Source: Hadesarchaea archaeon (GTDB lineage Archaea > Hadarchaeota > Hadarchaeia > Hadarchaeales > WYZ-LMO6). Taken from it: DNA of 43,978 nucleotides. The stretch spans positions 1 through 43,978 of the forward strand of contig JAPDJF010000026.1 in assembly GCA_029259185.1 (NCBI GenBank). The letters run 5' to 3'. Below are positions 1-43,978 of the stretch, piece after piece (within the stretch, counting starts at the first letter, position 1; every line of letters begins with the position of its first letter). The notes beneath the pieces were generated by a model. That model worked only from the letters and a program-made list of their open reading frames with translations, searched no databases and was not told where the DNA came from. Both the position numbers and the translations under genes were made by a program.

Positions 1-405
1 CTCGCCAGTCGATCTTTGTACTCCACCACAACTGCATCTATCTCGCCCCTTCTGGCGAGTTCGAACAGCTTCTTCAATCCCTTCCTGTTCTCGTTCACTC
101 CAGAAGCCACATCTTCGATTACATCGACGACTTCCAGTTTGTTTGTTACGCAGTAGCTCAGCAGCCTTTCTCTCTGCCTGTTCAGGTTCCCGGCATCCTG
201 CTGTTTCTTTGCCGAGACCCTCGCGTAAATGGCCACTCCGGTGGGTCTTCTTTCTATAATACCCATCAATCTGTCCAGCTCCGCCTTCTCCACGATGTTT
301 TCCAATCCTCACTCCCCTTATCACTCCTTGATCGATGTACTTCCGTAGCGTATGGGGGTGTAATCCCGTGTACTCGGCGGCCTCCTTCATTCTCATTAGT
401 GCCAT
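1..405 (-). pseudogene. IS607-type serine recombinase (TnpA), frameshifted and cut by the window edge
   Basis: On the minus strand an ATG at 405 opens an N-terminal MerR-like helix-turn-helix containing [15 protein letters not shown], which is typical of IS607 transposases. Near 297-303, at a run of four A residues, the reading switches by one base. The second frame then runs open to position 1 and holds the serine recombinase catalytic start VAIYARVSAKKQQDAGN, whose Ser in YARVS is the nucleophile, followed by an NRQRERLLSYC stretch. Each half is well conserved, so this is a recently broken gene or a sequencing error in the A-run. The C-terminal part, and any tnpB partner, would lie off the left edge. 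A shorter copy of the same helix-turn-helix occurs at 26476-26568. Confidence 0.85.
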
Positions 406-498
406 CAATTTGTATTAGTATTTGTGAAGTTATCGGCAACTGTTACTCACCTCCCGAAAGCTAGCTTTAACTACACCGCCGGGGTTTGGAGGTTTGGA

Positions 499-1098
499 AT
501 GAAAATAGGGGTACTCGGACTCCAGGGTGCTGTTTCGGAACACCTCTCTGCGACAAAACGAGCGATGGACTCGCTCGGCATCCGAGGAGAGGTAAGATGG
601 GTCAGCCACAGGGATCACATTGACGGGTTGGATGGTCTCATACTCCCGGGAGGAGAGAGCACAACCATCGGAAGGCTTATGGCCACCACCGGTCTCCTCC
701 AAGAGATCAAGGACGCGGTGGAGAAGGGACTCCCCATCCTCGGAACTTGTGCTGGACTCATCTTGATGGCGAAGGAGGGTGATAAACATGTTGAGAGGAC
801 CAAGCAACCCCTTCTCCGCGTGATGGATATCAAGATCATCAGGAACGCGTTCGGAAGACAGAGAGAATCATTCGAGGTGGATATTCCAATCCGGGGACTG
901 AAGGGTAAACCCTTCAGGGCCGTGTTCATCCGGGCCCCTGCAATAGAACGTCTGTGGGGTGGGGCCGAGTCGCTGGCCGAGCTGGAGGGAAGAACGGTAG
1001 CGGCGAAACAGGGGAGGATGTTAGCGTTCTGTTTCCACCCGGAGCTAACGGAAGATACTAGGATACACGAGTGGTTTCTTGAACTCTGCAAGGGATGA
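499..1098 (+). CDS. pdxT: Pyridoxal 5'-phosphate synthase glutaminase subunit PdxT
   Basis: This is the glutaminase half of the PdxS-PdxT pyridoxal phosphate synthase; it releases ammonia from glutamine and passes it to PdxS. The 199-residue protein has the class I amidotransferase triad: Cys84 in LGTCAGL, and His180 and Glu182 in CFHPELTED. It also has the family GGESTT motif at residues 51-56. I chose the ATG at 499 because the conserved start MKIGVLGLQG lies there and a GGAGG ribosome site sits at 488-492; a longer reading from 424 has no family support. pdxS is not in the window. The downstream gene is convergent, 8 bases away. Confidence 0.95.
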   Translation: MKIGVLGLQGAVSEHLSATKRAMDSLGIRGEVRWVSHRDHIDGLDGLILPGGESTTIGRLMATTGLLQEIKDAVEKGLPILGTCAGLILMAKEGDKHVERTKQPLLRVMDIKIIRNAFGRQRESFEVDIPIRGLKGKPFRAVFIRAPAIERLWGGAESLAELEGRTVAAKQGRMLAFCFHPELTEDTRIHEWFLELCKG

Positions 1099-1106
1099 AG
1101 TGGGGG

Positions 1107-1304
1107 CTACCGCTTTTTGAATTTCCTTATCCTCAGCTCTTGGGTTTTGGGGTTGACCTCTAGGGAGAGGATATCTCCCGGCTTGAACGGAAATGCGGAA
1201 TCCCTAGCGAGTTCAGTAGGCACATAGATGAAGAATTTGTCGTAGGTACAGCCTCCTGTTCGTGTCGGGCGATTGATCAACCTTCCTCTTCCTGTGAGTA
1301 CCAT
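1107..1304 (-). CDS. Small AbrB/SpoVT-like DNA-binding protein (tentative)
   Basis: This 65-residue protein starts at the ATG at 1304. A minus-strand TATA-like TATTAAAAA about 26 bases upstream supports a leaderless start there; longer in-frame readings to 1445 cross this promoter. The sequence (MVLTGRGRLINRPTRTGG, then FIYVPTELARDSAFPF, FKPGDILSLEV and a basic end) has the strand order of swapped-hairpin AbrB/MazE folds: a short N-terminal strand, a 'yVP.el..d..fpf' core and a GD.l.lev strand. Such proteins are transcription factors or antitoxins. No partner toxin is seen; the divergent neighbour is a zinc-finger protein. Function is not established. Confidence 0.6.
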   Translation of the reverse strand: MVLTGRGRLINRPTRTGGCTYDKFFIYVPTELARDSAFPFKPGDILSLEVNPKTQELRIRKFKKR

Positions 1305-1326
1305 CCCAAAAGCCTCTCGGGAACTT

Positions 1327-1401
1327 TTTAATACCCCTTTCCGTCTACCATAACTTAACAACACTCCCAGAAAACAAATTGATGACACAAATTTTAAATA
1401 C
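1327..1401. promoter_or_regulatory. Divergent TATA-like promoter pair
   Basis: A minus-strand TATTAAAAA (about 1328-1336) lies roughly 26 bases upstream of the ATG at 1304. A plus-strand TTTTAAATA (about 1393-1401) lies about 30-40 bases upstream of the zinc-finger gene start candidates at 1431 and 1440. Both spacings fit archaeal TBP-dependent promoters. The calls rest on sequence pattern and distance only. Confidence 0.5.
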
Positions 1402-1439
1402 TTCGTTGCCAATCTCCTCAGTACCAAAACGTGAGAAAC

Positions 1440-1598
1440 ATGCATCGTTCACCAGACCGTGGAACCAAGAGACGTTGCCCTGAGTGTGGGGGTGAATTTC
1501 ACTCAGACATAGGACTCGTGCTCCACCTGCAGAAGGAACACGGGTACGGACGGGCGGATGCTTGGGAGATAGTGCATGGGGAGAGGGCCAAAAGCTGA
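1440..1598 (+). CDS. Small C2H2 zinc-finger protein (52 aa)
   Basis: A short frame from ATG 1440 to TGA 1598 encodes one classical zinc finger: CPEC, twelve residues, His, four residues (LQKE), His. A basic stretch (RGTKRR) precedes it and a short acidic/aromatic helix follows. An in-frame GTG at 1431 would add three residues. A plus-strand TATA-like box at about 1393-1401 supports a start in this region. Single-finger proteins of this size are common in archaea and are thought to bind nucleic acid, but the target is unknown. It lies between the AbrB-like gene (divergent) and sppA (convergent, 12 bases away). Confidence 0.75.
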   Translation: MHRSPDRGTKRRCPECGGEFHSDIGLVLHLQKEHGYGRADAWEIVHGERAKS

Positions 1599-1610
1599 AT
1601 GTCCCCAGCC

Positions 1611-2450
1611 TCAGTTGAAACTCACCAAGCGATACTTTCCTTTACACAGGCCAGTTAATTCCTCAGCCTTCTTAACCGCATCATCGAAGCTACCTATCTC
1701 GTCGACCAGTTTCAATGCCAAAGCGTCGACCCCGTAGAGGGTGGAACCGTCCGTGAGGGAGTCGATCACGTTCTCCAGTTGTGGCCGATTTCGCTTTATG
1801 CGCTTCACAACCTCATCCAACAGGTTCTCCACAAGCTCTTGGAGGTACTCGTTCTCCTCAGGGGTCGGACTGCGATACCACGCCCCCAGATCCTTCATCG
1901 GTCCCGTGACCCATCGGTAGTACCTTATTCCCTCCTTCTCAAGCCAGTTCTCATAACTCACCCAAATCGCCATCACGCCGAGTCCACCCGTAATGGTCGC
2001 ACTCCGTGCGAAGATGTAGTCCGAGGCCGTCGAGACGAGATACGCTCCGGAGGTCGCGTACTCCCCCATCGCGACGATCACCGGCTTATTTTCGTTAAGC
2101 ATCCTGAGCGCCCTCTCCGTTTCAAAACAGGCTTGTACACTCCCCCCCGAACTGTCTACATCTAGGATCACCGCCTTAACGGTAGGATCGCCTAATGCAT
2201 CCCGTGCCAAATCGGCGTAACCGAAATCGTTTATCTCCCCCCTTATGTGAATGACAGCTATCTTCGTGGGGCTCGCCCGATAGGCATCTAGAACCGCGAG
2301 CCCTAAGGAGAGGAGAAGCAAAGCAGCGACAAGTCCCCATGCGTATTTCTTCCACACTTTCCTAGTTCTCCTCACCTTTCCACCTATGAGCCTAACCTTC
2401 CTTGATGTCTTGAGATAGAAACCGACGTGCCCCGCGTGAACTCCACCCAC
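1611..2450 (-). CDS. sppA: Signal peptide peptidase SppA-like serine protease (S49)
   Basis: Membrane-anchored S49 peptidase that degrades leftover signal peptides or membrane-protein fragments outside the cytoplasm. One hydrophobic segment (about residues 37-57, GLVAALLLLSLGLAVL) follows a basic stretch, and the rest is the short single-domain SppA fold. The Ser-Lys dyad is visible: Ser134 in GEYATSGAYLVS and Lys186 in TGPMKDLGAWYRSPT. The ASDYIFARSATITGGLGV block is typical of the family. At 279 residues it matches the archaeal short form. The listed start is a GTG at 2450; an in-frame GTG just before the membrane segment (VRRTRKVWKKYAWG) is an equally good start, so the first 25 or so residues are uncertain. 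Confidence 0.9.
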   Translation of the reverse strand: MGGVHAGHVGFYLKTSRKVRLIGGKVRRTRKVWKKYAWGLVAALLLLSLGLAVLDAYRASPTKIAVIHIRGEINDFGYADLARDALGDPTVKAVILDVDSSGGSVQACFETERALRMLNENKPVIVAMGEYATSGAYLVSTASDYIFARSATITGGLGVMAIWVSYENWLEKEGIRYYRWVTGPMKDLGAWYRSPTPEENEYLQELVENLLDEVVKRIKRNRPQLENVIDSLTDGSTLYGVDALALKLVDEIGSFDDAVKKAEELTGLCKGKYRLVSFN

Positions 2451-2558
2451 GAGAAAAACGGGAATTCGCTCGTCATCTCAACCTTCATTCACCACCATTT
2501 CGGGAGACCGTCTATAAGCCTTTCCTATGGTGCCCGATCCTTTCCTCAACCAAGGACT

Positions 2559-4949
2559 TCAGTTCGACCCCTGCCCGATCACTTGCTCCACTCGGGTTGG
2601 CTCGTCCTTGTTTTTATCCCGGTAGAAACGGTAGAGGTAACCGCTGACCGCAGCCTCAAGTCGCTCTTCATGGGTTATGAGCAATACCTGGCGGATCAGC
2701 TCGGGCAAGCGTTCCCTGAGAACCTTAGCGAGCTCTTGAATACCCTCCGAGTCCAAATTGTGGGTGGGCTCGTCAAGCACTATCCAGCTCAGTCTCGGTG
2801 CTAGGGCCAAGGCGAAGGCTATTCGCATGACCAAGCACGCGTCGGTTCGCTCTCCGCCGCTCGCTACTCCTTCAACGGGGACCCAGTTCCCCCTCCGGTC
2901 TCTGAGCTCCAGCACGTAATCTCCCTTCGCCCCGACTGAAAGCCTCACCGAGGTATAATCCCCGTAGGGGTAAATTCCATCCCACAGATCGGCCATCGTC
3001 TGATTAACCAAATCGACGAACCTAACACGCATCGCCACCTGGGTTCTAGAGAGTGCCGTCTGGATGAGGTTCAGTGCGGTGGCGGCTTCGCTGAAGTATC
3101 TCGCCTCCACCTCACTCCTCCTGAGTGAAAAGACTTTATCCTCGATGCTTTTTATCAGCCTCTTGCGCTCTTCCACCAGCTTCTCTTTCCCCCTGATGTC
3201 TGCTTCGATCGCCCCCACTCGGCTTATGAGCCTCTCCCGGGCTTCCTTCAGCTCTCTCAGCTTAGACTCACTGTACGTCTTCTTGATCTCCCAGATCTCT
3301 CGTTGGAGGTTCAACCCTTCTGCCTTCTTTCTCCTCAACTCCGCCTCCTGTCTTTGCAGATCGGAGCGGAGTTCCAGCTTCGACTTCAGATCCGACAAAC
3401 GAGTGCGGGTGTCCTCGACTCGTCCACGCACGCGCTGGAGTCTTGCCCTCAGATCCTCCACCGCCACCCTCTCCTCGCGCAGCTCCTCGTTCACCTTCCT
3501 TTGACTCTCGAGCACCTGCCCGTGTTCCTCCAAGACTCGAGGGAGGTCATCCACCTCTCTCATCATCGTCCTCACCTTCTCCTGGAGTTCGAGTTTCTCG
3601 CCGAGTGCTCTCTCCAGCCTCAAGCACTCAGCCTCGAGGACGGGGATCCTCTTCTTCTTCTCGTCCACCTCACGCCGCCGCCTCTCCATCAAACTCCGCT
3701 TTTTCCCTTCCTCCAAGGGAGACTCACACACGGGGCACGTCGACCCGGCCTCTGCTAGCTCTTCCACACTCGACTCCAGCTCGTTCACCCTCTCCCTCGT
3801 GGAGGTGAGTTCAACCCTGAGGGAGTTGAGTTCCGACCGGATTCTCTCTATCGAGGCGGATAGCTCATCCACCCCGATCTCCTTGAGTTTTCTCTCGATC
3901 CTCCGCTTCTCCTCCATTTCGTGCTCGAGTCTTCTCCGGTTCTCCTCGAGCATGCTCAACCTAGCCTCAAGCTTTCCCACCTTGGACATGGCGGAGTTGA
4001 GTTCCGAATTCAGCTCCGCCTCCTCTCTCAGAGCCTCCGAGCTGGCACGCTCCGCTTCCCGATACTCCCTCTCCAGCTCATCCATTCCCACCTCGATCGC
4101 TGGGCCGAGCTTCGCCCTTATCTCATCCACCCTGCGCTTCAGGGTACGGATCTCCCCCTCCTTCCCATCCATAGCTCGTTCGAGCTCTCCCAGCCTGCGC
4201 CCGGCATCTTCCATCTCTCTCAACGGTGCCTCGATCTCTTCCAGTTTAGACCGAAGTTCCCGGAAGCGACTTTTGGCCTCCTCTAGGGACGCTTCGAGGT
4301 TCTTAGCCTCCTCGACGTAGGTCGGGAGGAGGGCTATCGAGGAATCTTGACGGAGCTGGGCCGCTAACCTTTCCCTATCCTGGGCCCTGTCCGCGAGTCC
4401 CCTTGAGAGGGAGCCCAGCCTCCTACGTGCCTCCTCAAGCTTGTCCATCCCCATCAGCTCGTCTATCTTCTCCCTCCTCTTCCCCACCGGGAGGATCAGG
4501 AAGAGATCCAGCCTATTCTGCTGAGCGTACACGGCCCTCTCGAATAGGTCATAGTCCATCCCTAGCAATGACTGGACGAGCTCAGTCACCCTGCTCGAAC
4601 TCGGGCTCTCTATTACCCCTCCGTTGACCTTTCTCAGCTCGGAGAATGCGGTTCCTTCCCCCCTCCTTATCACCCTCTTGACCACGTACTCCTCCCCCTC
4701 GGGGGTGACGAAACCCACCTCCACCTCAGACGATTCCGCGGGCTCGGGCTTGCCCCTGATGAGATCCTCGAGTTTGATCTTCCTCATTTTGACATCGGGG
4801 GTCGTTCCGAAGAGGCCCATCGTTATCGCCTCTAGCACGCTACTCTTCCCCGTCCCCATCCCTCCGACAAGGATGTTGGTACCATCCCCGAACCTGAGCT
4901 CGGTGTCCCGGTGAGATCTCCAATTCTTGAGCCTCACGTAGGTTATCAT
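2559..4949 (-). CDS. rad50: DNA double-strand break repair ATPase Rad50
   Basis: ABC-type ATPase that works with Mre11 to tether and process DNA ends. The N-terminal lobe has a Walker A (GGMGTGKSS, residues 29-37) and a Q-loop region near YAQQNRLDLF. Long heptad-rich coiled coils fill the middle around a zinc hook CPVC (Cys405, Cys408) that dimerises two molecules. The C-terminal lobe carries the ABC signature ASGGERTDACL and Walker B WIVLDEPTHNLD. At 796 residues it is a little shorter than many archaeal Rad50 proteins because of short coiled-coil arms. Its ATG overlaps the mre11 stop by 4 bases, indicating a translationally coupled operon. Confidence 0.97.
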   Translation of the reverse strand: MITYVRLKNWRSHRDTELRFGDGTNILVGGMGTGKSSVLEAITMGLFGTTPDVKMRKIKLEDLIRGKPEPAESSEVEVGFVTPEGEEYVVKRVIRRGEGTAFSELRKVNGGVIESPSSSRVTELVQSLLGMDYDLFERAVYAQQNRLDLFLILPVGKRREKIDELMGMDKLEEARRRLGSLSRGLADRAQDRERLAAQLRQDSSIALLPTYVEEAKNLEASLEEAKSRFRELRSKLEEIEAPLREMEDAGRRLGELERAMDGKEGEIRTLKRRVDEIRAKLGPAIEVGMDELEREYREAERASSEALREEAELNSELNSAMSKVGKLEARLSMLEENRRRLEHEMEEKRRIERKLKEIGVDELSASIERIRSELNSLRVELTSTRERVNELESSVEELAEAGSTCPVCESPLEEGKKRSLMERRRREVDEKKKRIPVLEAECLRLERALGEKLELQEKVRTMMREVDDLPRVLEEHGQVLESQRKVNEELREERVAVEDLRARLQRVRGRVEDTRTRLSDLKSKLELRSDLQRQEAELRRKKAEGLNLQREIWEIKKTYSESKLRELKEARERLISRVGAIEADIRGKEKLVEERKRLIKSIEDKVFSLRRSEVEARYFSEAATALNLIQTALSRTQVAMRVRFVDLVNQTMADLWDGIYPYGDYTSVRLSVGAKGDYVLELRDRRGNWVPVEGVASGGERTDACLVMRIAFALALAPRLSWIVLDEPTHNLDSEGIQELAKVLRERLPELIRQVLLITHEERLEAAVSGYLYRFYRDKNKDEPTRVEQVIGQGSN

Positions 4950-6232
4950 CTCCCCACCCCCTTCAGCTCGATCTCGACCAGCTTGCTCACCACCTCCATC
5001 ACCCTCTCTCTGGCTTCGTCCTCCCTTCCCTCGACCAGCAGCCCATAGAGGGTTCTCACGTCCAGTGGATAGGAATACCCAAGCTCCCTGAGGTTGGAGT
5101 CGAGAAGCGAAACCGCTATTTCCTCCATCGAGCGGGCATCCTTCAGTTCCCTCAGCATCTCTATCCTCTCACGCAGCCCCGGGGAGACGAGTTCATCCTT
5201 ACTTATGCTCACTATCGCGCGATCGGAGAGCTCGTCCACAACGGACCGCTCGTCGAAGTCGCTCTTCGATGTCTCCCTCGAAAGGGTTCCTTTCAGTCTG
5301 AGCCGTACGAGGGGGAGCTTCTGGAGGTTGCGCCTCTCCCCAGAGAGCATCTCCCCGATCTTCCTCCTGATTGCTTCGTTCAGGGTGGGCAGATCCACAC
5401 CGTCGAAATTCATCTCCGCATAGAAGAAGTCTCTGGGACTCTTCAGCTCGATGAACTCGTAGCGGGTCTCCTCACCCACATCCACCATGTAAAAACCCTT
5501 TCTGCTCTCCGCCTCAACCTGCAACAGCTGAGTACGTTCGATACTCCCAGGAAACAGCAGGGGTTTTCCACCCACAGAGGACTCCGCCCGATAGTGCACA
5601 TGTCCACAGAGATACATGTCGAACCCTCTAGGAAGATCCTCGGGAGATATGGTGGGTCTTTCCTCCGTCGAGTACACGTACTGACCAACGGACTGGTGGA
5701 GCATCAGGACGTTGAACGCTCCCTCGACGGGTTTGGGATTCCAAGTGTCCAGGATGCTCTTCGCCTGCCTCTCGGGAACGTTGCTCATCCCGTGAACGGC
5801 GAGGATCCCCTCGGGAGTCTCCAACACAACCGCACTTGTGTGGAGGTGGATGAGGATTCCCGCCGCTTCCAGCGCCTCCACCGGATTCGTGAGCCCCCCA
5901 ACCCTGCGCTCGTGATTCCCGTGGATGGCTACCATAGGTACCCCACGGAGCGCAAGGGGAGAAATATCCGCTGGATCCTTTGCAAGGGTCTCCCTCAGCT
6001 TGACCTCGCCCCTCCCCCTCGCCAAATGAGAGGTTAGCACTCTCAGCGCTCTCGCCCAGATCTCCTGTTTGGGAATCCTCGCGTCAAAGATGTCCCCCAG
6101 CATCAAAATCACTTGGGCACCACGTTCGACCGCGAGCTCAAGCGCTTCCTTCAGCTGGTCAAAGGAGTCCTCACCCCTAGGAGTCCCCCACTTCACCCCC
6201 AAGTGGGCATCCCCTATTACTGCAAACTTCAA
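4946..6232 (-). CDS. mre11: DNA repair exonuclease Mre11
   Basis: Manganese-dependent nuclease partner of Rad50. The conserved core begins LKFAVIGDAHLG, so I place the start at the TTG at 6232 (428 residues). A GGTGG sits about 9 bases upstream. The longer reading to 6349 would overlap the start of the divergent RFC gene and lacks homology. Phosphodiesterase motifs are in order: GDAHLG, LMLGDIFD, AIHGNHE and LCGHVHYR. The C-terminal part (after about residue 300) is charged and likely holds the Rad50-binding and DNA-capping segment. No herA or nurA follows; instead sppA lies downstream of rad50 on the same strand. Confidence 0.96.
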   Translation of the reverse strand: MKFAVIGDAHLGVKWGTPRGEDSFDQLKEALELAVERGAQVILMLGDIFDARIPKQEIWARALRVLTSHLARGRGEVKLRETLAKDPADISPLALRGVPMVAIHGNHERRVGGLTNPVEALEAAGILIHLHTSAVVLETPEGILAVHGMSNVPERQAKSILDTWNPKPVEGAFNVLMLHQSVGQYVYSTEERPTISPEDLPRGFDMYLCGHVHYRAESSVGGKPLLFPGSIERTQLLQVEAESRKGFYMVDVGEETRYEFIELKSPRDFFYAEMNFDGVDLPTLNEAIRRKIGEMLSGERRNLQKLPLVRLRLKGTLSRETSKSDFDERSVVDELSDRAIVSISKDELVSPGLRERIEMLRELKDARSMEEIAVSLLDSNLRELGYSYPLDVRTLYGLLVEGREDEARERVMEVVSKLVEIELKGVGR

Positions 6233-6284
6233 AATACCACCATCAAAGTTTTCCCCGAATCGTTTTGAAGTTTTCCCAGTCCAA

Positions 6285-6293
6285 CGTTTTATG
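6285..6293 (+). promoter_or_regulatory. TATA-like box of the RFC large subunit gene
   Basis: CGTTTTATG at 6285-6293 lies about 25 bases upstream of the ATG at 6316, the spacing expected for a leaderless archaeal transcript. The 83-base divergent gap to mre11 holds no gene. Confidence 0.5.
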
Positions 6294-6315
6294 ACCAAAA
6301 ACTTATGATTAAAGG

Positions 6316-7545
6316 ATGTTTTCCCCTTGGACCGAAAAGTACAAGCCATCGAAATTAAGCGAAGTTGTGGATCAGGGGCAAGCGGTCAAGGCTGTAATGG
6401 AGTGGGCGAGGGGGTGGGAAAGGGGAAAGCCTGCCAAACCCGCCCTCCTGCTCTACGGTCCACCAGGCTCAGGCAAAACCACCATAGCGGAGGCCCTAGC
6501 CAAGGAGTTCGGATGGGACTCGATCCAGCTGAACGCGAGCGACAAGCGTACCTTCGAGGTGCTCAAGCGAGTCGCGGGGGAAGCTGCGACCACGGGAACC
6601 CTCTTTGAGGGGGCTGGGGGGAGAAGACTCGTGATCCTGGACGAGGCTGACAACATTCATTCCCGCTCCGATTTAGGGGGGTACAGAGCGGTGAGGGAGG
6701 TCCTCGGGAGAACCACGAATCCCATCATCCTCATAGCGAACGATCGCAGGGCAATACCCTCCGAGATCCTGAACTCGTGCCTGCAGGTGAACTTGAGACG
6801 TCTCTCACCCCAATCCATCGAAAGAGCCCTCGAGCGGATATGTGAAATGGAAGGAATAGAAGCAGAACCCCTAGCGCTGAAACGGATAGCCGAGGCCTCC
6901 CGGGGTGATCTCAGGGCTGCCATAAATGACCTCCAGACATCGGCCACCGGGAAGAAGAGGTGCGCGATAAGGGATCTCGCCCTATACCTCAGGGATATGG
7001 AATCCAACGTGTTCCAAGTATTAGGAGGAATCCTCCACGCATCCTCGGTTGGGGAGGCGAGGAGAATCCTCTGGAGCCTCGATATGCCTCCAGACGAAGC
7101 GATAGGGTGGATAAGCGAGAACGCACCGCTCCTCGCCAAGAACCCCCTCGATAGAGCCAGGATCTATGAGGCCCTTTCGAGGGCGGATATCTTCCTCTCC
7201 AGGGCGAGGAGGAAGCAAGTGTACGGACTCTGGGGATACGCCTCCGACCTCATGGCCGCCGGACCTTCGATCCTGAGGGATGGAGAAACCGTGAGCAGGA
7301 GGCTCCAAGTACCGAGTTCAGCCATCGCTTACAGACAAACTAGAGGGGAGAGAACCTTCCGGGAAAGCGTGGCGAGGAAAGTGGCCTCCCGGTGTCACAC
7401 CTCTTCAAGGGTAGCTCGTAAGCACTTCCTCAAATATCTGGGGGTCATCCTGAAGCACGATAGGAAGAGGGGGAGGGCCATAGCGGAAGAGCTTGAACTC
7501 ACCGAGGGGGAGGCAGAGTACCTCAAGTCGGTGGTGGATCTCTGA
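6316..7545 (+). CDS. rfcL: Replication factor C large subunit
   Basis: Clamp-loader subunit that helps load PCNA onto primed DNA with the small RFC subunit. AAA+ motifs are clear: Walker A GPPGSGKT (48-55), Walker B VILDEADN (Asp109, Glu110), sensor 1 in LIANDR, and an RFC-type C-terminal collar region. The N-terminal PWTEKYKPSKLSEVV is diagnostic. Length is 409 residues, shorter than many archaeal RFC-L proteins (about 470-500), and the protein ends at YLKSVVDL without the acidic/basic tail and PCNA-binding peptide usually seen. The small subunit gene is not in the window. The start ATG follows AAAGG at a TATA-appropriate distance. Confidence 0.95.
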   Translation: MFSPWTEKYKPSKLSEVVDQGQAVKAVMEWARGWERGKPAKPALLLYGPPGSGKTTIAEALAKEFGWDSIQLNASDKRTFEVLKRVAGEAATTGTLFEGAGGRRLVILDEADNIHSRSDLGGYRAVREVLGRTTNPIILIANDRRAIPSEILNSCLQVNLRRLSPQSIERALERICEMEGIEAEPLALKRIAEASRGDLRAAINDLQTSATGKKRCAIRDLALYLRDMESNVFQVLGGILHASSVGEARRILWSLDMPPDEAIGWISENAPLLAKNPLDRARIYEALSRADIFLSRARRKQVYGLWGYASDLMAAGPSILRDGETVSRRLQVPSSAIAYRQTRGERTFRESVARKVASRCHTSSRVARKHFLKYLGVILKHDRKRGRAIAEELELTEGEAEYLKSVVDL

Positions 7546-7625
7546 AGATCGTCAAGAAGCTCCAGCTCGGAAGGCTAGCAACCGATCTCCCGAACCGGAG
7601 GCTTCCCGTCTACAACTGGTTCCCT

Positions 7626-8633
7626 ATGAAGGAGGCATTCTCCAGGGATCTCGTTGTGATGCTCATCCGTGGATTTTATCTGGGGAAGGGGAACTCGGTC
7701 TTGGATCCGTTCTGCGGAGTGGGCACCACCCTGCTCGCGTGCAAGGAATTGGGGGTCGATTGCTGGGGATACGATGTCCACCCCCTCATGCTCTTCGTCT
7801 CCCGCGTCAAGCTCGGGGAGTACGACGTCCGCGAGCTGGAGGAGGTGTCGAGGGTTCTACTCGCCGCCCCCTTCGAAAGGCCAGAAGTTCGAGCTTCCGA
7901 TTTCCTCCGGAGGTTCTTCCCGCAACACGTGCTGGAGGACATCTTCTTCTTCAAGGGGAAGATAGAGGAAATCGGTAGCGGAGCGATAAGGGATTTCTTG
8001 CTCACCGCCCTTGTGGGTGCGGCGATGGAATGCACGTGGGCACGGAGAGATGGGGCGGCGGTGAAAGTGAGGATGAGGAAACTCCCACCGTTGAGGGAAG
8101 TCCTGTCCCGGAGGTTGAGCTGGATGCGCGACGACGTGGAGAGACTTGGGGTCAAGAGGGCGAGCATCACGGTAAAGGAGTGCGACGCGAGACGGATGGA
8201 TGCCGATGACGAAACGTTCGACGCCGTGATCACCTCCCCCCCCTACCTCGGAAAGTTCGAGTACGCGAGGGCGTATCGTGTGGAGGAGGAGATCCTCGGG
8301 CTCGAGCCCCCCTCGCCGGAGAAGCTTCTGGGTTCCCCCAAGAACCCAGAGGAGGTCGCGGATCCGGAACTCTATTTCAACGACCTATCGAAAGTCGTGA
8401 ATGAAATGTACAGGGTGTGCAAACCCGGGGCAGATGTCGCGCTCTTGGCCTCGGACGGGTGTTTCCCCAAGCGAGGGGTAGTGGAAGTTTGCCAGCCCCT
8501 CCGAACGATGGCGGAAAGGGCAGGATTTAAGACTAGGCGAGCACTCGTGATCAATCGCAGGTTCTGCACCTCCCCCTCCAGACGCAAGCTCGGGATTTCC
8601 CAAGAGTACATCTTCCTCTTGAGGAAGCCGTGA
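7626..8633 (+). CDS. Putative DNA (N4/N6) methyltransferase
   Basis: SAM-dependent methylase with motif I LDPFCGVGTTLLACKELG near the N-terminus and catalytic motif IV ITSPPYLGKFEYAR toward the C-terminus. That arrangement fits amino-methyltransferases acting on DNA bases. The TSPPY form argues for DNA N4/N6 methylation rather than the DPPY of tRNA guanine methylases, but the substrate is unproven. The listed ATG may not be the true start: the same frame stays open upstream through RRLPVYNWFPMKEAFS, a stretch that looks conserved, back to a CTG at 7542 that overlaps the RFC-L stop codon (CTGA). No ATG, GTG or TTG lies between. No restriction enzyme gene is adjacent. Confidence 0.8.
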   Translation: MKEAFSRDLVVMLIRGFYLGKGNSVLDPFCGVGTTLLACKELGVDCWGYDVHPLMLFVSRVKLGEYDVRELEEVSRVLLAAPFERPEVRASDFLRRFFPQHVLEDIFFFKGKIEEIGSGAIRDFLLTALVGAAMECTWARRDGAAVKVRMRKLPPLREVLSRRLSWMRDDVERLGVKRASITVKECDARRMDADDETFDAVITSPPYLGKFEYARAYRVEEEILGLEPPSPEKLLGSPKNPEEVADPELYFNDLSKVVNEMYRVCKPGADVALLASDGCFPKRGVVEVCQPLRTMAERAGFKTRRALVINRRFCTSPSRRKLGISQEYIFLLRKP

Positions 8634-8640
8634 GGAGTCC

Positions 8641-9564
8641 TCAGCCACCTTTGAAGTATGGCTCCCTAAGCTCCACGGCACGTCTGAACGCTTCCCTAAC
8701 TCCATCCCCGTCGCCCTCCCTCAGAGGGGAAAGCACATCTACTAAGTTGTCGTTGCGCATCAGACACGGTTTCAGGTAGCCGTCGTGAGTCAGTCTCAGG
8801 CGGGTGCAGTGGGCGCAGAACTCTGAGTTGTGCATAGGTCTCACGACCTCGACCTCTCCGCCCTCCAGGCGGTACACCCTCCTAGCCTGCATCTCGTTCC
8901 GCGTTCTCACCTCGAGCGCAACGCTTTCGAATTCCTGCTCAAGGGATCTCAGATCGAAGTGGAAATGGTCGTACACCCATGGAGGGGAATCGGGAAGGCG
9001 GATCAGCTCGAGGAGCTGAAGCATCACCCCCTTCCTTCGAGTGAACTCTATCATCCGCCCCACCTCTCGCTCGTTCACCCCCTTGAGCACAAGCATGTTC
9101 AGCTTTAGGGGAACCAAGTGTGCATCCAGCGCCGCCTCTATCCCTGCTAGCACCCGATCCAGCGCCTTGACTCCTGTGAGCTTGGCGTACAGCCTTGGGT
9201 CGAGGGTGTCGAGACTCACGTTCACCCTTTTCAGCCCCGCCCGAGCTAATCCCCTTGCCCTCTCAGCGAGCTTCACCCCATTCGTCACCATCGAAACTTC
9301 TTCGATCCCGGGCTGGGTCACGGCAGCTACTATCTCCTCGAGATCGTCCCGCATGAGCGGCTCCCCCCCCGTGAGTTTTATTTTGGATATTCCGAACTCC
9401 GAGCCCACCCGAACGATTTCCCCGATCTCCCCGGCCGTCATTTGCCTATTCCCGCGATCCTGACCCTCCCTGTGACAATACACACACCTCAAGTTACAGA
9501 CGTTCGTGACGGAGATGCGCAGGCTACGTACGGGCCTGCCAAACCTATCCCTCACCGGAACCAT
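8641..9564 (-). CDS. moaA: GTP 3',8-cyclase MoaA
   Basis: Radical SAM enzyme of the first step of molybdopterin synthesis, converting GTP to 3',8-cyclo-GTP. The N-terminal cluster motif is CNLRCVYC (Cys23, Cys27, Cys30). GGEPLMR follows, and the C-terminal substrate-binding cluster is C-x2-C-x13-C (FCAHC ... KPC), which is specific to MoaA. Length 307 is normal. It ends in GG only by chance; the catalytic GGG-like tail of bacterial MoaA is not clear (FKGG). The first 20 bases overlap the end of mobB, so it is the last gene of the moeA-mobB-moaA operon. MoaC is not in the window. Confidence 0.96.
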   Translation of the reverse strand: MVPVRDRFGRPVRSLRISVTNVCNLRCVYCHREGQDRGNRQMTAGEIGEIVRVGSEFGISKIKLTGGEPLMRDDLEEIVAAVTQPGIEEVSMVTNGVKLAERARGLARAGLKRVNVSLDTLDPRLYAKLTGVKALDRVLAGIEAALDAHLVPLKLNMLVLKGVNEREVGRMIEFTRRKGVMLQLLELIRLPDSPPWVYDHFHFDLRSLEQEFESVALEVRTRNEMQARRVYRLEGGEVEVVRPMHNSEFCAHCTRLRLTHDGYLKPCLMRNDNLVDVLSPLREGDGDGVREAFRRAVELREPYFKGG

Positions 9565-10303
9565 CCCTTCGTCTCCTCACCTTTATCTCAATTTCCTCCC
9601 CCGATGCCCCCCTCAGGGCGGTGAGCATGCCTGCGATCGTCCCCGAGATGAACCTCTGAACGAAAGGATTCAGGGGCAACTCCCTCCCGTTCACCCTGAG
9701 CTTCACCCATCCCTCGAGGGCAGGACATTCCCTCCTACTGGTTCTCCCGGAGACAGCGGCTAAGATGAATTCCTTGCAAGTTTCATATCCACACGCACCA
9801 CAGTTCAACCCCCCAACCGGACTCGTTGCCCTCTCCTCGACGAAGTCCGCTAGCCCCTTGATGTCCTCCCTCTGGAAAACGGGTTTTCCACCATGTCCCT
9901 CACCCACGAAACCCGCGGTGAACTCGTCATCAAGCTCTGACGCCTCCCTCTCATCTCTAGCCACCATCACTTTCACCACGTTTTCGATGCGCTTGAACCC
10001 TTCTAAAACGATGAAATCCAGCTCACGCATCGAGAGGAGCAAGCGGTACAGATCCGCCCCCCTCTTGTCCACGACCGCGACCTCCCCTGGACTGAGGGCA
10101 ACCACGACTTCGCTTCCAGCTCGAGCGTGCCTCCAAGTGTCCGTACCCGGCACATCGATTGTAAAATTGGGATGGGGAATGTGTTTCACCGTCCCAACAC
10201 GATGCCCTCGTTTCACGAGCTCTTCGATGAGTCTAACCGCCACTTCCGTTTTTCCGCTGTCCTTGTATCCTCCTACCCCTATCACCTTAAACGAGTTCCT
10301 CAC
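9545..10303 (-). CDS. mobB: Molybdopterin-guanine dinucleotide protein MobB with C-terminal Fe-S domain
   Basis: N-terminal MobB GTP-binding domain: P-loop GGYKDSGKTEVA near residue 11 and the VKHIPHPNFTIDVPGTDTWRH region, ending in VLEGFK. After about residue 165 there is a second domain with the cysteine pattern C-x2-C-x4-C and a later Cys in REC (NCGACGYETCKEF), a 4Fe-4S motif also seen in corrinoid Fe-S proteins. A further conserved segment (GWVKLRVNGRELPLNPFVQ) closes the protein. This MobB/Fe-S architecture is known from methanogens and related archaea. It overlaps moeA by 17 bases and moaA by 20 bases. The likely role is delivery of nucleotide to Mo/W-pterin enzymes; the Fe-S domain's job is unknown. 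Confidence 0.92.
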   Translation of the reverse strand: MRNSFKVIGVGGYKDSGKTEVAVRLIEELVKRGHRVGTVKHIPHPNFTIDVPGTDTWRHARAGSEVVVALSPGEVAVVDKRGADLYRLLLSMRELDFIVLEGFKRIENVVKVMVARDEREASELDDEFTAGFVGEGHGGKPVFQREDIKGLADFVEERATSPVGGLNCGACGYETCKEFILAAVSGRTSRRECPALEGWVKLRVNGRELPLNPFVQRFISGTIAGMLTALRGASGEEIEIKVRRRRDGSGEG

Positions 10304-11522
10304 CTCCGAACGTAGTCACTTCGACCTCTTCCCCTTCCCTAACCATCTCGCGCTCGATTGGGATCCTGATGTAACCATCCGACACCACCAGCGAGGTGAT
10401 CGCGCTCGAGCCCATGCGCACGGGCTCCGCCACCAGCTCCCCATCCCTGAGAACCAACTTCACCGGAACTAGCTCTTCCCTCCCCCTCGCCGATCTCAAG
10501 CTCGTGGAGAGGCTGGCCCTCACGCTGATCGAAGGGGAAGCCGATGCACCGCTCATCGCTCTCAGGTATGGGGACACGACCTGATAAAACACCATGAGCG
10601 CGGAGAGAGGATATCCCGGCAGTCCGAATATCGGCTTTCCCTTCACGACTGCCACGAACGCCGGTTTCCCGGGCTTCATCGCCAAGCCGTGGAAGATCAA
10701 TCCGGGCTTTCCGAGCTTACCCACCACCCCCGGGACGAGATCCCTCCCCCCAGCGGAGGAGCCACCCGAAACGAGGACGGCATCGCAACTCGAAATCCCC
10801 TTTTTCAGAAGCTCTAGCGTACCTTTAGGTTCGTCAGGGGCCACCCCCAACCACTGGGGCTCACAACCGCATGAGCTAACGGCAGCGCACAGCATAGGAC
10901 CATTGACGTTGTAAACCTCCCCCGGCCTGAGCCTCTCCCCCGGATTCGCGAGTTCATCCCCGCTTGCTATCACCCCCACCCTCGGCTTGGCATAGACCCT
11001 CACCTTCCCCACCCCGATCGCCGCTAGGGTTCCCACCAGCCTAGGCGTGAGGATCTTCCCGGCACATCTTATAACCGCACCCTTTTTGAGTTCCGACCCC
11101 CTGAACAACACGTTCTCACCGGGGGGTACAGCACGCGTTACCCTCACGCGTCCACCCTCCTCCGAGGCGTATTCGCTCATCACCACCGCATCGGCTCCCT
11201 TGGGGATGGGTGCTCCTGTGCCTATCTCCACGCACTCGCCCCTCCCGACCGTCACCTCCGGCCACTCACCCGCGTTCACCCTTCCCGCGAGCCTGAGGAG
11301 GACAGGATTCCCCTCATCGGCACCGAAGGTGTCTTTAGCACGGAGGGCGTAACCGTCATAAGCCGCCCTGTCGAATGGGGGGAGATCCACCTTTGACACC
11401 ACATCCCTTGCCGCAATCATGCCTACCACCCCCCACACGTTTTTCTCAACCACCCTCGGTCTGGGTTTCCACCACTTCTCGATCCTCGCCCTAGCCTCGT
11501 GTACCCCGATTACGTACTTCAA
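10287..11522 (-). CDS. moeA: Molybdopterin molybdenumtransferase MoeA
   Basis: Inserts molybdate or tungstate into adenylylated molybdopterin. The 411-residue protein shows the MoeA order: N-terminal DLPPFDRAAYDGYALRA, then GEVYNVNGPML, the MoCF-like SGGSSAGGRDLVP, and GLPGYPLSALMVFY, followed by a C-terminal beta-barrel domain. It stands four bases after the glycosyltransferase gene and overlaps mobB, so it is within an operon. No periplasmic-binding-like extension is present. Confidence 0.96.
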   Translation of the reverse strand: MKYVIGVHEARARIEKWWKPRPRVVEKNVWGVVGMIAARDVVSKVDLPPFDRAAYDGYALRAKDTFGADEGNPVLLRLAGRVNAGEWPEVTVGRGECVEIGTGAPIPKGADAVVMSEYASEEGGRVRVTRAVPPGENVLFRGSELKKGAVIRCAGKILTPRLVGTLAAIGVGKVRVYAKPRVGVIASGDELANPGERLRPGEVYNVNGPMLCAAVSSCGCEPQWLGVAPDEPKGTLELLKKGISSCDAVLVSGGSSAGGRDLVPGVVGKLGKPGLIFHGLAMKPGKPAFVAVVKGKPIFGLPGYPLSALMVFYQVVSPYLRAMSGASASPSISVRASLSTSLRSARGREELVPVKLVLRDGELVAEPVRMGSSAITSLVVSDGYIRIPIEREMVREGEEVEVTTFGGEELV

Positions 11523-11526
11523 CCTT

Positions 11527-12198
11527 TCACCTTCTGAACCTCACCTTCTGGACGAGTAGCTTCCAGAATATCTTTATCCCGCTGAGGATCGTGGTCCCCT
11601 TGCCCTTCGAGTATTCATTATAGTAGCATTTCACCGGAACCGTTTTTATCCTCAGGCCGAGCTTCGAAGCCTGGATTATTATCTCGGAGGAGACCTCGTA
11701 CCGATCGCTCTTTATATCTACCCTCTCAAGTGCCCTCTTCGAGAACCCCCGGTTACCCGACTGGGAGTCCGTGAATAACCCACTAAAGATAAACGTTATG
11801 AAATCGAGCACGAAGTTCCCAAAACGCTTGTGCAAAGGGATGTTGACATTTCGTCTCACGCCTATCACGAGATCCGCCATGTCGAGGCTCGAGACGATCT
11901 CCGCTACGGATTTTGAGTCGTGCTGTCCATCCGCGTCGAAGGTCACAACTCGGCGGGCACCGAGTTCCTTCGCCTTCTCCAACCCCGTCCTCAGGGCCGC
12001 ACCCAAACCTGAGTTCTTCAAATGGCTCACCACCAAGGCTCCCTTGGAGCGGGCTATCCGTGCGGTGGCGTCGGTCGAGCCATCATCCACCACTATGAGG
12101 TTTTTCCATCCTTCCTTTTTCAGATCATCAAGTACCCTCCCTATGGAGTGCTCTTCGTTATACGCGGGTATGATCACCCAGACATCTCCCCCTTTCAT
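11527..12198 (-). CDS. Family 2 glycosyltransferase (dolichyl-phosphate sugar synthase-like)
   Basis: GT-A fold transferase: IIPAYNEEHSIG at the N-terminus, VVDDGSTDAT, and the metal-binding DADGQHD. The region FTDSQSGNRGFSK matches the acceptor loop of polyprenyl-phosphate glycosyltransferases. At 223 residues there is no C-terminal membrane domain, only a short amphipathic/hydrophobic stretch (FVLDFITFIFSGLF), so it probably acts at the inner membrane face and makes a dolichyl-phosphate-linked sugar for glycan assembly. Sugar specificity cannot be read from sequence. It is the first gene of the moeA-mobB-moaA transcript, with no evident functional link. Confidence 0.88.
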   Translation of the reverse strand: MKGGDVWVIIPAYNEEHSIGRVLDDLKKEGWKNLIVVDDGSTDATARIARSKGALVVSHLKNSGLGAALRTGLEKAKELGARRVVTFDADGQHDSKSVAEIVSSLDMADLVIGVRRNVNIPLHKRFGNFVLDFITFIFSGLFTDSQSGNRGFSKRALERVDIKSDRYEVSSEIIIQASKLGLRIKTVPVKCYYNEYSKGKGTTILSGIKIFWKLLVQKVRFRR

Positions 12199-12362
12199 CG
12201 GTGAAAATTAGCCGGTGGGATTCAAAATCTTTGGGTGGGGCCGGAACCTGCCGTTAGTCCTCACCCCTTGAGTTGAATAATCAAGTTCCCGATAATATGA
12301 ACTCCGTTTCAAGATCCGTGACAGCGATTGGTCAATCATGCACCCACGTCCGCCCGGTCGCA

Positions 12363-12452
12363 CTCGTTTATCTCCTCGAACTCGTAGTCCGCGATTCCAG
12401 TCCAGCATTGCCAGAACTCCCTCCTACCCGAGCGACGAGAGTAACCGATCAA
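12363..12452 (-). repeat. 90-bp direct repeat, copy 1 (cas6 fragment)
   Basis: This segment matches 14072-14161 in the same orientation with one mismatch (T/C at about 12396). Both ends are abrupt. On the minus strand it encodes LIGYSRRSGRREFWQCWTGI and ten further residues of the Cas6 C-terminal domain, here with no flanking cas6 sequence on either side. The copies bracket a 1.6-kb segment holding the CRISPR-like repeat, a zinc-ribbon gene and mntA-hepT. Confidence 0.9.
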
Positions 12453-12463
12453 GCTGGGACTAC

Positions 12464-12500
12464 GTTTCAATAGCAAGCCTCAAAAAGTGAGGATTGAAAG
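12464..12500. CRISPR. Lone CRISPR-like repeat (37 nt)
   Basis: A 37-base unit begins GTTTCAAT and ends ATTGAAAG, so its ends are near-perfect inverted repeats of the kind that bound many CRISPR repeats. Internally CCTCA-AAAAG-TGAGG forms a five-pair hairpin. GGATTGAAAG endings are known from archaeal CRISPR repeats such as those of Archaeoglobus. Only one copy is visible, so there is no array and no spacer. Its position 11 bases from a cas6 fragment supports the reading that it is a relic of a lost locus. Confidence 0.55.
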
Positions 12501-12622
12501 GTGGTCAGCAGAGGTCGGTCTTCTTCAGATTTTCAACGGACTCCAATAATTTTTATAGCATCCATCCGCATCCCAACAGCTTCATGGTTCCCGTAATAGC
12601 TAAGATAGTTCACTAAACCTTC

Positions 12623-12892
12623 CTAGAACTTTCTGATCATTTTCCTGAGTTCTTCCGCCCTAGAAGGCGGTATGAGCTTCCGCTTTTCCAAATCCTCAAT
12701 GCATTTTTCAGCGTACTTACACCAGACGATGCACGAAGCGGATGCCTCCAAATGCAGAGTCCTCCCACACTTCGGACATTTGGTTTCAGTCTCGTAGTCG
12801 AAGAACTCCACTTCCTCCCCACATGCGGGACATGTTCTCGTTACTATTTTGGGTTCAATTAACCTCTTGGCACCGGGGCATCTATCTATCAT
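12623..12892 (-). CDS. Zinc-ribbon protein of unknown function
   Basis: Eighty-nine residues from the ATG at 12892 (MIDRCPGAKRLIEP). A longer reading from a TTG at 12958 would begin upstream of the transcription start predicted from the minus-strand TATA-like TATATTATC at about 12968-12976, so I prefer the internal ATG. It has a zinc ribbon, CPACGEEVEFF...CPKCG, followed by SCIVWCKYAEKCI, a motif found in a widespread family of small archaeal and bacterial proteins without known function. The C-terminus is a charged helix (RAEELRKMIRKF). It lies between the two 90-bp repeats. Confidence 0.8.
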   Translation of the reverse strand: MIDRCPGAKRLIEPKIVTRTCPACGEEVEFFDYETETKCPKCGRTLHLEASASCIVWCKYAEKCIEDLEKRKLIPPSRAEELRKMIRKF

Positions 12893-13065
12893 CGTCTCGT
12901 GAACTACTCCTAGCTTTCGCAGGGGATCTTCTTCCCTGCTCCGCCCAATAAGGAACAAACGTCAAAGATAATATACGTTCCGTCCCTCATCCCCCCTTTC
13001 GGAAGGAGACTTCTCAGCGTAAAGTAAAAGGTTATTATCACGAAAACCGAAATGCCGGTGGGGAG

Positions 13066-13473
13066 ATGAGGGATAGAAAAGAGGTGATCAAGAAAATCGC
13101 AGACACTTTGTCGGAGTTCGAAGAGGTGGAATTGGGCTATGTGTTTGGCTCATTTTACGAAGGGGGGGAATTCAGAGACATCGATGTCGCGATACTGGTG
13201 TCTGGCTTCCCTCCTGCGTACGACTCCGCTGTGCTCGCCAACAAGATCGCCGGAGAACTCGAGAAGGTGCTTGGTCATGAATTCGAATTCGACGTGAAAG
13301 TCCTCAACTCCTCCCCGATTTACTTTCAGTACGAGGTCATAAGGAAAGGTAAACCGGTTTTCTGCCGTGATGAGTCCAACCGTGTCAGGTACGAGAGCAC
13401 TGTTCTATCCGAGTACTTGGACTACCGGGAGGTTCTGGACTGGTTCGACGAAAAATTGCTCGCGAAGGTTTGA
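13066..13473 (+). CDS. mntA: MntA-type nucleotidyltransferase antitoxin
   Basis: Minimal nucleotidyltransferase of the HepT/MntA toxin-antitoxin family. The defining GSF...DID motif is present (Gly28-Ser29, Asp38 and Asp40 in FRDIDVAIL), with a third acidic residue in FEFDVKVL. In characterised pairs MntA neutralises HepT by adding AMP units to a tyrosine. The 135-residue length is normal. An SD-like GGTGGGGAG precedes the ATG, and an AT-rich box lies at about 13026-13035. The hepT start follows the stop codon by one base, so the pair is co-transcribed. Confidence 0.93.
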   Translation: MRDRKEVIKKIADTLSEFEEVELGYVFGSFYEGGEFRDIDVAILVSGFPPAYDSAVLANKIAGELEKVLGHEFEFDVKVLNSSPIYFQYEVIRKGKPVFCRDESNRVRYESTVLSEYLDYREVLDWFDEKLLAKV

Positions 13474-13474
13474 G

Positions 13475-13897
13475 ATGTTCGACAAGCGGGGAATCGTGGA
13501 TCACCTGAGGGAACTCGGGCGGGCAACGGAGGACTGGAGGAGGTACCAGAACATCTCGCTCGATGAGTTGCGGCGGGACAGGGACAAACAAAATATGGTC
13601 CTGCACGCCCTTCTGGTCAGCATCCAAGCGGCGATAGACATTGCAAATCACCTGATCGCGGAGCGGAGTTTGAAGAGGCCATCCACTTATAGAGAAAGTT
13701 TTCTGATCTTGTCTGAGGAAGGGGTTATCCCATCCGATCTCGCCAGCGAAATGTCCGAGCTGGCTGGCTTCAGGAACGTGTTGGTTCACCTTTACTGGGG
13801 GCTCGACCTCGAAGCGGTTCACGGCATGCTGAAGGCGAAGTTGAGCGTCGTGAAGGAATTTGAGAGAGTAGTGAAAAAGTTGGTGTCCGGAAAATAG
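13475..13897 (+). CDS. hepT: HepT-type toxin (DUF86, HEPN ribonuclease)
   Basis: HEPN-domain RNase toxin of 140 residues, beginning at the ATG at 13475 just after mntA; a longer out-of-place start inside mntA is unlikely. The catalytic R-x4-H-x-Y motif is intact (Arg100, His105, Tyr107 in FRNVLVHLYWG), and the Tyr is the residue modified by MntA in studied systems. The pair appears functional and lies between two direct repeats carrying cas6 fragments, in a degraded defence region. Confidence 0.93.
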   Translation: MFDKRGIVDHLRELGRATEDWRRYQNISLDELRRDRDKQNMVLHALLVSIQAAIDIANHLIAERSLKRPSTYRESFLILSEEGVIPSDLASEMSELAGFRNVLVHLYWGLDLEAVHGMLKAKLSVVKEFERVVKKLVSGK

Positions 13898-13978
13898 AAT
13901 CCCGCCAAAGAACTTCCGAAACTGGCTTGGGCCGCCGGATCAAGATCTTCTCCAGCCCGAAAATAAGAAGACGAGAGC

Positions 13979-14460
13979 TTAGCTCGGCCCCACGTCGAAG
14001 AATCCCAGTCCGAAGGAGGACTTCGCCCCAGCACCGAGCACTTTTCCTACGCCTAGCAACCACTGCCCGACCTCGTTTATCTCCTCGAACTCGTAGTCCG
14101 CGATCCCAGTCCAGCATTGCCAGAACTCCCTCCTACCCGAGCGACGAGAGTAACCGATCAAACGGTGGTGGTGCCGTGCGACTGGGTTGACCCTCCCCTT
14201 GACCTCGGGCTCGGGAACCCTGCTTCCGTCACCATACTCGTTGACGAGCAGGACCAAGCGCTGCCTTATGAGCCTCAACAGGTGTTCGGGAGATGGGGGG
14301 AAATCCTTTGGGAGCTCCATGGGTGTGCGGAAGCCCACGCGCAGGCGGGTCTGCTTGAGGGTGGAAGTTCTTGAACATCAATGACCTTCATATTCCGAGG
14401 GTAGATCGTGCTGGAGGTGCCCCTCACTCCGGTCTCGTCGTCCTCCGTGTTCGGCAGGTA
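13979..14460 (-). pseudogene. cas6: Decayed cas6 (CRISPR RNA endonuclease), C-terminal part
   Basis: Minus strand, stop at 13979. The open part reads TRLRVGFRTPMELPKDFPPS, then a helix LLRLIRQRLVLL, GYSRRSGRREFWQCWTG and the glycine-rich end VGKVLGAGAKSSFGLGFFDV. This order is the C-terminal RAMP domain of the DUF2276/Cas6 family: beta-strand with FxTP, 'YSxRxxR', 'GxxxxY', and the GxGxxxxxGLG loop. Upstream the frame is closed by a stop near 14374, and a plausible continuation (YPRNMKVIDVQE) lies in another frame, so the gene is frameshifted. The N-terminal half is missing and tnpB remains abut it. No other cas gene is in the window. Confidence 0.7.
14072..14161 (-). repeat. 90-bp direct repeat, copy 2 (inside cas6 relic)
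   Basis: This copy sits in its original context, since the cas6 reading frame continues on both sides (VNPVARHHHR before, VGQWLLGVGK after). It is therefore the parent of the fragment at 12363-12452, which differs at one base. Confidence 0.9.
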
Positions 14461-14469
14461 TTTCGTTCG

Positions 14470-14668
14470 GTACCCGCGCCGTAGGGGCCCTGTACTCGAC
14501 GAACAACTGGAGCTTCGGAAAGGCCACCGGTTTAGCCTGCGACGCATGGCCTTGCCGTTCCTCGACTTGCGATTGGAGCGCATTGACTGGCGGATGCCCG
14601 CCAGGTTCTCGAACACTAGCTCGACCCGTTCGCGTTCAAGGTATTGTCTGGTATAACTTGTATTGTTT
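14470..14668 (-). pseudogene. Decayed TnpB (IS200/IS605 accessory nuclease) fragment
   Basis: On the minus strand, after an in-frame TAA at about 14668, a frame reads YLERERVELVFENLAGIRQS, then a basic stretch and RRRLNRWPF. A one-base loss near 14520 then moves the continuation KLQLFVEYRA to another frame. 'vvfENLagIr ... lnrWpFrkLq.fveYrA' is the TnpB segment just before the zinc ribbon, part of the RuvC-like nuclease region. Both the N-terminus and the zinc ribbon are absent. It joins directly to the cas6 relic. Confidence 0.65.
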
Positions 14669-14857
14669 TAGGGTAGCAGCACCCCAAATAACTGTTTATA
14701 AAAAAGCCTCACTCAAGAGCCTCAAGGACGAAGGGCCCAGTCTTAACAGCAAATTTGAATAGGACTGGTACCAGCATTAGATCAGAGAAGACGGCCATCT
14801 TTACCGATCGGCTAACCCTGACTAAAGATATATGGTACCTTTCCAAGAACTTTTTAG
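14669..14857 (+). promoter_or_regulatory. Intergenic region with two TATA-like boxes
   Basis: TTTATAAAAAAG at about 14695-14706 would direct transcription from near 14725, about 130 bases before the next gene. A second box, AGATATATGG (about 14825-14834), lies roughly 25 bases before the ATG at 14858 and is the better promoter for that gene. No open frame or obvious RNA lies between, so the upstream box may be a leftover or may drive a short leader. Confidence 0.4.
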
Positions 14858-15268
14858 ATGAAAACTTGGTATTCCGAAATCACTTTCTCGACGAAAAAGC
14901 GAAGGGAAGTCGTGGACCTAACCGATGAGGTACTTGCCGAAGTTAGGAAATCCGGAATAAAGAATGGTCTGCTTGTGGTTCAGCTCCCCCACGCTACGTC
15001 CGCTTTAGTCCTAAATGAGGGGGAAAGAGGTGTTATGCACGACTTACTCCAGAAGCTTGAAGATTTAATCCCCACGAGGGAAGGATATGAGCATGATCGG
15101 ATCGATGACAACGCACACGCCCATCTCAAATCCGCTATCGTTGGGTCCTCACGAGTTTTGCCCGTGGTCGGGGGAAGGGTTATCAGGGGAACCTGGCAAA
15201 ACTTCCTCGTAATCGAGGAAGATGGCCCCCGGACGAGGAGGCTCGCGGTATTCGTGATGGGTGAGTGA
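14858..15268 (+). CDS. YjbQ/UPF0047 family protein
   Basis: 136-residue protein of the YjbQ family, small trimeric enzymes with a metal-binding site; some members have weak thiamine-phosphate synthase activity, but the true role is unsettled. Family landmarks are present: QLPHATSALVLNEGE, the DDNAHAHLKSAIVG block with its histidines, and GTWQNFLVIEEDGPR. Length is typical. The stop codon is immediately followed by the GTG of the exonuclease-like gene, so the two are probably co-transcribed. Confidence 0.9.
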   Translation: MKTWYSEITFSTKKRREVVDLTDEVLAEVRKSGIKNGLLVVQLPHATSALVLNEGERGVMHDLLQKLEDLIPTREGYEHDRIDDNAHAHLKSAIVGSSRVLPVVGGRVIRGTWQNFLVIEEDGPRTRRLAVFVMGE

Positions 15269-15790
15269 GTGACCACGTACCTCGATATCGAAACCACATC
15301 CAAGAAAGCTGACGAGGGAATGATAGTCGCGATGGGAGTCCTCAAGGGGGATACTCCCCAAGTGAGGTTCGCCAAAACTCCCGAGGGGGAGAGGGCCGTG
15401 CTGGAGTGGCTGACCCAGGAGCTAGGGGACTGCGACCTCTTGGTCACGTGGTACGGCTCGGGCTTCGATATCCCCTTCATCCTCGCTAGGGCTGTTCTTC
15501 TAGGGGTAGATATGGAGAGGATCTTTACCGTTCCCTCCCTCGACCTCTACGTGTGGTGCAAGCGTCACCTCCTCCTATCCAGCTATAAGTTGGAGTCCGT
15601 GGCCAAATTCCTCGGGATGTCCAGGAGAGTCGATTTTCAGGGGGGAGATGTATCGACCCTCTTCAAGCTCACTATCCAAGGGGATGAGAACGCGAAGAAC
15701 CTCATAATCGAACACTGCAAGGAAGACCTAGAACTCCTGAGGTACGTGCACGAAAGAATGAAGTCGTGCGGATCGAGCGAGCTGGGGTAA
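15269..15790 (+). CDS. RNase H-like 3'-5' exonuclease domain protein (YprB-like)
   Basis: A 173-residue DnaQ/RNase H-fold protein: YLDIETT supplies the first Asp and Glu, LLVTWYGSGFDIPFIL the second acidic motif, and IIEHCKEDLELLRYVHE the final Asp in a YprB-like arrangement. The LSSYKLESVAKFLG segment is typical of polymerase-proofreading-like proteins. It starts at a GTG directly abutting the preceding stop codon. Next to family 4 UDG, a repair role is plausible but unproven; a structured-RNA exonuclease is the alternative. Confidence 0.8.
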   Translation: MTTYLDIETTSKKADEGMIVAMGVLKGDTPQVRFAKTPEGERAVLEWLTQELGDCDLLVTWYGSGFDIPFILARAVLLGVDMERIFTVPSLDLYVWCKRHLLLSSYKLESVAKFLGMSRRVDFQGGDVSTLFKLTIQGDENAKNLIIEHCKEDLELLRYVHERMKSCGSSELG

Positions 15791-15799
15791 ACCGGTATC

Positions 15800-16417
15800 A
15801 TGGGGAACGGAACTCCTCCGAATCGGGTTGAACTCCTCCGGAAGCTCGAGGCCGAGGCCCTGAACTGCAGGCGCTGTGGACTTCACCTAGGGAGGAAAAA
15901 AGTAGTTTTCGGCTCCGGGTCTCCGAACCCGAAGTTGGTCATGGTGGGTGAGGCCCCAGGTGTCAACGAGGACCTGCAGGGACTCCCATTCGTCGGAGCG
16001 GCGGGCAAGTTCTTGGATTCGCTCCTAGAGTCGATAGGTCTGCACAGGAGTGAAGTGTACATCACCAACACCATCAAGTGCCGACCTCCTGGTAACCGAA
16101 CCCCTTCACCTGAGGAGATCGAGGCCTGCCGTCCCTTCCTAGAGAAACAGATGAAAATCCTCATGCCTAAACTCGTAGTGGCCCTGGGGAGAACCGCTGC
16201 GACCACCCTCTTGGGGAAGGGGGTGAACATCACCTCAGAGCACGGTAGATTCATTGGGTGCAAGTTCGGAGGAACCTCGTTCAGACTCTTCCTGACCTAT
16301 CATCCCGCAGCCGCGCTCTACAGCGCGAGAAACAGATCCAAACTTCAAGAGGACTTCTCGAAACTCGGGGAGATCGTTAGGACTTCGTCCCTTGAGAGAG
16401 ACCCTCCTCAACCATAG
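15800..16417 (+). CDS. Family 4 uracil-DNA glycosylase
   Basis: Removes uracil from DNA; the family is typical of thermophiles. Four cysteines that hold the 4Fe-4S cluster are visible (Cys23, Cys26, Cys94, Cys110). The catalytic-water motif is GEAPGVNEDLQG, IKCRPPGNRTP follows, and the C-terminal DNA-binding motif is TYHPAAAL. At 205 residues it is full length. It sits 9 bases after the exonuclease-like gene and 35 bases before the preferred gatD start. Confidence 0.96.
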   Translation: MGNGTPPNRVELLRKLEAEALNCRRCGLHLGRKKVVFGSGSPNPKLVMVGEAPGVNEDLQGLPFVGAAGKFLDSLLESIGLHRSEVYITNTIKCRPPGNRTPSPEEIEACRPFLEKQMKILMPKLVVALGRTAATTLLGKGVNITSEHGRFIGCKFGGTSFRLFLTYHPAAALYSARNRSKLQEDFSKLGEIVRTSSLERDPPQP

Positions 16418-16452
16418 CTCCGGTGGGATTAAACGTGGCGAATCCAAGTTTG

Positions 16453-17790
16453 ATGATGTTTGGATACACCGGTAGACTCAGGGAGGTGCTGGAGAGGATC
16501 TCCGCGAAAGTCGGGGACACCCTCAGGGTGGAGAAAGGAGACACCGTGTACGAAGGGACATTGATGCCTCGGACCGAACTCGGAGATCCGAACTGTGTGG
16601 TTCTCAAGCTCCCGAACGGGTACAACGTTGGGGTGAGGATCGGTGAGGACACGAAAATCTCCAAGCTCTCTTCGGGGAAGTTCCGAAGACCAAAACCTCC
16701 ACCGCTACTGGCGAAGCCAGATCCCTCGAAGCCGCTGGTGACGATCGTGGGAACCGGGGGAACTATAGCCTCGAGAGTAGACTACCGCACCGGTGGGGTA
16801 TACCCCGCATTCACCCCGGAGGAGATCTACGCCTCAGTGCCGGAGATAGCTGAGGTGGCGAACGTTAAGCTCGTGGAGGCATGTAACGTTTTCAGCGAAC
16901 ATATGACCCCAGATCTCTGGATCCGGATAGCCCGAACGGTGGTCGAAGAGCTGAACTCGGACGCGAGGGGTGTGGTAATCGCCCACGGGACGGACACGAT
17001 GGCATACACTGCCGCAGCCCTGAGTTTCATGCTCCGCGGGCTCCACAAGCCGGTGGTTCTCGTGGGATCTCAGAGATCCTCGGATCGACCGAGCAGCGAT
17101 GCTCCCATGAACCTCCTCAGCGCGGTCGCCGTTGCGGCGAGGTCACAAATAGCGGAGGTGTGTGTGGTCATGCACGGATCGGTGAGCGACGATTTCTGCC
17201 TGATCCACCGTGGAACGAAAGTCAGGAAGTGCCACACGAGTCGCAGGGACGCTTTCCAGACCATCAACGATCTCCCTCTCGGCATCGTGAGGGATAGGAG
17301 GGTGGAGATGCTCACCCAAGACTACAGGAGGATGAACCCCAAGGGGAGGGTGGAACTGGACGACCGCATTGAACCTAGGGTGGCCCTAGTCAAAGTCACT
17401 CCAGGGATGAGTGGGGATCAAGTTTTGGCCCTCCTAGAACTCGGGTACAGAGGGATCGTCGTGGAGGGGACCGGGCTGGGGCACGCTCCGGAGAGCCTCT
17501 TTGGAGCCATAAAGAAAGCGGGTGAGAAGGGTGTCCCAGTGGTGATGACCTCCCAGTGTCTCTGGGGAAGAATCGATATGAAGGTATACTCCACCGGAAG
17601 AGACCTGCTGGGGATGGGGGTGATCCCCGGTGAGGACATGCTCCCAGAGGTGGCTTACGTCAAGCTCATGTGGGTACTGGGCCACGTAAGGAAACCCGAC
17701 GAGGTCAAGGCGCTGATGCTCAAGAACGTGGCGGGGGAGATCTCCTCTAGGACGGACCTGCGAACGAAGCCACCCTCCAACCCGATCTAG
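16453..17790 (+). CDS. gatD: Glu-tRNA(Gln) amidotransferase subunit D
   Basis: Asparaginase-like subunit of the archaeal GatDE enzyme; it generates ammonia for converting Glu-tRNA(Gln) to Gln-tRNA(Gln). An N-terminal small barrel (GYTGRLREVLERISAKVGDT) precedes the L-asparaginase fold with GTGGTIAS, carrying the catalytic Thr, and AHGTDTM. Related GatD proteins start close to the M(F/Y).GY segment, so I prefer ATG 16453 (or 16456) over the in-frame GTG at 16423. The 3' end overlaps the convergent transporter gene by 4 bases. The partner gatE is 2.5 kb away, beyond that transporter gene. Confidence 0.95.
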   Translation: MMFGYTGRLREVLERISAKVGDTLRVEKGDTVYEGTLMPRTELGDPNCVVLKLPNGYNVGVRIGEDTKISKLSSGKFRRPKPPPLLAKPDPSKPLVTIVGTGGTIASRVDYRTGGVYPAFTPEEIYASVPEIAEVANVKLVEACNVFSEHMTPDLWIRIARTVVEELNSDARGVVIAHGTDTMAYTAAALSFMLRGLHKPVVLVGSQRSSDRPSSDAPMNLLSAVAVAARSQIAEVCVVMHGSVSDDFCLIHRGTKVRKCHTSRRDAFQTINDLPLGIVRDRRVEMLTQDYRRMNPKGRVELDDRIEPRVALVKVTPGMSGDQVLALLELGYRGIVVEGTGLGHAPESLFGAIKKAGEKGVPVVMTSQCLWGRIDMKVYSTGRDLLGMGVIPGEDMLPEVAYVKLMWVLGHVRKPDEVKALMLKNVAGEISSRTDLRTKPPSNPI

Positions 17791-20099
17791 CGCTTCGTTC
17801 TGAATTTTCCCTTTCGCTTGGAGCGACGAGCGTAAGCGAGATAGACGGTTGGGAGGATGATCAAAGCGGCGACAAGGGCATACAAGATGACGAGTGCCAC
17901 GAGTTCACCGAACCTCGTCATCGCCGGCATCCTGGAGAGCGAGAGGATGCCGAAACCTCCCGCCATCGTCACCATCGCTACCAGGATAGCCCTCCCCACG
18001 TGTCGAACCGTATTGACCGCCGCTCGGTCGGGTGCCCATCCACGAATCTTCCAGTCCTCCCTGAACCTAGAAGCCATCTGCACACTGTAGTCTATCCCCA
18101 TCCCTATCATCAGGCAGAAGGAGCCCATCGTGAACACATCCACCGACCACCCAAGGAGCCTGAAGGTTCCGAACTCCCACGCTATCACAAGACACACGGG
18201 TAGGATCGCGATGGCTCCCACCGGAAGGGATCTGAACAGGATCAGGAGGGAAAAGAAGCATAGGACTAGAGCCAGGGCCGTCATCCTCACCATGCTTGGA
18301 CGGATACCTTCGAATATGTCCGTGATGACCGCCGGCTCCCCTCCAACCGCCGGCTCGCCTCCCCACCGCATGGTTATCACGTCGCTCTGGAATTCGGAGA
18401 CATGCGCCCTCACCACATCGGTCGCTCGCTTGAAATCCCGATTGGTCGTGCCGCTCACGTAGAAGACCAAGAGGGTCTCGGTGCCATCTTGGGAGAGCAG
18501 GAGGTTTATGCTCTCGTCCGATTTCCGGACGTTCTCAACGATTTTCAACACCTCCTCCTTCGTTTGGGGAAATTCCCCCATCGTCGCGTACCGGAGAAGA
18601 TCCGCTATGCTCGTCCCCCCCGTGATGACACCCACACCATCCGGATCTGCAAGCACCGCACCCTCCAGCTGGGATATTTCATTGAGGGCTTCGGGCTCGA
18701 AGAAGTCTCCGCTGACGAGGACGAAGAGCAAGGATTGGCCCCCAAACATTTCGTTTATCTCGTGTTTGGTGTCTAGCGATTCGACACCTTTTGGGAGGAA
18801 CAGGTCGAACGACATCGTCGTGCTTACCCCTCTAGCCGCTACCACACACGCGAGCGAGCTCACAACCGTCACCGCGAGCACGACTTTCCAATTGCGTACC
18901 AAGGATCTTCCCGTTCTCACCAGGAGGACGTTGAGTCTTTCTCCACCCAAGTACGTTCTCTGGGGTGTCGATATCCTTCCCCGCTCCCTCCGATGCCTCA
19001 TAGCCACGAGGGAGGGGAGGAACGAAATCGTCAGAAGGAAAGCGAAAGTCACACCCAGCGCCGCGAGTTGCCCGAGCGTGCGATTCGGAGGAAAGTCTGA
19101 TATCGAAAAAGAGAGGAAGCCTATCACCGTGGTTATCAAGCATATCAAAACCGCGGATCCTATCCGATGGACAGAGGTCTCTAGGGACTTCTGGGGGCTC
19201 TTCCCTCCTCTGCGTTCCTCGTAGTATCTGTTGAGGATGTAAATCGAGTAGTCTATGCCCGCAACCATCGTTATCGGAACGAGCGCCACGTGCAGAGCTG
19301 TGAAGTCTATTCCAAGCAAACCCATGGTCCCCATGGTCCACATCGTTGCCAGACCAACGACTGAGAAGCACATCGCCACATCCGAAAACCTCCGGAACGC
19401 GAGGAACAAGATGAAGATGACAAATACCAGAACCGCGGGGATTAACACGCTGTTGTCCCTGTTCATCATCTCATGGATGTCATGCTGGATGGAGTAAGCT
19501 CCCGTGACGCTCAGCTCTAGGTTCTCCGCGGTGCTCTCGAACTCATCAACCTTCGCCCGCACCGACTGCGCCGTGTCCATGAGCTCTGAGGTCGTCAGGA
19601 GAGTGTTGAGGTACACGCGAATCAGGCCCGCTTTCCTGTCCCGGGTTAGAAACATCGCTATTTGCTTCGATGTCATGGGATCCGAGAAGAGGTTATCCAC
19701 GATGCGGGCGGCGGCGGCCTCCAGTAAGGGGTCGGAAAGGTTTTCATAACCGGGAATACATCGAATGTAGTCGACATAGGACTGACATCCCAGCACTCTG
19801 TTTTCGAGTTCTGGGTCGGAGGAGAGGGAATCCTCCAGCTCAAGGATCGAGCGGATCACATCAGCCTTTAACAGATTCTCCGCTTCGACCAACACCGTCT
19901 CATAGGATGTGCCCACGAACTCGTTGCTGATCTCTAAGGAGACCCCGACCGAAGTGTACTCGTCAGGTAGAAATTTTTTGAAATCAGAGGTCTGGGAGAT
20001 CCTCGTCACTCCATACCCCATGACACACGAGACGAGGAGGATGGTAAGGAGGATGAGCTTGTACCTCTCCTCACACAACCTAGCGATGTCCCTCAGCAT
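17787..20099 (-). CDS. RND-superfamily (MMPL/HAE3-like) membrane transporter
   Basis: 770-residue membrane protein with the two-fold RND plan: a first transmembrane helix near residues 13-30, a large extracytoplasmic loop to about 210, and a five-helix bundle to about 390. A repeat follows, with a helix near 400-425, a second loop to about 600 and a second bundle to about 760. Helix-4-type motifs GIDYSIYILNRYYEERR and GMGIDYSVQMASRFRED occur in each half, the second being the proton-relay-like element. The substrate is unknown; archaeal members are proposed to move hydrophobic compounds. A minus-strand TTTTATAT about 25 bases upstream of the ATG supports a leaderless start. Confidence 0.9.
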   Translation of the reverse strand: MLRDIARLCEERYKLILLTILLVSCVMGYGVTRISQTSDFKKFLPDEYTSVGVSLEISNEFVGTSYETVLVEAENLLKADVIRSILELEDSLSSDPELENRVLGCQSYVDYIRCIPGYENLSDPLLEAAAARIVDNLFSDPMTSKQIAMFLTRDRKAGLIRVYLNTLLTTSELMDTAQSVRAKVDEFESTAENLELSVTGAYSIQHDIHEMMNRDNSVLIPAVLVFVIFILFLAFRRFSDVAMCFSVVGLATMWTMGTMGLLGIDFTALHVALVPITMVAGIDYSIYILNRYYEERRGGKSPQKSLETSVHRIGSAVLICLITTVIGFLSFSISDFPPNRTLGQLAALGVTFAFLLTISFLPSLVAMRHRRERGRISTPQRTYLGGERLNVLLVRTGRSLVRNWKVVLAVTVVSSLACVVAARGVSTTMSFDLFLPKGVESLDTKHEINEMFGGQSLLFVLVSGDFFEPEALNEISQLEGAVLADPDGVGVITGGTSIADLLRYATMGEFPQTKEEVLKIVENVRKSDESINLLLSQDGTETLLVFYVSGTTNRDFKRATDVVRAHVSEFQSDVITMRWGGEPAVGGEPAVITDIFEGIRPSMVRMTALALVLCFFSLLILFRSLPVGAIAILPVCLVIAWEFGTFRLLGWSVDVFTMGSFCLMIGMGIDYSVQMASRFREDWKIRGWAPDRAAVNTVRHVGRAILVAMVTMAGGFGILSLSRMPAMTRFGELVALVILYALVAALIILPTVYLAYARRSKRKGKFRTKR

Positions 20100-20217
20100 C
20101 TAGGGATTCTTCCCGCCCGATATAAAATGCTCTCGGATGGACGAGTTTGGTGCCTCCCCCAGATCTCACCCTCGCCCCCAAGAGAATAAAAAGCATGCCC
20201 GAGGACGTTGAATCGAG

Positions 20218-20322
20218 ATGAGGACTGGAGAAACGAGTGAGCGCTTGGCATCTCCTCACGCGCCTCCGAATTTCTGGAAGGGTGCCTCCCGAGTGGATCC
20301 GAACCGAACGGTGAGAAGATGA
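20218..20322 (+). CDS. Possible 34-aa leader peptide upstream of gatE
   Basis: ATG at 20218 opens 34 codons ending in TGA at 20320-20322, which overlaps the gatE ATG as ATGA. A TATA-like AATAAAAA at about 20185-20192 is placed to start transcription near the small ATG, so the mRNA would carry this frame before gatE. The peptide (MRTGETSERLASPHAPPNFW followed by a basic end) matches nothing I recognise. It may be a coupled leader or a chance frame. Confidence 0.3.
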   Translation: MRTGETSERLASPHAPPNFWKGASRVDPNRTVRR

Positions 20323-22220
20323 GAAAGGAAGCATACGAAGAGCTGAAACCGATGGTAGGTTTGGAGATCCATCAGCAGCTCGACACTAAACACAAACTGT
20401 TTTGTAACTGCCCTACGACCATGAGGGAGAAAACACCACTGACCACGATCGAACGCCGCCTGCGACCAGTACAGAGCGAGTTGGGAGAGACGGATGTCGC
20501 CGCACAGTTCGAGTACCTACGCAACAGGTCCTTTTGCTACCAAGTGTTTTCGGGTGAGAGTTGCCTCGTGGAAACCGACTGTGAACCACCCCACGAATTA
20601 AACCCTGAGGCCCTGGAGATCGCTTTGCAGATAGCACTATTACTGAACTGCAGAATACCTGACGAGATCCACACCATGCGGAAGATCGTCATCGACGGGA
20701 GCAACACGAGTGGATTTCAACGCACCTGCATAGTCGGTTTGGGCGGCTTCCTCGAATATAAGGGAAGGAGGATCGAAATTTCCACTATCGCTTTGGAGGA
20801 GGACGCGGCCGCGATCGTCTCCGAGGAAAGGGGGAAGGTGACCTATAGGCTGAACCGGCTTGGGGTTCCACTGGTCGAGATCGGAACCGGACCTATAGTG
20901 GGGCACACACCCCAAGAAATTCAAGAAATAGCATATTCGATCGGGATGATCTGCCGTGCGACCGATAAGGTCAAGCGCGAGATCGGGGCCATCCGACAGG
21001 ATGTCAACATCTCGGTGAGAGGGGGAGCCAGGGTCGAGATCAAAGGGGTTCAGGAACTCGGGCTCATCTCAAAAGTCGTCGAACGCGAGGTTCAGAGACA
21101 ACTCGCCCTCATCGAAATCAAGAAGGAACTCGCCCGACGTGGGGCGGGAAGGGTCGAAAAAGAATTCGTGGATGTCACGGAAGCTTTCTCTGGTACGGGG
21201 TCGCAGATTGTGAGCAAGGGGCTCGCGAAAGGGAAGAGGGTGCTGGCGGTCAATCTACCTAAGTTCGCCGGGCTCGTAGGCAGGGAATTACAACCGGGGA
21301 GGAGGCTCGGAACCGAACTCGCGGACTGGGCGAAGTTGTACGGAAAGGTTGGAGGAATACTCCACACGGACGAGCTACCGGCGTACGGGATCTCCCGAGA
21401 GGAGGTGGAGAGGATAAGGAGGGCCACGGGTGCGAGCGAGGACGATGCAGTTGTGATCGTGGTCGATACGAGGGAGAAAGCCCGAACCGCCCTAGCTGCA
21501 GTTGTCGATAGGGCAAACCAAGCGATCGAAGGCGTCCCGGAGGAGACGAGGAGGGCCCTCCCCGACGGGAATACCGAATTCATGCGCCCCTTACCCGGAG
21601 CGGGACGGATGTACCCGGAGACCGACATCCCACCGATCCCCATCCGGGAAGACAGGCTGAAAACTCTGAGAGAGAGCCTCCCCGAACTCCCGGAACGGAA
21701 GAAGGAAAGGTTCATGAAAGAATATGGCCTAGGCGAGGAGATGGCCGGGCGTCTCAGCCTCTCCGAGAAAGCGGGGCTCTTCGAAAGGCTCGCGAGGGGA
21801 TCCGGTGCGAGTCCAAAGCTCATAGCCACCACCTTGGAAGAGACGATGGTGAGTCTGAGGAGGGAGGGGATCGAGGTTGAGAGGGTTCCAGAGTCCTTCT
21901 TGCTGGACATGTTCAATCTTATATCGAACGGAAAGCTGGCCAAGGAAGCTATACCGGAGGTGCTCGCGGAGGGATCGAAGGGGAAAGATATTCAAGAGGT
22001 TCTCAAGAAACTTGGGCTTCGGGCTCCGGGTGAAGAGGAACTTAAAAGGTTCGTCCGAGAAGTTACGTTGGCCAACCGGAAGCTGATAGAGGAAAGAGGT
22101 GAGGCAGCCATGAAACCCCTGATGGGAATCCTGATGAAACACTTGCGTGGGAAAGTCGATGGAAAAGTCGTGAACGAAGCTCTAACCCACGAAATCCGAA
22201 AAATGCTGAGGAAGGAGTGA
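20319..22220 (+). CDS. gatE: Glu-tRNA(Gln) amidotransferase subunit E
   Basis: Kinase/transamidase subunit of archaeal GatDE, related to GatB: it phosphorylates Glu-tRNA(Gln) and amidates it with ammonia from GatD. GatB-type landmarks: VGLEIHQQLDTKHKLFC near the N-terminus, IDGSNTSGFQRT, and QDVNISVRGGARVEIKG. A GAD-like insertion shared with bacterial AspRS lies in the middle (about residues 270-410), before GRMYPETDIPP. The C-terminal YqeY-like tail domain binds the tRNA elbow. Full length at 633 residues. It is separated from gatD by a convergent transporter gene, so the two subunits need independent expression. Confidence 0.97.
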   Translation: MRKEAYEELKPMVGLEIHQQLDTKHKLFCNCPTTMREKTPLTTIERRLRPVQSELGETDVAAQFEYLRNRSFCYQVFSGESCLVETDCEPPHELNPEALEIALQIALLLNCRIPDEIHTMRKIVIDGSNTSGFQRTCIVGLGGFLEYKGRRIEISTIALEEDAAAIVSEERGKVTYRLNRLGVPLVEIGTGPIVGHTPQEIQEIAYSIGMICRATDKVKREIGAIRQDVNISVRGGARVEIKGVQELGLISKVVEREVQRQLALIEIKKELARRGAGRVEKEFVDVTEAFSGTGSQIVSKGLAKGKRVLAVNLPKFAGLVGRELQPGRRLGTELADWAKLYGKVGGILHTDELPAYGISREEVERIRRATGASEDDAVVIVVDTREKARTALAAVVDRANQAIEGVPEETRRALPDGNTEFMRPLPGAGRMYPETDIPPIPIREDRLKTLRESLPELPERKKERFMKEYGLGEEMAGRLSLSEKAGLFERLARGSGASPKLIATTLEETMVSLRREGIEVERVPESFLLDMFNLISNGKLAKEAIPEVLAEGSKGKDIQEVLKKLGLRAPGEEELKRFVREVTLANRKLIEERGEAAMKPLMGILMKHLRGKVDGKVVNEALTHEIRKMLRKE

Positions 22221-22334
22221 ATGTGCAGAGCGATGGGGGTCCATCACCTCCGGTGGAGACGGCGGATCCCAAGATGGCCCCCTTTATAAGAGGGTACCCA
22301 GAGGTGGTGAGAACTAGAGGACGGGGGACTTGAG

Positions 22335-25300
22335 TTGTGTGGAATCGTCGGCTACATCGGTAAACGCAAAGCAGCGCCCCTCTTATTCGATGCACTGAGG
22401 CGTTTGGAATATCGGGGGTACGATTCCATCGGGGAAGCGACCATCTGGAAGGGAAAACTATACGTGAAAAAGGATCGGGGAAAAATCGAGGATGTCCATC
22501 GCAAACTAAAACTCGACGATTTGCCAGGCAATGTGGGGATAGGGCACTGTCTACATCCCGAGACCATAGTCCAACTGGGCGATGGCAGGATCACGCGTAT
22601 TTCCGAGATAGATCGAAAATGCCATGTCTGGGCATACCGTATTCACGAGAGAAAATTCGTGCGTGCGAGGGCTCTGTGCTTCAGACACCCCGCCCCCCCT
22701 TACCTCCACAGGATAAAGACTCAGTTCACCGAAATCGTCTGCACAGGGAATCACCGTCTGCTCGTGGCGGGGGCGAACGGGAAGATAGTCGAAAAGAGGG
22801 TAAGGGATATCGAAAGAGGTGACTTGCTCCTCTGCGCTGGGAGGATTTCGATCGGGGGGAGGTCGAAGGAGCTTAGAGACGCGCAGGATAAGCAGTACAT
22901 CGCCCTCACGGCTGAGGGTGCGACGAAGGTGTCTTTCCCACGCAAAACGGGGAAAAAACTCATGCAGCTCGTGGGCTACATGCTTGGAAGTGGACACCTC
23001 GGGAAGCGAACCGTGAGAATCGAGGACATGGACAGGTCCCTCTTGGAGAGATACAACGAACTCTTCCGAGATCTCTTTGGGATCTCCGGGCGGATCGTGA
23101 GATCGAAACGAAAGGATGCGTACTCTCTGGAAATAAACGACGAACGCTTGTGCGAGTGGTTCACGGAAAACTTTCCGGAGTTACGGCGGGGGGAATTCCC
23201 AACTTGGATCGGTGGGCTTCCCGAACCCCAAGTACTCGCATTCGTCGGTGGCTTCTTTGATGCGAAGGGGATCATCGACTCCGATGGCGGACAGCTCCTC
23301 CTCAGGGGGAGCCGAAAGAACGTGAGGATGATCCAAACCCTCTTACTCAGAGCTGGCATCCTCTCATCCTGCACCCGATTCATGCCCAATGACTCGAATT
23401 GGAATGATCCCCACCCCCTGACGATTTCGAACCGCGACCAAGTGAAAAGATTTCTCGAGAGAATACCCATCCTCTCAAGTGTTAAATCGGCAGAAGCGAG
23501 AGATGCCATGCGCAAACTCTTAAAGGGTTCTCCTCGCACCGATTTCGAATTGCTGATTTCAAAGGAAAACACTCGCAAATCCCTCAGCCATCCCTCGAAA
23601 GGCTGGAGGCTTGCCACAATGCGTTCCATCCATCGAACTCAGAGAGACGGAGGGTCAAAAAAAACACCTGAGTTTTCGGGCGCACCAGTCGTGTTTCAGA
23701 AGGTCGTTTCAAACGAGAAGATCAAGAGCGATGTGAAATATGTGTACGACTTAGAGGTTCCGGGACTCGAAAATTTCGTGGCGAACTGCATCGTTTCCCA
23801 CAACTCACGCTGGGCAACCCATGGGCGTCCATCGAAGGTCAACGCCCATCCACACCTCGACACCTTCGGAAAGGTTGCCGTCGTGCACAATGGAATCTTG
23901 GAGAATTACCTAGAACTCAAAAACTTCCTCCGAAAAAAGGGATACCGTTTTTCCTCTCAGACCGACACGGAGGTGATCCCGAACCTTATCTCCTATTTCA
24001 TGCGAAAGGGAAACAGTTTGGAAAAAAGCACCGAAGAAGCTACGAAGCATCTCATTGGAAGCTTTGCCATCGCTGTGATCTGCACCGGGGAACCAAAAAA
24101 ACTCGTTGGAGTCAGGAGGGAAAGCCCACTCATCGTTGGGGTGGGGGATGGAGAAATGCTCTTGGCCTCGGACGTTCCAGCCCTGCTACCCTTCACTAGA
24201 CGTGTTATGCCTCTCCAGAACGACGAGATGGTGGTGCTGACGGAGTCATCGGTGGTCGTGAGGCGCTTGTCCGATGGAGAAGTGGTGAAGAGACCACCTA
24301 TTACCGTGACATGGACCGCCGAGATGGCGGAGAAAATGGGATACCCGCACTTTACCCTCAAAGAGATATTCCAACAACCCGAAGCCATACGGGAGACCCT
24401 GAGGGCCGCCCCCGGAGAACTGGAGAAGCTCTCGAACCTCTTCGTGAGATCGGATAGGGTGTATGTGGTCGGGTGTGGGACTTCCTATCACGCAGCACTC
24501 GTGGGGAAGTATATCCTCGCCCGGCTAGCAGACTTCTCCGTCGAAGCGGTGATAGCTTCAGAATTTCAGGAGAGCTGCAGGGTTGATCGTAGGAGCGCGG
24601 TGCTAGCGATAACTCAATCGGGGGAAACGGCTGACGTGCTCAAAGCCGTGAAACTCGCCAAGGCAGTGGGTGCCAGAGTGGCATGCCTCACCAACGTGGT
24701 GGGAAGTTCCATAACACGAGAGAGTGATTTGGTCTGCCACACCCACGCTGGGCCGGAGGTGAGCGTCGTGGCGACCAAAACTTTCGCTTCTCAAGTCGCA
24801 TATCTCTCCCTCTTCTCGATCCGGATGGGGGAGAAGACCGGGACGCTGAGGAGATCGGAAGCAAGCGAACTGTGGTCCGAGCTCCTTCGAATCCACGAGG
24901 CTGTAGAGGAGGCGGTTCGCGATTCGGTGGGCAAAACTAGGAGGATAGCGAGGAGATACTTGGATGCTGAGCATTTCTATCTCATAGGGAGGGGGATAGG
25001 CTACCCAATCGTGATGGAGGGTGCCCTGAAAATAAAGGAGATATCCTACATTCACTCCGAGGCGCTGGCGGCTGGAGAACTCAAACATGGCACCCTCGCT
25101 CTCATCGAGAAGGGAACTCCGGTAATAGCGGTGGCTCCCAACGGCGGCGCCAAAGCTAGGTTGATCAGCAATATCGAGGAGATCAAGGCAAGGGGGGCGA
25201 CTATCATAGCCGTGGCCGAGGAAGGCGACCCTGAAGTGGCTAAGCACGCGAACGTAGTGATCCCGGTTCCGAAGGTGAAAGAATTGTTCAGCCCCCTCGT

Positions 25301-25403
25301 CTTTGTCCCCCCACTTCAACTCCTTGCATACCACCTCTCTGTCGGGAGGAACCAAGATCCAGACAGACCTAGGTCGTTGGCAAAATCCGTCACCGTCGAG
25401 TAA
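22335..25403 (+). CDS. glmS: Glucosamine-6-phosphate synthase GlmS precursor with intein
   Basis: Glutamine:fructose-6-phosphate aminotransferase, the entry to UDP-GlcNAc. The TTG start at 22335 is fixed because Cys2 (MCGIVGYIG) must be the glutaminase nucleophile. The glutaminase domain is interrupted after GIGH at residue 71 by a 419-residue intein and resumes at SRWATHGRP, the usual GIGH(T/S)RWATHG motif. Two SIS isomerase domains follow (TQSGETADV, SVVATKTFASQ), and the protein ends KSVTVE as GlmS enzymes do. Without the intein it is 603 residues, the family's normal size. A TATA-like CTTTATAAG lies at about 22281. The nucleotidyltransferase gene follows 47 bases downstream. Confidence 0.96.
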   Translation: MCGIVGYIGKRKAAPLLFDALRRLEYRGYDSIGEATIWKGKLYVKKDRGKIEDVHRKLKLDDLPGNVGIGHCLHPETIVQLGDGRITRISEIDRKCHVWAYRIHERKFVRARALCFRHPAPPYLHRIKTQFTEIVCTGNHRLLVAGANGKIVEKRVRDIERGDLLLCAGRISIGGRSKELRDAQDKQYIALTAEGATKVSFPRKTGKKLMQLVGYMLGSGHLGKRTVRIEDMDRSLLERYNELFRDLFGISGRIVRSKRKDAYSLEINDERLCEWFTENFPELRRGEFPTWIGGLPEPQVLAFVGGFFDAKGIIDSDGGQLLLRGSRKNVRMIQTLLLRAGILSSCTRFMPNDSNWNDPHPLTISNRDQVKRFLERIPILSSVKSAEARDAMRKLLKGSPRTDFELLISKENTRKSLSHPSKGWRLATMRSIHRTQRDGGSKKTPEFSGAPVVFQKVVSNEKIKSDVKYVYDLEVPGLENFVANCIVSHNSRWATHGRPSKVNAHPHLDTFGKVAVVHNGILENYLELKNFLRKKGYRFSSQTDTEVIPNLISYFMRKGNSLEKSTEEATKHLIGSFAIAVICTGEPKKLVGVRRESPLIVGVGDGEMLLASDVPALLPFTRRVMPLQNDEMVVLTESSVVVRRLSDGEVVKRPPITVTWTAEMAEKMGYPHFTLKEIFQQPEAIRETLRAAPGELEKLSNLFVRSDRVYVVGCGTSYHAALVGKYILARLADFSVEAVIASEFQESCRVDRRSAVLAITQSGETADVLKAVKLAKAVGARVACLTNVVGSSITRESDLVCHTHAGPEVSVVATKTFASQVAYLSLFSIRMGEKTGTLRRSEASELWSELLRIHEAVEEAVRDSVGKTRRIARRYLDAEHFYLIGRGIGYPIVMEGALKIKEISYIHSEALAAGELKHGTLALIEKGTPVIAVAPNGGAKARLISNIEEIKARGATIIAVAEEGDPEVAKHANVVIPVPKVKELFSPLVFVPPLQLLAYHLSVGRNQDPDRPRSLAKSVTVE
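22548..23804 (+). mobile_element. GlmS intein with LAGLIDADG endonuclease remnant
   Basis: 419-residue in-frame intein. Cys1 begins CLHPETIVQLGDG (block A), block B is CTGNHRLLV with the conserved Thr and His, block F is VKYVYDLEVPGLENFVAN, and block G ends SHN before Ser+1 of the extein, so splicing residues are complete. The central endonuclease has two LAGLIDADG helices, LVGYMLGSGHLG and FVGGFFDAKGIID. In the first, the usual acidic residue of the GDG-like end is Ser (GSG), so DNA cleavage is probably lost while splicing remains. Insertion is at the conserved GIGH/SRWATHG active-domain motif. Confidence 0.93.
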
Positions 25404-25450
25404 ACCCGACAGAAATCGTTATTTGAAACGAGCCCATTAAACTCATAACG

Positions 25451-26458
25451 ATGAGGGCCCTCATCCTTGCGGGTGGGTTCGCCACGAGGCTCGGTCCGAT
25501 CGGGGAAGCCATGCCCAAGGCCATGATAACGGTGGAGGGGGACACGGTTCTCGGCCACATCCTCCGAAAGCTCGAAAAGTTAGGCGTGGAACCCCTGATA
25601 ACGACGAACAAACGATTCGAGCCGTTTTTTCGAGGATACCCGAACGTCTTGATAGAGGAGGCCACCAGAGAAGAGGAAAAACTCGGAGCGGTTAGTGCCA
25701 TTGCGAACGCCATCGAGAGGGCTGGAATAGAGGACGACTTGCTCGTGATATGCGTGGATAACTACTTCTCCTCAGACCTCAAGGGTTTCATCTCAAGCTA
25801 CACCGGAGAACCGCTCGTGGGAATCTACTATGTTGGAGAACATCCAGACATGCGGGCAGAGGAGATGGCCACCGTAAAATTCGAGGGAAGCGAGAGGTAC
25901 CCCCCACCCAGCAGGAGCTTTTACATCCAAGACTTCAGAGAGAAGGTCAAGCCCCCCATAAGCCAGTACGTCAGCACAGGAATATACGTGCTGCCTAAGC
26001 GCGTCTTTCCGATCCTCCGAAGCTATTGTGCGGCGAAGAAGCAAGATGCCCCTGGGTTCTTCATCCAACACCTGCTCCAGCTCGGAGAGAGGATGAAAGG
26101 ATATCTCCTAGAGGGCGAGTGGTATGATGTGTCCCACAAGAGTTACCTCCAGACCTTCAGAGAGGCCAAACTCGTGAAGAACGATAGAGACGCCATCCGT
26201 TGTGAGAGGGATTTGGGAGGAGCCCTGCTCCTCTCCCTGACCATCCTCCACGCGGGATGTGTCCACGTGATCCAAGGGGGGGATAGGGTCTGTTTCTTCG
26301 TGGACGGTGAGGGGGAAATGAAGGTCGGTGAAAAAATCCGCCGAGTAAGGGGGAAGGATGTGATAGAGATCGAGTCCGGAACCAGAGCTGAGATAAGGAA
26401 CGCTTCGGGTAGGGATCTCATCTTCGTGTCCGTGGGTACTAAGGGCAAGACACCCTGA
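25451..26458 (+). CDS. Sugar-phosphate nucleotidyltransferase with C-terminal cupin-like tail
   Basis: N-terminal 230 residues are a NTP-transferase fold: [21 protein letters not shown] is the nucleotide-binding loop and catalytic Lys, LVICVDNYF supplies the metal-binding Asp, and [14 protein letters not shown] fits the sugar-binding region. The last 90 residues ([57 protein letters not shown]) have the beta-strand spacing of a cupin, in place of the usual left-handed helix of GlmU-like enzymes. It probably makes an NDP-sugar. Its position after glmS suggests amino-sugar or surface-glycan supply, but the substrate cannot be read. A TATA-like box (GTTATTTGAAA) lies about 25 bases upstream. Confidence 0.8.
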
Positions 26459-26475
26459 GTCCTGGTCACCAAAAC

Positions 26476-26568
26476 CTAACATATCTCCACTCCTTGATCG
26501 ATGTACTTCCGCAGGGTATGGGAGTGTAATCCCGCGTGCTCGGCGCAACTGTTGCCCACCTCCTCCAT
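26476..26568 (-). pseudogene. IS607 recombinase helix-turn-helix fragment (second copy)
   Basis: A 30-codon frame from ATG 26568 to TAG 26476 encodes [15 protein letters not shown], nearly the same as the helix-turn-helix of the broken recombinase at 1-405. Over the 59 bases from 26488 the DNA differs from 322-380 at about five positions. Beyond that a 12-base in-frame insertion separates the two start regions. Nothing of the catalytic domain is present. It lies in the 157-base gap between the nucleotidyltransferase gene and purA, same orientation as the left copy. Confidence 0.8.
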
Positions 26569-26615
26569 TCTCCTCTGACCCCGACCAAATTTATTTTAAA
26601 GAGGAAAAGCGTGAA

Positions 26616-27647
26616 GTGGCAATTGGTGATCATTTACCCTGTGTGCTCGTGTGCGGCGGCCAGTGGGGCGATGAGGGAAAGGGCAAGGTGGTCGCTTACC
26701 TTGCCCTAAAGTACAAGCCCAAGATCGTGGCCAGAGCTGGAGTCGGACCGAACGCCGGACATACGGTCTACTTCAAGGGGAAAAAATTCGGGCTGAGACA
26801 AGTGCCGTGTGGATTCGTATACGGGGGTTCGAGGATCCTCATAGGACCCGGGGTGCTCGTGAACCCCGAAGTCTTGCTCAAGGAAGTGGAGGAAACGGGG
26901 ATAGGAGACAGGCTCGGTGTAGACCGTAAGTGCGCCCTCATAGAACCCGTCCACATCGAAAAGGATCGAAGCTCCGAACATCTAAAGGAGAAGATAGGCA
27001 CCACCGGAACGGGATGTGGGCCCGCGAACGTGGACAGGGTGGGGAGGAGGGCGAAGCTGGCCGAGAGTTCACCCGAACTCCAGCCATTCCTCACCGATGT
27101 CCCATCTGAGATCAACGAGGCACTCAACGAGAGAGCTCTGGTTCTAGTAGAGGGGAGCCAGGGCTTTGGCCTTTCTCTGATTCACGGCACTTATCCCTAC
27201 GTCACGAGCAAGGACACGACCGCTGGAACTATGCTCGCGGATGTGGGGGTGGGACCGACCAAAGTTTCGGAGGTGATCCTGGTGTTCAAAGCGTACGTGA
27301 GCAGGGTGGGTGCGGGAACTTTCCCCACCGAGATCTCCCAGGAGGAAGCCGAAAAGCTCGGCATAGTCGAGTATGGCACGGTAACGGGGAGGAGGCGACG
27401 CATAGGTCGCTTCGACTTCGAACTCGCGAAGAGGGCGGCCATGATCAACGGTGCCACCCAGCTAGCCATAACGTGTATCGACAGGTTATTTAAGGGCTGT
27501 GAAGGTGCTAGGAGGTTTACGGAACTCACGGGAGATGCCAGAAAGTTCATCGAACGCGTGGAGGAGGAAACCGGAGTACCCGTGACCCTCGTATCCACCG
27601 GGGAGGGGATAGAGGACATCATCGACCTGTCCCGGGGTAAATTGTGA
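26616..27647 (+). CDS. purA: Adenylosuccinate synthetase
   Basis: Forms adenylosuccinate from IMP, aspartate and GTP in AMP synthesis. The P-loop is [11 protein letters not shown] (residues 14-24), [12 protein letters not shown] holds a conserved His, [12 protein letters not shown] and [13 protein letters not shown] follow. At 343 residues it is the short archaeal form, missing segments present in bacterial enzymes of about 430. The GTG start at 26616 is preceded by GAGGAAAA and a TATA-like TTTATTTTAAAG. The stop codon shares bases with the next gene's ATG. Confidence 0.96.
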
Positions 27648-28189
27648 TGAAAAAGAGATTGGTTATAGCCGTGACAGGTACCCCAGGTACAGGCAAATCA
27701 TCGTTTGCGGGGGGGCTCGCCCGGAGGTTGAACGCGAAACTCGTGAGGCTGAACGAACTCATAGAGGATGAGGGAGCGTATAGGCTCGACTCGGACGGTA
27801 GTAGGCTCGTCAACCTGCGAGAAATGAGGAGGGGATTTTCAAAGGTTCTCAGAAGGACGGAGGGACCGATCGTGGTGGAGGGTCATCTCTCCCACTTCCT
27901 CCCGCCGAACTCGCTCTCCCACGTGGTGGTCCTGAGAACCCATCCAAGAATCTTGGAGGAACGTCTGAGGAAAAGGAGATACCCGGAGAAGAAGGTGAGA
28001 GACAACGTGGAGGCTGAAGCCATAGACCTCATCCTCTGGGAAGCCGTGAAATTTCACGGAATGGAAAGGGTCTTCGAAATAGATACCACCGAAGGGGGAG
28101 ACACGATTGAACTCTTCTTGGACGCCCTCAAGGGTAAAACCGAGCTCAGGCCGGGGAGGATCCGGTGGCTGGAGGAGTACTTTCGATAG
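27647..28189 (+). CDS. AK6/Fap7-type adenylate kinase/NTPase
   Basis: Small P-loop kinase (GTPGTGKSS near residue 11) of the AK6/Fap7 family, which has adenylate kinase or ATPase activity and helps late small-subunit ribosome assembly in archaea and eukaryotes. VVEGHLSHFLP and VLRTHPRILEERLRKRRYPEKKVRDNVEAE match the family NMP-binding and lid regions. I use the ATG at 27647, which overlaps the purA stop; an in-frame GTG at 27644 adds one residue. About 180 residues, normal size. Coupling with purA links AMP production with AMP phosphorylation. Confidence 0.92.
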   Translation: MKKRLVIAVTGTPGTGKSSFAGGLARRLNAKLVRLNELIEDEGAYRLDSDGSRLVNLREMRRGFSKVLRRTEGPIVVEGHLSHFLPPNSLSHVVVLRTHPRILEERLRKRRYPEKKVRDNVEAEAIDLILWEAVKFHGMERVFEIDTTEGGDTIELFLDALKGKTELRPGRIRWLEEYFR

Positions 28190-28223
28190 GAGTTATAAGA
28201 AGGGACCAACTACCTTTCTTGAG

Positions 28224-29090
28224 ATGTGGGCGATAAGAACCACTTTGCTCCTAGGAGTGATGACCGGTCTCCTGCTGGCCACGGGATACGCCCTAGGCTA
28301 CCTCACCGGAGCCCCCATCCTCTACACGCTCACGGGGGCGTTCGTCTTCGCCATGGTGATGAACCTCATGGTATTTTTCTACGCGGATAAGTGGGTGCTC
28401 AAACTGTACAGGGCTAGATTCGTGAGTGAGGAAGAGGAGCCCACGCTGCACCGGATAGTCTCCAAGCTCTCCAAGAACGCGGGACTCCCGAAACCTAGGG
28501 TGGCTTTGGTACCAACCGACGCTCCCAACGCCTTCGCCACGGGGAGAAATAAGCACAAAGCGGTAGTCGCCGTCACCCGCGGGGCGATGGGATATCTCAG
28601 CGAGGAGCAGCTCGAAGGGGTGATCGGGCACGAGCTGGCTCACATCAAGAACAGAGACATGCTGGTCAACACCTTAGCCGCCATGGTGGCCGGAGCGATA
28701 TCGTACATAGCCTTCGTGGGGAGGTGGTCTATCTTCTTCGGTGGGGGAAGCAGAAGGGATGGTGGAGCTTGGCTCGCCTTGCTCGCGGTGATCTTAGTCC
28801 CGATAGCGGCCGTGCTCGTGAGGCTGGCCATCTCGCGGACGAGGGAGTACGGGGCTGACGAAGAGGGGGCACGAATCTCTGGAAAGCCCAGAGCCTTGGC
28901 AAGTGCGCTGAGGGTTCTAGAGAACTACGCTAGATCCAGACCCATCGGTGGAGGAAATCCCGCGACATCCCACCTCTTTATAGTAAACCCGTTTCGTGGA
29001 ACTTCCTTGACAAACCTCTTCTCGACCCATCCCCCGACGGAGAAGAGAATCCAGAGGCTTGAAGCTTTAGCCGAGCGGATCGAGAGCTAG
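28224..29090 (+). CDS. htpX: Membrane zinc protease HtpX (M48)
   Basis: Integral membrane metalloprotease of protein quality control. From the ATG at 28224 (288 residues), two hydrophobic helices come first (about 7-28 and 32-53). The zinc motif HELAH (His136, Glu137, His140) lies in GVIGHELAHIKNRD, two further helices follow, and the third ligand is the Glu in REYGADEEGA. A TATA-like TTATAAG at about 28194-28200 gives a leaderless start here; a longer in-frame reading from 28107 would overlap the AK6 gene. The last bases overlap the convergent secG gene. Confidence 0.95.
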   Translation: MWAIRTTLLLGVMTGLLLATGYALGYLTGAPILYTLTGAFVFAMVMNLMVFFYADKWVLKLYRARFVSEEEEPTLHRIVSKLSKNAGLPKPRVALVPTDAPNAFATGRNKHKAVVAVTRGAMGYLSEEQLEGVIGHELAHIKNRDMLVNTLAAMVAGAISYIAFVGRWSIFFGGGSRRDGGAWLALLAVILVPIAAVLVRLAISRTREYGADEEGARISGKPRALASALRVLENYARSRPIGGGNPATSHLFIVNPFRGTSLTNLFSTHPPTEKRIQRLEALAERIES

Positions 29091-29242
29091 CCCATCAGGT
29101 GCAAGAGGAATTCGAACGCTATGGATCCCACGGCGAACCCCATGACTGCCTTTGGAGATATCTTTATGCCAGGCCCCTCCTCGGTGAAGTACCTCAGGAG
29201 TCCTGCGCCCGTGGGTGGTAATCTTTCCTCCCTCCTCCTCAT
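29087..29242 (-). CDS. secG: Protein translocase subunit Sec61-beta (SecG, archaeal type)
   Basis: A 51-residue protein below usual length cut-offs. The soluble N-terminal part is basic and carries PPTGAGLLRYFTEEGPGIKI. A single C-terminal membrane helix follows (AVMGFAVGSIAFEFLLHLMG). This is the layout of archaeal Sec61-beta: a '(S/T)AGLLRYF...(I/V)KI(S/D)P' motif, then a tail anchor. It associates with SecY and SecE in the plasma membrane. A minus-strand TATA-like TTTAATAGG near 29267-29275 lies about 27 bases upstream. It ends inside the last codons of htpX (3-base convergent overlap). Confidence 0.9.
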   Translation of the reverse strand: MRRREERLPPTGAGLLRYFTEEGPGIKISPKAVMGFAVGSIAFEFLLHLMG

Positions 29243-29287
29243 CCCAAAAACTTCCCTACCTACTACCTATTAAATGATGGGGAGGAA

Positions 29288-30670
29288 ATGAACTCGGAAA
29301 TAATGTCGAAGTACGTGCCGGATGAAAGTGTGATCGTTAACGGCTTCTTGAGAAAGCTCGCGGAGTCTGAACTGGGAGGGAGTGAAATCGTCCTTCCGAA
29401 CATTCTTATAGCGAGGTTTGAAACCCAAGCGAAGGAGGGGAAAGACTCGGGGCTCGTGGGACTGACTGAACTCCTTCGTCTCAGGAAGCTCGCCGATGAG
29501 GGGTGGATAAGGCTGAGTTTCGCTGGTGGGTACCTCACCCCCGAATCCAATTCGGTGGGGGCGGGAATCCGGCAAATAGCCGCGGAGACCGATTCCACCC
29601 TCCTCACCAGCGACGAGATAATGGCTGACGTAGCGAGGGTCGAGGGACTCAAGGTAAAGCTGGTGACCCCTCCGCCCGAGGAACGAAAGCCGAGGCTATT
29701 GAACTACTTCGGGGCGGACACGATGTCCGTGCACTTGAAGGCAAGGGTAAGGCCGTTGGCGAAGGTTGGGCGTCCGGGCAAGCTCAAAGTCCTACCCCTG
29801 GGAGAGAAGCCGCTCACCGAGCGGGAACTCAGGGAGATGGTCCATGAGATAATGGAACTCGCCAAACAAGATCCAGAGTGCTTCATCGAGATCGAGAAGG
29901 GGGGTGCGACCCTGATCCAGTACCACGAGTACCGGATCGCCATAGCTAGGCCCCCATTCAGTGACGGATTCGAAATAACCGCGGTCAGGCCCGTGGTCAA
30001 GGTGAGCTTGGAGGATTATCATCTCTCGAACAGGCTCAAGGAGAGACTGAAAGAGAGGGCAGAGGGGATCCTCATAGCCGGACCGCCCGGGGCTGGAAAG
30101 AGCACGTTCGCCCAAGCCCTTGCTGAATTCTACTGCTCCTCCCACAAAATAGTGAAAACGATGGAGTCCCCGCGCGACCTGCAAGTGATGGATGAGATAA
30201 CCCAGTACACCTCCCTAGAGGGCGACATGGAGAAAACAGCCGATATCCTTCTACTCGTAAGGCCCGATTACACGATCTACGACGAGCTCAGGAAAACCAC
30301 CGATTTCCAGATATTCTCGGACATGAGACTGGCGGGTGTGGGGATGGTGGGGGTGGTTCACTCCACGAGGGCCATAGACGCAATCCAGCGGCTGATAGGG
30401 AGGGTTGAGCTCGGGATGATTCCCATGATCGTAGACACCGTGATATTCATCAAGAACGGGGAGATCAAGGAGGTGTACTCCCTCCGCACCTCGATCAAAG
30501 TCCCTTCGGGGATGAGGGACGAGGACCTGACGAGACCCGTGGTCGAGATCCTCGACTTCGAGACCGGTGAACCGAGGTACGAGATGTACACCTTCGGGGA
30601 ACAAGTGGTGGTCGCAGATCTTCGTGAACATCCATTCCCCAGATTCAGGAAGAGGCCTAAGTGGAGATAG
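29288..30670 (+). CDS. PIN-domain AAA/PilT-type ATPase (PINA-like)
   Basis: An N-terminal PIN-like nuclease domain (VPDESVIVNGFLRKL, LLTSDEIMADVA with conserved acidic residues) is joined to a secretion-type ATPase: Walker A GPPGAGKST near residue 265, Walker B-like ILLLVRPDYTIYDELR, and GVVHSTRAIDAIQRL. The architecture matches PINA of Sulfolobus, a hexameric ATPase that interacts with Holliday-junction proteins. That family normally ends with a KH-type domain; this protein stops at 460 residues soon after VVVADLREHPFPRF and appears to lack it. The 3' end overlaps convergent tsr3 by 14 bases. Confidence 0.85.
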   Translation: MNSEIMSKYVPDESVIVNGFLRKLAESELGGSEIVLPNILIARFETQAKEGKDSGLVGLTELLRLRKLADEGWIRLSFAGGYLTPESNSVGAGIRQIAAETDSTLLTSDEIMADVARVEGLKVKLVTPPPEERKPRLLNYFGADTMSVHLKARVRPLAKVGRPGKLKVLPLGEKPLTERELREMVHEIMELAKQDPECFIEIEKGGATLIQYHEYRIAIARPPFSDGFEITAVRPVVKVSLEDYHLSNRLKERLKERAEGILIAGPPGAGKSTFAQALAEFYCSSHKIVKTMESPRDLQVMDEITQYTSLEGDMEKTADILLLVRPDYTIYDELRKTTDFQIFSDMRLAGVGMVGVVHSTRAIDAIQRLIGRVELGMIPMIVDTVIFIKNGEIKEVYSLRTSIKVPSGMRDEDLTRPVVEILDFETGEPRYEMYTFGEQVVVADLREHPFPRFRKRPKWR

Positions 30671-31172
30671 GTGAGGGAACGAACTTTTTCTGCAACTCGA
30701 TTACCTCTGAGCTGCTTTCGGCACGCGAGTACTCCTCCAAGTACGCGCGATTGAGTTCCAGAAAGGTGGGGCCCCACTTGAAAGGTTTCAAGATTTCTTC
30801 CGCCTCTTGGGGGTGACCGAGGATGAAGAGAGCGGCGGAGAGTGCCTCAGCCGTGCTGAGCGTCGTCGGCCTCCCGTAGTGGGTCGGGTTAGCCGCCACC
30901 AAGTACGGGAGGGCACGGGGCACCATCTTCCTGAGTTTATGCATTTTCCCCAAGCGTTTCCACGAGCAATCCAGCGCCACCAGACCCCTCCGCTCCGCTC
31001 TCCTCGCGTCTCCCCTCGAAAGCGCTCGGGAAGCACGAGGGTCAAGCAGAATTGCACCTCCAGGTAGTTCGCGCAGTTCGAACGTCATTTCCACCTTCCC
31101 GAACTTGTGGAGACGGATGGCGGTGCATCGCTTAGGGTCGCATTCCCTCGCGTTGTAAACTACTATCTTCAT
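30657..31172 (-). CDS. tsr3: rRNA aminocarboxypropyltransferase Tsr3 (DUF367)
   Basis: Transfers the aminocarboxypropyl group of SAM to a pseudouridine of small-subunit rRNA. Family features: YNARECDPKRCTAIRL at the N-terminus, LLDPRASRALSRGD, the core LVALDCSWKRLGKM, and YLVAANPTHYGRPTTLSTAEA, the SAM/substrate pocket. The ATG at 31172 gives 171 residues, the normal size; a longer reading to 31376 would run into the GC-rich foldable element upstream and has no homology. Together with the AK6 gene it adds a second ribosome-maturation gene to this part of the window. Confidence 0.94.
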   Translation of the reverse strand: MKIVVYNARECDPKRCTAIRLHKFGKVEMTFELRELPGGAILLDPRASRALSRGDARRAERRGLVALDCSWKRLGKMHKLRKMVPRALPYLVAANPTHYGRPTTLSTAEALSAALFILGHPQEAEEILKPFKWGPTFLELNRAYLEEYSRAESSSEVIELQKKFVPSPIST

Positions 31173-31231
31173 CTCGACCACCGCGAGGAGACCCGTCCGA
31201 AAGGGCGGGGGGGAACTGCGGAGGATTTTTA

Positions 31232-31426
31232 GGTGAAAATGCGCGTGCGATGTCTGAAAGGCAATCCCGCGGGGAGCGGCTCGGATGTGGGCCGGATGTC
31301 CGGAAGCCCGAATAGGGCTCCGGACCGAAGCGGGCGGAGGAGTCGAGCAGGCTCGCTCTGGACGCGCCGCCGTCAACCGGCCCCGTGCGGGTCTGAGTGC
31401 GATGAGTTTCGAGCGCCATGATCACC
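31232..31426. ncRNA. Candidate GC-rich structured RNA (strand uncertain)
   Basis: This 195-base stretch is much richer in G+C than its surroundings. Its ends can pair: GGTGA at 31232 with TCACC at 31422, then ATGCGC with GCGC-C-AT (31413-31419). The centre holds a strong hairpin, GTCCGGAAGCCC (31298-31309) with GGGCTCCGGAC (31315-31325), loop GAATA. GTGCGATG occurs near each end, and CTGA sequences follow the first and precede the second, faintly like C/D boxes. In AT-leaning thermophile genomes such islands often mark structured RNA. It matches neither the RNase P nor the SRP RNA core motifs I know. A competing reading is a minus-strand 95-residue frame (31132-31419) preceded by GGAGGTGATC. 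Confidence 0.4.
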
Positions 31427-31440
31427 TCCAAGTCCCTTCT

Positions 31441-32544
31441 TTAGGGAGGAGTAGTTGACCGGAAAGACATCGCTTCAAGATGAAGAAAATTTTTCCTGAC
31501 CGTATTCCGTCTCGCTTCCACCCCGGCCCCGAGAGGACAGGCGGGATCTGCCCCCGAGAGATTCTCACTCAACTTACAAACCCTAGCCATGCACCCAAAG
31601 CACATCTCAAAGTATTCACACTCCGAGCAGGGGGGCTCCCGCCACCTTCTGGATTTGAAGGCTTTTATGAGGGGCGAAGTTCTCACCCGCTCCCACCCCC
31701 TCCTCAGACTTTCCTCAGGGTACTTGGAGATTACCGAACTCGATGGAGAAAACATGCACGGAAGAATCGCCCCATCGGGACGGATATACAAACTCGTCCC
31801 ACATGCACACCCCTTGAACTCGGAGATCGTGATTCCGCTCCTCCCATCCGGTATCTCAACGCCCTCCTGATCGGCGAACGCCCACAGGAAAGGTTCATCG
31901 TAGAAGACTCGTACTCGAGGATCTTGGAGTCCCCGATAGATCGCCCGAAGCACTCGAGCGTGATCCCCAGGTGAAAGGGCGTACTTCTTGTAATACGGGT
32001 CCGAAAATCCTCTGTCCGAGGGCTGGAGCGGGATGAAGGTGACGAATTTCCCACCGTGATCGGAAACGAATCTCACTATCCCCTTGACCTGGTGTAAGTT
32101 CCGTTTGGACAACACCACCGTAACTCCATGGAACAAGCCTTCTCTGGACGCGAGTTCAACCGCCTCCACCAAACGGTGAAAGCTTGCACCGGACTTCGTG
32201 GATTCATACACCTCTCCGGTCACACCATCCATGGAGAAGATAACTTTCACCCCTAACCTTCTCAGTTCACGGGAAACACGCTCGGTGAACAACATTCCGT
32301 TGGTGATCAGGTAGAGGTCCAGCCGATCCATCTCTTCAAGCACCTCAAATAGTTCCTTCCTCATCAGCGGCTCACCACCCTCCACTATCACCCATCCAGG
32401 ATTCAAGCCGACAACTTCACCCGCCAGCTCCACTAGGAGTTCAGGTGGCATCTCCTCCACGGGATTCGCCACACAGTGCCCGCACCTCAGGTTACAATGA
32501 GAAGTTATCGCCCAGTCGATGTAGAAAGGTCTCAATCCCACCAC
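31441..32544 (-). CDS. Radical SAM/SPASM-domain protein
   Basis: A radical SAM core with CNLRCGHC (Cys17, Cys21, Cys24), GGEPLMRKE and ITNGMLF, followed by a SPASM-like C-terminal region with many cysteines: GCACGTSLYIRPDGAILPC, then CSECEYFEMCFGCMARVC and a last Cys near DPACPLG. This pattern binds auxiliary 4Fe-4S clusters and is shared by heme d1/AhbD-like enzymes and peptide-modifying enzymes. At 367 residues it resembles the AhbC/AhbD/NirJ group as well as peptide maturases. No small precursor peptide gene is obvious nearby, so the substrate is unassigned. Confidence 0.88.
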   Translation of the reverse strand: MVGLRPFYIDWAITSHCNLRCGHCVANPVEEMPPELLVELAGEVVGLNPGWVIVEGGEPLMRKELFEVLEEMDRLDLYLITNGMLFTERVSRELRRLGVKVIFSMDGVTGEVYESTKSGASFHRLVEAVELASREGLFHGVTVVLSKRNLHQVKGIVRFVSDHGGKFVTFIPLQPSDRGFSDPYYKKYALSPGDHARVLRAIYRGLQDPRVRVFYDEPFLWAFADQEGVEIPDGRSGITISEFKGCACGTSLYIRPDGAILPCMFSPSSSVISKYPEESLRRGWERVRTSPLIKAFKSRRWREPPCSECEYFEMCFGCMARVCKLSENLSGADPACPLGAGVEARRNTVRKNFLHLEAMSFRSTTPP

Positions 32545-32582
32545 CCCCTAAACTCCCCCAACTCCATAAAAAAGCTTAGGAT

Positions 32583-33002
32583 TCACCCAAACACGTGCAC
32601 GACTTCCCACCCGGCCTCGCGAAGCTTTCCTGCTATGAAACGGCGATGACAGGCCTGGGGGTTGGGCTCCACACACACAAGGCAAGTGACACTCTCTCGC
32701 GCGAGCCTCACCACCTTCCCAAGCCCGCGCTTGAATTCTTCACTCTCCATGAACGCCTCGTATCCTCCCCTTCTGTACCCACCGAGCTCGGGCAAATGCA
32801 CGTACCGGATCCCCTGGAGGGGAAGGGTTCTCTCCAGACTTTCTTTCTTGAATTCGGGCCACTTGGAGGTGGGGAAGGCGCGGACGTCGACCAAGATCTC
32901 TACGCGGAGCCTGCGGAGGATCTTTAGAAAATCCTCGAAATTCTTGTCCCCGTAGCCGATCGTGTAAATCCTTCGTATCTTCCCGCGTGAGCGTCTCGAC
33001 AT
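32583..33002 (-). CDS. DUF488 family protein
   Basis: 139-residue protein with the DUF488 hallmarks: IYTIGYGDKNFEDFLKIL, LVDVRAFPTSKWPEF and the C-terminal CLVCVEPNPQACHRRFIAGKL containing the Cys-His-Arg pocket. The family is widespread and uncharacterised; a nucleic-acid or nucleotide link has been suggested from fold. It lies 38 bases upstream of the radical SAM gene on the same strand. Confidence 0.88.
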   Translation of the reverse strand: MSRRSRGKIRRIYTIGYGDKNFEDFLKILRRLRVEILVDVRAFPTSKWPEFKKESLERTLPLQGIRYVHLPELGGYRRGGYEAFMESEEFKRGLGKVVRLARESVTCLVCVEPNPQACHRRFIAGKLREAGWEVVHVFG

Positions 33003-33053
33003 GAGCTCACCGTTAACCTTTCGTCCCTTTGATATAACGGATGCAGGTAAAAT

Positions 33054-34178
33054 ATGGGTGATATGATAATCTCAAACGCCGCCATCCTCGAGGGAAAAGA
33101 CCTCGACATCGTGAGGGGATACCTTGAGGTACGCAACGGGCGGATCGAGAGGATCTCCGAGGGTTCTCCTCCCACTTGGGACTTGAACCTGAAAGGGGGG
33201 TTCATCCTCCCACCCCTCGTGAATGCCCACACCCATGTGGCGGACTCGGTGGCCAAAGAGCTGTACTTGGGGAAGGAACAGCATGAGGTGGTAGGGAGGG
33301 GAGGAGAAAAGTTCAAGGTGTTAAACTCTACTCCTCGAACCAAGCTGAAGAGGTCCATACGCTCGACCCTCAGGTACATGCTGAGAACAGGTACTCTCGC
33401 CCATCTCGACTTCAGGGAAGGGGGGAGGGAAGGGATAAGGTTGCTCAAAGAGGCCTCAGTCAGTGAGGTGAAAACTTTCATTCTCGGACGTCCCTCCACC
33501 ATCGTGGAAACGGATGAAGTGTTGGATGAAAGCGACGGAGTGGGGCTCCCTTCTCTCATGGATCACGAAGAGGACAAACTCGAACTCATATCGAGGAAAG
33601 TGAAACGTGCGAGGAAGCTTCTCTCATCCCATGTGGCCGAGACTCATTGGAAGAGGAAGATCGAGATAAAGAGAGCGATTAAGCTCAGGCTCTCTTTCGC
33701 AGTCCACCTCACGCACGCCGACGAAGACGACTTGATCTCTCTCCACAAAAGGGGGATCCCGATCGTATTCTGCGCCAGATCTAATTCCCTCCTCTCGGTC
33801 GGTCTCCCACCAATTAACTCGGCCATCCGGAGTGGAGTGAAGTTCATGCTCGGAACCGACAACGTGGGGATCTGTGAGCCGAACATGTTTGAAGAAATGA
33901 AATTCGCGTGGGCCTACGTGAGGATGGCAAATCCCAAAGCAGGAGAGGAGGAGGCGTTAGCTCTCCTCAAGTCCGTGACGATCGAACCGCTAGAACATTT
34001 CGATATCCCGTGGGGACCACTGGAGGAGGGGGGGGAAGGCACATTCATCGTGCTCTCGAGGCGAGGGGGTCTCCTCGACCTAAGGCATGCGCATGCCGGG
34101 ATCGTCAATCGAGTCGGATCAGAGAACATCCGAGCCGTTTTCCTCGATGGGGAGAATATTTTAAGAGCAAGAGATTAG
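33054..34178 (+). CDS. Amidohydrolase (cytosine deaminase/chlorohydrolase-like)
   Basis: TIM-barrel metal-dependent hydrolase of 374 residues. The metal site is visible: NAHTHVADS supplies the first two histidines, SSHVAETHW and HLTHADEDD further histidines, and LGTDNVG the catalytic Asp. The beta-sandwich strands at both ends (MIISNAAILEGK, VNRVGSENIRAVFLDGENIL) are usual for this superfamily. Probable substrates are purine- or pyrimidine-like amines, but none can be fixed. A TATA-like TTTGATATAAC lies about 20 bases upstream. A second in-frame ATG at 33063 is possible. Confidence 0.85.
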   Translation: MGDMIISNAAILEGKDLDIVRGYLEVRNGRIERISEGSPPTWDLNLKGGFILPPLVNAHTHVADSVAKELYLGKEQHEVVGRGGEKFKVLNSTPRTKLKRSIRSTLRYMLRTGTLAHLDFREGGREGIRLLKEASVSEVKTFILGRPSTIVETDEVLDESDGVGLPSLMDHEEDKLELISRKVKRARKLLSSHVAETHWKRKIEIKRAIKLRLSFAVHLTHADEDDLISLHKRGIPIVFCARSNSLLSVGLPPINSAIRSGVKFMLGTDNVGICEPNMFEEMKFAWAYVRMANPKAGEEEALALLKSVTIEPLEHFDIPWGPLEEGGEGTFIVLSRRGGLLDLRHAHAGIVNRVGSENIRAVFLDGENILRARD

Positions 34179-34203
34179 TTGTTTGAGCCGACGGTGGGGA
34201 AGA

Positions 34204-35040
34204 ATGAAAGTCAAGGAGATTATGTCAAAGGAAGTGAAATACGCTGAAGTTCCGGGGACGCGGGCTGAGGCGGTGGAGTTGCTCAAAAGTTTAGGGGTCA
34301 GTGCCATCCCCGTGGTGAAGAGCGACACGAAGGAGCTGGTAGGGATGGTAACTCTCAAAAAGCTTTTCGAAAATCCGGACGAGGACCAGCTCGCCATGCT
34401 AGTAGACAGGGGGATACCGACCGTCAGACCCGAAGATGAACTCCAGGTGGCAGCAGGACACATCTTGAAGAGTGGGAGCAGGAGGCTCTGCGTGGTAAAG
34501 GATGGAGAACTCAGAGGCATCATAACGGTTAGAGACATAGTCTACAGGGCCCTAGCCATGATGGATCTCGACAGACCCGCTTCGGACTTCATGCGCCCAA
34601 CCGTGGCCGCGGTCTGGGAGGGAACGCCACTCAAAGCTGCGGTGGAGGTAATGGCACTCGCGAACGTGCGTGCGCTCCCCGTGATAAACGAGAACGGTGA
34701 CCTAGTGGGGATAATAGACGACTCCGACATAATAAAGCTGGCCGAAATAGAGACGAGTTCCAAGATAAGTCAGGTGGCGGGGAAGAGCGAGGGGGACAGC
34801 TGGACGTGGGACAGCGAGGCGAGAATATACATCACGAAACACGAATTGACGATCCCCGACGCGCTGGTAAGGGATGTGATGGTGAAGGATTTGATAAGCA
34901 TAACGAAGAAGACATCCGTTAGCAAATGTGCTCAACTCATGAAGGAGTACAGGATCGAACAGACACCCGTGCTCACCGCAGAGAACAAGTTCATAGGATT
35001 GGTGAGAGACATCGACCTCCTAGGTGCCCTCCTCGAATGA
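34204..35040 (+). CDS. Four-CBS-domain protein
   Basis: 278 residues made of four CBS motifs in two Bateman pairs: MKVKEIMSKEVKYAEV / GVSAIPVV; GIPTVRPEDELQVAA / SRRLCVVKDGELRGIITVRD; FMRPTVAAVWEGTPLKAAVE / VRALPVINENGDLVGIIDDSD; and VRDVMVKDLISITKKT / IEQTPVLTAENKFIGLVRDIDLL. CBS pairs bind adenosine nucleotides and act as energy sensors. I use the ATG at 34204, since the first CBS strand starts there; an in-frame TTG at 34183 is weaker. The stop codon overlaps the ATG of glyS (ATGA), so the two genes are translationally coupled. Confidence 0.92.
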   Translation: MKVKEIMSKEVKYAEVPGTRAEAVELLKSLGVSAIPVVKSDTKELVGMVTLKKLFENPDEDQLAMLVDRGIPTVRPEDELQVAAGHILKSGSRRLCVVKDGELRGIITVRDIVYRALAMMDLDRPASDFMRPTVAAVWEGTPLKAAVEVMALANVRALPVINENGDLVGIIDDSDIIKLAEIETSSKISQVAGKSEGDSWTWDSEARIYITKHELTIPDALVRDVMVKDLISITKKTSVSKCAQLMKEYRIEQTPVLTAENKFIGLVRDIDLLGALLE

Positions 35041-36578
35041 AGCGTTCGACCATCGCAGTGAGAGTGAATCTCTTGTCATCGAACCATGAAGAGCTCATGG
35101 AATTGGCCATACGGAGAGGATTCATCTGGCCATCGTTCGAGATGTACGGGGGGGTGAGAGGCTTCTACGACTTCGGGCCCTTGGGAACCCCACTCAAAAA
35201 TAAAATCATCCAGAAGTGGAGGGAGTTCTTCGTTCTGGGGGAAGGATCGTTGGAAATAGATTCGCCCACCATAATGCCCGAGGAGGTTTTCAAAGCGAGC
35301 GGGCACTTGGAACACTTCGTCGACCTTATGACCGAATGTGAGAAATGCGGCCAAGCCTTCAAGGTCACGGAACTCGTGAAGGAGAAGACAGGAATGGACG
35401 TTGAGGGATCACCGAAGTTGGAACTGGAGAAAATCATCCGGCAACATGAGATCGCATGCCCTGAGTGTGGGGGGAAACTCGGCTCTGTGTTCGAATTCAA
35501 CACGATGTTTCGGACTGTGATAGGACCGGGGGGAAAAAGAGTGGGATACCTCAGACCCGAGACCGCCCAAGGCATCTTCGTCGATTTCAAACGTCTCTGG
35601 AGACAAGCGAGGGAGATGTTACCCTTCGGGGTCGCCCAGATAGGGAGGGGGTATAGGAATGAGATATCCCCCAGGCAGGGAATGATAAGGCTCAGGGAAT
35701 TCACGATGGCCGAGCTGGAGGTGTTTTTCGACCCGGAGGGGCCGTCCCATCCCCGGTTCTCGGTACTGGGGGAAGACACGCTTAAGCTTTGGAGGGCGGG
35801 GAGGGAAAAAATCGTGGATATGGAGGTACGTGAGGCAGTCGAGAAAGGGGTCGTCTGCAATGAGCTGATGGGTTATTACATGGGTCTGACAAAGCGCTTC
35901 CTGATCGAACTCGGCATACCGGAGGAAAACATCCGGTTCAGAGAACAGACCGAAAGACAGAGGGCCCACTACTCGAAAGAAACATGGGACGCTGAAGTAA
36001 GGACGGAGAGGTTCGGGTGGATCGAAGTTGCGGGGATAGCCTACCGAACCGATTACGACCTCTCACGGCACTCGAAATTCAGTAAGGAGGACCTGACCGT
36101 ATTCCTTCAATCGGAGAACAGGAGAATCACGTGTCACGTGCTCGAGCCCTCATTCGGAATCGATCGGATATTCTACTGCGTGCTCGAGCACTCGTACAAG
36201 CATGATGGGAAAAGAAAGTATCTCTCACTGAAGAGAGAACTCGCACCGATCGATGTCTGCGTGTTTCCGCTCATGAACCGAGACGGTCTTCCTGAGAAGG
36301 CCATCACGGTGCATGAGTTGCTGAGAAAGCGTAAGTTCTCCGTAGTTTATGATGCCTCCGGATCCATAGGAAGGAGGTACGCGAGGGCGGATGAGATCGG
36401 AATTCCCTACTGCATCACCATTGACCACCAGACACTTGAAGACCACAGCGTCACGATAAGGGACAGGGACACCACGAAACAAGTTAGGTCATCGATAGAG
36501 GATCTCCCCTCGACCCTCAGGTCCCTCCTGAACGGTGAACTCGAGTTCGAAAGTGCCGGAACTCCTCTCACGAAATGA
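35037..36578 (+). CDS. glyS: Glycyl-tRNA synthetase (class II, eukaryote/archaeal dimer type)
   Basis: Charges tRNA(Gly). Start at ATG 35037, overlapping the CBS gene's stop; the frame is open further upstream but only inside that gene. Class II motifs: YDFGPLGTPLKNKIIQKWREFF (motif 1 area), FNTMFRTVIGPGG and YLRPETAQGIFVDFKRL, GVAQIGRGYRNEISPRQGM (motif 2) and HVLEPSFGIDRIFYCVLEHS (motif 3). A zinc-binding insertion has CEKCGQAF and CPECGG. The C-terminal anticodon-binding domain follows (IDVCVFPLMNRDGLPEKA). 513 residues, within family range. The 3' end overlaps the convergent permease gene by 11 bases. Confidence 0.97.
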   Translation: MKRSTIAVRVNLLSSNHEELMELAIRRGFIWPSFEMYGGVRGFYDFGPLGTPLKNKIIQKWREFFVLGEGSLEIDSPTIMPEEVFKASGHLEHFVDLMTECEKCGQAFKVTELVKEKTGMDVEGSPKLELEKIIRQHEIACPECGGKLGSVFEFNTMFRTVIGPGGKRVGYLRPETAQGIFVDFKRLWRQAREMLPFGVAQIGRGYRNEISPRQGMIRLREFTMAELEVFFDPEGPSHPRFSVLGEDTLKLWRAGREKIVDMEVREAVEKGVVCNELMGYYMGLTKRFLIELGIPEENIRFREQTERQRAHYSKETWDAEVRTERFGWIEVAGIAYRTDYDLSRHSKFSKEDLTVFLQSENRRITCHVLEPSFGIDRIFYCVLEHSYKHDGKRKYLSLKRELAPIDVCVFPLMNRDGLPEKAITVHELLRKRKFSVVYDASGSIGRRYARADEIGIPYCITIDHQTLEDHSVTIRDRDTTKQVRSSIEDLPSTLRSLLNGELEFESAGTPLTK

Positions 36579-37506
36579 AAAATACCGAAATCGGGAGGGC
36601 CACGAGTAACGAAACCAATGTTGGGTAGAAGACGAGGGCCCCGTAGAGCCTCAGATCTTGTTTGTACGTATGGGCGAGAATCAGGTTGAAGATACCGGGA
36701 GGCATCATGGAGAGCATGAGCGAGGGTTTGGGTGAGATATCGGTGGCGAAATTCAGCCCCATGATCGCTATGGTTCCCAAGGTGACCAACGGAGAGACGA
36801 GGAATCTGAAGGTTCCCACCAAGAGGAGATCGCAAACGTGTTTTCGGGGGTCAAGTGCCTCAAGACAGTACCCTGCGAACAAAAGCATTGTCAAGAAGAA
36901 AGGTTTTGCGAGATATCCGTCGAAAACCTCACTCACGATTTCGGGGAGATTGGCCTTGAAGATCACGAACAAGAAGGCGAAGAAGAGGGCGAGCATCGCG
37001 GGGAAGCCCATGAGATACCCCAAAGTGGAGCGCATGCTCACTCTCTTGCTACTCACGGAAGATACGAGCATTACCCCCAAGATGAGATTGGGCACGGCTA
37101 CGGCTATGGCATAAAAACTCGCGGAAGCCAGTACCCTCGTCCCCATCGTCGCGTAAACTAAGGGAAGACCCAGATGCCCCACATTCATGAACGCTGAACT
37201 CAAAACGATCGCCGTCATCCTTTCTCTCTCTAAACCTCGAAACAAGCAGATGCCTGTGGTTACAGAAAAACAAATACTCAAGTTCAGGAGCGCTATCCAC
37301 ATGGCGGTCAAACCGCTTCGAAATTCGGAAGGTGTGCATCGGGCGATGGAGACGAAAACCACGATGGGGAGGACTATCCATAAGATCACTACGTCGAGCC
37401 ACCTGAAAGCGGGTTCGGTGATGGGGCGAAGCGACCGAAAATGCCTCAGACCCATGCCTACCAGCAACGGCACCAGGAGGTAAAGCAGGGTACCAACGTA
37501 ACCCAA
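36568..37506 (-). CDS. AEC-family permease (auxin-efflux-carrier-like)
   Basis: 312-residue membrane protein with about ten hydrophobic helices in two five-helix halves. Family features include the N-terminal LLYLLVPLLVGMGLRH and the central FMNVGHLGLPLVYATMG; the latter, with a conserved Asn and broken helix, is typical of AEC carriers. Conserved MMPPGIFNLILAHTY lies in the second half. The substrate is unknown; members move organic acids or other anions. It starts at GTG or ATG near 37506 and is divergent from the dCMP deaminase gene. Confidence 0.87.
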   Translation of the reverse strand: MGYVGTLLYLLVPLLVGMGLRHFRSLRPITEPAFRWLDVVILWIVLPIVVFVSIARCTPSEFRSGLTAMWIALLNLSICFSVTTGICLFRGLERERMTAIVLSSAFMNVGHLGLPLVYATMGTRVLASASFYAIAVAVPNLILGVMLVSSVSSKRVSMRSTLGYLMGFPAMLALFFAFLFVIFKANLPEIVSEVFDGYLAKPFFLTMLLFAGYCLEALDPRKHVCDLLLVGTFRFLVSPLVTLGTIAIMGLNFATDISPKPSLMLSMMPPGIFNLILAHTYKQDLRLYGALVFYPTLVSLLVALPISVFFIS

Positions 37507-37638
37507 CAGATCACCGCTTTCAAATCCGTTCCTCGAAATAAATGATTAGGGTTCCGTGCTGGCATCTCCTCCGCTCGCGTTCCCTCAACAAATCCATCGG
37601 GATTGGATTATTTAGTATCCGAAGTGGAAGGTAGAGAG

Positions 37639-38142
37639 ATGAAGAGACCATCGATGGACGAATACTTTCTGGAGCTCGCCAAAGTGGTCAGCCTGAGGGC
37701 CACGTGTCTCCGCAGGAGGTTCGGAGCTGTTATCGTCAAGGATGGGGTGGTGCTGAGTTCCGGGTACAACGGGGCTGCACGTAAGGTCAAAGATTGTCTC
37801 GAATTCGGTATCTGTCTCAAGGACTTGGCGGGGGCACCCCACGGCGGAGGATATGACCTCTGTCCGGCCGTCCACGCCGAGGCAAACGCCATCGTGAATG
37901 CTGCTAGGGCTGGGGTCAGCATCTTGGGGAGCACGATGTACCTCTACGGACAGGACCTGCAAGGAAATGTGGTCGAAGCCACCCCGTGCACATTCTGCCG
38001 CAGGTTGCTCATAAACTCTGGGATCGACAAAATCATCTATAAGAAGTCCGATGGCTCTGTGGGATGCTATGACATCAAAGAATGGATAAGGGACGAATCG
38101 CTAGACTACCAACGGAAGATCCAACTCCATCGAGAGAAGTAA
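37639..38142 (+). CDS. dCMP deaminase-family zinc enzyme
   Basis: Converts dCMP to dUMP, or a close relative; supplies thymidylate precursors. The zinc site is HAEANA (His and catalytic Glu) and PCTFC (two Cys), with a further C/H-rich insertion (KDCLEFGICLKD ... DLCPAVHAEAN) typical of dCMP deaminases and ComEB. Start at ATG 37639 because a TATA-like TTATTTAGTA sits about 25 bases upstream, giving 167 residues; an in-frame start at 37603 would precede this promoter. It lies next to the nrd genes, fitting a deoxynucleotide theme. Confidence 0.9.
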   Translation: MKRPSMDEYFLELAKVVSLRATCLRRRFGAVIVKDGVVLSSGYNGAARKVKDCLEFGICLKDLAGAPHGGGYDLCPAVHAEANAIVNAARAGVSILGSTMYLYGQDLQGNVVEATPCTFCRRLLINSGIDKIIYKKSDGSVGCYDIKEWIRDESLDYQRKIQLHREK

Positions 38143-38143
38143 A

Positions 38144-38836
38144 CTAAGAAAATCTGCTATCCTCGGGATACTTCGTGTACACGTAGTCCAAGAGTTCCCT
38201 AAGCCTCATTTCGTTAAACTTCTTAAGTCCGATCATGGACTTCCTTAGCCCTTCGGGCATGTTCTTGAAGATTTCCTCGGCTACCTTCTTCCCCTCGGGT
38301 GTTAGGGAGTAGAGCACGGGCTCCAGCACCTCCCTTTCCACCCTCACGAGTCCAGCGTTCTCTAGCTCGAGCACATCATCGGGTATCCCATCCGAATAGG
38401 GTCCGTGGAGGTACGGGAGGAACCGGTAAGGGATGGATCCCACTCCTCGTTCTTTCTTGAGCAAAAACAAGAGCTTCTGGAGTCTCACCCCTCCCTCCAC
38501 GCTCCCCCCCATCGCGTACAACATCGTGAGGATCCACTTCCCCTTCTCCTTCAGTTTTTCCGGATCGGCCATCCTCGGCTTCGCGACTAAGGAAGTCTCA
38601 AGCTTCAGCACCATAGCCACCCTCCTCCCCTCAGGGGTCAGCTCAAGCGTCCTCCTGAAAGGCCACTCGTCCGACTCTCTCTCCGCTATCAGACCCTCTT
38701 CTAAGAATTCCCGAATGCGCATCTCCACGGTCAGCGCGCTCCCACCCACCTCAGATTGTAGTTCCCTGACGTGCTTGGGTCCCTTCAACAGGGCGAGCAA
38801 TATTTCGGGCCCCTTGCTCCTCCTGATCCTGTACAT
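38144..38836 (-). CDS. Winged-helix transcription regulator, divergent from nrdG-nrdD
   Basis: 230-residue protein. The N-terminal 85 residues look like a winged helix: EILLALLKGPKHVRELQSEV is helix-turn-helix one, EMRIREFLEEGLIAERESDE the recognition helix and RTLELTPEGRRVAMV the wing. The C-terminal half has a second winged-helix-like domain with LQKLLFLLKKERGV and PYLHGPYSDGIPDDVLEL, reminiscent of the Panacea/SocA (DUF4065) fold. A palindromic site overlaps its own promoter and a matching one overlaps the nrdG promoter, so it is a good candidate regulator of both. Its effector cannot be read from sequence. Confidence 0.75.
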   Translation of the reverse strand: MYRIRRSKGPEILLALLKGPKHVRELQSEVGGSALTVEMRIREFLEEGLIAERESDEWPFRRTLELTPEGRRVAMVLKLETSLVAKPRMADPEKLKEKGKWILTMLYAMGGSVEGGVRLQKLLFLLKKERGVGSIPYRFLPYLHGPYSDGIPDDVLELENAGLVRVEREVLEPVLYSLTPEGKKVAEEIFKNMPEGLRKSMIGLKKFNEMRLRELLDYVYTKYPEDSRFS

Positions 38837-38846
38837 CCCGAACTGT

Positions 38847-38863
38847 GTTACATAAATCGTAAC
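38847..38863. promoter_or_regulatory. Operator-like inverted repeat near the regulator gene
   Basis: GTTACATAAATCGTAAC: five-base arms GTTAC/GTAAC around a 7-base AT-rich spacer. On the minus strand it lies between a TATA-like TATAAACG (about 38864-38871) and the regulator ATG at 38836, covering the expected transcription start. It matches 38939-38955. Confidence 0.6.
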
Positions 38864-38938
38864 GTTTATACCTTACTCTCGTATTTTTTCCTCCGTCATA
38901 TTTCACCGCTATACAATTACATTTAAAACGTGTTACGC

Positions 38939-38955
38939 GTTACAAAAATGATAAC
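38939..38955. promoter_or_regulatory. Operator-like inverted repeat at the nrdG promoter
   Basis: GTTACAAAAATGATAAC: the same 5-7-5 layout as 38847-38863, with one arm changed by a base. A further GTTAC half site is at 38932-38936. The TATA-like ATTTAAAACG at 38921-38930 places transcription start at about 38948, within this site, the classic position for a repressor. Confidence 0.6.
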
Positions 38956-38972
38956 GCATGGAGGTCGTTTGA

Positions 38973-39728
38973 GTGGGGGTTGCGGTGAAGAAAGAGGTTC
39001 TAATATCTGCCCCGAGCACCAGACCCGTTTTCAAGGGGATCCAGAAACTCTCCCTCCTCGACTATCCAGAGAAGATGGCAACCATCGTCTTCGTTGGAGG
39101 GTGTAACTTCAGGTGCCCGTTCTGCTACAACGCGGAGCTTGTCTTGAACTCCCCAGAGCTACCGTCGGTTCCCGAAAGCGGGATCCTCGAGTACCTCGAA
39201 AACAGGAGGGAGTGGCTAGATGGGGTTGTGATAACGGGGGGAGAGCCGACAATGTACCCCGAACTCCCCGACTTTCTCCAGAAAGTCAAACGAATTGGGC
39301 TAGAGATCAAACTCGATACCAACGGCTCGAACCCGGGGATGCTCGGGGAGCTGATGAGGGAGGGGCTGGTCGACTACGTGGCCTTGGACGTGAAAGCACC
39401 TCTACGCGAGGAGAAGTACGGAGAGGTCGCTGGAGTCCCGAACATGGCAAGGCTCGTCGAACGAAGCGCAAAACTCCTCCTCTCCAGTCAAATCGAGTAT
39501 GAACTCAGAACCACCGTAGTCCCGACCCTCCTCGAGGAGAACGATGTGCTCGAAATAGCCGAGCGAATAAAGGGGGCCAAGCGATACTACCTACAACAGT
39601 TCAAGCGGGCGACCACCCACTTGGATGAAAGGTTCTCCAAGATCGAACCCTACCCGCTTGAATTTCTGAGAGATCTGCAGAAAAAGGTCTCAAGCTACTT
39701 CAAGATTTGCAAGGTGAGGGGTGGATGA
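38973..39728 (+). CDS. nrdG: Anaerobic ribonucleotide reductase activating protein NrdG
   Basis: Radical SAM activase that installs the glycyl radical on NrdD. The cluster motif is CNFRCPFCYN (Cys44, Cys48, Cys51), followed by GVVITGGEPTMYPEL and LDTNGSNP. It opens with FKGIQKLSLLDYPEKMATIVF, the signature N-terminus of the archaeal NrdG family. Start at GTG 38973, with GGAGG at 38960-38964. It is 251 residues, longer than the small bacterial NrdG. The stop overlaps the nrdD ATG (ATGA). A role with another glycyl-radical enzyme is possible but the adjacent partner is nrdD. Confidence 0.92.
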   Translation: MGVAVKKEVLISAPSTRPVFKGIQKLSLLDYPEKMATIVFVGGCNFRCPFCYNAELVLNSPELPSVPESGILEYLENRREWLDGVVITGGEPTMYPELPDFLQKVKRIGLEIKLDTNGSNPGMLGELMREGLVDYVALDVKAPLREEKYGEVAGVPNMARLVERSAKLLLSSQIEYELRTTVVPTLLEENDVLEIAERIKGAKRYYLQQFKRATTHLDERFSKIEPYPLEFLRDLQKKVSSYFKICKVRGG

Positions 39729-42700
39729 GCGAGAAGATAAAGAAGATCAGGAAGAGAGACGGCCGGATAGTGGACTTCGATAGGGAACGTATAACCAACG
39801 CGATATTCAGGGCAGCAGTAGCGGTCGGTGGTAAAGATAGGAGGGTGGCGGAACTCCTGACCGACGATGTGGTCAGGATCTTAGAGGAGGAATTCGTGGA
39901 CGAAATCCCAAGTGTGGAAGACATCCAAGATGTGGTGGAGCGTGTCCTCATCGAGCATGGACACGCGCGTACCGCCAAAGCCTACATCCTGTACAGGAAA
40001 CAGCACGAGGAACTCAGGAGGATTCGGTCGACGTTCATAGAGGTGGAGCGCATCGTCGATGACTACCTGAACCAAGCGGACTGGAGGGTCAGGGAGAACA
40101 GCAACGTTGGATACTCCCTCTCGGGACTCATGCTCCACATCGCAGGGTCCGTGATCGCGAACTACACGTTAGACAAGGTTTATCCCATGGAAGTGGCTGA
40201 CGCCCACAGGAACGGTGATTTCCACCTCCACGACCTCGGGATGGGTATCACTGCTTACTGCGCCGGGTGGAGTTTAGGCCAGCTCCTAGCGGAGGGGTTC
40301 AATGGGGTTCCCGGCAAGGTGTCCTCCAAACCCCCCTCACATCTCGATACCGCCCTCCTGCAAATGGCGAACTTCATAGGATGCTATGATGACCGGACGG
40401 AGATCCTGACCCGGGAAGGATGGAAGCTATTCGAAGAGCTCTCGTACGAGGATGAAATCCTCACACTCAACCCGGAAACCTATGAACTCGAGTACCAGCG
40501 TCCGACTAGAATTTTCAAATACGACTACGACGGGGAGGTGATCTCCATCAAAACGAAGTCGATCGACTTGCTCGTTACCCCGAACCACAGGTTCTTCGTC
40601 GAGCGCCCGAGCAAGGCGGGGGGAAAACTCATTTTCAGAAAAACTTTTACAAGAGCCGATAGGCTGAGAAGCGCGGACAGGGCTCCGAGGACGGGCTATT
40701 GGAACTGTAGGGATCAGGATTACTTCGTCCTGCCGACCATGGAGGAGCGCAAGGGGGAGGAGTCGAGCCGGGGGCGAGTCAGGCACTTGTCTGAGATCAA
40801 GATCCCAATGGACGACTGGCTCCGTTTCCTTGGGATATACCTAGCTGAGGGCTCGATCCACGCGGGCGGGGATGGAGAAGGGAAAGGGACGAATTATCTC
40901 ATCAGGATCACCCAGAGGGATCCAGAGAAGAGGGGAAAAATCCGGGAACTTCTCCAGAGGCTTCCTTTCAAGTACTATGAAACTTCCCGCGATTTCATAA
41001 TTTTAAGCAAACAGCTCTGGACATACCTGAAGGAACTGGGAAAGCCCCACGAGAAGTATATCCCCCAGGAGTTCAAGGAGTTGCCGCCCAAGAGGCTCTC
41101 GATCCTTCTGGAATGGATGTTAATGGGGGACGGAAGTTACTACTCGAGGGATGGCCTTCGGGAATATGTGACAACTTCCAAGCGGCTGGCGGACGACGTG
41201 CAAGAACTCTTCCTCAAGGTCGGAAAGAGTGCCTCGGTACTGAGGCAAGAAAAGAAGACGATGATCTCTCCTATGGATGTTCGCCCGCACCGCACCAAAC
41301 CGCTATACCGGGTGAGAGAACACAAGTCGAAACGCAGCGTGTTGAAGAGCCAGAAGAAGGGGGAACCCAGCCGGAAGAGAACCCACTACAAGGGGAAGGT
41401 TTACTGCGTCGAGGTTCCAAACCACGTAATTTATGTCAGACGGAACGGGAAACCAATCTTCTGCGGGAACAGCCTCCAGAACGAGTGGGCGGGTGCGCAG
41501 GCGTTCAACTCGGTGGATACCCTCCTCGCCCCGTTCGTGCGGAAGGACGGGCTGAGCTACCGGCAGGTGAAGCAGGCGATCCAGCAGTTCGTGTACAACC
41601 TCAACATCGCTTCCCGCTGGGGAGGGCAGACCCCATTCACCAACATAACCCTCGACCTCACGGTTCCCGAGGACTTGGCAAGGCAACACGTCATCATCGG
41701 CGGCAGGCTCGGGGATCGAACCTACGAGGAGTACGAGGAGGAGATGGAGCTCATAAACCGGGCTTTCATCGAAGTGATGTTCGAAGGGGATATGAAGGGA
41801 AGGCCCTTCACTTTTCCAATCCCCACCTACAGCCTGACCCGTGATTTCGAGTGGGACAACGGGGTAGCTACGCCCCTCTTTGAAATGACCGCCAAGTACG
41901 GCCTCCCGTACTTCCAGAACTTCATAAACTCGAACCTGAAGCCGAGCGATGTGCGCAGTATGTGCTGCAGGCTGAGGCTCGACCTGACGGAGCTGAGGCG
42001 CAACGTGACGGGGGGATTGTTCGGATCCGGGGACAAGACGGGATCGATAGGGGTGGTGACCATAAACATGCCGAGGCTTGGATACCTCTCCCGGGATGAG
42101 GACGAGTTCTTCGAGCGCTTGGAGCACATGATGGAACTCGCCAAGGTGGCCCTCGAACACAAGCGCGAGATGGTAACTAGGAACATGGAGAGCGGGATCC
42201 TCCCGTACACGAAGCGGTACCTAGGAACCTTCAGGAACCACTTCTCCACCATAGGCCTCGTCGGGATGCACGAGGCCTGCCTGAACCTGTTCGGGAAGGG
42301 AATAGACGAGGAGGGGGGGAAGGACTTTGCCGTCAAAGTGCTCAAGTTCATGCTCAAACGCATCGCCACCTTCCAAGAGGAAACAGGACACCTCTACAAC
42401 TTAGAGGCGACTCCAGCGGAGGGGGTAAGCTACAGACTGGCCAAGATAGACAGACAGAAATACCCGAAGATAATCACCTCAGGGGAAAGGGTTCCGTACT
42501 ACACCAACTCCACTCAGCTCCCAGCGAACTCGGGGCTTGACCTAATCGATGCTCTCAGACACCAAGAGGAACTCCAAACACTTTACACGGGTGGAACGGT
42601 CTTCCACATTTACCTAGGGGAAAGCCTGGAGGACGGTGAAAGCTGTAAGAACCTTATGAGGAAAGTGGCATCCAAAACCAGACTCCCGTATTTCACCGTA

Positions 42701-42877
42701 ACCCCCACGTACTCGATATGTAGCGAGCACGGGTTCATATCTGGGGAAAGACACTCATGTCCCTCATGCGGAAAGGAGACGGAAGTGTACTCTCGGGTGG
42801 TTGGGTACTTCAGACCCGTGAAGAACTGGAACGCCGGGAAGCAGGAGGAGTTCCGTCAGAGGGCGATGTATCATTGA
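39725..42877 (+). CDS. nrdD: Anaerobic ribonucleoside-triphosphate reductase NrdD precursor with intein
   Basis: Class III ribonucleotide reductase. An N-terminal ATP-cone allosteric domain (about residues 1-95) precedes the ten-stranded barrel. A C-terminal zinc site (CSEHGF...CPSCGKE) follows, then the glycyl radical motif RVVGYFRPVKNWNAGK. ATG 39725 is chosen because it overlaps the nrdG stop; the frame is open a little further upstream. After NFIG the enzyme is interrupted by a 363-residue intein and resumes at SLQNEWAGAQAFNS. Without it the enzyme is 687 residues, a normal archaeal length. Oxygen-sensitive enzyme: fits an anaerobe. Confidence 0.95.
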   Translation: MSEKIKKIRKRDGRIVDFDRERITNAIFRAAVAVGGKDRRVAELLTDDVVRILEEEFVDEIPSVEDIQDVVERVLIEHGHARTAKAYILYRKQHEELRRIRSTFIEVERIVDDYLNQADWRVRENSNVGYSLSGLMLHIAGSVIANYTLDKVYPMEVADAHRNGDFHLHDLGMGITAYCAGWSLGQLLAEGFNGVPGKVSSKPPSHLDTALLQMANFIGCYDDRTEILTREGWKLFEELSYEDEILTLNPETYELEYQRPTRIFKYDYDGEVISIKTKSIDLLVTPNHRFFVERPSKAGGKLIFRKTFTRADRLRSADRAPRTGYWNCRDQDYFVLPTMEERKGEESSRGRVRHLSEIKIPMDDWLRFLGIYLAEGSIHAGGDGEGKGTNYLIRITQRDPEKRGKIRELLQRLPFKYYETSRDFIILSKQLWTYLKELGKPHEKYIPQEFKELPPKRLSILLEWMLMGDGSYYSRDGLREYVTTSKRLADDVQELFLKVGKSASVLRQEKKTMISPMDVRPHRTKPLYRVREHKSKRSVLKSQKKGEPSRKRTHYKGKVYCVEVPNHVIYVRRNGKPIFCGNSLQNEWAGAQAFNSVDTLLAPFVRKDGLSYRQVKQAIQQFVYNLNIASRWGGQTPFTNITLDLTVPEDLARQHVIIGGRLGDRTYEEYEEEMELINRAFIEVMFEGDMKGRPFTFPIPTYSLTRDFEWDNGVATPLFEMTAKYGLPYFQNFINSNLKPSDVRSMCCRLRLDLTELRRNVTGGLFGSGDKTGSIGVVTINMPRLGYLSRDEDEFFERLEHMMELAKVALEHKREMVTRNMESGILPYTKRYLGTFRNHFSTIGLVGMHEACLNLFGKGIDEEGGKDFAVKVLKFMLKRIATFQEETGHLYNLEATPAEGVSYRLAKIDRQKYPKIITSGERVPYYTNSTQLPANSGLDLIDALRHQEELQTLYTGGTVFHIYLGESLEDGESCKNLMRKVASKTRLPYFTVTPTYSICSEHGFISGERHSCPSCGKETEVYSRVVGYFRPVKNWNAGKQEEFRQRAMYH
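40382..41470 (+). mobile_element. NrdD intein with LAGLIDADG endonuclease
   Basis: 363-residue in-frame intein. It begins with Cys1 in CYDDRTEILTREGWKLFEEL (block A), has block B LLVTPNHRFFV with Thr and His, block F VYCVEVPNHVIYVRRNG and block G FCGN before Ser+1. The penultimate residue is Gly, not the usual His, which some natural inteins tolerate. The endonuclease helices are FLGIYLAEGSIH (Glu as acidic residue) and LLEWMLMGDGSYYSRDG (Asp present), so the nuclease core may be intact. The insertion point, NFIG/SLQNEWAGAQAF, is a strongly conserved NrdD motif. Confidence 0.93.
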
Positions 42878-42916
42878 ATTCGCGATCCCCCCCACCGACC
42901 TCCGAGGGGATACAGG

Positions 42917-42963
42917 GGACGGAGGCGATATCCCTCTGCGAGGGGGCAAGGTTGCCTCCGTCC
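42917..42963. terminator. Nested hairpin downstream of nrdD
   Basis: GGACGGAGGC (42917-42926) pairs perfectly with GCCTCCGTCC (42954-42963). Within the loop CCCTC-TGC-GAGGG (42932-42944) forms a second stem. There is no clear T-run until TCCTCTTCTC after it, so a terminator or mRNA 3'-end role is only likely by position, 40 bases past the nrdD stop. Confidence 0.45.
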
Positions 42964-43019
42964 TCCTCTTCTCTGGAAATGAGTTTGGTGTCAGCAAACT
43001 AGGTTTCGGAGGAGCCTCA

Positions 43020-43392
43020 AAATGGATTGCGATATAGGTGCATCTAGAATTCACGGATGGGTGTGGTCCGTCCGCGAGCCAAACGGTGGATGGTGCCTCC
43101 CGCGGACGCGTACGAAGACCTCGTCCACATGCACCCTTCCAGCACCCGGGCTTCAGCCCGCGCATCCACCACACAGGAGCTTCGAGCAGTGCTTGATCCA
43201 ATCGAGGATCGTCGATTCTGCCGGCCAGTAGTCGAAGTGCTATCCTAGGTGGCCACTGTTTCCGCGAGTGAGAGCCCCTGAGCGTAGAGATGCAGCGCTT
43301 CGGTGATTACCTCCTTCGGATAGGTCATGTTCTCGAAACCGTCGCGCTCCACGAAGTAGCGCTTGCACTTTTGCATCGATAGCCCTGTTCAC
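43020..43392 (-). pseudogene. Decayed DDE transposase
   Basis: Minus-strand frames show a transposase of the zinc-finger/HTH/DDE type broken by several stops and shifts. GYRCKS lies at the upstream end, and in the next frame CKRYFVERDGFENMTYPKEV continues as ITEALHLYAQGLSLAE. After a stop, WPAESTILDWIKHCSKLL is the second helix-turn-helix, and after another stop GRVHVDEVFVRVRGR contains the first catalytic Asp of the DDE triad. The rest is lost. A short palindrome CGGGCTTCAGCCCG lies inside (about 43146-43159). It occupies most of the gap between nrdD and mcrA. Confidence 0.7.
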
Positions 43393-43479
43393 TTCTTCGT
43401 CACCTACCAAGTCCAGCTTCCAAGATGAATTGACCAATCTTAAATCACTCCTAATCCTAGGAAAAACCGAACTAGAAAG

Positions 43480-43489
43480 TTTTTTTATG
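43480..43489 (+). promoter_or_regulatory. TATA-like box of mcrA/acrA
   Basis: TTTTTTTATG at 43480-43489 is preceded by a purine-rich GAAAG, as in a BRE. Its centre is about 25 bases upstream of the GTG at 43509, so the message would be leaderless or nearly so. It lies downstream of the transposase relic, giving the reductase gene its own promoter. Confidence 0.5.
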
Positions 43490-43508
43490 TACAGATGGGA
43501 TATTTTAT

Positions 43509-43978
43509 GTGCCACCTCAAGAGAAAAAAAGTGAGAAAGCTTTTGAAGAAAGGGGACAAATCGAGGCCCGGGAGCGAGAATATGTAAGGGAGCTTTACGC
43601 TGTTTCCGCGAGATTTCTCCCCATAGAAAAAAGCCGGGTACTTTACTCCAGTATCAAGGAGACGTTCGGTGCAGACCCGCTTGAACTTCGCGATGTTAAA
43701 ATGTACAAGCGGGGTGGGTACCGACAGTCCAAGCGCAAGCAGGAGTTCATGAGGTTGGGCCGTCAGGTGGCCATCGAGCGTGGGCTCCCCGCTTACAACC
43801 GTGCGGTCGGGCTCCCGATAGGGCAAAGGCAGCTCGAGCCACTCATAATCTCGGGTACCAACATCGTGGTGGAGCAGGACGATACCCACCACATCAACAA
43901 TCCGGCGATCCAGCAGATGCTCGATGACATAAAGCGCACCGTCATCGTTAACCTTGACATCGCCCATCGGATGCTCAC
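43509..43978 (+). CDS. mcrA: Methyl/alkyl-coenzyme M reductase alpha subunit, N-terminal part (runs off window)
   Basis: A frame open from GTG 43509 to the window end encodes 156 residues. A stop (TAG 43473) and the TATA-like box upstream fix the start region. Residues 68-80 (RGGYRQSKRKQEF) match the McrA 'GGWKQSxRKxEF' motif. RGLPAYNRAVGLPIGQRQLE matches 'RGIPxYNPDIGxPLGQRxL'. Residues 114-145 (ISGTNIVVEQDDTHHINNPA, then IQQMLDDIKRTVIV) match the 'VSGTDxxVEGDDLHFVNNAAxQQMxDDIxRTVIV' block. It departs from methanogen sequences at usually fixed positions (VEQDDTHH for VEGDDLHF), and about 38 residues precede the normal N-terminus. The F430-ligand Gln region is beyond the edge. Acting in the cytoplasm with McrB and McrG, it would form or activate methane or longer alkanes. 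Confidence 0.9.
   Translation, partial: MPPQEKKSEKAFEERGQIEAREREYVRELYAVSARFLPIEKSRVLYSSIKETFGADPLELRDVKMYKRGGYRQSKRKQEFMRLGRQVAIERGLPAYNRAVGLPIGQRQLEPLIISGTNIVVEQDDTHHINNPAIQQMLDDIKRTVIVNLDIAHRML

Follow-up and report, generated by a model that had tools for sequence, protein, structure and literature searches.

Do the palindromes between the gene for a putative regulator and the divergent genes for the anaerobic, class III ribonucleotide reductase (RNR) belong to a repressor devoted to that enzyme? We addressed this question in a 43,978-nt stretch of DNA from a Hadesarchaea archaeon, here called the window (contig C10 of a genome of 1,267,874 bases, ~1.27 Mb). The original prediction was that a two-domain winged-helix protein, distinct from NrdR, represses its own gene and nrdG-nrdD through two matched operators. 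Our analysis favours a dedicated, autoregulated local repressor of class III RNR, a reading to which we give roughly three chances in four. No archaeal repressor devoted to RNR came up in our literature searches. The locus offers a concrete candidate, together with its putative operator, from a lineage of mostly uncultured archaea.

A two-domain protein beside nrdG and nrdD

The regulator gene is divergent from nrdG-nrdD, and the candidate operators lie in the gap between them (Table 1). The nrdG gene has a GTG start codon, with GGAGG at 38960-38964, and nrdD is interrupted by an in-frame LAGLIDADG intein at about residues 221-580, as located by intein domain matches. The nrdD frame of the sister genome G001 has 1425 aa and several gaps relative to the family, suggesting that it probably contains more than one intein; that of the other sister genome, G002, is of ordinary length. 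A dCMP-deaminase-like neighbour is retained beside the regulator in G001 and G002, at the level of the same family only.

Table 1. Positions of genes, putative operators and predicted promoter elements in the window
Feature	Position	Strand	Remarks
dCMP-deaminase-like gene	37603..38142	+	convergent with regulator; without operator of its own
two-domain regulator, 230 aa	38144..38836	-	HxlR/MarR-like winged helix and DarG/SocA-Panacea-like C-terminal domain
operator 1, GTTACATAAATCGTAAC	38847..38863	.	perfect palindrome (inverted repeat); putative
predicted regulator TATA box, TATAAACG	38863..38870	-	read from sequence
predicted nrdG-nrdD TATA box, TTTAAAAC	38922..38929	+	predicted start about 38948-38951
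operator 2	38932..38955	.	half-site GTTAC (38932-38936) and GTTACAAAAATGATAAC (38939-38955); putative
nrdG-type anaerobic RNR activase (NrdG2)	38973..39728	+	TIGR02495, 218 bits vs cut-off 131
nrdD, class III ribonucleotide reductase	39725..42877	+	NF006126, 1061 bits; N-terminal ATP-cone, 1.4e-24

The winged helix, which spans about residues 9-84, was confirmed by a Pfam match of residues 12-78 to HxlR (PF01638; 6.3e-7, 29.6 bits, above the curated cut-off of 20.8), and all nine orthologues match the same profile at E <= 0.1. In its N-terminal domain and in the palindromic operator within a divergent gap, the protein resembles HxlR/MarR-type regulators (YodB 5hs7, 1z7u), from which it differs by the extra C-terminal domain (about residues 92-230). 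AlphaFold modelled this domain with a pLDDT of 93 (84 for the whole regulator). Among solved structures, the DarG chain of 7yk3 comes closest to it, with a profile E-value of 3.8e-5 and a Foldseek E-value of 8.5e-4 (TM 0.60 on the query). The earlier label of SocA-like applies as a remote likeness only: PF13274 (SocA/Panacea) is matched by 2 of 24 aligned homologues of the C-terminal domain, at best with 5e-4, but not by the window protein itself. The domain is common in archaea without the window protein's N-terminal domain.

With the C-terminal domain of DarG and the SocA-Panacea (DUF4065) antitoxin domains (7yk3; PMC8832971), the regulator's domain appears to share the fold and a GPYS core. 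This likeness could point to a module of the toxin-antitoxin type, in which the protein guards against a toxin and has the nrd genes as accidental neighbours. Here, however, the domain is fused to a winged helix and sits beside RNR genes without a toxin partner: we saw neither a macrodomain nor a DarT partner, and detected no toxin-like family among the four neighbouring genes scanned. As the conserved partner is a metabolic operon and the operator ties the protein to nrd, we consider such a module very improbable. In a local repressor of RNR, a type of domain that is otherwise familiar from antitoxins would have a regulatory role.

The view that the protein is not NrdR held up as well. It has no cysteines, no match to NrdR or Zn-ribbon families and no ATP-cone (PF03477), which is present in NrdD instead, and NrdR was absent above cut-off from 27 genomes of the order. 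Redox sensing by cysteine was considered and rejected; a conserved cysteine is found in none of the nine orthologues, making a thiol switch unlikely, in contrast to YodB and HypR, which are thiol switches.

Candidate operators at the two promoters

The two proposed sites with a 5-7-5 layout are real: computed against the full 17-bp pattern GTTACN7GTAAC, the first is perfect and the second has one mismatch, in its right arm. They were also said to cover the predicted transcription starts. This is correct for site 2, inside which the nrdG start falls (about 38948-38951, from the TATA position), but not for site 1, which has the regulator's TATA box on one side and the regulator's start (about 38841-38844, likewise from the TATA position) on the other. 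In G001 and G002, operator 1 is perfect and the regulator's TATA box is kept beside it. The 5-7-5 layout recurs in at least one site of all relatives, but not in site 2 of the sister genomes, whose left arm reads GTTTT (the nrdG-side element being GTTACGTGTTTTAAAAAYGATAAC). The additional half-site GTTAC is kept in both, and with the right arm it forms a conserved 24-bp GTTAC-N14-ATAAC. In these genomes, then, site 2 has lost its left half and the extra half-site has been retained; on the nrdG side, the actual operator may be this 24-bp element. We counted the imperfect operator 2, and the loss of its 5-7-5 form in G001 and G002, against our main reading.

We then computed how often the motif occurs in the window genome. 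Exact GTTACN7RTAAC, for which a genome search had been proposed, is present nowhere outside the regulator-nrdG gap in all 1,267,874 bases. If one mismatch is allowed, seven more sites appear, all inside long ORFs, and a wider regulon in this genome was therefore rejected. The class II RNR that is also encoded (C15) lacks a site, so that the predicted regulon is class III RNR only.

For binding, dimer formation, repression and signal, we infer the following scheme. The 230-aa protein would bind GTTACN7GTAAC, presumably as a dimer via its HxlR/MarR-like winged helix, at operator 1 between the TATA box and the start of its own gene and at operator 2 over the start of nrdG-nrdD. Given these positions, binding should block the assembly of TBP, TFB and RNA polymerase at both promoters, so that the protein would repress its own gene as well as anaerobic dNTP synthesis. 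The DarG/SocA-Panacea-like domain would receive the releasing signal, which could be a nucleotide, some other ligand or a partner protein. We regard DNA binding by the regulator as very likely and repression as likely; the positions of the sites relative to the TATA boxes fit blocked initiation, with TATA boxes and starts being predictions.

Alternatively, the divergent protein might bind the sites and activate nrdG-nrdD, or repress itself and activate nrd. The sign of control is not readable from the sequence, and some archaeal winged-helix factors both repress and activate. Archaeal activators usually bind upstream of BRE/TATA, however. Operator 2 is instead downstream of the TATA box, where it covers the predicted start, and operator 1 separates the TATA box of the regulator from the start. 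Activation thus appears unlikely to us, though it is the strongest of the rivals to repression.

Co-occurrence of motif and regulator across the order

We searched 27 genomes of the order and, more widely, 394 genomes. Nine regulator orthologues, including the window protein, were found in three families and six genera, all within the order (Hadesarchaea) and all from incomplete genomes; the eight others are full-length and 50-70% identical. Beyond the order, the 394 genomes yielded matches to single domains only and no full-length regulator. A related-locus search of genome contigs returned a single relative, CSMAG_554. All nine regulators are divergent from nrdG-nrdD, in G004 from nrdD alone; nrdG is there on a separate contig (G004:C9), and the sites remain in the regulator-nrdD gap.

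Each of the nine regulator-nrd gaps contains at least one perfect GTTACN7GTAAC, with 11 such sites in total. All eight relatives have a counterpart of operator 1, which in G012 and G022 deviates by one mismatch. The 11 sites, having been selected as perfect matches, agree at all ten arm positions. Most of the 7-base spacer is free, and only its first base hardly varies (A in 10 of 11). Invariant half-sites around a mostly free spacer are as expected if the factor is dimeric. Could such palindromes arise by chance in AT-rich intergenic DNA? With two mismatches allowed, the window contains 9 sites against 7.2 expected, which is the chance level. Dinucleotide shuffles of each gap, however, gave a perfect site in at most 4 of 3000 cases, and the spacer varies from species to species around constant arms. 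The comparative data have already refuted this explanation, whose probability we take to be close to nil.

One test set in advance for the original prediction was that the motif should persist wherever the gene pair does, and the prediction passed it. All nine gaps have a perfect site, whereas the order's 14 nrdD/nrdG clusters that lack an adjacent regulator (23 loci, with flanks of about 1.5 kb, contig ends permitting) have none, even when one mismatch is tolerated. This site-free set includes, as an internal control, the second, ATP-cone-less nrdD of G004, G012, G014, G022 and G025. Hence, the predicted regulator is probably a dedicated on/off switch of the genes for oxygen-free synthesis of DNA precursors. 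Motif and regulator could both be missing at the other nrdD loci owing to descent.

The same data bear on whether another factor binds the palindromes, with the regulator a bystander, or whether the repeat is a promoter element. The sites always adjoin promoter elements and some relatives have a few perfect copies elsewhere, as either version would allow. Yet the motif tracks the regulator, and a promoter element would be expected to recur throughout the genome, whereas the window genome has the motif at this locus only. We therefore rate this explanation as improbable, a little more so than activation.

The regulator tree agrees with the taxonomic families f1 and f3. NrdD of G001 and G002 is placed apart from that of G000 and has diverged from it far more than the neighbouring regulator and NrdG have. 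This suggests, from one tree, that nrdD may have been swapped in place while the regulator and its operators were retained, an enzyme replacement under a conserved switch. Three nrdD loci without the regulator (L067, L069 and L101, in G013 and G005) are clustered with genes resembling dcd and thyX; this different set of dNTP genes has no such operator.

Likeness to NrdR and perfect sites elsewhere

Few archaea are described as having NrdR (PMC9110341). Our regulator is best read as working like NrdR without being NrdR. Like NrdR (PMC9110341, PMC12051234), it would be specific for RNR, regulate itself and act through palindromic boxes at the start site. The centres of NrdR box pairs are about three helix turns apart, with spacers of 15-16 bp (PMC12051234). 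In G012, G021 and G022 (f3), a single TATA-like element has an operator on either side, and equivalent bases of the two are 31-32 bp apart, a comparable distance; the window, by contrast, has 92 bp between its operators and G004 has 131 bp. The regulator differs from NrdR in having another fold, with neither Zn-ribbon nor ATP-cone, another box sequence and one locus only, class II nrdJ not being included. It is conceivable, though we hold it to be rather less than an even bet, that it is an independently arisen archaeal counterpart of NrdR, a two-domain repressor that combines a winged helix with a sensor domain shared with DarG/Panacea antitoxins and is devoted to one class III RNR. In some lineages it would then have converged on the three-turn arrangement of double operators, and its DarG-like domain would sense nucleotides or a signal from DNA metabolism.

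Further perfect sites occur in a few relatives, and these we also counted against a dedicated repressor. A site identical to the nrdD operator of G004 is located in the same genome just before a TATA box (L058:6563-6579, on G004:C34). The gene behind it encodes a 70-aa CxxC protein, an orphan with no relatives within the order, and is upstream of Ku and a ligase-like gene; this site is a possible second target. Three g12 genomes keep a perfect GTTACN7GTAAC (L055:7556, L056:7793 and L057:7641) upstream of a conserved non-coding stretch of about 300 bases, which had no Rfam match at E-values up to 1 and is possibly an undescribed RNA. On G012:C31, a perfect site (L054:3206-3222) is flanked by a TATA-like element on one side and, on the other, by the ATG of an ORF that is cut by the contig end and possibly encodes another winged-helix protein.

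Follow-up and report, generated by a model that had tools for sequence, protein, structure and literature searches.

A reading frame of the coenzyme M reductase family begins near the right edge of an archaeal contig and is cut off by it. This raises the question of which reductase it encodes, why the contig ends there, and which other genes belong with it. The window, meaning the whole 43,978-nucleotide stretch of DNA that was analysed, is contig C10 of a MAG (G000; 1.27 Mb, 54 contigs, 95% complete) with a GC content of 52.0% as measured over 94 kb. By sequence comparison, the lineage was assigned to Hadarchaeota, family WYZ-LMO6, proposed as Ca. Cerberiarchaeaceae (PMC10811742), since the acr contig of the family member G025 is identical to that of Hadesarchaea WYZ-LMO6 (L016). 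The MAG is probably Ca. Cerberiarchaeum oleivorans, a published hexadecane oxidiser; this identity is likely but not proven. Among 28 genomes of the phylum group, MCR_alpha was found only in the MAG and in two of the three other family members. A fourth family genome, G027, carries pieces of acrA, and the gene for protein X described below, at contig ends.

Edge gene and enzyme type

Three features of the window are relevant to this question.
43509..43978, plus strand: acrA1, which opens the acr operon; it has a GTG start and is truncated at the contig end, leaving the N-terminal third of the alpha subunit of alkyl-CoM reductase
43852..43978, plus strand: left edge of the block common to acrA1 and acrA2, 127 bp visible; the same 127 bp end contig C38 (L005)
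43869..43922, plus strand: conserved segment VEQDDTHHINNPAIQQML, unlike the methanogen VEGDDLHFVNNAAIQQM, identified by sequence comparison

The open frame was traced from its GTG start over 43509..43976 on the plus strand (156 aa) without closure before the contig edge. It matched Pfam MCR_alpha_N (E 7e-35, profile positions 5-117 of 269) and NCBIfam TIGR03256 (E 6e-34, profile positions 4-114 of 548). The sequence-only reading had named this frame a coenzyme M reductase alpha subunit, and the profile matches verify the assignment; the motifs it quoted, including VEQDDTHHINNPAIQQ, are all present. It had also noted substitutions at positions nearly fixed in methanogens, and these are seen where VEQDDTHHINNPAIQQML replaces VEGDDLHFVNNAAIQQM. 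An early closure of the frame without mcrB and mcrG would have refuted that reading, but the frame is open at the edge and full mcrB and mcrG lie elsewhere in the MAG.

A maximum-likelihood tree of 47 alpha subunits placed both MAG copies within the Acr clade, and the branch dividing this clade from Mcr has 100/100 support. The C-terminal halves of both copies were used; the N-terminal part in the window was not included and is tied to the tree via the shared block edge and its identity to the G026 copy. The N-terminal arm of acrA1 is 83% identical to the orthologous arm on G026:C1, against 74% to the acrA2 arm on C38. With this split and a Hadarchaeota-like genome, the proposal of a divergent alkyl-CoM reductase outside the methanogen McrA clade holds. 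The nearest Acrs in the tree were those of other Hadarchaeota, a Methanoliparia-like group (G268, G288, G306) and Helarchaeota. The very divergent alphas of two Asgard loci (L128, L129) formed long branches, still on the Acr side.

All three Mcr-family subunits are encoded together in the MAG, alpha over three contigs and beta and gamma on C38. The replacement of large aromatics in the substrate cavity by small residues is a criterion for Acr (PMC9635834). In both MAG copies the Tyr333 position is Thr and the Tyr444 position is Ala, with numbering transferred by alignment, so that this criterion is met. The criteria of a methanogenic Mcr, namely mcrC and mcrD in the operon and an alpha in the Mcr clade, are not met. 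A one-residue deletion in loop 239-246 has been proposed to open the cleft in models of long-chain Acr (PMC9118554). This deletion (SYGL-SGEH) is present in the relatives with full-length genes, G025 and G026, and the MAG site falls in the unassembled part.

The best-supported substrate is a long-chain alkane, which is likely, instead of methane or a short-chain alkane. This follows from the Acr-clade placement of both acrA copies and from the nearest Acrs, which are those of Ca. Cerberiarchaeum, Helarchaeota and the Methanoliparia-like group, together with the published hexadecane culture. Hexadecyl-CoM was shown in extracts of hexadecane-grown cultures of Ca. C. oleivorans (PMC10811742). The earlier suggestion of methane or short-alkane metabolism is thus retained for the alkane-type enzyme and revised for the chain length. 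The Acr of this family is itself already known (PMC10811742, PMC6783470).

NCBIfam TIGR03282 (methanogenesis marker 13), here equated with CfbD of F430 synthesis, had no match in the 95% complete MAG; only this one family was tested, with a positive control in two methanogens. Acr needs F430, yet the family is unmatched: the gene may lie within the missing 5% or be very divergent, or F430 may be made or obtained differently.

The other window genes looked at are housekeeping genes and have no bearing on the acr finding. Just upstream of acrA1, broken minus-strand frames at window positions 43100-43400 resemble a transposase remnant (YFVERDGFENMTYPKEVITEALHLYAQGLSLAETV). Intein matches at 22335-25403 and 39707-42877 lie inside GlmS (with a C-terminal splicing motif) and the anaerobic ribonucleotide reductase NrdD.

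Two acrA genes and the operon order

Two McrA C-terminal halves, at the start of C38 and the start of C13, and a second N-terminal part at the end of C38 were also found in the MAG. Both acrB (mcrB) and acrG (mcrG) are complete on C38. C10 and C38 share identical last 127 bp, and C38 and C13 share identical first 127 bp. These overlaps are inferred to mark a repeat that was collapsed to a single edge of an assembly graph with k=127, where the assembler and k are themselves inferred from the numbers. C10 ends at acrA1 because the two acrA genes share a stretch that was not resolved by the assembler. The block identical in both genes is apparently about 630 bp long, and the middle ~378 bp of the acrA genes are missing from the assembly. 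Outside the block, the DNA identity between acrA1 and acrA2 is 79% on the 5' side and 83% on the 3' side.

The operon order is acrA1-X1-acrB-acrG-Y-acrA2-X2, as obtained from the linear reading C10-C38-C13 and from the order in WYZ-LMO6. In the latter, one contig carries acrA1(end)-X1-B-G-Y-acrA2-X2, followed by a convergent acyl-CoA synthetase gene. Alternatively, C38 could be an artefact or a circular element of its own, with the chromosome carrying one chimaeric acrA that joins C10 to C13. Such a gene has a counterpart in G026, where contig C1 (L014) runs from an acrA1-type N-terminus straight into an acrA2-type C-terminus without acrB and acrG, and where the B-G unit forms a separate 5.6-kb contig (C4, L015). 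However, the junction Y-acrA2-X2-acd lies on one contig in WYZ-LMO6 with X1-B-G-Y upstream, and the 127-bp overlaps between C10, C38 and C13 match the expectation for a collapsed repeat. A second mcrA inside one mcr operon is also reported for related Hadesarchaeota MAGs (PMC6783470). The alternative was found hardly credible, and the two-acrA operon is retained. The chimaeric acrA on G026 C1 was probably created by the assembler cutting across the repeat; a real recombination event that removed acrBG from some of the population also remains possible.

The C-terminal halves of acrA show 87-90% identity between orthologues and 80-82% between paralogues. Judged by these identities, the acrA1/acrA2 paralogues predate the genus split, since orthologues are more similar to each other than paralogues are. 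By alignment, the shared block spans the positions of alpha Gln147 and His257. The alpha'Gln147 residue is donated to the neighbouring active site (PMC9118554). It is inferred that conversion of the core keeps both alphas interchangeable. No description of a homogenised acrA core was found in the accessible part of PMC6783470.

Proteins X and Y as candidate partners of Acr

Protein X has about 200 aa and gave no Pfam or NCBIfam match in the first search. In a PDB profile search with X, the best matches were SCP2 proteins in one register (4uei, E 5.6e-5). Pfam SCP2 was matched by 6 of 21 X members and Alkyl_sulf_C by 8 of 21 (best value for either, 2e-6), and the hadarchaeal X proteins individually stayed below the Pfam SCP2 threshold. 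The AlphaFold model of WYZ-LMO6 X1, built from only three sequences, has SCP2 topology with a pLDDT of 69 overall; values are higher across much of the SCP2 core, where block means are mostly 65-93 over residues 91-170. When this model was compared with the PDB by Foldseek, the best 46 matches were SCP2 proteins, alkylsulfatases with an SCP2-like domain, or UbiJ (best E 2.7e-7). From the profiles and the model, X has the SCP2 lipid-carrier fold. Binding of a hydrophobic ligand is inferred, in the absence of experimental data on ligands or interactions.

The 27 X loci come from Hadarchaeota, Asgard and Halobacteriota; in 26 of them, among these the eight from Hadarchaeota, the gene lies next to acrA, B or G, and the gene order varies. 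A genome search detected X in 4 of 228 Asgard and 10 of 394 Halobacteriota genomes. The alphas of the 394 Halobacteriota genomes were scored, and a clear gap separated the Acr-type (>730 bits) from the methane-type (<620). X was present in 9 of 10 Halobacteriota genomes with an Acr-type alpha, compared with 0 of ~206 with a methane-type alpha only (Fisher p 1.7e-16). This p value overstates independence, because the sample draws related genomes. Single genomes depart from the pattern: no X was found in G379, which has an Acr-type alpha; G558 has X-G-B and no alpha in the assembly; and X is located away from the acr operon in G268. One contig of G417 carries a B-G-X acr set plus a methane-type B-A-G set without X. 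In G564, a possible short-chain oxidiser with three acrA genes, X accompanies the acr copies, which indicates that X is not specific to long chains.

Neither X nor Y was found in 78 methanogen mcr loci, in a scan that also covered Hel_GB_A. X was likewise not found in the ANME-1-type genomes of the sample or in 398 Thermoproteota genomes, among which no known acr-bearing Bathyarchaeia were shown. Only alignment of full-length sequences was used in the genome-contig scan. Low-scoring alphas were tried as ethane-type reductases and rejected; the two tested were closest to the ANME-1 enzyme 3sqg, and ethane-type Acr is unsampled. In two Halobacteriota loci (L178, L179; G461, G569), an mcrA with a shortened N-terminus lies beside a divergent 439-aa gene resembling a tyrosine recombinase.

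Protein Y has about 525 aa, and a 491-aa relative is encoded on C13. No Pfam, NCBIfam or PDB relative was detected at profile level, and the AlphaFold model, with a pLDDT of 34, is of no use. Members of the family share invariant His, Glu, Asp and Arg residues. Y occurs in 10 of 10 Halobacteriota genomes with an Acr-type alpha (weakly in G288 and G306) versus 1 of ~206 with the methane type only, and it also occurs unlinked in genomes with Acr. The lone methane-type genome with Y is G298 (L196, G298:C44:8362-9846), possibly an incomplete alkane oxidiser. The downstream cluster on C13 (L006 3825-8601) encodes the Y relative, two SCP2 proteins and a tungsten aldehyde ferredoxin oxidoreductase; just upstream, at 3345-3815, lies a 156-aa protein with no Pfam match. 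Together, these genes are a candidate set for the step after alkyl-CoM.

The proposed reading is that a two-acrA operon encodes a long-chain Acr, with which X exchanges alkane or alkyl-CoM and for which Y is a second partner. It is considered probable, though far from secure; the ligand and docking of X, the function of Y and the interchangeability of the alphas are inferred. Acr (alpha2 beta2 gamma2, nickel F430) would join a long-chain alkane to coenzyme M. X would bind the hydrophobic alkane, the alkyl-CoM product or both, and exchange its ligand with Acr. Water-insoluble alkanes may need such a carrier, whereas methane-type Mcr would not. Y would be another partner dedicated to Acr, its biochemistry unknown. 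The two alphas would differ in their N-terminal arms and C-terminal halves while gene conversion holds the F430-binding core identical, and this identical core is proposed to let either alpha form a complex with the one beta and the one gamma.

The carrier role of X is supported by fold, linkage and distribution, and its function is unproven. SCP2-fold proteins also serve as enzyme-linked domains or assembly factors, which counts against a carrier. UbiJ, which has this fold, is an accessory factor and not an enzyme. A serious rival, if still an unlikely one, is that X and Y help to assemble or activate Acr in place of McrD and McrC, with X handling F430 or subunits and not alkane. The complete acr operons of C38/C13 and WYZ-LMO6 fit this rival, as they hold X and Y and no mcrC or mcrD gene; the acr operon of Helarchaeota Hel_GB_A, in addition, carries an A2-type activation ATPase. 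However, ANME-1 operons also lack mcrC and mcrD (PMC9081873), and yet no X was found in the sampled ANME-1-type genomes. The SCP2 fold, moreover, binds aliphatic ligands, such as a C16 fatty acid (1pz4) and alkylsulfatase substrates (2cfu, 2cfz).

It is also conceivable that this is an ordinary known Acr operon in which X and Y are unrelated passengers, kept by shared inheritance or because a fixed cassette was transferred. Block-wise movement of Acr operons between archaea is reported (PMC10811742), and linked passengers would co-occur. Nevertheless, both genes persist through changes of order (A-Y-A2ATPase-X-B-G, B-G-A-X, B-G-X, A-X) and where identity has fallen to 20-45%. In Hadarchaeota and in G564, X has been duplicated together with acrA, and some Acr-bearing genomes have Y at an unlinked site. 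These data make the passenger explanation very unlikely. The exchange of ligand between X and Acr can also be stated in a stronger form, in which X and Y are obligatory for archaeal oxidation of multicarbon alkanes, with X as an Acr-docking carrier of alkane or alkyl-CoM and Y as the enzyme of the unknown alkyl-CoM to acyl-CoA step. The latter assignment rests on the invariant His/Glu/Asp/Arg and on the C13 relative beside the tungsten aldehyde oxidoreductase and SCP2 genes. This stronger form is regarded as decidedly doubtful.

The structural literature treats as unsolved how water-insoluble alkanes get to the nickel centre deep inside Acr and how the bulky alkyl-CoM gets out, and it offers hydrocarbon-carrier proteins only as speculation (PMC9118554). 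X, with its lipid-carrier fold, occurs in the acr operons of three phyla, and no copy was seen beside methane-type Mcr, including in a genome that has both types; this makes it a concrete and testable candidate for such a carrier. The conversion of alkyl-CoM to acyl-CoA is likewise unknown (PMC10811742), and Y is a candidate for this step, with its function inferred. Both proteins would be useful markers for separating alkane oxidisers from methanogens in metagenomes, and would supply components lacking from efforts at heterologous expression of Acr.

Comparison with known systems

As far as the literature searched shows, three features have not been described: an SCP2 protein dedicated to Acr (X), protein family Y, and a pair of acrA genes with a homogenised core. 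The literature search found no paper that names alkyl-CoM reductase together with sterol carrier protein or SCP2. For Ca. Cerberiarchaeum oleivorans, a single complete Acr operon is reported (PMC10811742), whereas the MAG here has two acrA genes with X1, X2 and Y; no mention of X or Y was found in that paper's main text under the terms searched. The Hadesarchaeota mcr operons of PMC6783470 share with the MAG a second mcrA within one operon, and the accessible part of that source yielded no description of the accessory genes X and Y.

Helarchaeota Hel_GB_A (SUPS01000022.1, L017) has an AcrA that is 63% identical. Its acr operon also encodes X, at 43-48% identity (E 4e-34), and a Y-like protein, at 20-23% (E 3e-17). 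Its operon differs in having a single acrA and the order A-Y-activation ATPase-X-B-G. The SCP2 superfamily, which includes sterol carrier protein 2, the C-terminal domain of the alkylsulfatase SdsA1 and UbiJ, shares its fold and core topology with the model of X. In contrast to the superfamily, X has its own N-terminal extension and a nearly always conserved C-terminal tail of the WPxGHP type. The methanogen mcrBDCGA operon has the A, B and G subunits in common with the acr operon of the MAG. The latter differs from it by holding X and Y instead of mcrC and mcrD, and by Thr and Ala at the positions of Tyr333 and Tyr444.
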